Below, piece by piece: positions 1 through 64,000 of a stretch of 64,000 nucleotides of DNA. Position 1 is the stretch's first letter; each line of letters starts with the position of its first letter. The position numbers and the translations under genes were made by a program. The stretch comes from Hyalangium ruber (GTDB lineage Bacteria; Myxococcota; Myxococcia; Myxococcales; Myxococcaceae), in contig NZ_JAXIVS010000016.1 of NCBI RefSeq assembly GCF_034259325.1, positions 1 to 64,000 of the forward strand, in the 5' to 3' direction. Under the pieces are notes generated by a model. It had not been told where the DNA came from, searched no databases, and saw only the letters and a program-made list of their open reading frames with translations.

Positions 1-118
1 CCTCGCAGCAGTCGTCGAGGCTGAGCTCGACGCCATCTGCCGGGACGACTCCTTCCTGCGCCGCCTGTGGCAGGGCTCGGAGATTCCGATCCCGCCAGCC
101 CTGACATTACTTTCCTGA
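1..118 (+). CDS. C-terminal end of an unidentified protein (partial)
   Basis: Reading frame 2 is open from the window edge to a TGA at 116-118 and encodes the last 38 residues (ending TLLS). Codon third positions are mostly G or C, as in the real genes nearby, so this is probably the tail of a genuine gene whose body lies outside the window. It converges on the quinone oxidoreductase gene and overlaps its last 12 bases. Too little is visible to name a family. Confidence 0.55.
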   Translation, partial: LAAVVEAELDAICRDDSFLRRLWQGSEIPIPPALTLLS

Positions 119-1111
119 GAGCCTATAGCGAGGAGACTCGGGACTCCGCACGGTGAGCACCACCTTGCCCACCGTCTCCCGGCCCTCCAGCCTCCGGTGC
201 GCCTCCGCCGCTTCGGCCAGCGGCAGCTTCAGCCCGATGAGGATTCGCAGCCGCTGCTCCGCTACCTCGCGCACCAGTTCCTCCAAGGCCCGGTGGTGCA
301 GCCCTGGCGGGTGCGGCGTGTGCAACCAGTACGCGCTCACCTTCAGCGACTTGGCGAAGAGCGCCTCCACGTCCACCGGAGGCGGCGGGCCGCTCGCCGA
401 GCCATAGCTCACCAGGTGCCCGAACAGCGCCAGCGCTTGCAGGCTTCCTGCCCACGTGCTCGCCCCCACCGCGTCCAGCACCAGGTCCACACCCCGGCCT
501 CCCGTGCGCTTGTGGACCTCCGCCACCACGTCCTCCCGGTCGTAGCGGATGACCTCCTCGACGCCCAGTTCCTGGATGAGCCGGGCCTTGGCCTCGCTCG
601 AGACCGTGCCGAAGACACGCGCCCCCGCCGCCTTCGCCAGTTGCACCGCCAGCACTCCCACGCCTCCCGCCGCCGCGTGGACGAGCACCGACTGGCCCTC
701 GCGGACCTGTCCCACCGTGCGCAGCAGGTGGTACGCCGTCAGCCCTTGCACCGGCACCGCCGCCGCCACCTCGAAGGACACGCTCTCGGGCAGCAGCACC
801 AGCCCGCTGGCCTGGGCCTTCACCACCTCGGCATAGCTGCCCACCGTCAGCGTCACGACCCGCCGCCCCACCAGCGCCGGGTCCACTCCGGCTCCCACTG
901 CCGTGACGATTCCCGCGGCCTCGCTCCCGAGAATCCTCGGCAGCGGCACCTTCGTGTCGTAGAGCCCTCGCCGCCGCTCCGTGTCCGCGAAGTTCACCCC
1001 CGTGGCGTGGACCTGGAGCAGCACCTCACCCGGCCCCGGCGCTGGCTCGGGTACTTCCTCGAACCGCAGCACCTCGGGCCCACCCGTCTCGTGGTAACGA
1101 ATCGCTTTCAT
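107..1111 (-). CDS. NADPH:quinone oxidoreductase (zinc-independent MDR family)
   Basis: A 334-residue medium-chain dehydrogenase/reductase of the quinone oxidoreductase type, expected to reduce quinones with NADPH in the cytoplasm. The N-terminal GroES-like domain opens with MKAIRYHETGGPEVL and carries the GVNFADTERRRGLY segment typical of quinone reductases. The Rossmann nucleotide-binding loop AAAGGVG lies at residues 146-152. The cysteine/glutamate zinc-ligand pattern of alcohol dehydrogenases is absent, which supports QOR rather than ADH. Length is normal for the family. It stands alone, with a convergent partial gene on its 3' side. Substrate is not predictable. Confidence 0.9.
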   Translation of the reverse strand: MKAIRYHETGGPEVLRFEEVPEPAPGPGEVLLQVHATGVNFADTERRRGLYDTKVPLPRILGSEAAGIVTAVGAGVDPALVGRRVVTLTVGSYAEVVKAQASGLVLLPESVSFEVAAAVPVQGLTAYHLLRTVGQVREGQSVLVHAAAGGVGVLAVQLAKAAGARVFGTVSSEAKARLIQELGVEEVIRYDREDVVAEVHKRTGGRGVDLVLDAVGASTWAGSLQALALFGHLVSYGSASGPPPPVDVEALFAKSLKVSAYWLHTPHPPGLHHRALEELVREVAEQRLRILIGLKLPLAEAAEAHRRLEGRETVGKVVLTVRSPESPRYRLSGK

Positions 1112-1170
1112 GGCTCGGCCTCATATAGCGAGCCATGCGCCGCTCTGCTCGACTTCTCGCGCCTCGGCGC

Positions 1171-2262
1171 TCACGGCGCGCTGGCTTCGCCCGGCTCGAA
1201 GTGCGGCACCTCCACCTGCTTACGTCTCCGGAGCACCTGCTCCATGCGGCATTGCTCGGGCGCCTTCTCCGGCCTCCAGCGCAGGAACTGGGTGCCATGT
1301 CGGAAGCGTCCCTGGCTGAAGTAGTCGTACGCCACCTCCACCACCAGCTGCGTCTTCAGTGGCTCCCAGGCGGTGTCGCGCTTGCTCCAGCGGCTCGGGC
1401 CTCCGGGCGCCTTGCCGGTGAAGCCCTCCCCTCCCCGGAGCGACTCGAGTGGCTCGACGAGCTCCTTCTTCGCCTTCGCGGAGAAGCTCGAGCAGAAGCC
1501 CACATGGTGCAGCAGCCCGTCCTCATCGTACAGCCCCAGCAGCAGCGAGCCCACCCCGTGCTCTCGCTTCTCCGCCCAGCGGAAGCCTCCCACCACGCAG
1601 TCCGCCGTGCGCTGCGGCTTCACCTTCACCATCGCCGTGCGCTCCCCCGAGGCATACGGCGCCGAGAGGCGCTTGGCCACCACCCCGTCCATTCCCGGAG
1701 AGCCAAGCCACGCCCGGGCCACGTCCGCCGAGCGCGTCGCCGGAGAGAGTCGGATCTGCCCCGTGTCCTGGAGGTAGCTCACGGCGAAGGACTCCAGCCT
1801 GCGCCGCCGCTGCAGCAGCGGCTCCTCGGTGCGGCGCTGCCCCCGCGAGTCCACCAGCAGATCGAACACGTAGAGCCGCGAGGGCGTCTCGGCCGCCAGC
1901 TTCGCCACCCGGCTGGCCGCGGGGTGGATGCGCTGCAGCAACGCATCGAACGAGAATCCCCCTTCCTCCGGAATGACGATCTCCCCGTCCACCACGAAGC
2001 GCTTGGGCCGCAGCTTTCGCACCGCCGCGACGAGCTCCGGGAAGTACCGGCCCAGCGGCTGCCCCGCCTTGGACTGCAGCTCCACGTACTCTCCGTCGCG
2101 GTAGGCGACGCACCGGAAGCCGTCCCACTTGGGCTCGTATTGCCAGTCGTCTCCGGCCGGCACCTCCCGCTCCAGCTCCGCCTCCATGGGCGGATAGGGT
2201 GGCGTGAGCGGCAGCTCGAGCGGCCCCCAGGAAGCAGGCGCCGCGGGTCGGGTCGGTCTCAT
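1171..2262 (-). CDS. ligD: ATP-dependent DNA ligase, LigD ligase domain
   Basis: A 363-residue ATP-dependent DNA ligase of the bacterial non-homologous end-joining type. The adenylation motif EPKWDGFR is at residues 43-50 with catalytic Lys45, followed by the VDGEI motif and the MVKVKP motif, then an OB-fold with WEPLKTQLVVEVAYDY and FRHGTQFLRWRPEK. The ATG at 2262 overlaps the stop of the polymerase gene as ATGA, so translation is probably coupled. The open frame continues upstream, but only as a shadow of the polymerase gene. Many bacteria carry ligase, polymerase and nuclease as one LigD chain; here they are split and no nuclease or Ku gene is in the window. Confidence 0.93.
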   Translation of the reverse strand: MRPTRPAAPASWGPLELPLTPPYPPMEAELEREVPAGDDWQYEPKWDGFRCVAYRDGEYVELQSKAGQPLGRYFPELVAAVRKLRPKRFVVDGEIVIPEEGGFSFDALLQRIHPAASRVAKLAAETPSRLYVFDLLVDSRGQRRTEEPLLQRRRRLESFAVSYLQDTGQIRLSPATRSADVARAWLGSPGMDGVVAKRLSAPYASGERTAMVKVKPQRTADCVVGGFRWAEKREHGVGSLLLGLYDEDGLLHHVGFCSSFSAKAKKELVEPLESLRGGEGFTGKAPGGPSRWSKRDTAWEPLKTQLVVEVAYDYFSQGRFRHGTQFLRWRPEKAPEQCRMEQVLRRRKQVEVPHFEPGEASAP

Positions 2263-3194
2263 AGGAACCTCTCCAGCTCCACCCTCCCCTTCGGGGCGAG
2301 CAGCTTCTTCCAGAGGTCTCCCCGGCGCTTCACCCGCGCGGGCACGTTGGACAGGGTGAAGTCCTCGATGCGCGCGCCGGCCTCGAGCTCCTCCCACGTC
2401 ACCGGGGTGGACACGCTGGCGTGGCGCGTGGGGCGCACCGAGTAGAGGGACGCGAGCGTGCGCCCCCACGCGTTCTGGTTGTAGTCCACGAGCACGCGGC
2501 CCGCCGGGCGCTTGACGATGCGGTACTCGGCGGTGATGAGCTCCGGGTGCTCCTTGGCGAGCTCCTGCGCCAGCGCCTTCGCGATGGTCCACACCTGCTT
2601 CTGCGTCGGCCCCCGGCGGATGGGCACGTAGACATGCAGCCCCTTGGAGCCCGAGGTCTTCACCAGCGTCGGCATCTTCAGCCGCGTCAGCACATCCCTC
2701 AGGATGAACCCCGTCTCCACCACCTGCTCCCAGCGCGCCTGCCCTGGATCCAGATCGAAGTGCAGGTAGTCGGGCCGCTGCACGTCATCGCAGCGGGCGT
2801 ACCAGGGGTTCAGGTCAATGCAGCCCAGGTTGATGATCCACAGCAGCGTCGCCAGGTCCTCGACCACCGGAAAATCGATGACGTTGCCCGAGGAGTGGGT
2901 GATGGAGCAGGTGCGGATCCACGCCGGGCGCGGCTCGGGCGCCCGCTTCATGAAGAAGAACGGGCCGAAGGCGCCATTCGGGTAGCGCTTCATCACCATG
3001 GCGCGCCCCTGGAGGTGCGGCAGGAGCACCGGCGCCACCTGGGCGTAGTAGCGCAGCAGGTCCCCCTTGGTGATGCCCAGCTCGGGCCAGAACGGCTTGT
3101 CCAGGTGCGTCAGCTTCAGCTCCTGGTCCCCCAGCCGGAGCAACCGCTCCCCGCTCGCGCCTTCATCGAGGATGGCCAGCGCCTGCGCGTTCAT
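2259..3194 (-). CDS. ligD: LigD polymerase domain (NHEJ primase-polymerase)
   Basis: A 311-residue archaeo-eukaryotic primase-like polymerase, the PolDom module of LigD, which fills in DNA ends during non-homologous end joining. The metal-binding DLD motif (HFDLDPG) is at residues 145-151, and the SGSKGLHVYVPI segment containing the second conserved His follows. The N-terminal LTHLDKPFWPELGITKGDLLRYY is characteristic. It lies directly upstream of the separate ligase gene with a 4-base overlap, so the two likely form one operon. Start ATG at 3194; no further upstream start is needed for a full-length domain. Confidence 0.93.
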   Translation of the reverse strand: MNAQALAILDEGASGERLLRLGDQELKLTHLDKPFWPELGITKGDLLRYYAQVAPVLLPHLQGRAMVMKRYPNGAFGPFFFMKRAPEPRPAWIRTCSITHSSGNVIDFPVVEDLATLLWIINLGCIDLNPWYARCDDVQRPDYLHFDLDPGQARWEQVVETGFILRDVLTRLKMPTLVKTSGSKGLHVYVPIRRGPTQKQVWTIAKALAQELAKEHPELITAEYRIVKRPAGRVLVDYNQNAWGRTLASLYSVRPTRHASVSTPVTWEELEAGARIEDFTLSNVPARVKRRGDLWKKLLAPKGRVELERFL

Positions 3195-3368
3195 GGCCTC
3201 AAGTTAAGGCGCTGATCATCGGCGCGGCAGGGCGCCGACGATGAGGGGCCCTCCGGAAAGCGGGCGGACGGGCGGGCGCTTCGGAGCCAGAGGCGCCTCA
3301 GTCAGAGGAGAGGAAGCTGGCGTCCGCGAGCGCTCTTGAGTGTACTGCTCCACGCGAGGAGATGACGC

Positions 3369-3887
3369 GTGTCCCCACCCCCTGTGATTCTGGCAACGCC
3401 TCGAATCGAGCTGACGGAGATGCTCCCTCCGGATGCGGAGGCCGTCTTCGAGCTGAACTCCGACCCGGAGGTCATCCGGTACACGGGGGACGGGCCCTTC
3501 GCCTCCGTCGAGGCGGCCCGGGACTTCCTCACCGCGTACCCGGACTACCGCACCTACGGCTACGGCCGGTGGGCCATGCGCCGCAAGTCCGATGGGGCCA
3601 TGCTCGGCTGGTGCGGGCTCAAGTACCTGCGGGACACGCAGGAGACCGATTTGGGCTACCGCCTCTACCGCCGCCACTGGGGCCAGGGCTATGCCACCGA
3701 GGCGGGCCTGGCCTGCCTCGCCTATGGGTTCGACACCCTGGGCCTCTCGCGCATCGTCGCGCGCGTCGTGGAGGCCAACGTGGCCTCCGTCCGGGTCCTC
3801 GAGAAGTGCGGCCTGCGGCGGATCGGCTCGATCGACTTCGATGGAGAGCCCGGCCTGCTCTTCGCCGTGGAGCGCCCCCTTCCCTAG
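3369..3887 (+). CDS. GNAT family N-acetyltransferase (RimJ/RimL-like)
   Basis: A 172-residue GCN5-related acetyltransferase. The N-terminal ILATPRIELTEMLPPDAEAVFEL and the C-terminal acetyl-CoA-binding region (YRRHWGQGYATEAG, followed by VEANVASVRVLEKCGL) match the RimJ/RimL group that acetylates N-terminal amines or small molecules. The start is a GTG at 3369 with a GAGGAG ribosome-binding site about 7 bases upstream. It is separated from the LigD pair by a divergent intergenic region. Substrate unknown. Confidence 0.88.
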   Translation: MSPPPVILATPRIELTEMLPPDAEAVFELNSDPEVIRYTGDGPFASVEAARDFLTAYPDYRTYGYGRWAMRRKSDGAMLGWCGLKYLRDTQETDLGYRLYRRHWGQGYATEAGLACLAYGFDTLGLSRIVARVVEANVASVRVLEKCGLRRIGSIDFDGEPGLLFAVERPLP

Positions 3888-3917
3888 GACCAGTCCGGGG
3901 TATGCTGGGGCCGGCCC

Positions 3918-5531
3918 ATGAACGCCGCGATGAAGGCCTGCCTCGCCCTGTTCGGATTGCTCCTGGCGCTCGGCAGCCCGGCGTTCGCCAAGGGGCCGGC
4001 GCCTCGACGGGGCCCGCTCGTCTTCAGCGGCAACGTCGTCCTCAATGACGAGGTCTACCTCGCCGTCCTGGAGCTACCGCCCGACTTCGTCCCCGACAAG
4101 AGCGGCGCCGCCCAGGTGCGCTCGCGGCTGCTCTCGTTCCTGCACCGCGCCGGTTATGAGCTCGCCCAGGTCGAGACGGCGGTGGACAAGGGCCGCATCC
4201 TCGTGGACATCGACGAGGGCCGCGTGGAGAAGATCATCCTGCGCGGCCAGGGCACCCTGCGCACCGTGCAGGTGCTGCTCGGCCTGAGCCTGCCCCACAA
4301 TGTCTTCAACCGCCCCTACCTCGAGCGCCAGCTCGCCACGCTGCGCCAGGAGAGCGGCGTGGAAGTCGAACGCTTCGAGTTGGTACGCACCAGCGAGGTG
4401 CCCCACGTGGGGCCCCAGGTCGAGGACCTCGGTCCCATCATCGACGACATTGGCAAGTTCGTCGGCCACCCGCTCATCCCCCCGCGCGCCGACTACGAGC
4501 TGCACATCGTCTTCCGGCGCCGCGAGTGGGCCACGGGCCTGGGCGTCGTCGCCGGACTGAGCGGCGTGGACGGCCTGCGCCTCGGGCTCGAGTACCGAGG
4601 CGAGAACCTCTGGCTCAAGGGTGACCGTTGGAGCGCCGGGGGACAGCTCGGCGCCAACCTGCGCACCCGCATCGCCGATGAGCACGCCTACCTGGCCCTC
4701 ACCCGCGCGATCGCCGAGCTGCACTGGCTCACGCCGCCCCTGGGCCGCAAGCTGCGCCCCGTGCTCTCGGCGCGCGGCGAACTCACCAGCCGCCAGCGCC
4801 CCGACGTCGGGCTCGAGAGCTACTTCTCCACCCGCGTGCAGCTCGGGCTCTCCCTGAGCTACGAGTTCATCCCCGGCGCCCTCGTCGCCCTCGGCGTGGG
4901 CGGAGATGAGCTCGAGGTCTTCGCGCTGCGCGGCGTGGAGGGGCTCGGGGTACCCGCCGGCGTGGCGCCCAGCTCCAGCCTGCGCCCCTTCCTGGCCGCC
5001 GGGGCCCAGCTCATCTTCGACCCCGACGAGATCCGCCGGGACCGCCGCCACGAGCTGGAACTCTCGAGCCGGCACTACCCGGGCGCCTCCGGCAGCGACT
5101 ACGGCCTCACCAGCTATCGCTATCAGAAGGTGTTCGAGATCGGCTGGCATGATGTCTGGCTCACCAGCCGAGGCGCATACCTCTGGGGCCAGCCCCCCTT
5201 CGTCGAGGAGCAGCCGGTGGGCGGGCTGCACGTGCGCGGCGTCTTCGGCACGCGCTTCTACGCCCGCCGTGTCGCCAGCGCGGGCCTCGAGGCGAACTTC
5301 TCCATCACCCGCGACATCTACAAGCTCGGCGCCTTCACGGACATCGCCGTGTTCGGCGACATCGACCGGGGCAGCAACACCGAGAAGGCGCGGGTGGTCG
5401 CCAGCCTCGGGCCCGGCTTCCACGTGCTCATCGCCGACGCCTTCCAGCTCGACCTCTATTACAGCCTGGGCTTCGCCGGGCGCGGCCAGGCCGAGCGAGG
5501 CTTCACGCTCAACCTCCGGCAGGCCTTCTGA
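3918..5531 (+). CDS. outer-membrane beta-barrel protein with N-terminal POTRA-like domain (BamA/TpsB superfamily)
   Basis: A 537-residue exported protein. Residues 1-24 form a signal peptide ending SPAFA. Residues about 50-110 look like a POTRA domain (LLSFLHRAGYELAQVETAVDKGRILVDIDEG split around a beta-alpha-alpha-beta pattern, then VEKIILRGQGTLRT). The rest is rich in alternating strands and ends in a terminal Phe (NLRQAF), as expected of an outer-membrane insertion signal. One POTRA domain is fewer than in BamA, so a two-partner secretion or lipid-transport role is possible. The partner and cargo are not evident. The next gene, 79 bases downstream, is also exported and may be in the same operon. 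Confidence 0.72.
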   Translation: MNAAMKACLALFGLLLALGSPAFAKGPAPRRGPLVFSGNVVLNDEVYLAVLELPPDFVPDKSGAAQVRSRLLSFLHRAGYELAQVETAVDKGRILVDIDEGRVEKIILRGQGTLRTVQVLLGLSLPHNVFNRPYLERQLATLRQESGVEVERFELVRTSEVPHVGPQVEDLGPIIDDIGKFVGHPLIPPRADYELHIVFRRREWATGLGVVAGLSGVDGLRLGLEYRGENLWLKGDRWSAGGQLGANLRTRIADEHAYLALTRAIAELHWLTPPLGRKLRPVLSARGELTSRQRPDVGLESYFSTRVQLGLSLSYEFIPGALVALGVGGDELEVFALRGVEGLGVPAGVAPSSSLRPFLAAGAQLIFDPDEIRRDRRHELELSSRHYPGASGSDYGLTSYRYQKVFEIGWHDVWLTSRGAYLWGQPPFVEEQPVGGLHVRGVFGTRFYARRVASAGLEANFSITRDIYKLGAFTDIAVFGDIDRGSNTEKARVVASLGPGFHVLIADAFQLDLYYSLGFAGRGQAERGFTLNLRQAF

Positions 5532-5610
5532 CAGAGCGGCGCGGCGGGGGGTTCTGGCGCCGTCCCATTCCTGAGAGACTCCGGACCGCCCCTGTCCTTG
5601 GAGCGTACCC

Positions 5611-6990
5611 ATGCGCCAGCTCGTCCTCCTCCTCGCCACCCTCGCCCTCGCGGGAACGGCCCATGCCGCGGATGACCCGGCGCTCTGGAAGGCCGTCTTC
5701 CAGCTCGACAAGCCCGAGCTGGAGAAGAAGGCCTCGGCCCTGCTGCGCTCGCGCGGCGCGGCGGGCTACGACGTGCTCTCGAAGGCGGCGCGCATCGGCA
5801 GCGAGCGCAACGCCCTGGGCACCGCCTCGCTCCAGCTGGGGTGCCACATCATGGGCATGCGGCCCTACCACACCTACGGCCAGGAGCTGGGGCTCTCCCT
5901 GCGCGCGGCGAAGCTGGCCACGGAGATGCTCCAGGAGGACCGCGCCCTGCGAGAGCAGATGCTCGGCGCGGAGGAGCCCTTCGATCGGGCGCTGGCGCTG
6001 CTCGTCTCGGCGAGCGTGCAAGGCGCGCTGCCGGGAGCGCTGAAGCGGCTGCAGGACGAGAAGGAGCCGCGCGTGCTGGAGGTGGTCGAAGGCGCCTCGC
6101 GCTGCGCGCAGATCCGCACCGGCGATCAGGTGGACGAGGAGGCGCAGCAGCTCTCCCGGAGGCTGAAGGGCACGCTGCAGCAGCCCCGCTGTGAGCAGCC
6201 GGGCTTCGCGGCCGACATGTTCCTCGAGGGGATGATTTCGGGCCGCTACAAGGTGTCCGGCTGGTCGCGCAGCGGTGAGGACTTCTCGGTGACGCTGAGC
6301 CGTGGCTCCGAGGAGCGCTCCTCGCTGGCGCCCCCGTGTGCGCTGGCCCTGTATGACGCGCTGGTCCGCAAGGGCACCTACGCGCATGGGTTGGTGGTCC
6401 CCATGGCCGGCCAGCGCATGCTGCCCCTGGCCACCCGGGACGCGGCGGCCCAGCGCGCGGTGCGGGACTTGCCGCGCTACCCCGAGCAGAACCGGAACGA
6501 GCTGGCCGCGGAGCTGGTCAACGCCGGCTACTACGTGCCGGTGAAGGTGACGTTCAAGACGGACGACACCTTCGCGCAGGATGAGGAGCTGGAGGCCGCC
6601 GCGCGGCAGGGCAACGCCCAGGCGCTGGCCACCATCGATCGCCACGTCTTCTGCCGGGGCACGTTCGGCGCCCGGGGCCTGGCGCTGCTGGGCTACCTGG
6701 GGACGAAAGAGGCGGCGGACACGGCCTATCAGCTCGCCCAGCGGTGCCCGCGCGCGCTGTCGGCGGCGACGGCGGCCCTGCTGCGGCTGGGGGACTCGCG
6801 CGGCCTGTCGCTGCTCGAGAAGTCCCTGGCGGAGACCGGCTTCGCCATGGAGGACCTGCACCGCGCGGTGATCGAGTCCTATACGCCCGAGCTGGGCCGC
6901 ACGCTGCGCGAGCTGTCCCAGCGGGACAACGCCAGCGCCAAGGAGCTGCTGGGCATCCTCCGGACCGCCGGGGTGACACAAGCGGAGTGA
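5611..6990 (+). CDS. exported alpha-helical repeat protein, function unknown
   Basis: A 459-residue protein with a clear signal peptide (MRQLVLLLATLALAGTAHAA). The N- and C-terminal thirds are regular alpha-helical hairpins resembling HEAT/ARM repeats, for example KPELEKKASALLRSRGAAGYDVL near the N-terminus and GTKEAADTAYQLAQ near residue 370. The middle carries several cysteines. It ends 14 bases before the convergent M48 protease gene. No family recognised; a periplasmic scaffold or regulator is a guess from the fold only. Confidence 0.75.
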   Translation: MRQLVLLLATLALAGTAHAADDPALWKAVFQLDKPELEKKASALLRSRGAAGYDVLSKAARIGSERNALGTASLQLGCHIMGMRPYHTYGQELGLSLRAAKLATEMLQEDRALREQMLGAEEPFDRALALLVSASVQGALPGALKRLQDEKEPRVLEVVEGASRCAQIRTGDQVDEEAQQLSRRLKGTLQQPRCEQPGFAADMFLEGMISGRYKVSGWSRSGEDFSVTLSRGSEERSSLAPPCALALYDALVRKGTYAHGLVVPMAGQRMLPLATRDAAAQRAVRDLPRYPEQNRNELAAELVNAGYYVPVKVTFKTDDTFAQDEELEAAARQGNAQALATIDRHVFCRGTFGARGLALLGYLGTKEAADTAYQLAQRCPRALSAATAALLRLGDSRGLSLLEKSLAETGFAMEDLHRAVIESYTPELGRTLRELSQRDNASAKELLGILRTAGVTQAE

Positions 6991-7004
6991 GGCACCCCTC
7001 CCCG

Positions 7005-8258
7005 CTACGGGGCCTGGTGCTCGGCCTTCCAGCGCATACCCATGAGGATGCGCGAGCGCCCGCTGGGGTGATCGAAGAGCAGGAACTCCTCCAGCGGGCC
7101 CGGGGCGAGCTTGCGGTACTCGCCCAGCTTGAGCGCCACGGTGGCGAAGCCGTCCGGCTGGCCCGAGGCGTTCAGCCCGAACAGGTCCGCCTCCGCCTCG
7201 TTGGCGCGGACCACGGTGTTCGTCACGGGCGTGGCCACCAGGAAATAGAGCGACAGCAGGGCCATGAGCACCGGCAGCCCGGCGGGGTCTCCCACCTCCT
7301 CCACGCCCCAGCGCTTGCCCCACCGCGCCAACACCCGGGGCAGCGCCCAGGCGATGAAGGCGAAGCCCACCAGCAGCACCAGCGAGAACGAGAGCAACAT
7401 CTCGTACACGTGGTTGAGCACGTAGTGGCCCAGCTCGTGCGCCATCACCATCTGGATCTCCTCGGGCGTCGAGCGGTTGAGCAGGTTGTCGTTGAGCGAG
7501 ATGCGCAGGGTGCCGAAGATGCCGCTCACGTTGGCGCTGATGCGCTTGGACTGGCGCGAGGCGTCGAACATGTAGACGTGCTCGGCGGGCACGCCGTTGG
7601 CGCGCGCCATGGAGAGCACCTTGTCGCGGATGGGCCCGGGCTCCAGCGGCTTGTACTCGTTGAAGAGCGGCGAGATGAACACCGGCCCGAGCAGCAGCGC
7701 GACCACCAGGAAGCCCACGCCCACCCCCGCGGCCCACACCCACCAGCGCTTGGGCGCGGCGCGAATCACCGCGTAGAGCACCCCCGTCGCCAGGCCCGCC
7801 ATTACCGCGGTCACCGCGAGCTCGATGAGCAACTGCCCGAACCAGTCTCCGAAGCCCTGGTTGGACAAGTCATACTGATGCTCGCGCACGAAGTCCGTGT
7901 ACACGGTGAGAGGGAAGCTCAGGAGCGCCGCCAGCACGAGGTACTGGATGGCGTAGAGCACCGTGCCGAAGAAGCCCTTGCCTCCGAACCGCTGCCCCAG
8001 GTTCCTCATGCGGGAGCTGAGGCCAAAGCGCATCAGCACCCACGCCACCGCCAGCCCGTAGAGCGGCTCCCAGAGCAGCAGCCAGTACCCTCCCTCGAAG
8101 TAGGCATCCGAGCGCGCCTTCGCCTCGGGCGGCACGCTGGCGAGGTACGCGTCGGTCGCGGCGACAGGATCGAAGCCCCGCGTGTCGGCCAGCGCCGGCA
8201 CCGCCAGGAGCCCACAGAGCACGGCCAGCCCTCCTGCCCACCGCATCATCCGTCGCAT
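7005..8258 (-). CDS. M48 family metalloprotease (Ste24/CAAX protease-like)
   Basis: A 417-residue multi-pass membrane zinc protease of the Ste24 type. HELGH at residues 274-278 supplies two His ligands and the catalytic Glu. NEAEAD (third ligand Glu354) follows in the expected place. An N-terminal signal-like segment ending ALA precedes several hydrophobic spans between residues about 60 and 195. The EHQYDLSNQGFGDW segment is typical of Ste24 homologues. Bacterial members act in membrane-protein quality control or peptide processing. It is divergently arranged with the small lipoprotein gene at 8321. Confidence 0.92.
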   Translation of the reverse strand: MRRMMRWAGGLAVLCGLLAVPALADTRGFDPVAATDAYLASVPPEAKARSDAYFEGGYWLLLWEPLYGLAVAWVLMRFGLSSRMRNLGQRFGGKGFFGTVLYAIQYLVLAALLSFPLTVYTDFVREHQYDLSNQGFGDWFGQLLIELAVTAVMAGLATGVLYAVIRAAPKRWWVWAAGVGVGFLVVALLLGPVFISPLFNEYKPLEPGPIRDKVLSMARANGVPAEHVYMFDASRQSKRISANVSGIFGTLRISLNDNLLNRSTPEEIQMVMAHELGHYVLNHVYEMLLSFSLVLLVGFAFIAWALPRVLARWGKRWGVEEVGDPAGLPVLMALLSLYFLVATPVTNTVVRANEAEADLFGLNASGQPDGFATVALKLGEYRKLAPGPLEEFLLFDHPSGRSRILMGMRWKAEHQAP

Positions 8259-8320
8259 GCCTCGTTCCTCCCCAGCGCGTGAAGTTGGCGCGGGAGGCTA
8301 CACCAACGGAGACTCGGGGC

Positions 8321-8704
8321 ATGACCCACTCCCCTCCCCTTCGGCTGGCGCTCCTGTCTTGTCTCTTCCTGGGCTGCGGCCTGCTGGACGAGCTCCCCTC
8401 GCGAGATGCGCGCTGTGACTTGAGGCCCGCCTATGACCAATGCACGGACCTGCGCGAGTTCAAGGGCCCCTCGTTCTTCACCTTCGAGGGCGTGTGCGAG
8501 ACCCTGCGGGCCTCCACCAGCGGCGGCAGCTACCGGGAGGACGCGCGGTGTGACATGACGGGCGTCGTGGGCGGTTGCCAGACCTCCCACGGTGACGGCT
8601 CCGAGCAGACCAACTGGTACTACTCCGGCGACAAGTACAAGACTGAGAGCGACGTGCGCGAGGAGTGCGACTCCGGCCAGGAGTTCACCGCGCCAGTGCC
8701 GTGA
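8321..8704 (+). CDS. small Cys-rich lipoprotein, function unknown
   Basis: The likely start is the ATG at 8321 (MTHSPPLRLALLSCLFLGCGLL), giving 127 residues. The frame stays open upstream to 8279, but only this start yields a proper signal peptide with a lipobox ending LGC. The mature part contains six cysteines (RCDLRPAYDQC, GVCETL, RCDM, GGCQTS, EECDSGQ), suggesting disulphides in the envelope. Its 3' end overlaps the convergent methyltransferase gene by 20 bases. No homologous family recognised. Confidence 0.7.
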   Translation: MTHSPPLRLALLSCLFLGCGLLDELPSRDARCDLRPAYDQCTDLREFKGPSFFTFEGVCETLRASTSGGSYREDARCDMTGVVGGCQTSHGDGSEQTNWYYSGDKYKTESDVREECDSGQEFTAPVP

Positions 8705-9266
8705 GCCCCGGCAAGGTCGCCACCAGCCGCGCCTCGTGCCGCCCCTCCTCCGTCCACCCCTCGGTGTACGAGACGGGCTCCAGTTCCTGGAGCAGGCGCG
8801 GCAGTTCGCCATCCTCCAGCAGGAAGCGGGCGGACGGGTGCGGGTGCCGCTGGAGGTTGCTCCGGGTCGGCTGGGCGAAGACGAGCAGCCCTCCCGGCGC
8901 GAGCACCTTTGGAAACGCCGCGAACAGCGGGCGCCAGAGGAAGTTCAGGCACACCACCAGCGCGTAGGGCCCAGGCGGCAGGGGCTCCGTCTCCACGTCC
9001 ACCCGCTGCGTCCGCAGCGCAACCCCTTCCTCGCGCGCGGCCGCCGCGGCCCGCTCCAGCGCGACGTCCGAGACGTCCACCAGCGTGACGTCCAGGCCCC
9101 GCCGGGCGAGCCACCGCGCGTCATGGCCGAGCCCTCCCGCCACCTCCAGGGCTCGCCCCGTGCTCGGCAACTGCCCCACGAGCGACTGGAGGAACCCGGA
9201 GGGCCCTGACGGCCCCGCCTGCTCGCGGTAGCGGGTGTTCCACCTCTGTCGATCTTCCTCGCTCAT
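8685..9266 (-). CDS. class I SAM-dependent methyltransferase
   Basis: A 193-residue methyltransferase. The SAM-binding loop is EVAGGLGHDARWLARRG near residues 41-57, then VTLVDVSDVAL (acidic residue binding the ribose) and YALVVCLNFLWRPLF for the post-I motif. The start chosen is the ATG at 9266 (MSEEDRQRWNTRY), the usual beginning for this family; the longer open frame upstream is shadow. The small size and lack of a target-recognition domain suggest a small-molecule substrate. It is followed on the same strand by no close partner. Confidence 0.85.
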   Translation of the reverse strand: MSEEDRQRWNTRYREQAGPSGPSGFLQSLVGQLPSTGRALEVAGGLGHDARWLARRGLDVTLVDVSDVALERAAAAAREEGVALRTQRVDVETEPLPPGPYALVVCLNFLWRPLFAAFPKVLAPGGLLVFAQPTRSNLQRHPHPSARFLLEDGELPRLLQELEPVSYTEGWTEEGRHEARLVATLPGLTALAR

Positions 9267-9283
9267 GGCGTTCGCCGCCCAGG

Positions 9284-9634
9284 CTATTGGAGGGTGAGCG
9301 ACAGCGCGTCGCCCTCGCGGACCGTCAGTTCCTCGTCGGTGGACACCACCTGGTTCGAGCCGATGGGATCGAACTGGAAGCGCAGGGAGCCGCGTCCGGC
9401 GACCATGTGCGCGGGGATGAGGAGGGTGCGGTTGCTCATCCCCGTCACCATCCCCAGACGGATGCGGCGGGTTCCGTCCACCACATAGACGGTGTAGTCC
9501 ACCGGCTTCTGGTTTCGTACCTCGATGGTCGTCTGCGGAGGTTCGGTCGAGGAAGCATCCTCCACCTTTTGCGCGCTGCTGCAGGAGGCCGCGAGGACGA
9601 ACCAGAGCAGCGAGACAGCCTGGACAGCGCGCAT
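9284..9634 (-). CDS. small lipoprotein, function unknown
   Basis: A 116-residue exported protein with signal peptide and lipobox LAASC (lipidated Cys18). The mature domain (TTIEVRNQKPVDYTVYVVDGTRRIRLGMV) looks all-beta, resembling small immunoglobulin-like or carboxypeptidase-regulatory folds. It lies 17 bases upstream of the methyltransferase on the same strand, so the two may be cotranscribed. Function not known. Confidence 0.75.
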   Translation of the reverse strand: MRAVQAVSLLWFVLAASCSSAQKVEDASSTEPPQTTIEVRNQKPVDYTVYVVDGTRRIRLGMVTGMSNRTLLIPAHMVAGRGSLRFQFDPIGSNQVVSTDEELTVREGDALSLTLQ

Positions 9635-9752
9635 GGGACCTCCGGAGGCAAGGAGCGTGTTCTAACACGCGGCCACAGGGCGCCGGCTTGGAGCCCGAGG
9701 GGGTGTCCGCCCCTGGATGCTTCGACGTTTCCTGTTAGACCTGAGACAGCCC

Positions 9753-12488
<2,736 letters not shown>

Positions 12489-12500
12489 GCCCTCGGTGGC

Positions 12501-13601
12501 TCACTCACGCTCGGCCATCTCCGCGCGCCAGTGCCCCCGGTGCTCGTAGGCGCGCTCGAGCTGCTCGCGCAGGGCGGCGATCAACTGCTTGTTGCCGTCC
12601 TGCGTGTAGCCCTTGAGCGCCTCCTGGCACTGGGGTACCCGCGACAGGAAGTCCGTGAGCGCCTCGTGCGTGAGCTGCTTCGTGTACATGCCGTACCCGA
12701 GCTTCTCCAGGTACAGCGCGTTGATGACCTGCTCGAACTGGCCCTCCACCGGAATCGACAGCAGCGGCTTGTGCAGGTACACCGCCTCGCTCATCAGCGT
12801 GTAGCCGCCGCCGGCCACCACCGCGCGCGCGGTGCGCAAATCGTCGATGAAGCCCTTCTCGCTGAAGGGCCGGTACATGAGGTTGCCGTCCACCACGTCC
12901 TCGGAGATGTCGCGGCGCAGCCCGTAGATGCGGCACGGCAGCCCGCTCTGCTTGAGGATGTTGGGCAGCTCGGTGTTCGTCGTGGACGTCTGGTACACCA
13001 GCAGGTGCTCGCCCGGCTCCGACTTCGCCTCCAGGATTTCGGGGCGCAGGATGGAGGGCGCCAGCGTGGTGCGCTCCTTGCGGACCGGCGGGTAGAAGAA
13101 CGTGGTGACCAGGTAGTGGAAGGCCCCCGGCAGCTTGGCCTTCACGATGGTGCGGGTGCCCTCGTACGCATCCTCGAAGCCCACCAGCAGCTCCGGCTCG
13201 TGCTTGCACCGGTTGATGATCTGCATGTTGTCCACGCTGATGACCGGCAGCCGGTGCAGCTTGGCGAACATGTAGCTGAAGCTCTCGAAATCGCTGACGA
13301 CGACGTCCGGCTGGAACTTCTCCACCAGTTCGAAGTACTGGCGGATGTTCTGCGGCCAGCCCGTCACCGCGCCCTGCAGGTTCTGCAGCAGCGTCTGCCA
13401 CTTGCTGACCGAGTTGCCCTCATAAGCCAGGGTGTAGCCCCAGATGCCATGCACGTTCTGGAAGCGCTTGGCCAGGTAGTCCCTCGCCCGCCCGGAGACG
13501 ACGATGTGGACCTCGTGCTCGCGCGTGAGCTCCTCGAGCAGCACCCGTGAGCGCGTCGCATGTCCCATGCCCTCGCCAACGACACCGTAGAGGATTCGCA
13601 T
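12501..13601 (-). CDS. MJ1255/VC2487-like glycosyltransferase (GT28-type)
   Basis: A 366-residue GT-B glycosyltransferase. It begins MRILYGVVGEGMGHATRS, the glycine-rich N-terminal loop typical of the MJ1255/VC2487 family. The C-terminal half has the donor-binding region ARAVVAGGGYTLMSEAVYLHKPLLSIPVEGQFEQ. The ATG at 13601 is chosen because the family motif starts there; the upstream 31 codons of open frame include many Cys and Thr and look non-coding. Expected to use a UDP-sugar; acceptor unknown, possibly a lipid or cell-envelope glycan. It converges on the acyl-CoA ligase gene. Confidence 0.85.
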   Translation of the reverse strand: MRILYGVVGEGMGHATRSRVLLEELTREHEVHIVVSGRARDYLAKRFQNVHGIWGYTLAYEGNSVSKWQTLLQNLQGAVTGWPQNIRQYFELVEKFQPDVVVSDFESFSYMFAKLHRLPVISVDNMQIINRCKHEPELLVGFEDAYEGTRTIVKAKLPGAFHYLVTTFFYPPVRKERTTLAPSILRPEILEAKSEPGEHLLVYQTSTTNTELPNILKQSGLPCRIYGLRRDISEDVVDGNLMYRPFSEKGFIDDLRTARAVVAGGGYTLMSEAVYLHKPLLSIPVEGQFEQVINALYLEKLGYGMYTKQLTHEALTDFLSRVPQCQEALKGYTQDGNKQLIAALREQLERAYEHRGHWRAEMAERE

Positions 13602-13660
13602 GGCCCGTGAGCATACGCAGGTTGTGGCGCCCGTGCCCGCACAGTGATAGCTCCCCAGCC

Positions 13661-13981
13661 ATGACGTCCGTCCCGCCTCGCACGGGCAGTTCAACCCCGG
13701 CCAGCCTCGGTCGCGCCGCCCTCGTCGGGTTGTGTGGTGGCCTGCTCAGCGGCGGCGTCATGCTGGTCGTCCTCGGCCTGCGCGGCCTGTTCAGCCCCCC
13801 CAGCTGCGAGGGCCTCGGCAAGATGGAGTGCGACATGGTCCAGGAGGCCGCCATCCACGTGGGCCGGGTGCAGACCATCTGCGGCGGCGCCCTCTTCGCC
13901 CTGGCCATCGCCATTTTCGTCATGGCGCGCCCCTACCTCTCCCCCCGGCCGCCTGCCCCTACCAGCCCCTCGCAGCCCTGA
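13661..13981 (+). CDS. small two-span membrane protein, function unknown
   Basis: The ATG at 13661 gives a 106-residue protein with two hydrophobic segments, LGRAALVGLCGGLLSGGVML and CGGALFALAIAIFVM, separated by a short loop with CEGLGKMECDMVQE. The C-terminus is Pro-rich. It is divergent from the glycosyltransferase gene (60 bases between starts). The frame is open upstream to 13547 but that part overlaps the start of the glycosyltransferase. No family recognised. Confidence 0.7.
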   Translation: MTSVPPRTGSSTPASLGRAALVGLCGGLLSGGVMLVVLGLRGLFSPPSCEGLGKMECDMVQEAAIHVGRVQTICGGALFALAIAIFVMARPYLSPRPPAPTSPSQP

Positions 13982-14074
13982 GTCCCCTGGGAGTACCCGG
14001 GCTCCAGAGCCCCTGGTCCTTCGGAGGCCCCCCCTTCGAGCCCCAAGCTTTTGTGGCAGGTAGACGTAAGGAAA

Positions 14075-14090
14075 GCTAATTACCCCTAGC
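14075..14090. promoter_or_regulatory. dyad in the LysR promoter region
   Basis: GCTA-N8-TAGC lies about 35 bases before the LysR-type gene start, within an AT-richer stretch, and is flanked by a wider imperfect GGAA/TTCC dyad. LysR regulators usually bind interrupted dyads near their own promoter, so autoregulation is a reasonable inference. A good AGGAGG ribosome-binding site at 14112-14117 precedes the start. Confidence 0.35.
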
Positions 14091-14124
14091 CTTATCTTCC
14101 TCCTTCGGTATAGGAGGCGCCCTT

Positions 14125-15018
14125 ATGCAGCTTGAATCCTTGAAGATGTTCTGTGACGTGGTGGAGACGGGCTCCTTTTCGCGGGCCGCGCAGCTCAACC
14201 ATGTGACGCAGTCGGCGGTGAGCCAGCAGATCCGCGCGCTGGAGAACCGCTACGAGCAGAAGCTCCTGTCGCGCAGCGCCCGCCAGGTGACGCCGACGCC
14301 GGCCGGAGAGCGCCTGTTCCGCGGGTGCAAGGAGATTCTGGCTCGCTTCGCGGAGGTGGAGGCGGAGATCCGCGAGCAGTCCACCGAGGTGGCGGGCACC
14401 TCCACGGTGTCCACCATCTACTCGGTGGGCCTGCACGAGCTGCAGAGCGTGCAGAAGCAGCTGCTCAAGAGCCACCCCAAGGTGAACATGCGCCTGAACT
14501 ACCGGCGCAACGACCAGGTGTACGACGACGTCATCCTCGGGGCGGCGGAGATTGGCATCGTCGCCTACCCGCAGCCGCGCGCGGGCGTGGACATCCTCCC
14601 CTTCCGCGACGACAAGCTCGCGGTGGTGTGCGCCCCCAGCCACCCGTTCGCCACCAAGGCGAAGGTGAGCCTCACGGCGCTCTCGGGTGTGCCCTTCATC
14701 GCCTTCGACCGCGAGGCGCCCACGCGCAAGGCGCTGGACCGGCTCTTCCGCGAGAAGAACCTGGACCTCAACCCGGTGATGGAGATGGACAACGTCGAGA
14801 CCATCAAGCGGGCGGTGGAGATGGGGCTGGGCGTGGCCATCCTGCCGCTGTCCACCTGCCAGGCCGAGGTGCAGGGCGCCACCCTGGTGGTGAAGCCCTT
14901 CGCCGAGGGCCCTGTCTCGCGGCCCATCGGCCTGCTCATCCGCAAGGGCAAGTACCTGGACCGGGCCTCCGCCGCGGTGCTGGAGGCCTTCAAGCAGGCC
15001 GCGCTCCTGGAGGAGTAG
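14125..15018 (+). CDS. LysR family transcriptional regulator
   Basis: A 297-residue LysR-type regulator. The winged helix-turn-helix is at residues 1-60 (MQLESLKMFCDVVETGSFS, then QSAVSQQIRALE). The effector-binding periplasmic-protein-like domain follows, with typical segments GAAEIGIVAYP and GVPFIAFDRE. Length is normal. An AGGAGG ribosome-binding site sits 7 bases before the ATG. The next gene on the same strand starts about 25 bases after the stop, so they may be cotranscribed. Effector and targets are not evident from context. Confidence 0.93.
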   Translation: MQLESLKMFCDVVETGSFSRAAQLNHVTQSAVSQQIRALENRYEQKLLSRSARQVTPTPAGERLFRGCKEILARFAEVEAEIREQSTEVAGTSTVSTIYSVGLHELQSVQKQLLKSHPKVNMRLNYRRNDQVYDDVILGAAEIGIVAYPQPRAGVDILPFRDDKLAVVCAPSHPFATKAKVSLTALSGVPFIAFDREAPTRKALDRLFREKNLDLNPVMEMDNVETIKRAVEMGLGVAILPLSTCQAEVQGATLVVKPFAEGPVSRPIGLLIRKGKYLDRASAAVLEAFKQAALLEE

Positions 15019-15042
15019 ACGCTTGGAGGCGTGGAGACAGTG

Positions 15043-15486
15043 GTGAGCGCTGCGGTGAGGCTGGAGGTCATCGACCGGGTGATGTTCACGCGGTGGACAC
15101 GTCCGCCCACCAAGCAGGACGTCACCAACCTGCTGGCCGAGGCCTCGGGGCTCCGGGAGCGGCTGGGCTCGCCGCTCATCTACGTGGCCTCCATCGACTC
15201 GCGGGTGAAGATTCCCAACGCCGAGGAGCGCTCCAACCTCAATGACTTGCTCTTCCGGGGCCGGACGATGGCCGACTCGGCGCACATCGTCATCGAGGGG
15301 AGCGATCTGCAGAACAGCCTTCAGCGCGTCATCATCTCGGGGATGTTGATCGTCACCCGGACGTATGACGACTACCTCGCGGTACACAAGACGATCGACT
15401 CGGTAGCGCCGGATCTGAACCGGCGCCTGGGCAAGGACCCCGCCCCCATCATCCAATTGGCGCGCGAGCGGGGCCTGGCCGTCTAA
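15043..15486 (+). CDS. conserved small protein downstream of LysR regulator, function unknown
   Basis: About 147 residues, single alpha/beta domain (SAAVRLEVIDRVMFTRW, then SPLIYVASIDSRVKIP and ADSAHIVIEGSDLQNS), vaguely reminiscent of STAS or SpoIIAA-like folds, though I cannot assign it. Three in-frame GTG codons at 15031, 15040 and 15043 could start it. The first has GGAGG only one base away, so 15043, with GGAG 6 bases upstream, is preferred. It follows the LysR gene closely and overlaps the convergent Cys-repeat gene by 4 bases. Confidence 0.7.
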   Translation: MSAAVRLEVIDRVMFTRWTRPPTKQDVTNLLAEASGLRERLGSPLIYVASIDSRVKIPNAEERSNLNDLLFRGRTMADSAHIVIEGSDLQNSLQRVIISGMLIVTRTYDDYLAVHKTIDSVAPDLNRRLGKDPAPIIQLARERGLAV

Positions 15487-16151
15487 CGCGCGGCCTTCTC
15501 TTTCTCCTTTTCCTTCTCCTGCTCCGCGAGGCGGCGCGACTTGGGCTTTCGCACCTCGTCGGGGTGGGGAAGCTGCCCGTGTGCGCACTGCACGAGCGAG
15601 GGCGGATCGAAGCACTCGAGCTTGAAGTCATCCTTCACGCACCGGCCGCGCGGCGTCTGGGCGCACTTCACCTCGGTGCGGCTGGCCTTGCAGTCGTAGC
15701 CGCACGCCACCGCCGTCGAGGCGGTGAGGCAGGCGGGCCGCTGAATCTCCGAGCCGTGCTCGTGGATGGCGGTCTCCGAGGGGTCCCAGCACTTCAGCTC
15801 ACCGAAGTGCTCCCGGCACTCGCCATAGGGGGTCTGCGCACAAGCCACCTTCCCCTTCGTCACCACGCAGCGGAAGCCACAGGCCACCTCGCCGCGCACC
15901 TCCTTGCACTCGGGGCGAAGGCCCTCGTCCGGTGGGTGGTGGACGCTCGCGAGCTGCGGGTCGAAGCAGTACACCTCGGCATCGAACACGCTGCAGGTGC
16001 CGTAGGGCGTGCTGGCGCAGCGGACATCCTTGGCGCTGGCGCGGCAGGCGTAGCCACAGACCGTCTTTCCGTTGGCGGACAGGCATGAGGCCTGCGGCAT
16101 CGGCGGCGGTGTGGACGCGAGGAGGGAGAGAGCAAGGAGCGAAAGGAGCAT
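15483..16151 (-). CDS. secreted protein with three cysteine-rich repeats
   Basis: A 222-residue protein with a signal peptide (MLLSLLALSLLAS). The mature region holds three consecutive units of about 55 residues. Each has the pattern C-x7/8-VCGYxC-x8-C-A-x-TPYGxC-x9-CFDP (starting near residues 22, 80 and 140). Six conserved Cys per unit suggest three disulphides each. The C-terminus is a charged tail with EKEKEKEK. The ATG at 16151 is chosen because it gives the signal peptide; the 34-codon extension upstream is probably not translated. Function unknown. Confidence 0.8.
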   Translation of the reverse strand: MLLSLLALSLLASTPPPMPQASCLSANGKTVCGYACRASAKDVRCASTPYGTCSVFDAEVYCFDPQLASVHHPPDEGLRPECKEVRGEVACGFRCVVTKGKVACAQTPYGECREHFGELKCWDPSETAIHEHGSEIQRPACLTASTAVACGYDCKASRTEVKCAQTPRGRCVKDDFKLECFDPPSLVQCAHGQLPHPDEVRKPKSRRLAEQEKEKEKEKAAR

Positions 16152-16215
16152 GGCGCGGCCCTTGGGACGAGAGAGAGGCTGGGCCGCGACGAAGGAGTCG
16201 CTCCGTTTATTCAAT

Positions 16216-17532
16216 TCAATAGAGCTTCCGCAGGCGGGCGGCGAAGAAGCCATCCCAGCCCTCGGGGCCCGGCAGCGTGCGCAGGTATGCCTGGGTCAGG
16301 GGCAGCTTCACCGCCGGTAGCACCGGAGGCTCCGCCGTCCACTCCGGGTGGCTGCGCAGGAACATCTCCACCTGGTCCTGCCCTTCCTGGGGCTCGGAGG
16401 TACACACGGCGTACACCAGCAGCCCTCCGGGGGGCACCGCCTCCTGACAGTTCTCCAGGATGCGGCGCTGGAGCGAGGCGAGCCGGCCGATATCCTCCTC
16501 CTGGCGCCGGTAGCGCAGCTCCGGGTGCCGCCGCAGCGTGCCCAGCCCGGAGCACGGCGCGTCCACCACCACCGCGTGGAACTCGCCCAGCGCTTCCGGC
16601 AGGGGCTGCGTCGCATCGTGCGCCACCGCGCGCAGCCGCTCGGTGAGGCCCAGCCGCTTCGCCTCCGCCTCGATCTTGGGCAGCTTGTGGGCGTGCAGAT
16701 CCAACGCCACCACCTCGTGCGCCTGGGCCATGTGGCACGCCTTGCCACCCGGGGCAGCGCAGGCATCCAGCACGCGCGCCGTCTCGGGCACGGCCCCGTA
16801 CACACCCACCAGCTGCGCCGCCTCGTCCTGCACCTGCCAGAGCCCCTCGGCGTAGCCGTACACGTCTTCGATTCGCCCCATCGGCGGCAGGACGATTCCC
16901 AGCGGCGACACGGAGGTGGGCTGTACCTCCAGCCCCACCTCGCGCAGCTGCTCGAGCAGCGCCTCGCGCGTCACCTTCGCGGTGTTGACGCGCACCACCA
17001 CCGGCGGCGTCTGGTTGTCCGCCACGAGCATCGCCTCGGCGCGCTCGCGGCCAAAGTGGCGAATCCACCGCTCCACCAACCACCGGGGGTGGCTCTCACG
17101 AACGGAGAGGTACTCGGCCACGTCACTCTCGGGCGGCAGCGGCGGGCCGGGCAGCGTCGAGAGCTTGCGGAGGATGGCGTTGACGAAGCCGGAGGCGCGC
17201 GAGAGGCCCAGCTCCTTGAGGGCCTGCACCGTCTCGGCCACCGCCGCACGCGCGGGCACGCGGGTGTGGAAGAGCTGGTAGGTGCCCACCCGCAGCGCGG
17301 CGAGCACCCGGTCCTCCATCGTGCTCAGCTTCCGGTCCGAGAAGCGAGCGATGGCGTAGTCCAGGGAGAGCTGCCGACGGGTGGCGCCGTAGGCCAGCTC
17401 CGTGGCGAGCCCCGCGTCACGCGGATCCTTGGGTGGTGACTCCGAGAGCGCGGTGTCGAGGACGACGTTGAGGTAGGCGTCCGTGGCGCGGACGCGCGCG
17501 AGCACCTGAATGGCGAGGGCGCGAGGATTCAT
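16216..17532 (-). CDS. rsmB: 16S rRNA (cytosine-967-C5)-methyltransferase
   Basis: A 438-residue RsmB/Sun. The N-terminal NusB-like RNA-binding domain (residues 1-130; NPRALAIQVLARV) is followed by a methyltransferase domain with SAM loop DACAAPGGK at residues 256-264. The two active-site cysteines are Cys327 in DAPCSGLG and Cys377 in YAVCTSE. It methylates C967 of 16S rRNA. Its ATG overlaps the stop of the pseudo-dehydroquinase gene as ATGA, in the order fmt - dehydroquinase-like - rsmB. fmt next to rsmB is a common bacterial pairing. Confidence 0.95.
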   Translation of the reverse strand: MNPRALAIQVLARVRATDAYLNVVLDTALSESPPKDPRDAGLATELAYGATRRQLSLDYAIARFSDRKLSTMEDRVLAALRVGTYQLFHTRVPARAAVAETVQALKELGLSRASGFVNAILRKLSTLPGPPLPPESDVAEYLSVRESHPRWLVERWIRHFGRERAEAMLVADNQTPPVVVRVNTAKVTREALLEQLREVGLEVQPTSVSPLGIVLPPMGRIEDVYGYAEGLWQVQDEAAQLVGVYGAVPETARVLDACAAPGGKACHMAQAHEVVALDLHAHKLPKIEAEAKRLGLTERLRAVAHDATQPLPEALGEFHAVVVDAPCSGLGTLRRHPELRYRRQEEDIGRLASLQRRILENCQEAVPPGGLLVYAVCTSEPQEGQDQVEMFLRSHPEWTAEPPVLPAVKLPLTQAYLRTLPGPEGWDGFFAARLRKLY

Positions 17533-18440
17533 CCTTCGAGCTGGGTCATGAGGTCCACGAGCTGTTCATCCGACAGCCGGCTCGCGGGCATGGTGGAGAG
17601 GGTGAGGGTCTGCAGGCTGTCCTCCAGCATGTCGCGGTAGCCGCTCTCGGCCGGCGCGCCGCGCTGAACCTCCATCCACTGCGCGCGGGCCCAGGTGGCC
17701 AGCCCCGCGGGAGTGAGCTTGCCGGAGAGCCGCTCGGCGATCTTCTCGCGCACCAGCGCCCGGGTGAGCATGTCCGCCGCGGGGGTCCCCTTCGAGCCAC
17801 GCCCGAGCGTCTTCTCGCCCTTTGCGGGCTTGTCCGCCGCCTGTGTTCCCTTGCGGCCCAGCGTCTTGGAGGGGGTACCCGCCTCCGCCGTGCGCGCCAG
17901 CGCCTTGGCGGGAGAGGCGGCCGGGGCCTCCGCCTTGCGGCCCAGCGTCTTGGCGGGCGGCTCGGCGTCGTTGAGCTCCACCTTGCGACCGAGCGTCTTG
18001 CCCTTGGTGGGCGCCTTCACGGGCTCGCCGAACTCGCCCTGGGCAAAGCGCTCCAGCGCCTGGAAGTAGGAGTCGAAGCCCTTGCCGGAGATCTGCGCCT
18101 TGCAGGCCTCCTTCACCACGGACTGCTTCGTCCGCGCTCCGTCCAGGTGAACCTCGACGGCGGGCACACCAATCGCCTCCAGCGCGTCCTTGAGCGCGTG
18201 GGAGCCGAAGAGGCCCGAGGGGTTCACCACCACCCCGGCGATGTTGCGGCGCTCGGCGTGGAGGGTGTCGATGAGCACGCCCTCATGGTTGGACTGGACG
18301 ATCTTCAGCTCGAGGCCCTGGCTGGCGGCCCGGGAGCGCAGCGCGCTGTTGAGATCCTCGAACCGGCCGCCCGCGGTGCCCTCCCGCTCGCCCAGGAGGT
18401 TCAGGTTCGGCCCGTGCAGCACCAGGAGTTTCTTGCCCAT
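17529..18440 (-). CDS. type II 3-dehydroquinate dehydratase-like protein, active site degenerate, with TLGRK repeats
   Basis: A 303-residue protein. Residues 1-135 resemble type II dehydroquinase (GPNLNLLGERE, QSNHEG, VEVHL). The catalytic Tyr of the usual YG motif is missing (GERE is followed by GTAGG). The THTS His region has become GLFGSH, and the HxRExFR arginines are replaced (GARTKQS). The normal enzyme is about 150 residues. Here a linker from about 140 to 220 repeats KTLGRK or close variants five times, then a helical domain of about 85 residues. It sits 34 bases after fmt and overlaps rsmB. Probably no longer an enzyme; a binding or regulatory role is inferred. Confidence 0.75.
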   Translation of the reverse strand: MGKKLLVLHGPNLNLLGEREGTAGGRFEDLNSALRSRAASQGLELKIVQSNHEGVLIDTLHAERRNIAGVVVNPSGLFGSHALKDALEAIGVPAVEVHLDGARTKQSVVKEACKAQISGKGFDSYFQALERFAQGEFGEPVKAPTKGKTLGRKVELNDAEPPAKTLGRKAEAPAASPAKALARTAEAGTPSKTLGRKGTQAADKPAKGEKTLGRGSKGTPAADMLTRALVREKIAERLSGKLTPAGLATWARAQWMEVQRGAPAESGYRDMLEDSLQTLTLSTMPASRLSDEQLVDLMTQLEG

Positions 18441-18474
18441 TGCGCGTCTCTCCTCCGGCTTCGTCCAACAACCC

Positions 18475-19428
18475 TCAGCTCTTGTTCTCCACGGGCGCCG
18501 CGAACGGCTGGCTGCCCGGAGCCAGCTTGTGGCCCGCGAGGAACTCGGCGGCGCTCATCACCCGCTTGCCCTCCAATTGCACGTCCAGCAGCACGAGCGA
18601 GCCTTCTCCACACGCCACCTCCAGCCCGCCCGTCCCCGCCGAGAGCACCGCCCCCGGTGTCCCCTTCCCCGTGCCCACCTTCGCCCGGTGTACCTTGAGC
18701 CGAGCGCCATTCAGGCCCGTGTAGACCCCCGGCCACGGGGTGAAGGCGCGCAGCCGGCGCTCCAGCTCCACGGCGGGCCTGGTGAAGTCCAGCAGCCCGT
18801 CTTCCTTCTGGATGATGGGCGCGAGCACCATGCCCTCGGAGGGCTGGGGCACGGGCTTGAGCTCCCCACGCAGGTAGGCCGGGAGGGACTCTCGGAGGAT
18901 GTCCCCTCCGAGCCGGGAGAGCTTCTCGTGGAGGACGGCGCTGGTGTCATCCGGAGAAACAGGCATGCGCTTCATGGAAATGATCGGCCCGGTGTCGAGC
19001 CCCTCTTCCATGCGCATGAGGGTCACTCCCGTCTCAGTGTCCCCATGGGCGATGGACCATTGGATGGGGGCGGCGCCCCGGAAGCGGGGCAGCAGCGAGG
19101 CGTGGACATTGAGGCAGCCGTGGGGCGGCACCTCCAGCACGTCCTTGGGGAGGAGCTTCCCGTAGGCGGTCACCACGCACACGTCCGGCGCCAGCTTGCG
19201 CAGCTCCTCGGAGAACGGCGGGGTGCGCAACTTCGGAGGCTGGAGCACCGTCACGCCGCGCTCGAGCGCCAGCGCCTTCACGGGAGGAATGGACAGGGCG
19301 TTGCCACGGCCCTTGGGCTTGTCCGGCTGGGTGACGACGGCCACCACCTCGCCGACGTCGAAGCAGGCGACGAGCGAAGCCACGGCGAACTCAGGCGTAC
19401 CCATGAAAACGATGCGGGGTCTACTCAT
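18475..19428 (-). CDS. fmt: methionyl-tRNA formyltransferase
   Basis: A 317-residue Fmt that formylates initiator Met-tRNA with 10-formyl-THF. It starts MSRPRIVFMGTPEFA; the formyltransferase active site shows Asn107, His109 and SLLPRFRGAAP, with Asp145 in GLDTGP. The C-terminal OB-fold domain (LKVHRAKVGTGKGTPGAVLS) completes a normal-length protein. The ATG at 19428 is chosen by family alignment; the longer open frame upstream overlaps the divergent kinase region. First gene of the fmt - dehydroquinase-like - rsmB operon. Confidence 0.95.
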   Translation of the reverse strand: MSRPRIVFMGTPEFAVASLVACFDVGEVVAVVTQPDKPKGRGNALSIPPVKALALERGVTVLQPPKLRTPPFSEELRKLAPDVCVVTAYGKLLPKDVLEVPPHGCLNVHASLLPRFRGAAPIQWSIAHGDTETGVTLMRMEEGLDTGPIISMKRMPVSPDDTSAVLHEKLSRLGGDILRESLPAYLRGELKPVPQPSEGMVLAPIIQKEDGLLDFTRPAVELERRLRAFTPWPGVYTGLNGARLKVHRAKVGTGKGTPGAVLSAGTGGLEVACGEGSLVLLDVQLEGKRVMSAAEFLAGHKLAPGSQPFAAPVENKS

Positions 19429-19601
19429 TGGGTCCGCAGCATAGCCGCCAGGACGTCCCGGGGAAGCGTGCTCCTTACAGGCGTTCACATGCGGTCGATT
19501 GGCGCTCCTGGGGAAGCATGCGGGTGGGTGCGCGACTGCCCACCTCCGAGGTAGGATGGCGGAGGGAGCGGAGGCAGCGTCACTTCTCCGAGAGGACCCT
19601 G

Positions 19602-20993
19602 ATGGCACCCCGCCGAACCCTTCACGAGCTGGAGCCGGCCTGTCTCCCCTCGGGGACGGAAGTCGGCTCCTGGCGGGTGCTGGAGCTGCGCGGCCGGGGC
19701 ACCTATGGGGCAGTCTACCGCGTCGAGCGGCTGGATACGGAAGGGGCTGGGCCCTTCGCGCTGAAGCTGGCCCTGCACCCGGTGGATCCGCGCTTCGGTC
19801 GCGAGGTAGAGCTGCTCTCGCGCATCGACCACCCGAATGTGCCGCACCTGGAAGGCCGCGGGCTCTGGCCCCACCCCGCCGGCCCGTTCCCCTTCATCGT
19901 CATGGCGTGGGTGGAGGGCGTGCCGCTGTACGATTGGGCCAGCAAGCACCACCCCAGTGGGCGGCAAGTGCTGCGGGTGCTGGCCCAGGTGGCGCGGGCG
20001 CTGGAGGCGACGCATGGAGCACACGGCGTGCACCGAGACGTGAAAGGGGCCAACATGCTGGTTCGGCCCGAAGACGGGAAGGCGACGCTCCTGGACTTCG
20101 GAGCTGGGGACTTCCAGGGAGCGCGGACGCTCACGCGCGAGGTGCTGCCTCCGGGCACACCCCAGTACCGAAGCCCCGAGGCGCTGCGCTACCAGTGGCT
20201 CCATTGGCGCGAGCGTGGCGCCCACTATGAGCCGGGCCCGGCGGATGACGTGTACGCGCTGGGCGTGACGGCCTACCGGCTCGTCATGGGCGCCTACCCA
20301 CCGCTCCCGGCGGAGCCTCTGGTGGCGATGGGTGACCCGCCCGCCCCCGTCTCCGTGCCGGCAACGCTCGAGGCGGCGACAGCCCAGTGCCCGGAACTCG
20401 CGGTGCGCATCCGCCAAGTCCTCTCGGAGGAACCCTCAGCCCGAGGCACCGCTGCCGAGGTGGCCGAGGTGCTCGAACGCGCGGCGGAGAAGGCCGGGCC
20501 TCAGGCGGACCTGCCCCTCCTCCGAAGCAGTGCCCCGGCGGCGGTCGTGCGCACCGGCGCGTCACGCTCCTCGGGCGCGCGGCGGCTGGGACTCACCGTG
20601 ACGGTGGGCGTTGCTGCCGCCCTATCCCTCCATGAATGGTGGAGTTCATGGCCACAGGAGGTGGAGGAGCCCGAGGAGAACGTGGCTCGGCATGGCGATG
20701 GGGAAGATGCTGGCACCACGGGTCTCGCCCAGGACTCGCTCATGGCCAGTGCCCACTTGAAGGCGGCCGAGCCCACCTGGAGAGCCCTGGGCCTGGAGAT
20801 GCCCAAGGAGCCTCTGCCTGGACAGGCACGGCCCCCCTGCAAGAAACGCGAGGTGGTGATCAACGGAGGGTGTTGGGGGCGTCCAGAGGAGCCGACTCCG
20901 CCATGTGGAGAGAGGGATTACGAGTGGAAAGGCGCCTGCTACTACCCGGTCCTCGCTCCCCCGCCGCCCCCCGCGACTTCGGAGCCTCCATAA
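19602..20993 (+). CDS. Ser/Thr protein kinase with single TM and Cys-rich C-terminal tail
   Basis: A 463-residue eukaryotic-like kinase. ATP-binding glycine loop GRGTYG at 31-36, Lys55 (FALKLAL), catalytic loop HRDVKGANML with Asp146, and DFGAG at 165-169. A transmembrane segment lies near 326-345 (LGLTVTVGVAAALSL). The outer tail has a conserved-looking Cys pattern (PCKKREVVINGGCWGR, CGERDYEWKGACYYPV), which I recall in other myxobacterial kinases. The ATG at 19602 follows GAGAGGA by a few bases; the frame runs open upstream to 19428 but not convincingly. Divergent from fmt. Confidence 0.9.
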   Translation: MAPRRTLHELEPACLPSGTEVGSWRVLELRGRGTYGAVYRVERLDTEGAGPFALKLALHPVDPRFGREVELLSRIDHPNVPHLEGRGLWPHPAGPFPFIVMAWVEGVPLYDWASKHHPSGRQVLRVLAQVARALEATHGAHGVHRDVKGANMLVRPEDGKATLLDFGAGDFQGARTLTREVLPPGTPQYRSPEALRYQWLHWRERGAHYEPGPADDVYALGVTAYRLVMGAYPPLPAEPLVAMGDPPAPVSVPATLEAATAQCPELAVRIRQVLSEEPSARGTAAEVAEVLERAAEKAGPQADLPLLRSSAPAAVVRTGASRSSGARRLGLTVTVGVAAALSLHEWWSSWPQEVEEPEENVARHGDGEDAGTTGLAQDSLMASAHLKAAEPTWRALGLEMPKEPLPGQARPPCKKREVVINGGCWGRPEEPTPPCGERDYEWKGACYYPVLAPPPPPATSEPP

Positions 20994-20999
20994 AGGAAA

Positions 21000-21042
21000 C
21001 GCCGCCAGCCAGCCCGCGCGACTGGCGGACCGACTGGCGGCG
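21000..21042. terminator. hairpin between convergent genes
   Basis: CGCCGCCAG at 21000-21008 pairs with CTGGCGGCG at 21034-21042, with a second partial copy of the right arm (CTGGCGG) inside the loop. It lies between the stop of the kinase gene and the stop of the convergent unknown gene, so a bidirectional terminator is plausible. No U-rich run follows. Confidence 0.45.
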
Positions 21043-21084
21043 ACTTGTTCCAACCGCAGAGACAGATGCGCTGCGGCGCCAGAC

Positions 21085-21756
21085 TCACGCCGCCTCGCTG
21101 CTCGGGTTGAGGCTGTCCATCAGCGCCTCAACGACTTTGGACATCTGTGCCTCGGGGATGTCCTGGAGGCTGATGAGCAACTGGTCGCGATCCACCCGCG
21201 CACGCACCCGGACGCGATTCTCCTTACCGAAGTGATGCTCCAAGGAGTTGCGGTAGAGCTCCACGCGTGCCGTGGCGTTCTCGGGCAGGGGTGTGGGCGG
21301 AGTGCGCTTGTGCTTCACCGCTGCCTTCAGCTCCTCCATGGTGCAATCGGCGAAGGCCTTCTGCGCCACGGTGCCATCCTCCTGAGGCACGAGGATGGCA
21401 GTGGGCCCCGGCTCGTTGCCGTCCGCCACGAGATTGGCCAGCTTCTCGTAGGTCAACAGCGTGTACAGGTGATACACGCCGTACTTCACACAGGCCGCCG
21501 CGCTGAACGCCCGCGCCACGGCGCCGTAGGTGGTCAGCGCGGACTGGCTGAGCACCTTCACCTTCTGCTGGAAGAACTCCTTGGCGTCCTTGAAGTGGGT
21601 GTTCTTCGTCAGCTCGCGGTCCACCACGTAGTTGTAGAGCCAGCCAATCTGGTAGGCGTCGGCGTTGCCCTGCTCCACCAGTTGGAGGACGCGCGTCTCC
21701 ACCTCGGTGAGAGTGATATTGATGCTCGAATTGCTCTCGTTATTGAGCGTTGTCAT
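21085..21756 (-). CDS. unknown protein preceded by the tandem palindrome array
   Basis: A 223-residue soluble protein starting MTTLNNESNSSINITLTEVETRVLQL, mainly helical in its N-terminal two thirds (AYQIGWLYNYVVDREL, KEFFQQKVKVLSQSALTTYGAVARAF) with a beta-rich segment near 170-200. The start at 21756 has GAGGTGCC before it; 25 further in-frame codons upstream are unlikely to be used. The N-terminus uses more A/T codons than neighbours. Three tandem palindromes lie 165-250 bases upstream. I do not recognise the family; DNA binding or autoregulation would fit the context but is unproven. Confidence 0.8.
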   Translation of the reverse strand: MTTLNNESNSSINITLTEVETRVLQLVEQGNADAYQIGWLYNYVVDRELTKNTHFKDAKEFFQQKVKVLSQSALTTYGAVARAFSAAACVKYGVYHLYTLLTYEKLANLVADGNEPGPTAILVPQEDGTVAQKAFADCTMEELKAAVKHKRTPPTPLPENATARVELYRNSLEHHFGKENRVRVRARVDRDQLLISLQDIPEAQMSKVVEALMDSLNPSSEAA

Positions 21757-21920
21757 GGCACCTCTCGATGAGTTGTTTATTGGGTACGACGAGCGCGGGT
21801 AGAGCAGGAACCGCGCCACCGGCATCACCAAGGGCTCGCTTCATGATTACGGGCAGTTGAATGCCGGCACCAGTCTCGCGCCATGGACACCCGTCCACGC
21901 TGCGGGACTGTGCCAGTCCA

Positions 21921-22008
21921 CTCCCAGATATCTGGGACCAGCCGCCCGCTCACTCCCAGATATCTGGGACCAGCCGCCCGCTCACTCCCAGATATCTGGG
22001 ACCAGCCG
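21921..22008. repeat. three tandem 32-bp units, each with palindrome CCCAGATATCTGGG
   Basis: Units begin at 21921, 21953 and 21985, an exact 32-base period (about three helical turns). Each holds the same perfect 14-base palindrome, at 21923-21936, 21955-21968 and 21987-22000, followed by ACCAGCCG. The interval between units is identical for the first two, and the third diverges after GCCG. The array ends 20 bases from the stop of the LysR gene at 22029 and lies upstream of the unknown gene at 21085-21756. An operator, partition or other protein-binding array is likely. Confidence 0.9.
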
Positions 22009-22028
22009 TGCATCCTTCCGCGCTCAAC

Positions 22029-23000
22029 TCATCTGCCCCGCCGCGCCCGGGGAGCCGAGGCACGTTTGCGCATGGCGCCACTCCTCCCCGCCACCAACAA
22101 CAGGCGCTCGCGCAGCCACTCATGGCCCGGGTCCCCGTCGGTGTTGCGGTGCCAGTAGAGCGTCACCTCCAACGCGGGCATGGGCAGCGGCACGGGCACG
22201 AGGTGAAGCATCAGGTGCTTGCGGAACCACTCGCCGTAGTAACGCGGCAACGTCAGCAGGTGGTCCGAGGTCGCCACCAGGTGGCTGGCGGCATAGTAGT
22301 GCTGGCAGCGCACGGCGATGTCACGGCGCACACCGGCATGCTGAATCGCCAGGTCCTCCAGCACCGGGCCGCTCGCGCGCGCCGAGACGACCACATGGCG
22401 GGCCGACAGCCAGCGCTCGACCGTCAAGCGCCGGCCCGCCAGGGGATGACCGGGCCGCATCGCCACACATAGCTCTTCCTGGAAGAGGACCTGCTGGTGG
22501 ACATCCTCCCCCACCGTCATCGGCACATCCACCGCGAGGTCCAGTTCCCCCGAGGCCAACTGCCGGGCGAGCCGGCGGCGTTCGATCTTCGCGCTCTGCA
22601 CGCCAAGGTGCGGCGCGAGCTGTTGCAGGTCATGCACCAGCGGTGGCAACAGCGCGAACTCGAGCACGTCGCGCATGCCCAGGGTGAAGCGTCGCGTCGA
22701 GGTGGCGGGGCTGAAGTGCTGGCCGCGCCGCACGCTGTCCTGCAGGGTGCGCAGGGCCGTGGTGACATCCTCGGACATGCTGCGCGCCAGGGGCGTGGGG
22801 ACGACGCGGCGGCCCTCGCGAACGAAGAGCGGATCATCGAAGTGAGCGCGCAGCCGAGCCAGCGCGTTGCTCACGGCCGGTTGTGTCAGGTGAAGCTGCG
22901 TCGCTGCCTGGGTGATGCCACCCGAGCGGAACACCGCCTCGAAGACCCGGAAGAGGTTGAGGTCCACCGGAACGGAGCCAACACGGTCCTTTTCATTCAT
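22029..23000 (-). CDS. LysR family transcriptional regulator of the acyl-CoA dehydrogenase operon
   Basis: A 323-residue LysR-type regulator of the NodD/PcpR-like sort. HTH region VDLNLFRVFEAVFRSGGITQAA with QPAVSNALARLR, then FVREGRRVVPTPLA. The effector domain carries DLAVDVPM and SARHVVV. The C-terminal basic tail ([13 protein letters not shown]) is unusual. It is divergent from the acyl-CoA dehydrogenase operon at 23091, with a dyad in the 90-base gap, the classical arrangement for LysR control of the neighbouring operon. Confidence 0.93.
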   Translation of the reverse strand: MNEKDRVGSVPVDLNLFRVFEAVFRSGGITQAATQLHLTQPAVSNALARLRAHFDDPLFVREGRRVVPTPLARSMSEDVTTALRTLQDSVRRGQHFSPATSTRRFTLGMRDVLEFALLPPLVHDLQQLAPHLGVQSAKIERRRLARQLASGELDLAVDVPMTVGEDVHQQVLFQEELCVAMRPGHPLAGRRLTVERWLSARHVVVSARASGPVLEDLAIQHAGVRRDIAVRCQHYYAASHLVATSDHLLTLPRYYGEWFRKHLMLHLVPVPLPMPALEVTLYWHRNTDGDPGHEWLRERLLLVAGRSGAMRKRASAPRARRGR

Positions 23001-23015
23001 ATCGGTGATGGATTG

Positions 23016-23030
23016 GGATTCATAGAATCC
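23016..23030. promoter_or_regulatory. LysR-box palindrome between divergent genes
   Basis: GGATTC-ATA-GAATCC is a perfect interrupted palindrome in the gap between the LysR gene and the acyl-CoA dehydrogenase operon, and it contains a T-N11-A spacing typical of LysR sites. It lies about 16 bases from the LysR start and 60 bases before the operon start, suiting both autorepression and operon activation. Confidence 0.6.
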
Positions 23031-23090
23031 ACTATGTCAATGTCCCAGTAGGGCATAGCGTGCCTCCACCGAAGAAGCCGGAGGCAGCCC

Positions 23091-24344
23091 ATGGACTTCA
23101 CTCCTTCCCCGCGAACCCAGCAGTACCTGGAGCGCATCCGCGCCTTCATCCGCGACCACATCCTGCCGGTGGAGGAGCAGCACTTCCGCGAAGTCTCCGC
23201 CAGGCGCCACGGCGCGGACTGGACGCAGTGGGCCGTCTCTCCCGCCGTGGAGGCGCTCAAGGCCCGGGCTCGGGCCGAGGGCCTGTGGAACCTGTTCCTG
23301 CCGGACGCCGAGCTGGGCGCGGGCCTGTCCACCGTCGAGTACGCGCCGCTCGCCGAGGAGATGGGCCGCAGCTTCCTGGCCCCCGAGGTCTTCAATTGCA
23401 ACGCCCCGGACACGGGCAACATGGAGGTGCTGTGGAAGTACGGCACCGCCGAGCAGAAGGAGCGCTGGCTCAAGCCGCTGCTCGCCGGCGAGCTTCGCTC
23501 CGCCTTCTGCATGACCGAGCCGGACGTCGCCTCTTCGGACGCCACCAACATGCGCGCCACGGCCGTCGTCGAGGGGGATGAAATCGTCCTTAACGGCAAG
23601 AAGTGGTGGACCACGGGCCTGGGCCACCCGAAGTGCAAGGTCGCCATCTTCATGGGCCTCACGGACCCGAAGGCCGACCGCCACCACCAGCACAGCATGG
23701 TCCTCGTGCCGCTCGACGCGCCGGGCGTGAGCATCCAGCGCATGCTGCCGGTGTTCGGCGAGTACGACGAGCCGTACGGCCACGGCGAGGTGTGGTTCGA
23801 GAACGTGCGCGTACCCAAGGCGAACTTCATCGTCGGGCCGGGCAAGGGCTTCGAGATCGCCCAGGGGCGGCTGGGGCCGGGCCGCATCCACCACTGCATG
23901 CGCTGCATCGGCGCGGCCGAGCGCGCGCTGCAATTGCTCATCGAGCGCGGCATTGCCCGCGTGGCCTTCGGCAAGCCGCTGGTGAACCTCGGCGGCAACC
24001 GGGAGCGCATCGCGGACCTGCGCATCGCCATCGATCAAGCCCGCCTGCTGACGCTGTTCGCGGCCTGGAAGCTCGATGACGTGGGTGCGCTGGGCGCGCT
24101 CTCGGAGATCTCCGCCATCAAGGTGGTGGCGCCGAACGTGCTGCAGCAGGTGGTGGATGAGGCCATCCAGATTCATGGCGGTGCGGGCGTGTCCTCCGAT
24201 GTGCCGCTGACGGCGCTGTTCGCGCAGGCGCGGGCGCTGCGCCTGGCGGATGGGCCGGACGCCGTGCATCGCGGGGTCATCGCCAAGCTCGAGCTGTCGA
24301 AGTATCACCATCTGATGAAGCAGCACCGGAGCCAGGGCGAATGA
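23091..24344 (+). CDS. acyl-CoA dehydrogenase
   Basis: A 417-residue flavin-dependent acyl-CoA dehydrogenase. The N-terminal helical domain (DFTPSPRTQQYLERIRAFIRDHILP), the middle beta domain (FCMTEPDVASSDATNM; NGKKWWTTG) and the C-terminal helical domain (QIHGGAGVSSDVPL) are all present at normal length. It starts the acyl operon: the next gene overlaps it as ATGA at 24341. The relatedness of the downstream phosphotransferase gene to human ACAD10/11 N-terminal domains suggests oxidation of unusual, perhaps hydroxylated, fatty acids. Confidence 0.93.
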   Translation: MDFTPSPRTQQYLERIRAFIRDHILPVEEQHFREVSARRHGADWTQWAVSPAVEALKARARAEGLWNLFLPDAELGAGLSTVEYAPLAEEMGRSFLAPEVFNCNAPDTGNMEVLWKYGTAEQKERWLKPLLAGELRSAFCMTEPDVASSDATNMRATAVVEGDEIVLNGKKWWTTGLGHPKCKVAIFMGLTDPKADRHHQHSMVLVPLDAPGVSIQRMLPVFGEYDEPYGHGEVWFENVRVPKANFIVGPGKGFEIAQGRLGPGRIHHCMRCIGAAERALQLLIERGIARVAFGKPLVNLGGNRERIADLRIAIDQARLLTLFAAWKLDDVGALGALSEISAIKVVAPNVLQQVVDEAIQIHGGAGVSSDVPLTALFAQARALRLADGPDAVHRGVIAKLELSKYHHLMKQHRSQGE

Positions 24345-25174
24345 ACCAGAAACGCATCTTCATCACCGGAGGCGCCTCGGGCCTGGGCCGGGCGCTCGCC
24401 GAGCGCTACGCCCGGGAGGGCTGGCGCGTGTGCATCGCCGACATCCACGACGCGCGCGGGCAGGAGGCCCTGGCGGCCCTGCGCGGACAGGGGCACTACC
24501 TGCACTGCGACGTGCGCAAGGAGGAGGATCTCCAGGCGGTGGCCGACTGGCTCCAGCAAAACTGGGGCGGCGTGGACATCGTCGTCAACAACGCCGGAGT
24601 CGCCATCGGCGGCGCCATCACCGACGTGCCCCTGTCCGACTGGCAGTGGATCATCGACATCAACCTGCTGGGCGTGGTGCGCGGCTGCAAGGTCTTCACG
24701 CCGCTGTTCCGGCGCCAGGGAGGTGGCCGCTTCGTGAACATCTCCTCGATGGCGGGGCTCGTCCATGCGCCGATGATGGCCGCCTACAACGCCACCAAGG
24801 CTGGAGTGGTCGCCGTCTCCGAGACGCTCCGGGTGGAGCTCGAGCGAGACCGCATCGCGGTGTCGGTGGTGTGTCCTGCCTTCTTCCGCACCCACCTCAC
24901 CGAGACGCTCCGCGCCTCCAACCCCGAAGTTGCCCGCATCACCCACAAGCTGGTGAACAAGGCCCGGCATGGAGCAGATGAGATCGCCGAGCTCGTCTAC
25001 CGGGGCGTGCAGCGTGGCGACTTCCACATCCTCACGCACACCGAGGGGAAGGCCGCGTGGATCCTCAAGCGGCTGGCGCCGTTCTCCCTCTACGCCCGAG
25101 CCCTGTCCCAGAGCACGCGGCGAATGATGGGGCGCACCCCGCCGGACCAGGCCTCGTCCACGTCCCATGAGTGA
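24341..25174 (+). CDS. SDR family NAD(P)-dependent oxidoreductase
   Basis: A 277-residue short-chain dehydrogenase. Cofactor motif TGGASGLG at residues 9-16, NNAG near 86-89, and catalytic Tyr/Lys in YNATKAGV near 149-156 (Ser in the SSMAG strand before it). Its start overlaps the dehydrogenase stop as ATGA and its end overlaps the next gene by 8 bases, so translation is coupled. It likely acts on a 3-hydroxyacyl or related alcohol intermediate of the same pathway. Confidence 0.92.
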   Translation: MNQKRIFITGGASGLGRALAERYAREGWRVCIADIHDARGQEALAALRGQGHYLHCDVRKEEDLQAVADWLQQNWGGVDIVVNNAGVAIGGAITDVPLSDWQWIIDINLLGVVRGCKVFTPLFRRQGGGRFVNISSMAGLVHAPMMAAYNATKAGVVAVSETLRVELERDRIAVSVVCPAFFRTHLTETLRASNPEVARITHKLVNKARHGADEIAELVYRGVQRGDFHILTHTEGKAAWILKRLAPFSLYARALSQSTRRMMGRTPPDQASSTSHE

Positions 25175-26228
25175 CCCTTCCCCGCTCGACCGCGCGGGGG
25201 CGGTGCGCCCGGGCGAGGAGCTCGACATCACCGCCGTGGACGCGTGGCTCAAGCCGCGCGTCCCTGGCCTGTCCGGCACGCCCAAGGTGACGCAGTACTC
25301 CGGCGGCGCCTCCAATTGGACGTACCGGCTGGAGTACGAGCAGGACGACCTCATCCTGCGCAGGCCTCCGGCTGGCACCAAGGCCAAGTCGGCGCACGAC
25401 ATGGGGCGGGAGTTCCAGGTTCAGCAGGCGCTGCGGCCCGTCTACCCCTACGTGCCGGAGATGCTCGCCCGGTGCGAGGACCCGTCAGTCATCGGCAGCG
25501 AGTTCTACGTGATGCGCCGCATCCCCGGCATCATCCCGCGCAAGCACCTGCCCAAGGGCCTGGGGCTGGACCCACAGACGACTCGCAAGCTGTGCCTCAA
25601 CGTCATCGACAAGCTGGTGGAGCTGCACCAGGTGGACGTGAAGCGCACGGGCCTGGAGCACCTGGGCAAGGGAACCGGCTACGCGCGCCGACAGATCGAA
25701 GGCTGGAGCGCCCGGTATGAGAAGGCGCGCACCTGGAACGTGCCGCGCTTTCACGGAGTCATCTCCTGGCTCAAGGCGAACACGCCGGAGGACGTAGCCA
25801 CCTGTGTCATCCACAACGACTTCCGCCTGGACAACTTGGTGCTGGCCCCGGAGGACCCCACCCGCGTCATTGGGATTCTCGACTGGGAGATGGCCACGCT
25901 GGGCGATCCGCTGATGGACCTGGGCAACAGCCTCGCCTACTGGGTGCAGGCGGATGACGACCTGTTCATGCGCTCCATGCGCCGGCAGCCCACGCACCTG
26001 CCCGGCATGCTCACCCGCCGCGAGGTGGTGGACTACTACTGCGAGCGCATGGGGCTGAAGCCCGCCAACATGGCCTTCTATGAGGTGTACGGCCTGTTCC
26101 GGCTGGCGGTCATCGTCCAGCAGATCTACTACCGCTACCACCACCGGCAGACGCGCAACCCTGCCTTCAAACGCTTCTGGCTCATGGCGCACTATCTCCA
26201 CTGGCGGTGCCGCCGGCTCATCCGATAG
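25167..26228 (+). CDS. phosphotransferase family protein (ACAD10/11 kinase-like)
   Basis: A 353-residue aminoglycoside-phosphotransferase-fold protein. GGASNWTYRLE for the nucleotide loop, HNDFRLDNLV for the catalytic loop (Asp in NDFRLD) and DWEMATLGDPLMDLG for the metal-binding region. Such genes are regularly found beside acyl-CoA dehydrogenases; ACAD10 and ACAD11 carry the same domain and phosphorylate 4-hydroxyacyl-CoA intermediates. The operon context suggests the same role here. It overlaps the preceding SDR gene by 8 bases. Confidence 0.9.
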   Translation: MSDPSPLDRAGAVRPGEELDITAVDAWLKPRVPGLSGTPKVTQYSGGASNWTYRLEYEQDDLILRRPPAGTKAKSAHDMGREFQVQQALRPVYPYVPEMLARCEDPSVIGSEFYVMRRIPGIIPRKHLPKGLGLDPQTTRKLCLNVIDKLVELHQVDVKRTGLEHLGKGTGYARRQIEGWSARYEKARTWNVPRFHGVISWLKANTPEDVATCVIHNDFRLDNLVLAPEDPTRVIGILDWEMATLGDPLMDLGNSLAYWVQADDDLFMRSMRRQPTHLPGMLTRREVVDYYCERMGLKPANMAFYEVYGLFRLAVIVQQIYYRYHHRQTRNPAFKRFWLMAHYLHWRCRRLIR

Positions 26229-26239
26229 GGAACCTCTTC

Positions 26240-26986
26240 ATGCGCAAGAACATCCTCATCACCGGTGCGAGTTCCGGCCTCGGCGAGGGCATGGCCCGCG
26301 AGTTCGCCAAGCTCGGCCGCAACCTGGCCCTCTGTGCTCGGCGCACCGAGCGCCTGGAGGAGCTGAAGACCGAGCTCACCGCCGCGCACCCCGGTATCCG
26401 CGTCGTCATCCGGGCGCTGGACGTGACGAACCATGAGCAGGTGTTCGAGGTGTTTCGCGCGTTCCAGAGCGAGCTGGGGACCCTGGACCGAATCATCATC
26501 AACGCGGGCATCGGCAAGGGCCAGCCCATCGGCACGGGGGCCTTCCGGGTCAACCGCCAGACGGCGGAGACGAACTTCCTCGCCGCGCTCGCGCAGTGCG
26601 AGGCGGCGGTGGAGATCTTCCGCCAGCAGAACGCCGGACACCTGGTCACCATCTCGTCCATGAGCGCCCTGCGCGGCATGCGGCGCAACCTCACCGCCTA
26701 CGCGGCCACCAAGGCCGGGCTGGCGAACCTGACGGAGGGCATCCGCGCCGACCTGCTCCGCACCCCCATCAAGGTCAGCACCCTCTATCCGGGCTACATC
26801 CGCTCGGAGATGAACGAGAAGGTGAAGAACACCCCGTTCATCGTCGACACCGCGACGGGCTGCCGCGCGCTGGTGAAGGCCATGGAGAAGGAGAAGACCG
26901 AGGCCTATGTGCCCGCCTGGCCGTGGGGACCGCTCGGCTTCCTGCTCAAGCGGCTGCCGCTCTCCCTCGTGACGCGAATGACCTGA
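26240..26986 (+). CDS. SDR family oxidoreductase
   Basis: A 248-residue short-chain dehydrogenase. TGASSGLG at residues 8-15, NAGIG near 90 and YAATKAGL for the Tyr/Lys pair. The start at 26240 (MRKNILITGA) has AGGGAA upstream; an in-frame ATG at 26207 lies inside the previous gene and is less likely. It is 11 bases downstream of the phosphotransferase gene and completes the four-gene operon. Its C-terminal part (WPWGPLGFLLKRLPLSLV) is hydrophobic, suggesting membrane association. Confidence 0.9.
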   Translation: MRKNILITGASSGLGEGMAREFAKLGRNLALCARRTERLEELKTELTAAHPGIRVVIRALDVTNHEQVFEVFRAFQSELGTLDRIIINAGIGKGQPIGTGAFRVNRQTAETNFLAALAQCEAAVEIFRQQNAGHLVTISSMSALRGMRRNLTAYAATKAGLANLTEGIRADLLRTPIKVSTLYPGYIRSEMNEKVKNTPFIVDTATGCRALVKAMEKEKTEAYVPAWPWGPLGFLLKRLPLSLVTRMT

Positions 26987-26988
26987 GG

Positions 26989-28749
26989 CTACTCCACGGG
27001 CTCGCAGCGCACCGTGGCCTCGAGCCGTTCCATGCCACCGCCCACGTAGATGGTGCCCGAGGTGGGCGCCGCATCCGTATAGGAGCGCCCCACCGCCACG
27101 CGCACGTGGTGGGTCTGCGTGAGCACGCCGTTGGTGGGGTCGAACCCCTTCCACCCTCGCTCCGGCAGGTACACCTGAGCCCAGGCATGGGAGGCCTCGG
27201 CCTGCTGCGTGTTGGCGTGCTTGGGGCCCGTGTAGAGGTAGCCGCAGGTGTAGCGCGCCGGCACGCCCAGCAGCCGCGCCAGGCACACGAAGAGGTTGGT
27301 GAAATCCTGGCACACCCCGCGCCGCGCCGCGTACACCTGGAACGGCGTGGTGTGGACCGTCGTTACCCCCTGCAGGTACTTGTACTCCTTGAAGAGGGTG
27401 AAGTTCAGGTCCAGCAGCGTGTCCAGCAGGTCGAAGTCGTTGCGACGCGCGAAGCTCATCGCGTACTCGAGCAGCTCCTCCAGCTCCGTGTCCGGCAGCG
27501 CCGGCGGTTGGAGGAACGGCTGCAACATCGTCTGCTGCCACGGCATCCACAGCAGTGGGAACGTCGTGCGGATGTGCGGCGTGTGGAAGCCCAGCGGATC
27601 CGTGTCCCGCAGCTCCACCCGCGAGAGCGCTTCGATTACCAGCTCGGTGTAGGGCGTCTCCACGTTCGCACGCCGCACCCGGTTGCCGAAGACGTCCTCG
27701 TACTCCTCGCGCAACGAGCCGGCGGACATCTTCAGCTCGTGGGAGAGCAGCGACTGGAACCGGTCGTGGATGGGCGTCAGCCGCAGCACATGGGCGCTGC
27801 GCTCCACGGGCTTGTCGTAGCGGTAGACGGTGCGGTGCCGCACGTCCATCACCCGCACCGGCGTCACGGGCGGGCGCCGCAGCTTGCTGCGCGCCTCCAG
27901 CTCCGCGGCCATGCTGTGGGCCTCTTCCCCAGGAGGGCGAGGCGCATTCGGAGGCAGCACCTCGGCGCGAACGGCGCCCTGCCGCACCACCACCAGCGCC
28001 CCGGGAGGCACGGGTGCCCAGCGGGCCTTCACGTCGGTACGCGACTCGATGGGCTCGGTGCAGACGATGACACCCTTGTGGCCCTTGGCGCCGCGCTTCG
28101 TCAGGTCCATCTCCACGTCTTCATCCCCGACGACGAGCCGGTCGTAGGGCGGCGCCACGCGCCAGAGCCACGCTCCCGAGGCCCCCTGGGCGTCCGCGTA
28201 CACGCACAGGTCCTGCCCGTCCGTGAAGATGAGGGTGAGCGGGCCAAAGGCGTTGAGCTCCGCCAGCCAGGCCCGCAGCCGCTCCAGGTCCACCTCCCCG
28301 AGCCGCTGCCAGCCGGCCGCCTGCACCCAGCTCAGCAGCCGGCAGAAGACGAACTCCGAGTCGGTGGAGCCCACCGGCGCGAAGTGCGTCTCCGGAGGCG
28401 GAGGCAGCGCCTTATGCAGGCTGCCGCTGTGGCCGAACAGCCAGTCCCGCCCGCCGAAGCTGCGGCAGAAGGGCTGGGTGTTGGCGTCGCTGATGGCGCC
28501 CCACTTCGCCGTGCGGATGTGCAGCAGGAAGAGCGGGGACTCCAGGTGCCCCCACGCCTTGACGAGCTCGCTGTGGATGCTGCCCCCGGGTGGCGGCGCG
28601 TGCTCCTTGAGCACCCCCGCCGAGGGTTCGCTGCCCGGGTAGTAGCCGATGCCCCACCCGTCTGGCGGTGTGCGCCCCGGTGCCAGACAGCGCAGGTCCA
28701 GGCTGGGCGCGAGCGTCCCCTCGAAGGACATGGCGAGCAGGTTGGGCAT
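26989..28749 (-). CDS. class II glutamine amidotransferase-like domain fused to transglutaminase
   Basis: A 586-residue fusion. Residues 1-280 resemble class II glutamine amidotransferases (DGWGIGYYPG, FLLHIRTAKWG, GHSGSL). The catalytic Cys at residue 2 is absent (MPNLLAMS instead of MC), so hydrolysis of glutamine is doubtful. Residues about 295-586 are a transglutaminase family protein: N-terminal YRYDKPVERSAHVLRLTP, catalytic Cys in RRGVCQDFTN, His in ASHAWAQV, Asp in GWKGFDPTN. It lies 13 bases after the alpha-E gene, in the recurring ATP-grasp/alpha-E/transglutaminase cluster. Confidence 0.88.
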   Translation of the reverse strand: MPNLLAMSFEGTLAPSLDLRCLAPGRTPPDGWGIGYYPGSEPSAGVLKEHAPPPGGSIHSELVKAWGHLESPLFLLHIRTAKWGAISDANTQPFCRSFGGRDWLFGHSGSLHKALPPPPETHFAPVGSTDSEFVFCRLLSWVQAAGWQRLGEVDLERLRAWLAELNAFGPLTLIFTDGQDLCVYADAQGASGAWLWRVAPPYDRLVVGDEDVEMDLTKRGAKGHKGVIVCTEPIESRTDVKARWAPVPPGALVVVRQGAVRAEVLPPNAPRPPGEEAHSMAAELEARSKLRRPPVTPVRVMDVRHRTVYRYDKPVERSAHVLRLTPIHDRFQSLLSHELKMSAGSLREEYEDVFGNRVRRANVETPYTELVIEALSRVELRDTDPLGFHTPHIRTTFPLLWMPWQQTMLQPFLQPPALPDTELEELLEYAMSFARRNDFDLLDTLLDLNFTLFKEYKYLQGVTTVHTTPFQVYAARRGVCQDFTNLFVCLARLLGVPARYTCGYLYTGPKHANTQQAEASHAWAQVYLPERGWKGFDPTNGVLTQTHHVRVAVGRSYTDAAPTSGTIYVGGGMERLEATVRCEPVE

Positions 28750-28762
28750 GGGGCGGCGGACT

Positions 28763-29749
28763 CTACTGGGACATCGACTGGGAACCCAGCGCCCGGGCGC
28801 TGCCGAAGAACTCGGACGACAGGCTGTCACACACGGCCGCCGTGGCATCGACGACATCCGTCAGCAGCCCGTGGATGGTGACTCCTGGCTCCGTGAGGAC
28901 CTCGGGCCGCAGCCGCGCCAGCAGCTGTCCGCCCAGCGCCTCGGTCCGCGCGCCGGGCAGCCCCTGCGTCCCAGGAGGGTGGAGCTCGGCCAGGTAGCGG
29001 TGGGCCGACTTCAGGCAGTAGCGAATGGAGCGCGGGAACTCCGGCTCGAAGAGCAGGAAGGCCGCCACCGCGTCCCCCGTCACCCGGCCCTGGTGGCGCT
29101 TCATGAAGGCCTCGAAGCCCGAGCAGGCCCGCAAGAGCGACAGCCAGAGGCTCGTCTCCACCACCTGGTGCTGCCCCGTGGGGAGCTGCTGGAAGGCGTG
29201 GTGGTGTACGTCCAGCACGCGCGCCGTCTGCCCCACGCGCTCCAGCAACACGCCCAGCCAGATGAAGTCCAGCGGCGTGTCATGCAGCATGGTGCTGCGG
29301 AACAGCCCCAGGCACAGCTGCATCGCCCGGCGGATGTGCCGGTAGAAGCCGTAGCGGTGCTGGGCGAACTCCGCGCGCCCCTCCTCGCCGTGCATCCACA
29401 GGTACACCTCGTTGATGGCCTCCCAGCATTCAATGCTCACCACCTCGCGGATGGCGCGCGCGTTCTCGCGGGCCTCCGACAGCGCGGTCAGCAGGCTGGA
29501 GGGGTTGTGCTCCTCCCAGGCCATGAAGTGCTGCACCCGCTCCCCGTCTCCCTCGGCCGCCGCGCCATGCAACCCCGCGAAGCGCGCCCGCTCGCCGAAC
29601 ACGGCCAGCACCGGCATCCAGCACTGCTCCGGAGACAGCCCCGCGTCCAGCGCCAGCGTGCCCGTCACCTGGAGCACCCGCGCCGTGCTCTCGGCGCGCT
29701 CCAGGTAGCGCCCGAGCCAGAAGCAGTGCTCCGCCACGCGCGCGATCAT
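28763..29749 (-). CDS. alpha-E domain-containing protein
   Basis: A 328-residue all-helical alpha-E protein ([24 protein letters not shown]), rich in conserved acids and arginines typical of the family ([27 protein letters not shown] near residue 157). The ATG at 29749 overlaps the ATP-grasp gene stop as ATGA. Alpha-E genes occur nearly always beside circularly permuted ATP-grasp genes, and a joint role in making a peptide or amide-linked product has been proposed; the product is unknown. Confidence 0.92.
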
Positions 29750-31218
29750 GCGACCTCCCGCTGCACCCAGGTGTCCTTCGAGCCGCCGCCCTGGCTGGAG
29801 TTGACCACGTACGAGCCCTCGCGCAGCGCCACCCGGCTCAAGCCGCCCGGCAGCACCCAGGGGCCCTGAGGCCCGGTGAGGATGTAGGGCCGAAGGTCCA
29901 CGCGCCGAGGCGCCACCTGCTTGCGGCCCGCGTCCCAGGTGGGGCAAGAGGACAGCTCCACCCGAGGCTGGGCCACGTAGCGCCGGGGCTCGGCGAGGAT
30001 GCGCTGGCGGAACTCCTCGCGCTGCTCCCGCGTGGACTGGGGGCCCATGAGCATGCCGTAGCCGCCCGCCTCGTCCACCGCCTTCACCACCAGCTGCTCC
30101 AGGTGCTCGAGCACGTACGTCCGGTCCGCCGCGCGCGCGCACACATAGGTGGGCACCTGCGCCAGGATGGGCTCCTCGGAGAGGTAGAAGCGAATCATGT
30201 CCGGCACGAAGGCGTACACCGCCTTGTCGTCCGCCACGCCGTTGCCCGGGGCATTGGCCAGCGCCACGTTGCCCGCGGCGTAGGCGCGCATCAGCCCGCG
30301 CACGCCCAGCAGGCTGTCGGGGCGGAACGCCTCCGGGTCCAGGAAGGCGTCATCGATACGCCGATAGATGACGTGGACGCGGCGAGGCCCGCGCGTGGTG
30401 CGCACGAAGACCTTCTCCTCGTCCACGAAGAGGTCCGCCGGGTGGACCAGCTCCACGCCCATGGTGCGCGCCAGGAAGGTGTGCTCGAAGTAGGCCGAGT
30501 TGTAGGGCCCCGGGGTGAGCACCACGACGGTGGAGCGCTCGGGCGCCTCGGGGGACACGGCGCGCAAGGTCTCCGCGAGCCGTGCCGGGTAGTGGTCCAC
30601 CTGGCGCACCCGGGCCTGCTCGAACACCTCGGGAATCACCCGCTTGGTGATGATGCGGCTCTCCATCACATAGGACACGCCCGAGGGCGTGCGCAGGTTG
30701 TCCTCCAGCACCCGGAAGGTGCCCTGCTCGTCGCGGATGAGGTCGATTCCGGAGACGTGGATGCGCACCCCGCCGGGCGGGCGCACGTGGCGCAACTGGG
30801 GCTGATACAGCTTCGTGCCGAGGACGAACTGCCGCAGCTCGGGCTGCTCGGCCAGCAGGCGCTGCTCTCCGTAGACATCATCCAGGAACAGGCCGAGCGC
30901 GCGGACGCGCTGCTCCAGCCCGCGCTCCACGTGTACCCAGTCGGTCGCGGCGATGATTCGGGGGATGAGGCAGAAGGGGAAGATCTTCTCGGTGCCGCGC
31001 GCGTCCGAGTACACCGAGAAGGTGACGCCCTGGTTGAGCAGGGCCCGCTCCGCCAGCGCCTGAAACCGGGCGAAGTCCTCTCGGCTCTGGACGCCCAACA
31101 GCCCGGCGAGGCGCGTGAAGTGGGGGCGCGGCGTCCCCGCCGCATCGAACAGCTCATCGAAAGTACCGGGCGCGACGGTGTAGCTGTCGAACAGCCCGGG
31201 CACGTCCCGCCTTCTCAT
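29746..31218 (-). CDS. circularly permuted type 2 ATP-grasp protein
   Basis: A 490-residue circularly permuted ATP-grasp enzyme, expected to form amide bonds with ATP. Characteristic segments are [63 protein letters not shown] and [16 protein letters not shown]. The ATG at 31218 ([13 protein letters not shown]) is chosen because the family starts there; upstream codons lie in the amylase promoter region. First gene of the three-gene cluster with alpha-E and the transglutaminase fusion. Confidence 0.92.
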
Positions 31219-31319
31219 CCGTCGACTCCCAGCGGCGATGACACCCCGCGTCGAAGAAACTCTACCCCACGTGCGGACAGCACAACGAGGGCGCACCACC
31301 CGGCTCGGGAAGACCTCTC

Positions 31320-31385
31320 TTTTACACACCCAGCGTATGCGCTGTAAAAGACCCTCAGCGAAAATCTGTAAACAAAATTGATAAT
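31320..31385 (+). promoter_or_regulatory. AT-rich amylase upstream region with dyad and TGTAAA repeats
   Basis: The 245-base gap before the amylase gene is much more AT-rich than its surroundings. TTTTACA (31320-31326) pairs with TGTAAAA (31343-31349), and a second dyad CAGCG-TATG-CGCTG occupies 31331-31344. A further TGTAAA copy lies at 31367-31372, 24 bases after the first. GATAAT at 31380-31385 resembles a -10 box. This looks like a regulated promoter for the starch-degradation genes; the regulator is not in the window. Confidence 0.45.
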
Positions 31386-31463
31386 GGCATTCATTGACAC
31401 CAGGACAACTTCTCCAGGAAAAGGCGCGCCCAGCTGATCCCCCGCATTCCCCGAGAGGTCCCC

Positions 31464-33071
31464 TTGCGCAGACTCGTCTCCTGTCTCGTCGCCGCCTCGC
31501 TCGCGGTGCTGCCGCAGGCCCAGGCCGCCACCCAGCAGGCCCAAGCCAGCAGCGCTATCGTCGTCCAGGGGTTCCACTGGAACTCTGCCGGCTACGCCAA
31601 CCCGAACTGGTACGGAGTGCTCTACGGCAAGGCGCCGGACCTGGCGGCCATGGGCTTCACGCACGTGTGGTTCCCGCCGCCCAGTGACTCGGCGGCCCGA
31701 GAGGGGTACCTGCCGCGCCAGCTCAGCGTGCTCAACTCGAGCTACGGCAGCGAGACGGACCTGAAGAACGCCATCACCGCGTTCACCAACAGCGGGGTGA
31801 AGGTGGTGGCCGACGTGGTCATCAACCACCGCGTGGGCACCGCCAACTGGGCGGACTTCACCAACCCCACCTGGGGCAGCTACGCGGTGACGAACAATGA
31901 CGAGTGGGGCCAGGGCACGGGCGCCGCGGACTCGGGAGACGGCTACGGCGCCGCGCGAGACATCGACCACGGCAACGCGGTGGTGCAGGCGGACCTCAAG
32001 AGCTGGCTGAGCAGCCGGCTCAAGGGCGTGGGCTTCAGCGGGATTCGCTACGACTACTCCAAGGGCTACGCGCCCAGCTACGCCAAGGTCTACCACGACG
32101 CCATGGCCCCGGACTTCTGCGTGGGCGAGGTGTGGACGGACCTCAACTACAACAACGTGGATGCGCACCGGCAGTTGCTCATCAACTACGTGGATGGCAC
32201 GGGCGGCACGTGCGGCGTGTTCGACTTCACCACCAAGGGTCTGCTCAACCAGGCGCTGACCTATAACGAGTACGGGCGGCTGAAGGACGCGACGGGCAAG
32301 CCGGCGGGCGGCATCGGCTGGTGGGCGCAGAAGATGGTGACGTTCGTGGACAACCACGACACGGGCCCGAGCGAGAACTGCAACGTGGGGCAGCGCCACT
32401 GGCCGGTGCCCTGCGACAAGGTGATGCAGGGCTACGCCTACGTGCTCACCCACCCTGGCATTCCGTCCGTCTACTACCCGCACATCTATGACTGGAACCT
32501 GAAGGCGGCGATCCAGGCGCTGATGGGAGTGCGCAAGACGCAGGGCATCACCTCCACGTCCACGGTGTCCATCCAGCGGGCGGAGAACGGCCTCTACGCG
32601 GCCATCGTCAATGGCAACACGGCGGTGAAGATTGGCGGCACGGACTGGAACCCCGGCACGGGCTGGACGCTGGCGGCCTCGGGCAGTGGCTACTCGGTGT
32701 GGACGCAGGGCGGCGGCGGTGGCAACCCCGACCCCAACCCCTGCACCACGGTGCCGGTGAGCTTCAGCATCAGCAACGCCAACACCACGTGGGGGCAGGA
32801 CCTCTACGTGGTGGGCAACCAGACGGCGCTGGGCAACTGGACGCCGGCCAGCGGCTTCAAGCTCACCATTCAGGGCACGGGCGCCAACGCCACCTGGAGC
32901 GGCACGGCGCAGCTGCCTCCCGCCACGGCCACCCAGTACAAGTACGTGAAGTGGAACGGCTCCACCGCCGCGTGGGAGAGCAACCAGGCCACCAGTAGCG
33001 GCAACCGCGAGTTCACCACGCCGGCCTGTGGCGGCACCGCCACGCGCGCGGACGGCAGCTTCAAGTTCTAG
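31464..33071 (+). CDS. secreted alpha-amylase (GH13) with C-terminal CBM20
   Basis: A 535-residue exported amylase of the maltotetraose-forming type. Signal peptide ends near PQAQA (residues 1-21). GH13 motifs: DVVINH (117-122), GIRYDYSKGY with nucleophile Asp197, GEVW with Glu222, and FVDNHDT with Asp299. A Gly/Pro linker near 426 leads to a starch-binding CBM20 (VSFSISNANTTWGQDLYVVGN to the end). The start is a TTG at 31464 with GAGAGG upstream; no better start lies in frame. It hydrolyses alpha-1,4-glucans outside the cell and is probably cotranscribed with the gene 19 bases downstream. Confidence 0.93.
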   Translation: MRRLVSCLVAASLAVLPQAQAATQQAQASSAIVVQGFHWNSAGYANPNWYGVLYGKAPDLAAMGFTHVWFPPPSDSAAREGYLPRQLSVLNSSYGSETDLKNAITAFTNSGVKVVADVVINHRVGTANWADFTNPTWGSYAVTNNDEWGQGTGAADSGDGYGAARDIDHGNAVVQADLKSWLSSRLKGVGFSGIRYDYSKGYAPSYAKVYHDAMAPDFCVGEVWTDLNYNNVDAHRQLLINYVDGTGGTCGVFDFTTKGLLNQALTYNEYGRLKDATGKPAGGIGWWAQKMVTFVDNHDTGPSENCNVGQRHWPVPCDKVMQGYAYVLTHPGIPSVYYPHIYDWNLKAAIQALMGVRKTQGITSTSTVSIQRAENGLYAAIVNGNTAVKIGGTDWNPGTGWTLAASGSGYSVWTQGGGGGNPDPNPCTTVPVSFSISNANTTWGQDLYVVGNQTALGNWTPASGFKLTIQGTGANATWSGTAQLPPATATQYKYVKWNGSTAAWESNQATSSGNREFTTPACGGTATRADGSFKF

Positions 33072-33089
33072 GCCCGGGGCTCTCCACTC

Positions 33090-36000
33090 ATGAACCGCTT
33101 GAAGCAGTCCGTGGCGCTCGTCCTCGCCACCCTCCTCCTGCAGGCCGGGGCGGCGCGCGCGCAGACGCAGAGCATCGCGGCCGCGCACGTGTACCACAAC
33201 CACATGCCCAACTTCTGGGCGTACTACGACACCAGCCAGTACGCCTCGACGCCGGTGGGCAGCCCCATCCGCTACACGTATGACGGCCAGGTCATCAACC
33301 TGAAACAGAGCCCGCCGGCCAACTACACGTACTACCTGCCGTCGGGCGCGCCCATGCCGCACGACGACCTGGTCACCTACTACTCGCACCACGCGAAGAC
33401 GGGCGCGTACCTGTACTGGCCTCCGGCCGTCGCCTCGGACATGCGCACCAATGCGTCCACGGGACAGGTCCACGTCACCATGTCCGGCGCCGTGGTGAAC
33501 AACGTGCAGAGCCTCACCACGCTGCAGAACGTGTCTGGCTACAACAACCCCTCGTGGGGCACCTCGTGGAGGGACCGGTACAACACCCTCTTCACCCCGG
33601 CGGGGAACCGGACGTTGGACCTCATCCACTTCACGGGCCACCACTCCATGGGGCCGCTGGTGGGGCCGGAGTACTTCCTCAAGGACCTCATCTACCAGAG
33701 CGCCACGCTGGCGCAGCCCTACTTCCTGGGCGGGGACTACCGCTCCTCCAAGGGCTTCTTCCCCACGGAGCTGGGCTTCTCCGAGCGCCTCATCCCCACG
33801 CTGACGAAGCTGGGCATCCAGTGGTCCGTCATCGGTGACAACCACTTCTCGCGCACGCTGAAGGACTACCCCTTCCTGAACGATCCGGGCTCGGACACGC
33901 TGGTGTCTCCGCCCAACCGCGCGGACCTGCAGAACACCAGCAACGTGGGAAGCTGGGTCAGCCTGCAGATGGCGCACGAGCAGCAGACCATCCGCAACAA
34001 GTACCCGTTCGCCTCCACGCCGCACTGGGTGCGCTACGTGGACCCGGCCACGGGCACCGAGTCGCGCATCGTCGGCATCCCCGTGAACCAGAACGGCTCC
34101 TGGTACGAGGGCTGGGAGGGCGAGGTCACCGTGGACGTGGTGAACCTGCAGAGCTTCCAGGGGCTGGTGCCCCAGCGGCAGTTCTTCGTGGTGGCCCATG
34201 ACGGAGACAACTCGGGCGGGCGCGCCGGCTCGGAGAGCACCTGGTACAACGGCCGCAGCGTCACCTGCACCGCGGGCGTGCAGTGCATGGGCATCAGCGA
34301 GTACCTCGCCGCGCACACCCCGCCCGCCTCGGACGTGGTGCATGTGCAGGATGGCTCGTGGGTGGACACGCGCGACTCCTCCTCGGATCCGCAGTGGCAC
34401 CACTGGAAGCTGCCGTTCGGCATCTGGAAGGGCCAGTTCCCCGCCTTCAACTCGGCCACGGGGCTCAACCTGGCGCCGAAGACGAACCTCAGCGGCGTGC
34501 AGGAGGGGATGACCGTCTCCTTCGAGCACGGCTGGCACTACCTGGAGCGCAACTTCGCCCTGCTCCAGGCGGCGCTCAACTACGCGAAGACGGCCGAGCA
34601 GATCTGGCTGGATGCGCACCCCAACCACTGGCAGCCCAGCACCACGCTGGACAACCACGTCACGCACCCGGGCAACCAGCTCAACCCGTGGATGATGTCC
34701 TACCCGGTGAAGGGCGATGCGGCCAATGACTACGCGGGCGGCGCCAACCCGGCGGAGCTGGCCTGGTACTTCCTGCTGCCGGCGATGGACTCGGGCTTCG
34801 GCTACTACGACGAGAACCAGGACGACAACGTCAAGCCGACGCTGTCCTTCAACCAGTCGCTGTTCTTCTCCAAGCCGTACGTACAGGACCGGGTGGCGCA
34901 GGACCGCACGGGTCCCTCCGTGTGGTGGGCACAGCGCTGGCCCTACAACCCGGGCAGCGCGAACACGGACAAGTCCGAGGGCTGGACGCTCCACCACTTC
35001 AACAACACGTTCGCCTTCTACACGTATGCGTATGACCTGAGCGGCATCTCCAACATCAAGGTCCGGGTCCGCACGCACACGAACAACAGCATCGACCCGC
35101 TGGACAACACCCACAAGGTGTACGACCCGGCGGGGCGGCAGGCGGCGGGCGTGCCCAACATCGACCCCTCGCGCGTGAGCGCCTGGGTGGACTACCCGCT
35201 GACCAAGCGGGACTTGCGACCGGTGATGAACGGCGTCTCCTGGCAGCCCGCCTACCTGCCGGTGATGCAGAAGGTGGCCGCGCAGGAGATTGGTGACCTC
35301 TATTACGTGTACCTCGGCAACTACCGCAACCAGCTGCTCGACTACTACGTGGAGGCCACGGACAGCCGGGGCAACGTGACCCGAAGCGAGATCCAGTCCG
35401 TCTACGTAGGCGCGGGCCGGTACAACCTCGTCAGCGGCAAGTACGTGGAGGACATCAACGGCTCGGTGCAGGGCACCCACCCGTTCCTCGTGGTGGACAC
35501 CACCGCGCCCTCGGCCCCCACGGGCTTGGCGGTGGCCACGCGCACGGACCGTTCCGTGAAGCTCACCTGGAACGCCGCCACGGACAACGTGGGAGTGACG
35601 GGCTACACCATCTTCCGCAACGGCACGCAGGTGGGCACGAGCACCACGACGAACTACACTGACAGCGGGCTGACGGCGAACACCAGCTACAGCTACACGG
35701 TGAAGGCGCGTGACGCGGCGGGCAACACCTCCGCGTCCAGCGCCGCGCTCGCGGTCACCACCCAGCCGCCGGACACCATTGCGCCCTCGGCCCCCACGGG
35801 ACTGACGGCCTCGGGGGTGACGAGCTCCTCGGTGACGCTGAGCTGGACGGCCGCCACGGACAACTACGGCGTGGCCGGCTATTACGTGTACCGGAGCGGG
35901 ACGCAGATCGCCGCGCCCTCGGGCACCAGCTACACGGACAGCTCGCTGTCGCCCAGCACGGCCTACAGCTACACCGTGAAGGCGGCGGACGCGGCGGGCA

Positions 36001-37454
36001 ACCTCTCGGCGGCCAGCTCCGCCGTGAGCGTCACCACCAGCGCGGGCAATGCCGCCACCGTCTATTACAAGAAGGGCTTCACCTCGCCGTACCTCCACTA
36101 CCGCCCGGCGGGCGGCACGTGGACCACCGCGCCCGGTATCGCCATGCCGGACTCGGAGGTGGCGGGCTACGCGAAGTACACGGTGAACCTGGGCACGGCC
36201 ACCCAGCTCGAGGCTGTCTTCAACAACGGCAGCGGCACCTGGGACAACAACAACGGCGGCAACTACTTCTTCGCCACGGGCACCTCCACGTTCAACGCGG
36301 GCACCATCACCCCGGGCGCGCCCTTCGTGGACTCGACGTCGCCCTCCGCGCCGACCCACCTCACCTCGCCCTCGAAGACGGCCTCCTCCGTCTCGCTGGC
36401 GTGGACAGCCTCCACGGATGACGTGGGCGTGACGGGCTACCTCGTCTTCCGGGGCACCACGCAGGTGGGCACGAGCACCACGACGAGCTACACGGACAAC
36501 GGGCTCGCGGCCAACACCGCGTACAGCTACACCGTGAAGGCGAGGGACGCGGCGGGCAACACCTCGCCGTCCAGCGCCGCGCTCGCGGTCACCACCAGCG
36601 CGGGCAACGCCGTCACCCTCTATTACAAGAAGGGCTTCGCCACCCCGTACCTCCACTATCGCCCGGCGGGCGGCACGTGGACCACCGCGCCCGGCGTGGC
36701 CATGCCGGACTCGGAGGTGACGGGCTATGCGAAGTACACGGTGAACCTGGGCACGGCCACCCAGCTCGAGGCTGTCTTCAACAACGGCAGCGGCACCTGG
36801 GACAACAACGGAGGGCTCAACTACTTCATCCCCTCGGGAACGCAGACGTTCAACGCGGGCACCATCACCGCGGGAGCACCGTCGGGCGATGTGTCCTCTC
36901 CGGCGGCGCCCACGGGGCTGGCGGTGTGGACGAAGACGGCCACCTCCGTCTCGCTCACATGGAACACCGTCACGGACCCGAGCGGCATCGCCGGCTACAA
37001 CGTCTATCGCGGCGGCACGCTGGTGGGGGCGCCCACGGCGAGCAGCTACACGGACACCGGCCTCACGGCGGGGACGACCTACAGCTACACGGTGAAGGCG
37101 CGAGACACGGTAGGCAACCTCTCGGCGGCCAGCGCGGCGCTGAGCGTCACGACGAGCGCCACGGGCACCACCGTCACCTTCAACGAGACAGCCAGCACGG
37201 TGGTCGGCCAGAACATCTACGTGGTGGGCAACATCGCCGCGCTGGGAGGGTGGAGCACGGGGTCCGCCATCGCGCTCTCGTCGGCCAACTACCCGACCTG
37301 GAGCGTGGCGCTGAGCCTGCCGGGCTCCACTGCCATCGAGTACAAGTACATCAAGAAGGACAGCAGCGGGAACGTCATCTGGGAGAGCGGCGCCAACCGC
37401 GTGTACACCACTCCGGCCAGCGGCACCGCGACGTTGAACGACACCTGGAAGTAG
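33090..37454 (+). CDS. large secreted amylolytic protein (GH57/GH119-like) with FN3, CBM25 and CBM20 modules
   Basis: A 1454-residue exported protein. Signal peptide 1-25 ends AARAQ. The catalytic region, about 25-800, starts AAAHVYHNHMPNFWAYYD, resembling clan GH57/GH119 enzymes. It is followed by FN3 (808-893), FN3 (896-985), CBM25 (989-1078), FN3 (1085-1170), CBM25 (1175-1260), FN3 (1270-1355) and CBM20 (1361-1454). FN3, CBM25 and CBM20 tails are known from the GH119 alpha-amylase of Bacillus circulans, which favours GH119. The module boundaries are estimated by eye. It binds and degrades raw starch together with the GH13 enzyme. Confidence 0.85.
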   Translation: MNRLKQSVALVLATLLLQAGAARAQTQSIAAAHVYHNHMPNFWAYYDTSQYASTPVGSPIRYTYDGQVINLKQSPPANYTYYLPSGAPMPHDDLVTYYSHHAKTGAYLYWPPAVASDMRTNASTGQVHVTMSGAVVNNVQSLTTLQNVSGYNNPSWGTSWRDRYNTLFTPAGNRTLDLIHFTGHHSMGPLVGPEYFLKDLIYQSATLAQPYFLGGDYRSSKGFFPTELGFSERLIPTLTKLGIQWSVIGDNHFSRTLKDYPFLNDPGSDTLVSPPNRADLQNTSNVGSWVSLQMAHEQQTIRNKYPFASTPHWVRYVDPATGTESRIVGIPVNQNGSWYEGWEGEVTVDVVNLQSFQGLVPQRQFFVVAHDGDNSGGRAGSESTWYNGRSVTCTAGVQCMGISEYLAAHTPPASDVVHVQDGSWVDTRDSSSDPQWHHWKLPFGIWKGQFPAFNSATGLNLAPKTNLSGVQEGMTVSFEHGWHYLERNFALLQAALNYAKTAEQIWLDAHPNHWQPSTTLDNHVTHPGNQLNPWMMSYPVKGDAANDYAGGANPAELAWYFLLPAMDSGFGYYDENQDDNVKPTLSFNQSLFFSKPYVQDRVAQDRTGPSVWWAQRWPYNPGSANTDKSEGWTLHHFNNTFAFYTYAYDLSGISNIKVRVRTHTNNSIDPLDNTHKVYDPAGRQAAGVPNIDPSRVSAWVDYPLTKRDLRPVMNGVSWQPAYLPVMQKVAAQEIGDLYYVYLGNYRNQLLDYYVEATDSRGNVTRSEIQSVYVGAGRYNLVSGKYVEDINGSVQGTHPFLVVDTTAPSAPTGLAVATRTDRSVKLTWNAATDNVGVTGYTIFRNGTQVGTSTTTNYTDSGLTANTSYSYTVKARDAAGNTSASSAALAVTTQPPDTIAPSAPTGLTASGVTSSSVTLSWTAATDNYGVAGYYVYRSGTQIAAPSGTSYTDSSLSPSTAYSYTVKAADAAGNLSAASSAVSVTTSAGNAATVYYKKGFTSPYLHYRPAGGTWTTAPGIAMPDSEVAGYAKYTVNLGTATQLEAVFNNGSGTWDNNNGGNYFFATGTSTFNAGTITPGAPFVDSTSPSAPTHLTSPSKTASSVSLAWTASTDDVGVTGYLVFRGTTQVGTSTTTSYTDNGLAANTAYSYTVKARDAAGNTSPSSAALAVTTSAGNAVTLYYKKGFATPYLHYRPAGGTWTTAPGVAMPDSEVTGYAKYTVNLGTATQLEAVFNNGSGTWDNNGGLNYFIPSGTQTFNAGTITAGAPSGDVSSPAAPTGLAVWTKTATSVSLTWNTVTDPSGIAGYNVYRGGTLVGAPTASSYTDTGLTAGTTYSYTVKARDTVGNLSAASAALSVTTSATGTTVTFNETASTVVGQNIYVVGNIAALGGWSTGSAIALSSANYPTWSVALSLPGSTAIEYKYIKKDSSGNVIWESGANRVYTTPASGTATLNDTWK
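36033..36318 (+). repeat. CBM25-encoding repeat, copy A (copy B at 36591-36876)
   Basis: The DNA for the two CBM25 modules is nearly identical over about 285 bases at an exact offset of 558 bases (186 codons, one FN3 plus one CBM25). Long runs match without change, for example around 36183 and 36741. Synonymous sites are conserved too, which indicates recent duplication or gene conversion of an FN3-CBM25 pair. Confidence 0.85.
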
Positions 37455-37465
37455 TCCCCTGCACA

Positions 37466-37500
37466 CGCGGGCTGGCCTGAACACCGAGGGCCAGCCCGCG
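37466..37500 (+). terminator. strong hairpin after the amylolytic genes
   Basis: A 12-base perfect stem, CGCGGGCTGGCC (37466-37477) with GGCCAGCCCGCG (37489-37500), and an 11-base loop, starts 11 bases after the stop codon. The following TTCCCGTCT is only moderately U-rich, as is common in high-GC genomes. It probably ends the starch transcript. Confidence 0.75.
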
Positions 37501-37521
37501 TTCCCGTCTCAGCACAGACCG

Positions 37522-37546
37522 AACCTGTCAGACAATCAGACAGGTT
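37522..37546. repeat. 25-bp palindrome AACCTGTC-N9-GACAGGTT, copy 1
   Basis: Perfect 8-base arms with a 9-base spacer. The same element, with one arm mismatch and the same spacer length, recurs at 53145-53169. This copy lies in the gap between two gene 3' ends (amylolytic gene and the convergent HAMP-like gene), which argues against a promoter operator and for a terminator-like or dispersed repeat element. The rest of the 308-base gap (37455-37762) shows no gene. Confidence 0.65.
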
Positions 37547-37762
37547 TGGCAAGAGCGCGCCACGGGGGCAGCTTGCATCCGCGGAGTCAAAGGAGTCCGT
37601 GAGCCGAGGGAGAGCGGGACGGCCGGCGCGGGAGGACCCGTCCGCTGACGGGGGGCCCCGCGCCGAGACGAGGGACCCGCGACCTGCGTGCCAAGACCGC
37701 GGGCCCGTGCAGGCTCCCCGTCACACGGAGTCCCACGCGAGCATCTGGCCCGCGAGCCCCCG

Positions 37763-38365
37763 TTAGCGCGGGGGAGGAATGGGCTGGGAGGCGGTAACAG
37801 GCTTGTCCACGGCCTCGCGCTTCCGTGACTGGAGCTCCTCCAATACCTGGAGTGCGGCGCGAGCCTCTTCGGTGGTGGCGAGCGGCCGGAAGGCCTCCAC
37901 CGCGCGGGAGAGCGCCTGGGCCTCATCCGCCTCGCGCGCGCGGATGCGCTCCACCGCGTGGCTGAAGCGGTCGAAGAACTTCTTGAGCTCGTCGTACTTC
38001 CGAAGCGGGCGCAGCCGCGGGTAGTGCCCCGCCGCGAGTGCTTCCACGTACAGGTTCATCACGTACACCGGGCCGGCCACACGGTGGGTGAAGACCAACC
38101 CGAACAGGGCGAGCGCCACCCCCGTGCCCACCACCGCCATCACGGTGAGCCAGAGGATCGTCATGCCCGCAAGGCCCTCGGCCGACGAGCCCGCCTCCAG
38201 CGCCGCCGTGTGGGCCCACCATGCGAGCACGCCGAAGAGTCCGATACTGCCCGCTCCGATGGAGGACAGCATCAGGATGTATTTGAGCTGAAATTGACGA
38301 TCGATGAGGTACGTGCGCCGCCGCCAGGCGGGCTTCTGTGAAGCAATGACGGTGTCTGAGGACAT
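37763..38365 (-). CDS. membrane protein with HAMP-like domain, function unknown
   Basis: A 200-residue protein with two transmembrane helices (YILMLSSIGAGSIGLFGVLAWW and TILWLTVMAVVGTGVALALFGL). A HAMP-like segment (FTHRVAGPVYVMNLYVEALAAGHYPRLRPLRKYDELKKFF) and a coiled-coil-like cytoplasmic tail follow. It has no kinase or methyl-accepting domain, so it may be a stand-alone signal-relay or regulatory subunit. It converges on the amylolytic gene. Confidence 0.75.
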   Translation of the reverse strand: MSSDTVIASQKPAWRRRTYLIDRQFQLKYILMLSSIGAGSIGLFGVLAWWAHTAALEAGSSAEGLAGMTILWLTVMAVVGTGVALALFGLVFTHRVAGPVYVMNLYVEALAAGHYPRLRPLRKYDELKKFFDRFSHAVERIRAREADEAQALSRAVEAFRPLATTEEARAALQVLEELQSRKREAVDKPVTASQPIPPPR

Positions 38366-38466
38366 GCCGTTGACCAGACTACCCTATCCAACCCGGGGGG
38401 TTTGACCCGTTCTTTTCAAGGGATCTACGACGGACACATCACCCACCGCCGCCCTTGGAGAAGCCC

Positions 38467-40056
38467 ATGTCCCGCTCTCTTGCCGCGCCGAGCCTCGCGC
38501 TCGCACTCGTAGTCCTCTCGGGGTGTAAAGGTGACCCGAACACCCCGGAGTACTGGGAGAAGAAGCTCGGCGATGCCCGGAAGACGGCCGTCAAGGTGCA
38601 GGTGGTGGAGGCGCTGCGCGACTCCGGCAAGCTCCAGGAGGGCTTCCTGCCGATGCTGCACGCGCGGCTGGCGGCCGAGAAGCGCCCGGAGGTGAAGGCG
38701 GCCCTGGCCCGCGTCCTGGGAGACCTGAAGCACCCCTCTTCGCTGGAGCCGCTGCAGGCGGCGCTGGACCCGAGCGCCTCGGAGATGGACGTACACCTGA
38801 TGAACAAGGAGCTGGCGGCAGCGCTCGGCAAGCTGGGCAACCCGAAGGCGGCGCCGACCTTGGCGGGCCTGCTGCGCTCCCGGGACAACTACACCCGCAT
38901 GGAGGCCATCCAGGCGTTGGGAGCCCTGCGCGCTCCCGAGGCGGTGGAGCCGCTGATCCAACTGACGCTGGATGAGAACGCCGAGCCCCTGCTGAACAAG
39001 AAGGCCATCGAGGCGCTGGGGCGCATTGGCGACGCGCGGGCGGTGCCGGCGCTGGTGCGCATGCTGACGAAGGAGCGACGGGGCATCTCCTTCTATGTGG
39101 AGAGCTCGCTGGCGCTGTACCAGGTGGGCACACCGGCGGCCGAGGCGCTGCTGGCGGCGCTGGAGGGCCGGGACGCGGAGTTGGCGCAGTGGGCGAAGCA
39201 GAACGGGGTACACCCAGCCAGCTACGCGATGAAGTCGGCGCAGATCCTCGGGGACCTGAGGGAAAAGCGGGCTGAGGCGGCGCTGCTCAAGCAGCTGACG
39301 TTCGCGAACGAGGACGCGCGCATCCAGGCGCTGGTGCGGATGCAGGCGGCGGAGGCGCTCGGGCGGATGCGGGCGACGGCGGCGGTGCGCCCGCTCTCGG
39401 CCCTGGTATCGGAGGAAGACCCGACGGTGCGCGGCTCGTACGTCCGCGCACTCGTATTGCTGGGCGGGCGCGAGGCGCTGCCAGCGCTGGAGAAGGCGGC
39501 GAGCAAGGGTGACTGGTACGCCCGGGAAGTGGCGATGCGAGGCCTGGCGATGCTGGGAGACGCGCGCGAGCAGCCGCTCTTCACGAAGTGGGCGGAGGCG
39601 GAACCGGCGCGCACGACCACCGAGTGCAATGAGTACGGAGGCGAGGGCTGCGAGGATCCGGCGGCGCTGGGCAAGTCGCGGGCGGAGAGCCTCCAGCGAT
39701 ACGGCCAGCTGCTGGAGGCAGCGCAGTCCTGCGGAGCGGAGGGCGGCTGCTGGGCGCAGAAGCTGGCGGACAAGAACGCGAGGCTGGTGGAGCGCGCGGC
39801 GCTGGAGCTGGGGCGTGGCGGCGCGGCGCAGCACGCGGTGGCGCTGGCGGGGCGGCTCTCGGAGAAGGACTTGGAGACGCGCTTCACGCTGATCCAGGCG
39901 CTGGACTGGCTGGTGGACTCGAAGGAAGGCGCGGTAAAGGCGCGCGAGGCACTGCCGAAGATCCAGGCCCAGCTCACGGATGAGAAGGGTAACAACCACT
40001 TCGTGAAGGTGAACGAGGACCTGCGCCGGCTCGCCATCCGACTGGAACGGCCCTGA
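38467..40056 (+). CDS. HEAT-repeat lipoprotein
   Basis: A 529-residue lipoprotein. Signal peptide with lipobox LSGC (Cys near residue 20). The mature protein is a string of HEAT-like helical hairpins (for example YTRMEAIQALGALRAPEAVEPLIQL and NKKAIEALGRIGDARAVPALVRML) with a Cys-containing insert around 395-440 (ECNEYGGEGCEDPA). The ATG at 38467 has GGAG 6 bases upstream, better than the TTG at 38455. An envelope scaffold for protein interactions is inferred. Confidence 0.88.
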   Translation: MSRSLAAPSLALALVVLSGCKGDPNTPEYWEKKLGDARKTAVKVQVVEALRDSGKLQEGFLPMLHARLAAEKRPEVKAALARVLGDLKHPSSLEPLQAALDPSASEMDVHLMNKELAAALGKLGNPKAAPTLAGLLRSRDNYTRMEAIQALGALRAPEAVEPLIQLTLDENAEPLLNKKAIEALGRIGDARAVPALVRMLTKERRGISFYVESSLALYQVGTPAAEALLAALEGRDAELAQWAKQNGVHPASYAMKSAQILGDLREKRAEAALLKQLTFANEDARIQALVRMQAAEALGRMRATAAVRPLSALVSEEDPTVRGSYVRALVLLGGREALPALEKAASKGDWYAREVAMRGLAMLGDAREQPLFTKWAEAEPARTTTECNEYGGEGCEDPAALGKSRAESLQRYGQLLEAAQSCGAEGGCWAQKLADKNARLVERAALELGRGGAAQHAVALAGRLSEKDLETRFTLIQALDWLVDSKEGAVKAREALPKIQAQLTDEKGNNHFVKVNEDLRRLAIRLERP

Positions 40057-40313
40057 TTCTCTGCCCGTGAAGATTGGGCTCCCTGAGTCTCGTCGCGGTA
40101 GCATGGCTGCGGAGACCTCAGGTGCCCAAGCCAGACGCCCTTGCCAGGGAAATCATCGACGAAGCCCTCGGGCTCGCCAGTTGGATCATCCAGGACGCGA
40201 AGGACGGCAACATTGGCGCCAGCCCAGGTGTTGTCGTCCGCCAGTCCCTCCTCGGTATCCGTCACGGGACACCGGACTATCGGCTTCCTGGCAGGCTCCC
40301 CGCCCACGCCGAA

Positions 40314-40994
40314 GTGGAGGCGCGCTCCACCAAGCTTCTGGCTCCTGCGGCCTCCAACCGCGCAACGCACAAGGCTTCGGCACAAATTCTCTCTTTGCTT
40401 CTGTGCTTACTGCTCGTCTCCTGCAGCACCACTCCTCCATCTCGCGCGGAGGAGATCGACCTTGCTCACACTATTCTCCTAATTCGAGCACTCCCTGACG
40501 GCCAGTTCACCCATACCTGGCACCGAGCCGAAGAACTCAATCTCCCCCAATGCATGCGCTTGCCAAGCTCGCGAGCCACGGATAGGCGCATCGTGCTGGC
40601 AATGGGCCCCACGCGCGACTGCGATGCAGAACTTCAAGAGTGCATGAGGGAGTGCATGGATCGCCCACTTCCGCGAGGCTATGGACACATTACGTCCCAA
40701 GGCCGGAAAGGCGGGGGCAAGGAAGCTTATTGCAACAAGAAATGTCTGCAGCCATACCTCGACTGCTGGAAGCTTCAAGAAATGAAGCCTCACGAGTTCA
40801 CGGCCGTTGATGACGCCGTGAACTGGGTGAAACGAAACAATAAGTCCATTTTGCTGGGAAGCGTGGTCGTCATTGGAGGCGTGGTCTTCGTCGTGGTTTC
40901 CGCGGGAGCAGGGCTTCTCATTCTCGCGCCAGCAGCGCTCCTAGCGTCATCTGGAGCTCCCACTGCCTCCTGCATCGTGGCGGTGACACCATGA
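40314..40994 (+). CDS. SitA-like lipoprotein, candidate polymorphic toxin
   Basis: A lipoprotein (about 226 residues from the GTG at 40314) with lipobox LLVSC, a Cys-rich core (DCDAELQECMRECMDRPLP, CNKKCLQPYLDCW) and a hydrophobic segment near the end (LLGSVVVIGGVVFVVVSAGAG). The same Cys-rich pattern is found, as I recall, in N-terminal regions of myxobacterial SitA swarm-inhibition toxins. The start is uncertain: the frame is open to 40074 without a clear ribosome-binding site, and a TTG at 40395 is also possible. Lower GC than neighbours. Its stop overlaps the next gene as ATGA. No catalytic toxin domain was recognised. Confidence 0.6.
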   Translation: MEARSTKLLAPAASNRATHKASAQILSLLLCLLLVSCSTTPPSRAEEIDLAHTILLIRALPDGQFTHTWHRAEELNLPQCMRLPSSRATDRRIVLAMGPTRDCDAELQECMRECMDRPLPRGYGHITSQGRKGGGKEAYCNKKCLQPYLDCWKLQEMKPHEFTAVDDAVNWVKRNNKSILLGSVVVIGGVVFVVVSAGAGLLILAPAALLASSGAPTASCIVAVTP

Positions 40995-41563
40995 GCATCA
41001 CAGAGCTCTGCCTTGAAGTGGAGGGACTTCTTGGGCGATTCCGAGAGGACTCTTCATCTCCGAAGGAGCAGAAGTTGCTCCTGGTAGCCATTGACGCGCT
41101 CAACTTCATCTCAGCCACGGGGCAATCTCATGAATTCGAAGATTACCTCAAGCGCGTCGAGACCGACGCCCCTCCTCTCGTCATTGCAAGCTTCGACACG
41201 CGTGAAGAAGCAGAGACTTGGCTCGAGAATCACCCCCATCCGCCTCGCATCGCGAATGTGCTGATTGGGGGAGAGTACTACAGCGCCATGTGCTCACGTG
41301 AGCGTAATGACCGGAGACTGGTCCGAACCCAGACGCTCGAGTACTACCTCGCAGCGATGATCCGCGATGGGATTCCTCCTTCTGTGGCCACTTTCAACAC
41401 GCAAGAGGAAGCCACCGCCTGGGTCCACGGTCAGCCCGAACCCCCGCGTCAGGTGTTTATCCACATCGCAGGTGCGGCATACCTCGTCGTGTATCATGAC
41501 AAGGTCAACCTCCGCGCCATCTACCCCCTCTCCCGGGCCGCGAAGAACGTCAACTGGGATTAA
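40991..41563 (+). CDS. candidate immunity/partner protein with two internal repeats
   Basis: A 190-residue soluble protein overlapping the SitA-like lipoprotein gene by ATGA. Its N-terminal 55 residues are helical; the remainder is two related units of about 65 residues (PLVIASFDTREEAETWLENH and PSVATFNTQEEATAWVHGQ, each followed by PPR and a hydrophobic beta segment). Being soluble and tightly coupled to an exported toxin-like gene fits an immunity protein. No named family recognised; I recall similar proteins in other myxobacteria. Confidence 0.65.
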   Translation: MSITELCLEVEGLLGRFREDSSSPKEQKLLLVAIDALNFISATGQSHEFEDYLKRVETDAPPLVIASFDTREEAETWLENHPHPPRIANVLIGGEYYSAMCSRERNDRRLVRTQTLEYYLAAMIRDGIPPSVATFNTQEEATAWVHGQPEPPRQVFIHIAGAAYLVVYHDKVNLRAIYPLSRAAKNVNWD

Positions 41564-42054
41564 CCGTTGACGCGTGTGCCCCAGGCGGTGGCTCGGTGGG
41601 CGCACCGCCGCCGCCTCCTGCACTCGTCAGCAACTCTCCTCTGCCGCTCTGCGCTTTCTCCTCCCCTCCCATGAAGGAACCCTGCCTTCCTACGATTTGG
41701 CCTCGCATGGAGACGGGGTTGGCCTGGCGTACAGTGAGGCCGGTCGACGGATGTGCTTCGGCTGGCGCCGCATCTGAAGCCATCCTCTCGCGTTCGCGGC
41801 TCCGCTCGTCTGCCAGGATCAAGTTCGTCCGCGACTTCGAGACGTGAAAAGAGTGATTCCGGCGTCCGGCTCCCATCATCCTCTCGGGCCCTCGGTACAC
41901 GCGGCATCCTGTCACGTCCGGCAACCCGCTCCCAAGCACGCAGGGCGCCTAGGCGCAGGAGCCGCCTGCCTCCTCGCCTGCCCCTCCCCTTCCGCCCAGG
42001 AATGGATGCCTAGCTTTCCCCCAGGAACGAGTTCACTGACCAGGAGGGAACACC
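41564..42054. other. 491-base gap without recognisable genes
   Basis: Several overlapping open frames exist on both strands but none has convincing composition, start signal or family resemblance. The sequence is less codon-structured than its neighbours and may hold remnants of the cassette insertion. The last 30 bases include the GGAGGG ribosome-binding site of the acidic lipoprotein gene. Confidence 0.5.
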
Positions 42055-42429
42055 ATGGCGAAGCACGCGTGGAAGGGTTTCATGATGGCGGGTCTGCTCG
42101 GGCTGACCGGGCTGGCCGTGGGCTGCACCGAGCGTGAGAACTCCGAGCTGCGCGAGGACACGCGCGAGATGGGCCAGGACATCGACAACGCCGCCGACAA
42201 CGCCGCCCAGGGCGTGGAGGACACCGCGCGCGACGTGAACAACGACTTGCGCGACGGCACGGGTGGCTCGGGCGTCAATGACGACCTGAACGACGACGAC
42301 GTCAACATCGGCGACCGCGAGGGCGTCATCAACGACGGCGAGGGCCCGTTCGAGCAGCCCAACCGAGTGGGCGAGGACAACATGCTCGAGGACGGCAAGG
42401 GCCCCCTCGAGGACAACAAGAACCGCTAG
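42055..42429 (+). CDS. small acidic lipoprotein, function unknown
   Basis: A 124-residue lipoprotein with lipobox AVGC (Cys24) and a GGAGGGAACACC leader. The mature part is strikingly acidic and Asn/Asp-rich (DIDNAADNAAQGVEDTARD, NDDLNDDDVNIGDREG) and probably disordered, with glycine-linked motifs (EGPFEQPNRVGEDN, KGPLED). Similar acidic lipoproteins occur in myxobacteria but no function is known. Confidence 0.8.
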   Translation: MAKHAWKGFMMAGLLGLTGLAVGCTERENSELREDTREMGQDIDNAADNAAQGVEDTARDVNNDLRDGTGGSGVNDDLNDDDVNIGDREGVINDGEGPFEQPNRVGEDNMLEDGKGPLEDNKNR

Positions 42430-42499
42430 CCCCCAGGGCTCACGGAGCTGAAGCGGGCCAGGGCGAGGGGACTCGACTCCCCCACCCTGGCCCTGTTGT

Positions 42500-42889
42500 T
42501 CAGTGCTGCGGCCCGCGAAGCGGCTCGCCCGCCGCCTGGAGCGCGCGGTACTCGGCATCCTCGAACACGCGCGAGCGGATGAGGAAGCGCACGCCCTCGG
42601 GAGCTTCCGCCGAGAAGCCGCTGCCCCGTCCGGGCACCACGTCCACCGTCAGGTGGGTGTGCTGCCAGTACTCGAACTGCGGGCCCGAGATGTAGAAGGG
42701 CGTGTCCACGATCGTCCCCAGGAACACGTCCTGCTGGCCGATCTTGAAGTCCCCTCGCGGGAAGCACATCGGCGCGCTGCCGTCACAGCAGCCTCCCGAC
42801 TGGTGGAACATCAGCGGGCCGTGCATCCCCTGCAACTTGCGCAGCAACACCTCGGCGGCCGGCGTTACCGACACCCGTGCCACATTCAT
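42500..42889 (-). CDS. DUF779 family protein
   Basis: A 129-residue DUF779 protein (MFHQSGGCCDGSAPMCFPRGDF, then WQHTHLTVDVVPGRGSGFS). The start at 42889 is set by a strong AAGGAGG ribosome-binding site; a few more in-frame codons lie upstream. DUF779 genes typically accompany acetaldehyde/aldehyde dehydrogenases of the AcoD/ExaC type, as here (21 bases downstream of the dehydrogenase stop). Its Cys/His set could bind metal. Molecular role unknown. Confidence 0.9.
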   Translation of the reverse strand: MNVARVSVTPAAEVLLRKLQGMHGPLMFHQSGGCCDGSAPMCFPRGDFKIGQQDVFLGTIVDTPFYISGPQFEYWQHTHLTVDVVPGRGSGFSAEAPEGVRFLIRSRVFEDAEYRALQAAGEPLRGPQH

Positions 42890-42910
42890 GGGGCCTCCTT
42901 GCGCCACGGC

Positions 42911-44437
<1,527 letters not shown>

Positions 44438-44573
44438 CACGACCTGCCTTTCGTGTATGGGGCCACGCGCCGCCTCACGACCGGGGGGCCATGGGGGAGC
44501 GCGGTTGCGAACGATACGGTTAAAAGGACCAGCGAAGGAACAGCGGGCGGGGCCCGCGGCGTCCAACGCGCTC

Positions 44574-45302
44574 GTGAGAACTGTATTTCTCGGATTCCTG
44601 CTGACGTATTCCGTGGTCGCGGGCGCGGAGGATCGCGTTGCCGCCGCGCGTCAAAACCAGGCCCAGGTGCTCCCCGCGCTCTTCACCGCCGCGGGGGTGG
44701 CCTGGCCACCGACCGAGCTGTACCTGCGCGCCTTCAAGCACGAGCGCGAGCTGGAGGTCTGGGCGGGCGCGGCGGGCAAGCCGCTGGTGAAGGTGAAGAC
44801 CTATGCCTTCTGCGCCGCGTCCGGAGAGCTGGGCCCCAAGCGCCAGGAGGGAGACCTTCAGGTGCCCGAGGGCTTCTACACGATTGACCTCTTCAACCCG
44901 CGCAGCGCCTACCACCTCTCCATCCGGGTGAGCTACCCGAACGAGTCGGACCGAATCCTCGGCCGCAGGCCGCTGGGCGGCGCCATCATGGTGCATGGCA
45001 ACTGCGTGAGCATCGGCTGCATCGCCATCGAGGACGGCCCCATCGAGGAGCTGTACCTCATGACGCTGGAGGCAAAGCGGAAGATGGGGCGCGACGTGCC
45101 CATCCACATCTTCCCCCGGAGGCTGAACGCCGAGGGGCTGGCGGCGCTGGAGCAACTGCCCCAGGCCCAGGCCAACGCGGCGCTCCTGGCCTTCTGGCGG
45201 GGCCTGGCGCCGGGCTGGAGCCACTTCGAGGAGACGCGGCGCCCGCCCCGGGTGAGCGTGGATCCGAAGACGGGCGCCTACCGGGTGAAGCCGGGCAAGT
45301 AG
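44574..45302 (+). CDS. L,D-transpeptidase/YkuD family exported protein
   Basis: About 242 residues from a GTG at 44574, which gives a signal peptide ([18 protein letters not shown]). The YkuD catalytic region reads [14 protein letters not shown] with His141 and nucleophile Cys149, preceded by [21 protein letters not shown]-transpeptidases cross-link or anchor to peptidoglycan; members of this length may instead be transpeptidase-like hydrolases. The start is uncertain because no clear ribosome-binding site precedes it. Divergent from the aldehyde dehydrogenase gene. Confidence 0.8.
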
Positions 45303-45303
45303 C

Positions 45304-46680
45304 TCAGATGGGGCTGGGGCCCATGTGCGGCGGCGAGGGCTCGCGCGGCAGGTGGATGGTGAAGGTGCTGCCGCGCCGCACCTGGCTCTCCACCTGGATG
45401 CGGCCTCCGTGCGCCGAGACGATGCCGTGGACCACGGCCAGCCCCATGCCCGTCCCCTTGCCCAGCGGCTTCGTGCTGAAGAAGGGCTGGAACAGCTTGT
45501 CGATGATGTCCGGCCCCATGCCCACGCCGTTGTCCTTCACCACCAGAACAGCCTCCGTGCCCTCCTGGTAGGTGCGCACCTCCACCTTGCCCCCCGGAGG
45601 CACCGCCTGCGCCGCGTTGATGAGCAGGTTGATGACCACCTGGGAGATCTGCCGGGGCCGGCCCACCATGGGCGACACCGTGCCCAGCAGCACGTTCATG
45701 TCGCAGTGCGAGTGGAACTGGCCGTGGGTGATGCGCAGCGCCGCCTCCACCTCCGCGTTCAAGTCGTACTCGACCATGGGCTCGGGGCCGCCCCGGGCGA
45801 AGTAGCGCAGGTCCGACACGATGGAGGCGATGCGCTGCACCCCTTCCAGCGTCGCCGGCAGCACGTCGGTGACGTACTCCTCCAGCTCCGGGGTGAGGCC
45901 CGGTTGCGACTTCAGGTCCTTGTGCAGCAGGTTGATGTTGCTCTTGATGTAGCTGAGCGGGTTGTTGATCTCATGGGCGATGCCGGCGGCCAGCAACCCG
46001 AGGCTCGAGAGCCGATCCTGCTCGCGGGCGCGCTGGTGGGCCTGGGCCAGCTCGTCATGGGCGCGCGTGAGCTCCTGGTGCCGCCGCGACAGCCCCTCCA
46101 GCGCGTGCCGCTGCAGGTGGACCCGCGCTCCGGAGATGGCGTAGGCCAGCGCCGAGAGCACCAGGAAGACAGCCGGCACGAGGGGCGGGCAGCCATCCAG
46201 CACGGCGATGCCGCCCACCAGCAGCAGCAGGCTAAAGAGCAGGTAGCGCGTCAGCTTCCCCAGGTGCTCATCCACCCACAGGCTGTCGAGCGGCAGGTAC
46301 AGCCAGATCGGCAGCGCCCAGTCGGTGAGCAGGCCATAGGTGAGGGTGACGGCCTGGTTGAAGACGAGCCGGAAGGTCTCCGTGGTGCGCGCCCGCTTCG
46401 AGAAGAAGCGCCGCGCCAGCAGCGCGTTGACGGCCGTGGACAGGACGAACACCGCGGTGCTGAGGGCGATGGTCTTCCACTGTCCCCACACCCAGACCAC
46501 CAGGAGCACATGGGTGGCCAGGGCCGCCGCGAGGGTGAAGCGCTTCAAGCGGACGTGGAGGCGCTCCTCCACGGAGCCCGGATCCAGCTCCAGCTCGGCC
46601 GCGCTCAGGGCGGACTCCTCCCGCAGCGGCTCGAGCTCGAAGGTGTCTACGGGGACCTGGCGTTCCGGAAAGTGGCTCAT
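45304..46680 (-). CDS. membrane sensor histidine kinase (orphan)
   Basis: A 458-residue histidine kinase. An N-terminal six-span membrane module (about 48-185), then a coiled-coil linker, the H-box GIAHEINNPLSY with phosphorylated His236, N-box NLLINAAQAV, G1 DNGVGM and G2 GTGMGLAVV. No response regulator is adjacent, so the partner is elsewhere. The H-box and N-box pattern matches the NtrB/PAS-type group. It converges on the YkuD gene. Confidence 0.93.
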   Translation of the reverse strand: MSHFPERQVPVDTFELEPLREESALSAAELELDPGSVEERLHVRLKRFTLAAALATHVLLVVWVWGQWKTIALSTAVFVLSTAVNALLARRFFSKRARTTETFRLVFNQAVTLTYGLLTDWALPIWLYLPLDSLWVDEHLGKLTRYLLFSLLLLVGGIAVLDGCPPLVPAVFLVLSALAYAISGARVHLQRHALEGLSRRHQELTRAHDELAQAHQRAREQDRLSSLGLLAAGIAHEINNPLSYIKSNINLLHKDLKSQPGLTPELEEYVTDVLPATLEGVQRIASIVSDLRYFARGGPEPMVEYDLNAEVEAALRITHGQFHSHCDMNVLLGTVSPMVGRPRQISQVVINLLINAAQAVPPGGKVEVRTYQEGTEAVLVVKDNGVGMGPDIIDKLFQPFFSTKPLGKGTGMGLAVVHGIVSAHGGRIQVESQVRRGSTFTIHLPREPSPPHMGPSPI

Positions 46681-46825
46681 TCCTCTCCCTTCACGCCGCC
46701 TCCGGTATCTCAGGGCGCGGGGGAATGGAACTCTACCTGTTCCCGGCCTTCCCAGGATCTCGCCATCGTAGGGCTACCCCCTCGGCCAGCTCACACTCCC
46801 CAGCCGGTAGGACGGGCCGTCGAGC

Positions 46826-48235
46826 TCACCCTACCCGGCGCTCGGGCTCGGGCTGCTCGGCCGGGCCCTCCTCGCCGGAGTCGAGGGCGGGCAGGGGGGC
46901 GGGCTCATCCTGGAAGGCGCTGGGCAGCAGGTTGAAGGGCAGCACCTTGGACAGGCCCAGCAGCAGCAGCACGCCGCCAGGCGCGGCGAAGATGGCCAGG
47001 GCGGGGATGACCTTGGCCACGTCGATGAGCTGGGCGCGCATGCGGCGGCGCTCCTCCCGGGACAGCTTCTGGCCGCGCGCCCCCTTGGCCAGGAGCACCG
47101 CCAGGTCACCCGTCTCGCGCACCTCCTGCATGACCCGGTGGAAGTTCTTGTCGAGGGCCTCCTGGATGCGCCCCACGAAGTCCTCGCCCATCAGCCCGGC
47201 GGCGGCGGACACGGTGAACACGTCCACCACGGAGCGGTGCTTGGCGTAGAACTCGGCCATCTCCAGCTCCAGCCGGTGGACCTCTTCCGGGGACACCTGG
47301 AGCGCCTCGCGCAGCTGCCCGAGGAAGACGCGCTCCCCCCGGGAGTGCTGCCCATCCACCAGCGAGGCCAGCAGGGCCTGCTCGAGGATGAAGAGCTTCA
47401 TGTCCTTGCTGCGCACCCCGGCCACCATGGTGCGCACGGCCAGCCGGTGCTCGAAGGACTTCTTCACCGCCGCCTTCAGCTCGGACTCGATGTCGGCCGG
47501 CAGCGCCAGGTCCTCCACCTGCCGGAGGATGGCCCGACGCATCGCGTAGCTGGGCTCCCGGTCGGCGCAGGCCAGGCCGGTGAGCACCTCGGCCAGCAGC
47601 GCCTTCTGCCGGGCTGCGAGGGCCACGCGCCGCCGGGTCTGCTGGCGCTCGAAGCGGCCCTTGGTGAAGTAGTCGATGGCCTGCCAGCCGAACATCTGCG
47701 CGTCCGCGTAGAGCGCGCCGTTGTGCAGCACCAGCCCGTAGACGGGGTCTCCCGCCAGCGAGATGGCGCGCCGGGCGAGCGCCGCCTCCACCTTGCCGTG
47801 CATGCGCCGGGAGGCCACCTGCCCGTCCTGGAGCCGGGCGTGGATGGCCTCGGCCACCTCCAGCTCCCCGGAGAGCACGGCGAACAGCAGCAGGAGCTGC
47901 TCCTCCCGAGGCCCCGGGGCGGCTCCCGTCAGCCGGGCGATGTCCAGCCCCATCCGCGCCAGGGTGCGCACCACGGCCAGGAAGAGCTGCTCCTCGGGGG
48001 CACGGGCCCCTGCGGGGGGATTCCCCTCGGGGACGGGGGGCATGCCTTCGGTGGGGGTGCCATAAAGCAGGCCCGTGGCCCGCAGCATCTGGCGCAGGTA
48101 GGTGCCCGCCTGGGCACGCCCGGAGGTGTTCCGGGAAGGGGTGGCGGCCGGCAGCACCGGGGCGGACACACCTGCGTGTGCCGCGACCGCCTCCTCGAGA
48201 ATCGAGGAGAGCCAACCCGCCTTGCCGAGATCCAT
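46826..48235 (-). CDS. TerB-like/LETM1-like protein
   Basis: A 469-residue protein. A helical region of about 300-360 resembles TerB (LFILEQALLASLVDGQHSRGERVFLGQLREAL, EVHRLELEMAEFYAK). The C-terminal RRRMRAQLIDVAKVIPALAIFAAPGGVLLLLGLSKVLPFNLLPSAF resembles a LETM1 motif with a hydrophobic membrane segment. The N-terminus (1-250) is unassigned and helical. TerB folds are linked to stress and membrane processes. Family assignment is by visible motifs only. It is divergent from the Hsp90-family gene at 48441. Confidence 0.6.
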   Translation of the reverse strand: MDLGKAGWLSSILEEAVAAHAGVSAPVLPAATPSRNTSGRAQAGTYLRQMLRATGLLYGTPTEGMPPVPEGNPPAGARAPEEQLFLAVVRTLARMGLDIARLTGAAPGPREEQLLLLFAVLSGELEVAEAIHARLQDGQVASRRMHGKVEAALARRAISLAGDPVYGLVLHNGALYADAQMFGWQAIDYFTKGRFERQQTRRRVALAARQKALLAEVLTGLACADREPSYAMRRAILRQVEDLALPADIESELKAAVKKSFEHRLAVRTMVAGVRSKDMKLFILEQALLASLVDGQHSRGERVFLGQLREALQVSPEEVHRLELEMAEFYAKHRSVVDVFTVSAAAGLMGEDFVGRIQEALDKNFHRVMQEVRETGDLAVLLAKGARGQKLSREERRRMRAQLIDVAKVIPALAIFAAPGGVLLLLGLSKVLPFNLLPSAFQDEPAPLPALDSGEEGPAEQPEPERRVG

Positions 48236-48440
48236 GAACGTGTCCTACCCGAGACGCGAGCCGGCCCGCGTCGCCATCGGAATAACCCACCTGCCTCGCG
48301 GATGCTACCCACTCGCTCCTACCCGATGCGTGGGAGAGGACAATGCCGGGAAGCTGGACTTCCGGCCGCGCCCCGATACTCCGCGTGTGTGATGGTCTCC
48401 GGCCTCAGGGGACGTGGGGTGCGCTACGCTCCTTGGGCAC

Positions 48441-50279
48441 GTGGACCATCGATTCCAGATCAACCTCCGTGGGGTCATCGACCTCCTGTCCCACCACCTC
48501 TACAGCTCGCCGGGCGTCTATGTGCGGGAGCTGCTGCAAAACGCCACGGACGCCATCCGGGCCCGGCAGCAGCTGGAGCCGAGCCACGAGGGCAGCGTTC
48601 GGGTGGAGCTCATCGAGAAGCAGGACGGAGGGCTGCCCACGCTGCTCTTCAGCGATGACGGCATCGGGCTGACGGAGGAGGAGATCCACCGCTTCCTGGC
48701 CACCATTGGTGAGAGCTCGAAGCGGGAGGCGCTGGCGGAGCGGCGCAACGACTTCATCGGCCAGTTCGGCATCGGGCTGCTGTCGTGCTTCATGGTGTGC
48801 GACGAGCTGCTGGTGGTGACGCGCTCGGCCAAGGGCGACGGGCGGACGATGGAGTGGCGGGGGCGGCATGACGGCACGTACTCGGTGCGGCCCTCCGAGC
48901 ACCCGCTCGAGCGCCCGGGGACGCAGGTGTTCCTGGTGGCCCGGGCAAACGCGGCCGAATACTTCACGGCCGAACGAGTTCGGCAACTGGCCCTGCACTA
49001 CGGAGGGCTGCTGCCCTTCCCCATCCTGCTGACGGTGGGCGGGAGTACCGAGCGCATCAACACGGAGGGGGCGCCGTGGCGTCGCCGGTACGCGAGCGCC
49101 TCGGAGCGGCGGGCGGCGCTGCTGGCCTACGGGCGGGAGGTGTTCGGCGCGGACTTCCTGGACTGCATCCCGCTGAAGTCGCCGGCGGGGGATGTGGAGG
49201 GAGTGGCCTTCGTGCTGCCCTTCAGCCCGCACTACAACGCGAAGCAGAAGCACCGGGTGTACCTGAAGAACATGCTGCTGTCGGAGAGCGCGGAGAACCT
49301 GCTGCCGGACTGGGCGTTCTTCGTGAAGTGCGTGGTGAACGCGAATGAGCTTCGCCCCACGGCGAGCCGTGAGTCGTTCTACGAGAACGAGACGCTGGCC
49401 AAGGCGCGCACCTCGATGGGGCAGGCGCTGCGGCGCTACCTGGTGGACCTGTCCAAGGAAGACCCACGCGCGCTCCAGCGGCTCATCGCGCTGCATGGCC
49501 TGTCGGTGAAGGCGCTGGCGCTGGACGATGATGACTTCTACCGGCTGGTCATCCCCTGGCTGCCGTTCGAGACGACGATGGGGATGATGACGCTGGCGGA
49601 GTACCGGCGGGCGCACGGCACGGTGCGCTACGTGTCCACGCTGGACGACTTCCGGCAGGTGGCGCGGGTGGCGGCGGCGCAAGGGCTGTGCGTGGTGAAC
49701 TCCGCGTACACGTACGACACGGACCTGATCGAGAAGCTGCCGCACGTCTTCTCGGACGCGCAGGTGGAGCCCTTCTCCTCCGCGGAGCTGCCGCAGAGCT
49801 TCGAGGAGCTGGGCCTGGACGAGCGCGAGGCGCTCTTCCCGCTGCTGAAGGTGGCGGAGCAGGCGTTGCAGCCATTCGGGTGCGACGTGACGGTGAAGAA
49901 GTTCCGTCCCAAGGAGGTGCCCACGCTCTACAGCTCGGACGCGGAGGGAGCGTTCCGGCGGGACGCGGAGCGAGCGCGGGAGGAGAGCGACGACCTGTAC
50001 GGCGCGATGATGGACAACGTGCTGGCGTCGGCGCCGGGGAGCGAGCGGCCGCTGCTAACCTTCAACTACCTGAACCCGGTGGTGAAGAAGCTGTCGGGGG
50101 TGACGGACCGGGAGCTGATGAAGCTGTCGGTGGAGATGCTGTACGTGCAGGCATTGCTGCTGGGGCACCGGCCGCTGAGCGCGAAGGAGATGGCGCTGCT
50201 GAACCAGGGGCTGCTGGGGCTGATCGCGGCGCGGCTGGACGGTGGGGGCGAGGACTCGGGCCGAGGAGGCATGCATTGA
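48441..50279 (+). CDS. Hsp90-family ATPase (HtpG-like, divergent)
   Basis: A 612-residue GHKL ATPase of the Hsp90 group. N-terminal ATP-binding motifs: ELLQNATDAI, DDGIGLTEEEI and GQFGIGLLSCF. The middle domain follows (LLVVTRSAKG; RVYLKNMLLSESAENLLPDWAFFVKC; ELRPTASRE), and a shorter C-terminal part than HtpG. The GTG at 48441 (VDHRFQINLRG) fits the family start better than the GTG at 48414. Such divergent Hsp90 proteins are often paired with a helical repeat protein, as here. Client unknown. Confidence 0.9.
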   Translation: MDHRFQINLRGVIDLLSHHLYSSPGVYVRELLQNATDAIRARQQLEPSHEGSVRVELIEKQDGGLPTLLFSDDGIGLTEEEIHRFLATIGESSKREALAERRNDFIGQFGIGLLSCFMVCDELLVVTRSAKGDGRTMEWRGRHDGTYSVRPSEHPLERPGTQVFLVARANAAEYFTAERVRQLALHYGGLLPFPILLTVGGSTERINTEGAPWRRRYASASERRAALLAYGREVFGADFLDCIPLKSPAGDVEGVAFVLPFSPHYNAKQKHRVYLKNMLLSESAENLLPDWAFFVKCVVNANELRPTASRESFYENETLAKARTSMGQALRRYLVDLSKEDPRALQRLIALHGLSVKALALDDDDFYRLVIPWLPFETTMGMMTLAEYRRAHGTVRYVSTLDDFRQVARVAAAQGLCVVNSAYTYDTDLIEKLPHVFSDAQVEPFSSAELPQSFEELGLDEREALFPLLKVAEQALQPFGCDVTVKKFRPKEVPTLYSSDAEGAFRRDAERAREESDDLYGAMMDNVLASAPGSERPLLTFNYLNPVVKKLSGVTDRELMKLSVEMLYVQALLLGHRPLSAKEMALLNQGLLGLIAARLDGGGEDSGRGGMH

Positions 50280-51400
50280 CGGCCCGGGACTGGCGGGAGC
50301 AGGTGGAGGAGCTGCTGGGCCGCGCCTCGCGGATGAAGCACGGCGAGGCGAAGGTGATGACGCTGGAGGAGGCGTCGCGGCTGGCGGACACCCACGGGGA
50401 CCTGGACCTGGCCTTCGAGGTGCGGGACCAACTCATCGACGCGGCGACGTTCGGGGGCTTTCCGGACAAGGCGCTGGTGGCCTTTGCCTGGTGCCGAGGG
50501 CAGACGAAGAAGGACCCGGAGCGGTTCGACGCGGGCATGCTGCTGTGGAAGCAGAAGTGGGTGGTGGGGAGGCTGAACAACTTCCCGCACATCACTCGCA
50601 AGCAGATCCTGGATGCGCTGGACGACATCGAGCAGACGTACGCGCGAGTGGACGCGGGCAAGCGAGCGGTGCTGAAGCTGCGCTACCAGACGGCGCGGGA
50701 CATGGGCGAGGCGGAGGCGGCGGAGAAGTACTGGGTGCAGTGGGTGGAGGCGCCGAGGGACCACCTGACGGACTGCCGGGCGTGTGACCTGGACGACGAG
50801 ATCGACCACCACATCGACCGCGCTGAGTACGAGCGAGCGGTGGAGAAAGCGCGGCCCATCCTGGACGGGCGCAGTGGGTGCGCGGAGATTCCGCACCTGA
50901 CGTACGGCAGCATGCTCTACCCGCTGCTGAAGTTGGGACGGCTGGAGGAAGCGCGGGAGTGCCACCTGCGCGGCTATCCGTTGATTTCACGCAACCGGGA
51001 CTTCCTGGCGTCGGTGGGAGAGCACATCGAGTTCCTGGCGCTCACGGGCAACCTGGCGCGAGGGCTGACACTGTTCGAGAAGCACATGGGCTGGGCGCTG
51101 GACCACGCGAGCCACCGGGACCGGTTCACGTTCCACACCGCCTCGAGCTTCCTGCTGTCCCGGCTGGCGGAGGATCGGGAGACGGTGAGCCTGCGCCTGC
51201 CCAAGAACTTCCCGCTGGGCACGGGCCAGGTCACCTGCGAACCGCGGGAACTGCACGGCTGGGTGGAGAGCCAGGCGAAAGAAATCGCGGCGAGGTTCGA
51301 CGCGCGAAACGGAACGGACCGTTTCCAGAAGTTGCTGGACCGCACGCACGGGCTCACCCAAGACGTGTGCCCGTTCCCCATCGACACAGAAGCGCGCTGA
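50276..51400 (+). CDS. helical repeat protein paired with Hsp90-family ATPase
   Basis: A 374-residue protein beginning at TTG 50276, which overlaps the Hsp90 stop as TTGA and has GGAGG 6 bases upstream. It is built of helical hairpins with TPR-like character (HGDLDLAFEVRDQLIDAATFGGFPDKALVAFAWCRG; EAEAAEKYWVQWVEAPRDH; LLKLGRLEEARECHLRGYPLISRN). TPR proteins bind Hsp90 C-termini in eukaryotes, so a cochaperone role is a reasonable inference. Ends 5 bases before the next lipoprotein gene. Confidence 0.8.
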   Translation: MTARDWREQVEELLGRASRMKHGEAKVMTLEEASRLADTHGDLDLAFEVRDQLIDAATFGGFPDKALVAFAWCRGQTKKDPERFDAGMLLWKQKWVVGRLNNFPHITRKQILDALDDIEQTYARVDAGKRAVLKLRYQTARDMGEAEAAEKYWVQWVEAPRDHLTDCRACDLDDEIDHHIDRAEYERAVEKARPILDGRSGCAEIPHLTYGSMLYPLLKLGRLEEARECHLRGYPLISRNRDFLASVGEHIEFLALTGNLARGLTLFEKHMGWALDHASHRDRFTFHTASSFLLSRLAEDRETVSLRLPKNFPLGTGQVTCEPRELHGWVESQAKEIAARFDARNGTDRFQKLLDRTHGLTQDVCPFPIDTEAR

Positions 51401-51405
51401 CCTTC

Positions 51406-52215
51406 ATGCCCAAGCGCCGCTCCTATCTCCTCGCGCTCGCGTCGAGCATGATCCTGGCAGCTTGCGGCCCTGCTGCTTCGCGGCAGTACGCGCAGATGCA
51501 AGACTCGGCCACTAGCGCATGCCTGCGTAACCCTGCCTGCTATACGGCTTCGCCCGGAGAGGAGGCGATCCTCCCGTGGCTGTCGCGCTCGATAGATGCC
51601 GCCAGGACGACAGCAGCGGTATTGAAGTTGCTGGACGCTGCGGAGATCGCCCGGGTCGAGCAGGTTCTGCACGACTGTGCCTTGGAAGCAAACGCACAGG
51701 TCAACGACGCCCTGCTGGGAAAGGGCAACCGCCCGACACAGAAGCTCTGCCAGGAAACATTCACCACCGATGCGCGAGGCAACAAGGTGACCTGGGCGAT
51801 GCACCTGGGACAGGAGAAACACAAGGTCGCCCTGGAGTGCGCACAGAAGCAACTGGGTGAGCTGTTCGCAGAACAGTTCAGCCTCCAGCCTCAATATCGG
51901 TACAACCGGGAGACGGGGGTTCTTGAACTGCTTGATCCGAAGCAAGTCGCCGCATGGCTACGAGATGGATTGTGGGACAAGCTGCTCGGAACGTTGATCC
52001 CTGACGTCGTGCTCCATGCCTCGGGGAATCCTCTCAATGTACAGGAGGTGTATGACTTCAAGTTCCCCTGCACACCTGGCAAAACGCCTTCGTGGACCAA
52101 ATACCCTCGCGATCATCCCCATCATCCGCGAGATCAAGGTGACATTTACAACGAAGCGTTGAAGCCACAGAGAGTTCCAGCACGTGTTGCTCCTGGACAT
52201 GGAGCTTTTCGATGA
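51406..52215 (+). CDS. lipoprotein with C-terminal PD-(D/E)XK-like nuclease domain, candidate toxin
   Basis: A 269-residue lipoprotein with lipobox ILAAC (Cys20). The C-terminal third shows PDVVLHASGNPL at 199-210 and YDFKFPC at 216-222, the spacing of a PD-(D/E)XK nuclease core (Asp200, Asp217, Lys219), then QGDIYNEAL at 244-252. An exported lipoprotein carrying a nuclease suggests delivery to other cells. It starts 5 bases after the Hsp90-partner gene and overlaps the next gene as ATGA. Nuclease activity is inferred, not shown. Confidence 0.7.
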   Translation: MPKRRSYLLALASSMILAACGPAASRQYAQMQDSATSACLRNPACYTASPGEEAILPWLSRSIDAARTTAAVLKLLDAAEIARVEQVLHDCALEANAQVNDALLGKGNRPTQKLCQETFTTDARGNKVTWAMHLGQEKHKVALECAQKQLGELFAEQFSLQPQYRYNRETGVLELLDPKQVAAWLRDGLWDKLLGTLIPDVVLHASGNPLNVQEVYDFKFPCTPGKTPSWTKYPRDHPHHPRDQGDIYNEALKPQRVPARVAPGHGAFR

Positions 52216-53138
52216 GCCATCGATATCCCAGGATTCGGCTCTACCGCGAGTTCGAGGGGGAGCGCTATCTGCAGGTTCGAGAGAGCATCAGCATCTGTTT
52301 CTACATGCGGCGCTCTCACCCGGAAGTGGTTCAGTCCGTCCTACGCTCGCTCGAGCTCTACCGCCAGGCCGTAGGCCCTCAGGCACTCGCCTGGTATCCC
52401 GACTACGACGGGGAATGGCAGGAGCTCGATGAAGCGGGCTGGGAGTTCAATCTGCGGGACTTGCTTCACCCCAAAGGGGCCAAGCTCTCTCTCGATGGCA
52501 GCGCCAGTTCCGTGACGGGTTACGAAGTGCAGTATCGAGGCTGGAATCTGAATGATCTCCCCTTCTTTCCCGGAGACAAAGAGCCCGTCTGCGCTGTGGC
52601 ATTCTTTCTTCCCACCGAGTACCTGGAGGAACGCGGCCCGGCACGTGTACGGGAGCTAGCGATGGAATTGGCGAAGGAGTTGCCTTTCAACTCCGGCCAC
52701 GCAGGACTGTCCATCCATCCCCCCGATGGTCTGACCGACCGTGTGCATGCGACCGTTCGAGAACTGTGCTTGCGCTATCCCGGTCTCGACAGGCCAGCGC
52801 TCACGGACCTATCCATGAGGATTGGCACGCACCTGAATGGCATTCACTGGCTCACCTTCCTGGGGCCTCCGGTGTTGGACAGCCTCGGAGGTGCCGCGGG
52901 GCTGCGCTCACGCCTTCACTCCCCGGGCACCACCGTTCAAGAACTGAGCGCCGAGCGCGCTGTCGTGACGCTCGGCGAGTGGCCCGAGGCAGGCGACTTC
53001 GAGCAGGGGCACACCCTGCCGGCCTACCGCGAGCTGGCGAGCGTGCTGAAACCGTGGCTCTACAGCGCACCTCGCCCCCTCTGGCACCTGTTCACTCCCG
53101 AGGACATGCGCCGCTGGGAGCGCCGCTTCCTCGACTGA
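52212..53138 (+). CDS. DUF3396 / type VI immunity family protein
   Basis: A 308-residue soluble protein. Segments LRDLLHPKGAKLSLDGSASSVTGYEVQYRG, LNDLPFFPGDKEPVCAVAFFLP, PFNSGHAGLSIHPP and GTHLNGIHWLTFLGPPVLDSLGG match the DUF3396 (type VI immunity) family, as I know it. Its ATG overlaps the lipoprotein stop as ATGA, the arrangement of a toxin/immunity pair. It would protect the producer from the preceding nuclease-like protein. Confidence 0.78.
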   Translation: MSHRYPRIRLYREFEGERYLQVRESISICFYMRRSHPEVVQSVLRSLELYRQAVGPQALAWYPDYDGEWQELDEAGWEFNLRDLLHPKGAKLSLDGSASSVTGYEVQYRGWNLNDLPFFPGDKEPVCAVAFFLPTEYLEERGPARVRELAMELAKELPFNSGHAGLSIHPPDGLTDRVHATVRELCLRYPGLDRPALTDLSMRIGTHLNGIHWLTFLGPPVLDSLGGAAGLRSRLHSPGTTVQELSAERAVVTLGEWPEAGDFEQGHTLPAYRELASVLKPWLYSAPRPLWHLFTPEDMRRWERRFLD

Positions 53139-53144
53139 CCGCCA

Positions 53145-53169
53145 AAGCTGTCCGGTTGTCAGACAGGTT
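53145..53169. repeat. 25-bp palindrome AAGCTGTC-N9-GACAGGTT, copy 2
   Basis: The same element as at 37522-37546, with one mismatch in the left arm and the same 9-base spacer. It starts 7 bases after the immunity gene stop and lies about 165 bases before the oxygenase gene. In both places it follows a gene 3' end, which favours a terminator or dispersed palindromic element. Confidence 0.65.
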
Positions 53170-53258
53170 GCCCAATGGGGAACCTTTCCGACCGTCCCTC
53201 CGCGACTCCAGGGTGAGGCATCCGTTGCATGCCACACGCTCATACGCGTTCCCTACAT

Positions 53259-53313
53259 CTGGAATTCCAGACCTTCCTGCGACACTCCCCCTGCATCCCT
53301 CCTCGCAGGAGGG
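53259..53313 (+). promoter_or_regulatory. palindrome and hairpin in the leader of the oxygenase gene
   Basis: A perfect 12-base palindrome CTGGAATTCCAG (53259-53270) is followed by a stem CCCTCCT-CGC-AGGAGGG (53297-53313) 21 bases before the ATG. The first could be an operator; the second could fold in the leader RNA and hide a purine-rich sequence. Function not known. Confidence 0.35.
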
Positions 53314-53334
53314 TGCGCGACCTGGGGGGCCGCG

Positions 53335-54477
53335 ATGATGAAGGAACGTGCGTGGACGGATGACTTCCTGAACACGATGCGCGAGCAGTGCGATCCACTG
53401 GCCGACGAGACGGTGCGAAACCTCTTCCAGCAGGGAAAGGTACCCGCCACCAACGCGCTGATGAAGCAGCTCGTCGTCAACGAGCAGGTCTCCCTGGAGA
53501 TGCTCGCGCCGCCCCTGCGGGACTACTTCGAGCAGACCGGCCAGCTGCCCTCCTGGGCGGAGCCACGCCTCATCCTCCAGGGCGAGGAGCTCTTCGGCCG
53601 GCATGGCCCGTCCATCGTCACCGCGCTCTTCTGCGCCTCGCTGCCCTCTTGCTACGCCGCCTCCAAGTTGGTGCAGGTGCTCCACCTCACCGCGCGGCTG
53701 GAGTCGAACCCGTACCGCCGCATCGTCGAGACGATGCAGATGATCATCGACGTGATGGCGCCGGGAGGACTCGCGCAGGGAGGCCGGGGCCTGCGCAGCG
53801 CACAGAAGGTGCGGCTGATGCACGCCGCCGTCCGCCACCTCATCCTCCAGCGGGGCACCTGGAACTCAGAGTGGGGCCAGCCCATCAACCAGGAGGACAT
53901 GGCCTTCACGCTGCTCACCTTCTCCACCATCGTGCTGCGCTCGCTGGACCGCATGGGCTGCGTGCTCACGGATGCCGAGCGCCGGGCTTACTACCACGCG
54001 TGGCGCGTGGTGGGGCACGTGATGGGCATCGACGCGCGATTGATGCCGGAGACGCCCGAGGAAGGTGCCCGCTTCGAACAGGTCCTCCAGCGTCGGCTCT
54101 TCGGCGCCACCCCCGAGGGCCAGATGATGACGCGCGCCTTGCTGCAGTTGATGGAGCACATCACCCCCGGCAACCTCTTCGACGGCCTGCCCGCCACCCT
54201 CATGCGCCACCTGATGGGCAAGGACACCGCGGAGATGCTCGCCGTGCCCGCCTCCGACTGGACGAGCCTGCTCATGGGCCCACTGCAGGCGCTCGGCTGG
54301 GTGAGCCATGAGATGGTGGACCTGCACGGACCCGGGGCCGCGAAGCTGGCGGGCATGTTCGGCCGCAGGCTGGTGGAGGGCCTCTTCTGGGTGAACCGCG
54401 GCCCCGAGCGGGTGCCCTTCCGCCTGCCCACCACGCTGCGCGACTCCTGGGACGTGCGCGGCTGGGAGCGCGCCTGA
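53335..54477 (+). CDS. MpaB/Lcp-type oxygenase family protein (DUF2236)
   Basis: A 380-residue helical protein of the latex-clearing protein/MpaB superfamily. The heme-ligand region reads KVRLMHAAVRHLI, and WGQPINQEDMAFTLLTFS is typical of the family, which holds a b-type heme in a globin-like core. The N-terminal QCDPLADETVRNLF begins the domain. Known relatives cleave rubber or act in other oxidations, but the substrate here is not predictable. ATG codons at 53335 and 53338 both fit. Confidence 0.82.
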   Translation: MMKERAWTDDFLNTMREQCDPLADETVRNLFQQGKVPATNALMKQLVVNEQVSLEMLAPPLRDYFEQTGQLPSWAEPRLILQGEELFGRHGPSIVTALFCASLPSCYAASKLVQVLHLTARLESNPYRRIVETMQMIIDVMAPGGLAQGGRGLRSAQKVRLMHAAVRHLILQRGTWNSEWGQPINQEDMAFTLLTFSTIVLRSLDRMGCVLTDAERRAYYHAWRVVGHVMGIDARLMPETPEEGARFEQVLQRRLFGATPEGQMMTRALLQLMEHITPGNLFDGLPATLMRHLMGKDTAEMLAVPASDWTSLLMGPLQALGWVSHEMVDLHGPGAAKLAGMFGRRLVEGLFWVNRGPERVPFRLPTTLRDSWDVRGWERA

Positions 54478-54516
54478 GCCGGCCCAGGAGGCTCCGGCTC
54501 CAGGCGCCTGTACCCT

Positions 54517-55473
54517 CTACCGACGCAGCCGCGCGTGAATCCGCGCGCGGAGCCACGGGCTCACCGCGCCGTCCACGGTCAGCGGGGTGATGGAGATCTC
54601 CCCCCGCTCCAGCGCCGTCGTGTCCGCGTGGTCCACGGTCTCGGCCTCGCACGCCACCTGGAGGCCGCAGATGCTGCCCACGGCGACGAACACCTCGGGG
54701 GTGGTGGAGATCTGCACGTACTGCGGGTGGACCACCTCGCCGTGTCCCAGGGCCGTCACGCGCGGCTCCTCGACGAGCGCGGGGTCGAACAGCCCGTCCG
54801 CGCCGAGCACGACGGGATAGTTCACGTTGAGGGCGACCCGGTCCGGCAGCAGCGCATCGCCATGCCGGGCGGTGTCACGCAGCTTCTCGATGAGGGTCTT
54901 CACGAAGGCGGCGGCGTGCGGCGCGGCGGCGGTGGTCTGCGAGAAGCCCGTGTTCGCGTCCTGGAAGTTGAGGCCGATGCTCACGGCGATGGCGGGCACG
55001 CCCTCCTCGGCGGCCGTCACGGCGGCGCCCACGGTACCCGAGTGGTTCACCGCGCGGCCCACATTCTGGCCGGAGTTCATCCCCGAGATGACGAGGTCGG
55101 GGCGCTCGGTCCCCATGGACCACAGGCCGAAGAGGACGGCATCCGCGGGAGTGCCCCCCACTGCCAGGCTCGGTCTCAGGGTGTCACCGCACAGGAACTG
55201 CGAGCGGGTGACGCGCAAGGCCTGGTTGAGGGTGAGCGCGGCGCTGGTGCCACTGCGGTCGGCGGCGGGCGCGGCGACGGTCACCTGGTACCCGGCCGCG
55301 CACAGCGTGTCCCTCAAGAGGAGCAGCCCCGCTCCGGCGACGCCGTCGTCATTGGTCAGGAGGATGCGCAAGGGGCGCTCGGCGGGTGGCGTCTCGTTGC
55401 CCGAGGCCAGGGCCGGGCTGGCCAGACCGAGGCTCACAACCAGGAGTGAAGAGAGCAGAGGATGGGCGTGCAT
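54517..55473 (-). CDS. surE: exported SurE-type phosphatase/nucleotidase
   Basis: A 318-residue SurE with TNDDGVAGAG at residues 40-49 (metal-binding Asp42 and Asp43), GGTPADAV for the loop and VISGMNSGQNVG in the conserved region. Unlike most SurE, which are cytoplasmic, it has a signal peptide (SLGLASPALA, residues 1-24) and extra cysteines. It dephosphorylates nucleoside monophosphates or polyphosphate, here in the periplasm or outside the cell. No neighbouring operon partner. Confidence 0.9.
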   Translation of the reverse strand: MHAHPLLSSLLVVSLGLASPALASGNETPPAERPLRILLTNDDGVAGAGLLLLRDTLCAAGYQVTVAAPAADRSGTSAALTLNQALRVTRSQFLCGDTLRPSLAVGGTPADAVLFGLWSMGTERPDLVISGMNSGQNVGRAVNHSGTVGAAVTAAEEGVPAIAVSIGLNFQDANTGFSQTTAAAPHAAAFVKTLIEKLRDTARHGDALLPDRVALNVNYPVVLGADGLFDPALVEEPRVTALGHGEVVHPQYVQISTTPEVFVAVGSICGLQVACEAETVDHADTTALERGEISITPLTVDGAVSPWLRARIHARLRR

Positions 55474-55551
55474 GGGTTCTCCGAAGGGGGGTAGGAGGTG
55501 GCTTCCACCAGGAGAACGAAGGCCCCGATTAATTGTCGCATTTCCCCTGCG

Positions 55552-58497
55552 TCATCTCTCGTGGCGGGCGAGCCACGCCTCCAGGTCCTTCCGGAACCTG
55601 GGAGCGGAAGGGTCCTGGTCATCCACCAGGGTCCGCGCCTCGGTGGCGAGCTGGAGGGCCCGCTGCCGGTCCCCTCCCGAGTCCCACAGCGCCCGGGCCA
55701 GGAAGAAGCGCCCCACCGCCCCCACCATGGGTGAAACGTGCGTCCTCTCGCGCCCCGCGAGGAGCCGGGACAACGGCGCCACGGCATCGCCCGGCCGGCC
55801 GAGGTCCACGTACACCCGGCCCAGGTTCAACAGCGTCTGGCCCCACAGGTTCTGCCGGTCCTCGACCAGGGAGTCCTGGATGGCGGCGGCGCGCTCGTAG
55901 TGCGGCAGGGCCTCAGCGAGCTTTCCCTGCATCCGGTGGACATCGGCCAGGCTGATCAACATGACGACGAGCGTGGGGTGCTCGCGGCCCAGCTTGCGCT
56001 CCAGACGGGCGGTGGCCTCGGCGAGGAGCCGCCCCGCCTCCTGCACGCGCCCCGCGCGGGCCATGGTGGCGGCAATGTTGTGGGTGAGCACCGCCGAGTC
56101 CGAGCTGTCCGCGCCGCCGCTGGCCTCCATGAGGCGCAGGGCCCGCTCGAGCATCGGCAACAGCTCCACCGGCTTCCAGCCCAGGGGGATGCGGGTGGTG
56201 GCCAACGTGTTGAGCGCGCTGACGAGCCCCGGGTGCTCCGGGCCCAGCGCCCGCTCCAGCACCTCGATGGAGCGCAGGGACAGCCGCTCCGCCTCGGCGA
56301 ACTCGCTCCGGTACCAGCGCACCTCCGCGAGCTCCGCCAGCGCCATGCCCACCTCGGGGTGCTCCGGCCCCAGCGCATGCTCTCGCAGCGCCAGGGCGCG
56401 GTGGCCCAGCTCGAGCGCCTCCTCCGTGCGCCCCAGCGAGGTCCACGCCGCGCACCGCTTCAGGAGCACCTCCGACACGGCCAGACTCTCCGGACCCACG
56501 GTGCGCTCCAGCAACTCCAACGCCTGCCGGTGCTGCGCCTCCGCCTCGGCATAGTGGCCCTGGACATAGAGGACGCGCCCCACGTTGACGTGCAGCCGCG
56601 CGCGCAGCCCGTCGTCCCCGCCCAGCCGCAGGAGCGCCGCGTCGGCGCGCTCACGCCACCGCCGCGCCAGCGCGAACTGCTCGAAGCGCTCTCCGGTGAG
56701 GCGCACGGCCAGCGTCCACCCGCGCGCAGCCACCCGGTCATGGCCCACGGCCTCGGCGGCCCAGAGCGACTCGAAGAGGGCCTCCTCCGCGCCCCGGTAG
56801 TCCCCCGCCTGCTCGCGCAGCTCGGCCACCGCCAGGAGCCCCTCGGCGCTCCCGGCCCGATCGCCCTCCTTGCGCGCCGATTCCGCCGCTGGCAGCGCGA
56901 CGGACAGCCCCTCCGCGTACCGGCCGGCGGCCTCCAGCGCTCGCGCCCGCACCAGCGCCGCGCGCAGCGCCTCCGAGGGCTCCGCCCCGCGCGCCAGCGT
57001 CGCCGAATCCGAGCAGCCCGAGGGCGCGGGCAGGGACTCCACCGCGCGCAGCGCCCGCCCCACCACGTCCGCGTCCGCCTGTGCCAGCACCTGCGTGAGG
57101 GCAGCCACCTCCGCCAGCCGTCCATCCAGGCAGCGCATCCGCTTGCCCAGGACCTCCTCCGACTGCTCGCCGCGCACCCGCGTTGCCTCACAGGCGGCGG
57201 TGCGCGTCGTCACCCAGGCGGAGGTGTACGCATTCAGCGAGCGCCGCACCTGAGCCCACGCGGCGGTGGCGAAGGGGCGCTCGGTGCCGAGGAAGGCGGC
57301 CTCCACGGCCCGCTGGTGAGGTGTCCCCCAGACGCTGGCCATCGCACGCTCGGCGGCGCCCGCGCAGGCCCGCGCCTGGTGCGCATGCAAGGCATGGGTG
57401 GCCACCACGGCGCCCAACACCAGCGCCATCCCACCGGCCCAGGCCAACCACCGTCGGCGGCGCGCGCCGGGATCCGCGAGCAGGGCCGCGAGCAACGCCT
57501 CCAGGGAGGCATGGCGCCGAGAGGGCTCCACCTCCAGGCCTCGCAGCACCGCGCGGTGCAGCCACGCCGGCACGGAGGAGCCCCGAGGCGCGGGCCGCAC
57601 CCGGCCCGCCCGTACCTCCAGGGAGAGCGCGTCCACGGTGGCTCCCTGGAAGGGACGCTCGCCGTGGAGGGCCTCATACAGCGCCACGCAGAGGCTGAAC
57701 TGATCGCTGCGCGCATCCACCTGCCCGTCTCCGGCCAACTGCTCGGGCGCCATATAGGCGGGAGTGCCGCCCACGAGCCGCGGTACCTCTCCGCCTCCAG
57801 ACGTGGCGGTGCGGGCCAGGCCGAAGTCCGTCACCCGCACCCGCCCATCCCGTCCCACCAGCAGGTTCTCCGGCTTCACATCCCCGTGGACAAGGCCCGC
57901 GGCATGCGCGGCGGCGAGTCCCCTCCCCGCCTGCACGAAGGCATCCCGCACCTCCCGCCAGGAGCGCGGGGCGACAAGCAACCACTGGCGCAGCGTCTGC
58001 GCCTCCACCAACTCCATGGCGAGGAAGACCTGCTCGCCGAACGTGCCCACGTCGTAGATGGGCACCACATGCGGGTGGGAGACACGGGCCATGGCCTGGG
58101 CCTCGCGCAGCAGGAGGGCGCGACCCGCCTCGAGCTCCAGCCCCAGCCCTCGCGTGCGCAGCAGCTTGAGCGCCACGCGGCGATCCAGCTCGGGGTCATA
58201 GGCCGCGTACACCACGCCCATGCCCCCCGCTCCGAGGCGCTCCAGCACGAGGTAGCGCCCCACCGCCGTGCCACGAGCCAGGGGGGCCGCCTCGACCGCC
58301 GAAGACGAGGAAGGGCCGGTGGAAGCCAGCGAATCGGCGGCGTCCACGGGCTCGGAGGTCCGAGCCTGGAGCGCCTGCGCCATCAAGCGTCGGCACGAAG
58401 GACAGGTGTCCAGGTGCGCATCCAGCTCCGCGACGCGAGCCGGAGGCAAGCCGCCGAGCATCACCTCCATGAACGTGGCTTCATCCAGGCAGCGCAT
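55552..58497 (-). CDS. Ser/Thr protein kinase with zinc-finger N-terminus and TPR C-terminus
   Basis: A 981-residue kinase. An anti-sigma-type zinc finger (H28-x3-C32-PSC35) is at the N-terminus; the kinase domain starts near residue 80 (GAGGMG loop; Lys111; catalytic loop HGDVKPENLL, where the Arg of HRD is Gly; DFGLA). A transmembrane segment sits near 350-370 (WLAWAGGMALVLGAVVATHAL), followed by about 500 residues of TPR hairpins (HYAEAEAQHRQALELLERTVG; RTEEALELGHRALALREHALG). The ATG at 58497 is preferred to a TTG at 58506 that overlaps the sigma stop. It likely regulates the linked sigma factor. Confidence 0.9.
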   Translation of the reverse strand: MRCLDEATFMEVMLGGLPPARVAELDAHLDTCPSCRRLMAQALQARTSEPVDAADSLASTGPSSSSAVEAAPLARGTAVGRYLVLERLGAGGMGVVYAAYDPELDRRVALKLLRTRGLGLELEAGRALLLREAQAMARVSHPHVVPIYDVGTFGEQVFLAMELVEAQTLRQWLLVAPRSWREVRDAFVQAGRGLAAAHAAGLVHGDVKPENLLVGRDGRVRVTDFGLARTATSGGGEVPRLVGGTPAYMAPEQLAGDGQVDARSDQFSLCVALYEALHGERPFQGATVDALSLEVRAGRVRPAPRGSSVPAWLHRAVLRGLEVEPSRRHASLEALLAALLADPGARRRRWLAWAGGMALVLGAVVATHALHAHQARACAGAAERAMASVWGTPHQRAVEAAFLGTERPFATAAWAQVRRSLNAYTSAWVTTRTAACEATRVRGEQSEEVLGKRMRCLDGRLAEVAALTQVLAQADADVVGRALRAVESLPAPSGCSDSATLARGAEPSEALRAALVRARALEAAGRYAEGLSVALPAAESARKEGDRAGSAEGLLAVAELREQAGDYRGAEEALFESLWAAEAVGHDRVAARGWTLAVRLTGERFEQFALARRWRERADAALLRLGGDDGLRARLHVNVGRVLYVQGHYAEAEAQHRQALELLERTVGPESLAVSEVLLKRCAAWTSLGRTEEALELGHRALALREHALGPEHPEVGMALAELAEVRWYRSEFAEAERLSLRSIEVLERALGPEHPGLVSALNTLATTRIPLGWKPVELLPMLERALRLMEASGGADSSDSAVLTHNIAATMARAGRVQEAGRLLAEATARLERKLGREHPTLVVMLISLADVHRMQGKLAEALPHYERAAAIQDSLVEDRQNLWGQTLLNLGRVYVDLGRPGDAVAPLSRLLAGRERTHVSPMVGAVGRFFLARALWDSGGDRQRALQLATEARTLVDDQDPSAPRFRKDLEAWLARHER

Positions 58498-58502
58498 GGG
58501 AC

Positions 58503-59390
58503 TCAATCGAGGCGGGAGCGCAGCAGCCGGCTGAGGTTGACGTCGATTTGGCTGGAGATGAGGCGCAACACGCTGTCGAGCTGGGAGTGGGTCAGGCGCA
58601 GTCGCTCGGTCAGCAGGCGCCGTGTTTCTTCGAGAAGGGCCTCCTGTGCAGCCAGGGCCCAGCGGGCGGCGGTGGCGCGGTGTACGCCATAGAGGGCACC
58701 GAGCTGGTCGATGCTCAAGCCATCGAGGTACTTGAGGCGCAGCACATTGCGCTGCCTGGGAGCGAGTGCGGTCAGGGCCTGGGCGAAGGCGGCGTTGAAC
58801 TCGGCGCGATAGGTGGTCTTGAGGTAAGCGAGCTCGGGATCATCTCCAGGCTCGACGAGGAACGGCAGGGCCGCGTCATCCGCGTGGGCCTCACCCGCGC
58901 CGCGACGTTGAAGATCCAAGGCAAGCCACAGCGCGGCGGCTCGCACCCAGCCGGAGAGCGGACCGGTGCCTGGGTAGGCGGCGAGCCTCGCCGGAGCATC
59001 CGCGGTGGAGACGAGCATCCTCTGGCGCAACTGCTGGCGTACGTCGTCCAAGGCGGCGGGAGAAAGCTTCAGGCGCGCCACGGCCACGGCGACCTCGGGA
59101 AGGAGCCGGGCCTCGAAGGCCGCCAGCGCGGCGGGCACGCCGTGAGCGCAGGCACAGGCGAGGTAGAGGTCCCCCAGGTGGAGCTGCTCCAGTGCCTCCG
59201 AGGAGCTGTCCGAGGCCAGATGGCGGGCAAGGTGCGCGACGAAGCGAGGGCCCTCCAGCGTCACCCCCGGCCACGCGGCGCGGGCCGCTTCCCACACTCG
59301 AGAGAGCCGCTCCTCCAGAGCCGCCGGTGGCTCGATGGAGGAAGCGCCTTCACGGGCGGTGATGAAGGCATGAGCGAGTGGCTGCGGCAT
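58503..59390 (-). CDS. myxobacterial sigma-70 family sigma factor linked to a kinase
   Basis: A 295-residue sigma factor of the Myxococcales-specific type. The C-terminal region shows sigma-4 features (LTALAPRQRNVLRLKYLDGLSIDQLGALYGVHRATAARWALAAQEAL), while the N-terminal part is divergent. The ATG at 59390 has GGAGG 8 bases upstream; the ATG at 59423 is an alternative. The stop is 5 bases from the start of the downstream kinase, which carries an anti-sigma-like zinc finger, so the pair probably forms one signalling unit. Confidence 0.85.
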   Translation of the reverse strand: MPQPLAHAFITAREGASSIEPPAALEERLSRVWEAARAAWPGVTLEGPRFVAHLARHLASDSSSEALEQLHLGDLYLACACAHGVPAALAAFEARLLPEVAVAVARLKLSPAALDDVRQQLRQRMLVSTADAPARLAAYPGTGPLSGWVRAAALWLALDLQRRGAGEAHADDAALPFLVEPGDDPELAYLKTTYRAEFNAAFAQALTALAPRQRNVLRLKYLDGLSIDQLGALYGVHRATAARWALAAQEALLEETRRLLTERLRLTHSQLDSVLRLISSQIDVNLSRLLRSRLD

Positions 59391-59491
59391 GACACCGGCC
59401 TCCGAGGCGAGACACGGCGGCATGAGAGCACCAATCCCCCCCGAGGCGGATGACGTGCGGGGTATGATGAACTCCAGGAGAGCAACCAACC

Positions 59492-60649
59492 ATGCCCCTG
59501 AACCGTCCTTCGCCGCGAGGAAGCGTGCTGCGCATCCTGGTGTGGATCGTGAGCATCGTGCTGATCCTCGGCATCGCAGCGGCCTTCGGGTTCGACCGGA
59601 TGCTGCGCAACAAGTACGAGCCCGCCATTGGCGCGTTCCGCAAAGAGGTGACGGAGCACGTCGGCTTCTTCTGTGAACAGCAGACGCTGCTGGCCAAGGA
59701 TGCGTGGTTCCACGAGCCACGAACGGAAGGAGACGCGGGGCCGCTCTTGAACGCCTGGCTGGCGTGGGATCCCCAACCGGAGCCACCGAAGGACTCTCCC
59801 CTCACCGTTCCGGCGCACCTGCCGCAAAAGAGCGCGGACCTCAAGGATTGGCTCACCGCGAGCATCGACGTCTCCACGCTGGACTTCGACTGGATGCGCA
59901 AGCTGCGCGCCTATGACCGGTGGGACATCGCGCGGAACACGCCTACGCCCTTGCCGGCGCAAATCAACCTGCCCGAGGCACCGCTGCCATACTTCGGCAC
60001 GCTGCAGCTCTGGACGAAGTTCCGGCTGCTGCACGGCTTGAGGACGGGCCAGCCGGTGGAGGCGGCCCGTGACGTGCGACACCTCGCCTGGCTGTCCTAT
60101 CGCACGGACACGCTGCTGGGCGGTGCCATCGCGAGAGCGCTGCTGAAGTTGGAGCGCGAGGCCTACGACGCTCAGTCCTCCCCTGTCCCGGAGTGGCAGC
60201 CGATGAGCCAGGAGCAGCTCGACCGGATGACGGCGGTCTTCATGTCGAGCACGGCCTTCTCGAACATCGCCGCGCCCGTCGAAGTGGCGAAGCAGGCCCG
60301 AAGCTGCGGAGCGCCCGCCGTGAGCCGCTGCATGGCGCTCACCGAATCGTCCTTCACGTTCAAGTACCTGCAGCCTCTCGTGGGGAGCTCCTACGATGAG
60401 GCGTACAGCGCCTTCACCCAGGACCTCGCCAAGCCCACCTGCGCCACCTCCTTGGCGCGCACGTACTGGGAGCGGGGCTTCACGATCGAGGAGCATCGAA
60501 CGGCCGGCAAACTGGAAGAGCACGCATGGCTCGATTCCCTCCCGGGCACCTACGCCGCCACCCACATCGCGGGGATATTGATCGCCATCGGCCCGCCGAA
60601 CCTCAAGCACCTCAAGGAGCTCCGAACGAAGACAGACGGGGCTCGTTGA
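59492..60649 (+). CDS. membrane-anchored protein, function unknown
   Basis: A 385-residue protein with one N-terminal transmembrane segment (VLRILVWIVSIVLILGIAAAFGF) and a long soluble part outside. It has no recognised domain; the segments GTLQLWTKFRLLHGLRTGQPVEAARDVRHLAWLSYRTDTLLGG and LEEHAWLDSLPGTYAATHIAGI are helical. The start at 59492 follows AGGAGA. It lies between the divergent sigma/kinase pair and the kinase fusion and could serve either. Confidence 0.75.
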   Translation: MPLNRPSPRGSVLRILVWIVSIVLILGIAAAFGFDRMLRNKYEPAIGAFRKEVTEHVGFFCEQQTLLAKDAWFHEPRTEGDAGPLLNAWLAWDPQPEPPKDSPLTVPAHLPQKSADLKDWLTASIDVSTLDFDWMRKLRAYDRWDIARNTPTPLPAQINLPEAPLPYFGTLQLWTKFRLLHGLRTGQPVEAARDVRHLAWLSYRTDTLLGGAIARALLKLEREAYDAQSSPVPEWQPMSQEQLDRMTAVFMSSTAFSNIAAPVEVAKQARSCGAPAVSRCMALTESSFTFKYLQPLVGSSYDEAYSAFTQDLAKPTCATSLARTYWERGFTIEEHRTAGKLEEHAWLDSLPGTYAATHIAGILIAIGPPNLKHLKELRTKTDGAR

Positions 60650-60718
60650 AAAGCGAGGCGGCTGTGAGAGACTGATTTTTCGGTTTCCACGCATCCATCG
60701 ACCTCCCGCGAGGCTGGG

Positions 60719-63700
60719 TTGGGCTCTCACAACTGCCTGTCTGCCGAGGTTCTGGCTGACTTGAACAACGGCCGCCTGCCGGCTGACGTTGTGGCCCAGG
60801 CACGTCGTCATGCCGCGGAGTGCGACACCTGCCGTCCGCTCCTCGTCCAGGCCGCTCCCGGTCCAGCGGCCCGTCGAGACGACAGAACCCAGACACTCCC
60901 GGGACCAGGAGAAGCGGGGGCGCGCGTCGCCGCTGCCCCCGGAGCGCGCCCAGGCGAGACCACCTGGATGCCTCCTCTCGAATTCGATGAGTTCCGCGTC
61001 GAGCGGGAGATCGGCCGCGGCGGAATGGGTGTCATCTACCTCGCGCAGGACACCTCCCTGGGCCGCCCCGTCGCGGTGAAATTCATTGCCTTGCAGCAGC
61101 CCGAGTCCCTGGTCCGCGCGTACATCGAGACCGAGGCGCGTGCCATCGCCCGCCTGCAGCACCCCAACGTCGTCACCGTCTATCGCGTCGGCAAGGTCGA
61201 AGAGCACCCGTACATCGTCTCCGAGTACGTGGTCGGTCAAAGCCTCTCGGAACTCTCCCTGCCCCTGCCGTGGCGACGCGTCCTCACGCTCGGCCTGGGC
61301 CTCGCCCGAGGGCTCGCGGCGGCCCACCACCAGGGCGTGCTCCACCGGGACATCAAGCCCGCCAATGCCCTGCTCGCCGCCAGCGGAGAGGTGAAGCTGC
61401 TGGACTTCGGTCTGGCCGAGCGGTTCGACCCGAGCGGTGCTTCCTCGCCCGTGGGCACCGCCAACCTTGCGGGCACCCCGGCCTATATGGCGCCCGAGAT
61501 CCGCCGCGGCGCTCCGCCCACGCCCCAGAGCGACCTCTATTCGCTCGGCCTGACCCTGTACGAGCTCTGCACGGGGAAGCTGCCTCCCGCCGTGGGTGGA
61601 TTGGATCGCCGCCATGACGCCTCCGCGATCGAACTGGTGCCGGGCATCGATCCCGACTTCGCGAAGCTGATCCTGCGGTGTCTCTCGCACAGTCCGATCC
61701 AGCGCCTTGCCACGGCCGACATCCTCCGCGAGGGGCTGGAGCACCTGGAGCACCTGCACTCCGCCCCGCTGCTGGCCGCCAGCAATCCCTATCGAGGCCT
61801 CGCGCCCTTCGAGGCCGAGCACCAGAAACTCTTCTTCGGGCGGGACGCCGACATCCGCGCCGTTCTGGAACGGCTGCACCGCCAGCCCCTGGTGCTGGTG
61901 GCCGGAGACTCCGGCGCCGGCAAGTCCTCGCTGTGCCGTGCCGGCGTGCTGCCCTGGGCGAGGTCCGACGCCCTGAACGAGGGCCGCGACATCTCCACCG
62001 TCACGCTGTGGCCGGGCCACCGGCCGCTCCAGGCACTCGCCGCCGCGCTCGCGCCGCTGCTCGGGCAGAAGGAAGCGGAGCTCGTCACCGTGCTGCTCAC
62101 GGACCTGCCCGCATGGCTGGGGCAGACCCTGCGCGAGAGGTACCACGGCAAGCGTGGGCTGCTCCTCTTCATCGATCAGCTCGAGGAGATCCTCACCCAG
62201 GCTGCGCCCTCCGAGGCGACCCGCTTCGCCGCCATCCTGGGAGGGCTGGCACTACCGTCCTCCGGGGTGCGCGTGCTCCTGGCGGTGCGGGGCGATTTCC
62301 TGACGCGCATCTGCGCGCTGCCGGGCCTGGGCGAAGAGGCGGAGCGCGCGCTCTACATCCTCCGCCCGATGTCGCCCGAGGGGACCCGCGAGGCCATCGT
62401 GGACCCGGCGCGCACCCGGGGCGTGGTCTTCGAGTCCGATGAGCTCATCCAGACGCTCGTCGCATCGACAGCGCACGGCGCGGGCAGCTTGCCCCTGCTG
62501 CAATTCGCGCTCGCCGAGCTGTGGGAGCGGCGCGACTCGGCGCGAGGCTGCATCACCCTGGAGTCCCTGGGAGAGATGGGAGGCGTGGCCGGAGCGCTCT
62601 CCCGGCACGCCGACGGGGTGATCCAGCGGCTGAGCCCCACCGAACAGCAAGCGGCGCGGCGCATCCTCCTCCAACTCGTGACGGCGGACGGCACGCGCTC
62701 CAATCGGAGCGAAGAAGAGCTCGTCTCGGCGCGAGACCCCGCATCCGGCGCCGCCCTTCGCGCGCTCCTGGAAGGCCGGATCCTCCATGCGCACACGGCG
62801 GGCGGACAAGCCCGGTACGAGCTGGCCCACGACTCGCTTCTGATGAGCTGGGGGACGCTGCGCAACTGGGTCGATGACGACATTGGCCATCGCGCGGTGC
62901 GCCAGCGCGTCGAGCAGGCGAGCACCGAATGGGAGCGCCTGGAGAGAGCCCGGGACGTGCTCTGGGCGCAGCGTCAGCTCGATGAGGCACGCCCCCTCGA
63001 CCCCAAGACCCTGAGCCCCCAGGCCCGCGCCTTTCTCTTCACTTCTCGCCGCGCACTGAGGCTCCAGCGGTGGGGCCGCTACCTCTCCGTCACCCTCCTG
63101 GTGCTCGCCCTCGCCGCGACCTACGGCGGTCTTCGCCTGCATGCGTCCTTCGAGGACAAGCGCTTCGTCACCGCCGAACTCGGCAAGGCAAGGCAGTTGC
63201 TGGGGGAGGGACACGCCCTGGCGGAGAAAGCCCGCACCACCCGAGAGGAAGCGCTCACACTGTTCGGAGGTCGGGGCGCGCTCTCCTCCAACCCTGGAAC
63301 ACCCCAGAGCGCGCCGGACCTCTGGAACTCCGCTGAGCGGCGATGGACCGAAGCACTCGCCCTCTTCGAGCGGGCGGATGCAGCCTACGCCTCCGCCGGT
63401 CAGCCTCTTGAGCGGGCCCTTGAACGCCAATATGGCCATGAGGAGGCCCGCCAGCTCCGCCTCGAAGTCGCCTACGAGCGTCTGCTCCTCGCCGAAGACT
63501 TCCACCAGAAACGCCTGCGCACTGAACTCCAGCGGAGCCTCGAACGGCTGACCGACCACCCGAAAGAGGGCGCGGAGTGGCGGCAGCGACTCTTCGCGCC
63601 AGCCGAGCTCGAACTCGTGATCGATCCGCCCGGGGCGCGCGTCGAGTTCCAGCGATACATCAGCGATGACCAGCGAGTCCGTCACCTCGAGCCAGCTCCG

Positions 63701-64000
63701 GACCTCGGTCAGATGCCTCTCCCCCGCCTGCAGCTGCCCCCAGGTTCCTATCTCCTCCACATCACGCATCCCTACCGCCCGCCGCTGGACCTGCCCCTGC
63801 TTGTGACACGCGGTGCTCGCGAGACACTCCGCCTCACGCTCCCCACGGCCCCGCCCCCTGGTTATGCCTACATCCCGCCCGGCTGCTTCCTGTCGGGCAG
63901 CGCCGAGCCGGAGGAGGTGCGCAGGTTCATGCAAAGCCCGCCGCTCCATCCCACCTGTCTCACCGAGGGCTATGTGATCGGAAAGACCGAGGTGACGTTC
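60719..64000 (+). CDS. Ser/Thr kinase-STAND NTPase-PEGA-sulfatase-modifying-factor fusion (partial)
   Basis: The frame runs to the window edge, giving 1094 residues and more beyond. A short zinc finger (H31, C35, C38) precedes a kinase domain (GRGGMG at 99-104, Lys121, HRDIKPAN, DFGLAE). Then follow a STAND-type NTPase domain from about 357 (NPYRGLAPFEAEHQKLFFGRD; Walker A GDSGAGKSS near 395), a transmembrane segment (YLSVTLLVLALAATYGG near 785), a helical linker, a PEGA-like domain (LVIDPPGARVEF) and the start of a formylglycine-generating-enzyme/SUMF1-like domain (GYAYIPPGCFLSGSAEP). The TTG at 60719 with GAGG upstream includes the zinc finger; the ATG at 60968 is an alternative. Confidence 0.85.
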   Translation, partial: MGSHNCLSAEVLADLNNGRLPADVVAQARRHAAECDTCRPLLVQAAPGPAARRDDRTQTLPGPGEAGARVAAAPGARPGETTWMPPLEFDEFRVEREIGRGGMGVIYLAQDTSLGRPVAVKFIALQQPESLVRAYIETEARAIARLQHPNVVTVYRVGKVEEHPYIVSEYVVGQSLSELSLPLPWRRVLTLGLGLARGLAAAHHQGVLHRDIKPANALLAASGEVKLLDFGLAERFDPSGASSPVGTANLAGTPAYMAPEIRRGAPPTPQSDLYSLGLTLYELCTGKLPPAVGGLDRRHDASAIELVPGIDPDFAKLILRCLSHSPIQRLATADILREGLEHLEHLHSAPLLAASNPYRGLAPFEAEHQKLFFGRDADIRAVLERLHRQPLVLVAGDSGAGKSSLCRAGVLPWARSDALNEGRDISTVTLWPGHRPLQALAAALAPLLGQKEAELVTVLLTDLPAWLGQTLRERYHGKRGLLLFIDQLEEILTQAAPSEATRFAAILGGLALPSSGVRVLLAVRGDFLTRICALPGLGEEAERALYILRPMSPEGTREAIVDPARTRGVVFESDELIQTLVASTAHGAGSLPLLQFALAELWERRDSARGCITLESLGEMGGVAGALSRHADGVIQRLSPTEQQAARRILLQLVTADGTRSNRSEEELVSARDPASGAALRALLEGRILHAHTAGGQARYELAHDSLLMSWGTLRNWVDDDIGHRAVRQRVEQASTEWERLERARDVLWAQRQLDEARPLDPKTLSPQARAFLFTSRRALRLQRWGRYLSVTLLVLALAATYGGLRLHASFEDKRFVTAELGKARQLLGEGHALAEKARTTREEALTLFGGRGALSSNPGTPQSAPDLWNSAERRWTEALALFERADAAYASAGQPLERALERQYGHEEARQLRLEVAYERLLLAEDFHQKRLRTELQRSLERLTDHPKEGAEWRQRLFAPAELELVIDPPGARVEFQRYISDDQRVRHLEPAPDLGQMPLPRLQLPPGSYLLHITHPYRPPLDLPLLVTRGARETLRLTLPTAPPPGYAYIPPGCFLSGSAEPEEVRRFMQSPPLHPTCLTEGYVIGKTEVTF

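Follow-up and report, generated by a model that had tools for sequence, protein, structure and literature searches.

What reads the short tandem array of palindromes that lies at 21919–22008 of a 64-kb stretch of the Hyalangium ruber genome (hereafter the window)? TRF calls this array, to which no strand is assigned, as 2.8 copies of the unit CACTCCCAGATATCTGGGACCAGCCGCCCGCT with a period of 32 and a 100% match, the top-scoring array of the window. The 14-mer CCCAGATATCTGGG starts at 21923, 21955, and 21987, in agreement with the three repeats at an exact period of 32 reported in the first-pass annotation. The perfect 14-bp palindrome reported there is likewise real, but its perfect length is 16 bp (TCCCAGATATCTGGGA); it is the sole recurring palindrome of at least 14 bp within the 64 kb. 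Each repeat can be framed as a 22-bp dyad, TGGTCCCAGATATCTGGGAGTG, giving three identical sites on the minus strand (21919–21940, 21951–21972, and 21983–22004). One half (ATCTGGGAGTG) fits the RAGTG-ended frame of the family described below (nnnnnnRAGTG), and the other half is degenerate at its ends.

A genome-wide search for the palindrome, proposed with the original annotation, returned eight occurrences of CCCAGATATCTGGG in 10.77 Mb, all within three clusters, two of them away from the window: the window array itself (period 32), a cluster at C1 behind dinB (period 28), and a cluster at C20 behind a kinase gene (period 48–49). The reversed pattern gave 0 matches in the same genome, and allowing one mismatch added a single site, inside the C20 cluster. 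The three arrays have CACTCCCAGATATCTGGGACCAGCC in common; related arrays with altered cores occur at C3, C4, and C16:144 kb. Homologous arrays have periods of 27, 41, 48, and 51. Because periods vary to this extent, also around an unchanged palindrome, we reject the earlier argument that a spacing near three helical turns places the sites on one face of the DNA.

The array lies upstream of a minus-strand gene (21085–21756) for a 223-aa protein with a predicted ParB/KorB-like helical DNA-binding domain (residues ~16–151) and an alpha/beta C-domain (159–216). Its description as an unknown gene holds in that the family is undescribed: Pfam, NCBIfam, PADLOC, PHROGs, and PDB sequence profiles gave nothing significant for the protein. 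The gene is no singleton, however, being one of 11 paralogs in this genome; its putative promoter is of sigma-54 type, with an enhancer common to the family. The family numbers ~80 copies in total, carried by Archangium, Hyalangium, Myxococcus/Pyxidicoccus, and relatives (including Archangium lansinium, A. violaceum, Pyxidicoccus caerfyrddinensis, and Hyalangium versicolor); 18 of the 96 genomes at family level carry the gene, as do 6 of 26 genera, at up to 20 copies per genome. Extending the search by profile to 147 genomes of the class yielded one further member, from another family, and one marginal match, and relatives were not found in plasmid, phage, and viral-contig collections. The C4 copy is 76% identical to the window protein and has the same neighborhood—kinase, convergent family gene, array. 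Members from the Myxococcus/Pyxidicoccus group (L059–L065) carry a C-terminal extension of ~110 residues that looks disordered and has a conserved GLxGxxRRMTGG at its end; one H. versicolor contig (L098, G042:C34) holds two family copies ~4.5 kb apart, and truncated copies also occur in these genomes (L119, L120, L121).

In the window, a predicted sigma-54 (RpoN) type promoter, GTGGCGCGGTTCCTGCT (21803–21819, minus strand; GG-N10-GC, score 21/24), lies between array and gene, together with two enhancer-like dyads on the same strand that recur across the family: GTCCCGCAGCGTGGAC (21893–21908; GTCY-N8-RGAC), which starts 89 bp upstream of the promoter, and GTCCATGGCGCGAGAC (21873–21888). With GG-N10-GC and a score of 20 or more of 24 as the call, a putative sigma-54 promoter sits between array and gene in 62 of 70 copies, vs. 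4/70 downstream and 3.2% of shuffles, typically 60–100 bp before the gene start; family copies are related by descent, and these and all other counts across them are not independent events. Of 64 family upstream regions, 54 contain GTCY-N8-RGAC (1.1 expected from shuffles, other spacings near background), usually at −88/−89 and often again at −67/−69, ~21 bp apart. The pair looks like a common enhancer for one activator. Paired 16-bp dyads ~68 and ~89 bp upstream of GG-N10-GC, two helical turns apart, resemble sigma-54 promoters with bEBP sites; unlike the usual arrangement, an additional palindrome array, specific to the paralog, is present still farther upstream.

This layout bears on the possibility that the array is transcribed as tandem hairpins, for example as the antitoxin RNA of a type III toxin–antitoxin system (ToxIN, CptIN, TenpIN), in which a repeat RNA is co-transcribed upstream of a ToxN-type ribonuclease. 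Tandem repeats upstream of a ~200-codon gene, private to each copy, make up a layout that we take to be like that of toxIN loci. Here, however, the array is farther out than the predicted sigma-54 promoter and therefore outside that promoter's transcript, which argues against a toxin–antitoxin RNA; in most copies the conserved promoter and enhancers separate array from gene and leave no co-transcription from that promoter. Neither a toxin family match for the protein nor an Rfam match above threshold was obtained, no sigma-70 promoter or terminator was found at the array, and orphan arrays occur without the gene. Together with the behavior of the central bases described next, these observations make an RNA element very improbable.

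Palindromic arrays accompany the family at large, each with its own sequence. TRF, run on the first 39 gene loci, identified tandem palindrome arrays upstream of many genes, the palindrome differing from paralog to paralog (for example CCTAACCGGTTAGG, TTCCAACTGGTTGGAA, CTTCCACTCGAGTGGAAG, ACTTCTGCACGTGCAGAAGT, CACTTGTCACCGGTGACAAGTG, and GGCTAGATATCTAGCC). The 450 bp upstream contain a strong dyad (arm score of at least 8) in 45 of the 70 intact copies, vs. 6/70 downstream and 2.1% of shuffles. In some copies no dyad is clear, and at the C4 copy the dyad score missed five imperfect ones. Of the 48 best dyads used for half-site analysis, 9 are of the shared-enhancer type and 39 of the array type. 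Many sites fit a 22-bp frame, CACTY-N12-RAGTG, whose ends are conserved and whose center is variable yet palindromic; read from the center outwards, half-sites end in RAGTG in many copies, with variable inner bases. In a noncircular search that used CACT and AGTG only, at any spacing, a spacing of 14 (the 22-bp site) stood out, with 28 upstream vs. 2 downstream. An exact search of the genome contigs for CCCAGATATCTGGGACCAG gave 0 matches, as expected if every genome has its own palindromes.

Among 15 distinct sites, inner pairing averaged 6.53/7, vs. 3.19 when halves were swapped between sites (maximum 4.8 in 2000 trials); the center therefore changes between copies but stays palindromic. Covariation of this kind is as expected of a dyad that would be bound by a dimer, unlike the would-be loop of a hairpin. 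Protein identity also tracks site identity (Spearman 0.267; permutation maximum 0.15 in 2000), a correlation that demonstrates co-evolution, not binding, and that partly reflects shared descent. When specificity was mapped to protein segments, the best windows were residues 177–192 and 45–60, not clearly beyond permutations.

The same correlation weighs on the alternative that the palindromes are sites of another regulator—an enhancer-binding activator, LysR, or a kinase-controlled factor—with the adjacent protein a mere target. Sites upstream of a sigma-54 promoter are where activator sites are usual, and kinases are often near: in this genome, 7 of the 11 family copies have a Ser/Thr kinase gene no more than ~5 kb away, against roughly 14–21% expected given its at least 154 kinases. 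In the window, a Ser/Thr protein kinase gene (19602–20993, plus strand) is the convergent neighbor, its membership in the module being uncertain; paralogs of this kinase are found next to the family copy at C4 and next to the orphan array at C20. Loci with a nearby kinase (the window, L008, L006, L055, and L056) vary in the position and orientation of the kinase. One regulator cannot account for paralog-specific palindromes that track paralog sequence, the shared enhancer dyads are a better activator candidate, and LysR is not a constant neighbor; LysR, which the annotation had mentioned as a nearby regulator, looks irrelevant, the array following its 3′ end. We accordingly regard control by another regulator as improbable. 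The kinase was separately considered as an obligate partner and rejected, being near only 31 of 69 loci and in variable position.

For the family protein, AlphaFold2 (70 sequences) gave a confident model, with a pLDDT of 87 in full and of 88.5 for the N-domain alone (pTM 0.80). The best 12 VIA-align matches of the N-domain are the DNA-binding domains of KorB, Spo0J, ParB, Noc, P1 ParB, and SopB (Z 7.3 to 4.0), ahead of the first unrelated chain at Z 3.8; the best, KorB 1r71, aligns at Z 7.3 with an rmsd of 3.2 across 107 residues, a Z of ~7 being within the chance range for helical folds. Foldseek returned nothing significant for the full model or N-domain against the PDB or for the full model against viral models, and the C-domain resembles only common ferredoxin-like folds. 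That the leading matches all belong to one superfamily of palindrome binders is a strong lead from modeling, for which a Z of ~7 alone is not proof. hhalign profile comparison with myxobacterial ParB detected no sequence similarity, Pfam and NCBIfam identify no ParB domain, and the N-terminal ParB/CTPase domain is absent, the protein beginning at the helical domain. For lack of profile similarity and of a CTPase domain, we suggest that the protein may work like KorB/ParB and their sites, and do not claim that it is a ParB.

KorB-OB of plasmid RK2, ParB-parS, Noc-NBS, and VirB-virS likewise have dispersed palindromic sites, and the helix-turn-helix predicted here is nearest to that of KorB/Spo0J/ParB/Noc/SopB. 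KorB sites lie away from the promoter (PMC11790492), as do those of VirB (PMC10770331) and those of the present family. Unlike KorB, ParB, and Noc, the family lacks the N-terminal CTPase domain and profile similarity to ParB, and combines 22-bp sites, a paralog-specific center, tandem arrays, many different copies per genome, and a sigma-54 promoter. Taken together, the family-wide association, site–protein covariation, presence and absence across genomes, and predicted fold lend comparative support to two proposals of the first-pass annotation: that the repeats are operator- or partition-like sites, and that the 21085–21756 product is a candidate binder.

The annotation had also held that finding the repeat absent from close relatives with the gene intact would count against it; instead, gene and repeat occur together. 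Searched with a covariance model of the 22-bp site, six gene-bearing genomes each gave 6–47 strand matches, and nine genomes that lack the gene, including congeners from three genera (G006; G060, G062, G069, and G077; G036 and G038), gave none. A tenth gene-free genome, G034, had a single marginal match (E 0.034).

Copies of the arrays also occur apart from family genes. In this genome, orphan sites or arrays lie at C1, C3, C4, C7, C15, C16, C20, C21, and C25, and relatives have them too. Their sequences point to particular family copies: the C1 and C20 orphans match the window array, the C16:144-kb orphan matches that of the C4 copy, the C15 orphan has the exact palindrome of the C18:115-kb copy, and the C25 orphan is a TAACCGGTTA array, as at the C18:31-kb copy, with period 27 in both. 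With gene calls from a simple codon-bias rule, orphan arrays are mostly intergenic and most are near a gene's 3′ end, none of ~15 informative cases lying between two gene starts. Apart from one array belonging to a family copy, those checked have no enhancer pair; arrays at gene 3′ ends without the enhancer pair are unexplained by an operator role alone. In G007, thrC and its neighbor flank an orphan array that bears the spacer AGTGCATTTGAAATRCCACTTTTCAC of that genome's own gene-linked array, and an array can therefore be copied along with its spacer. G004, whose flank is 96% identical, has the same two genes with no array between them; the array was therefore gained or lost between close relatives.

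In the main rival reading, the palindromes are short REP/BIME-like intergenic elements of a mobile or selfish kind, and the protein serves their mobility or maintenance, as RAYT does for REPs, and is not chiefly a regulator. The intergenic, 3′-end placement of the orphans, the thrC-side array with the spacer of the gene-linked array, and the joint presence and absence of gene and sites all fit it, and REP/BIME elements with RAYT (PMC2817692) share gene-linked palindromes, dispersed intergenic copies, and a private palindrome class per gene copy. Unlike RAYT, however, the protein has no Y1/HUH transposase domain—Pfam, NCBIfam, and PHROGs identify no transposase domain of any kind—and its family's invariant residues include no D, E, or H. 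REP hairpins have a loop and a GTAG head (PMC2817692), whereas the present dyads are mostly perfect through the center, lack that head, and form direct tandem arrays on the upstream side, placed regularly relative to a conserved sigma-54 promoter; sites per genome number only tens, not hundreds. As a full account this reading is unlikely, though a partly selfish, REP-like origin of the orphan arrays is compatible with the explanation that we prefer. In the literature collection searched, queries on myxobacterial REP or tandem palindromes returned nothing relevant and no paper describing these repeats.

Sequence comparison and the predicted fold thus leave a probable reading in which the array is the private binding-site cluster of the adjacent gene's product, which would control its own sigma-54 promoter and bind dispersed REP-like arrays. 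The protein most likely binds the 22-bp palindrome as a dimer through its ParB/KorB-like helix-turn-helix domain, the outer CACTY...RAGTG being common to much of the family and the inner bases changing with the protein between paralogs. With the array placed upstream of the enhancer dyads and the sigma-54 promoter, the bound protein would probably adjust its own enhancer-driven transcription from a distance, in a feedback loop. It would occupy orphan copies of its own array as well, and these would have spread near the 3′ ends of other genes, been gained and lost with the protein, and served in nucleoprotein organization or in REP-like spread.

More tentatively, and with somewhat less than even confidence, we propose a new class of system: multicopy, mutually orthogonal modules in which CTPase-less ParB/KorB-fold proteins have private, co-evolving arrays copied as short mobile arrays into intergenic sites, with up to ~20 independent protein–site address systems per genome under a common sigma-54 switch. 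If binding is confirmed, the family would provide a natural set of many distinct protein–palindrome pairs in one lineage, a ParB/KorB-like recognition code readable by comparison alone (constant outer, variable inner contacts), and an example of a regulator whose own operator array disperses across the genome, which would connect operators with parS-like sites and REP elements.

Several loci show parts of this architecture in other settings. At G000:C26:56395 and C26:75850, perfect enhancer pairs are accompanied by neither a clear sigma-54 promoter nor a family gene. At L164 (C5:476130–484130; 4001–5138, plus strand), a PF04754 (YhgA/Rpn, Transposase_31) gene is preceded by this same enhancer pair, which deviates from the paired pattern at one position, and by a putative sigma-54 promoter scoring 22; the enhancer thus seems to control more than the array-linked family. 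Orphan arrays at G000:C3:296461–296513 (L007) and C7:271636–271685 (L154) have cores (AACYGGTTGG or AACGGGTTGG) that are close to the cores of the C3:668-kb and C5 copies, and they sit between convergent or tandem genes.
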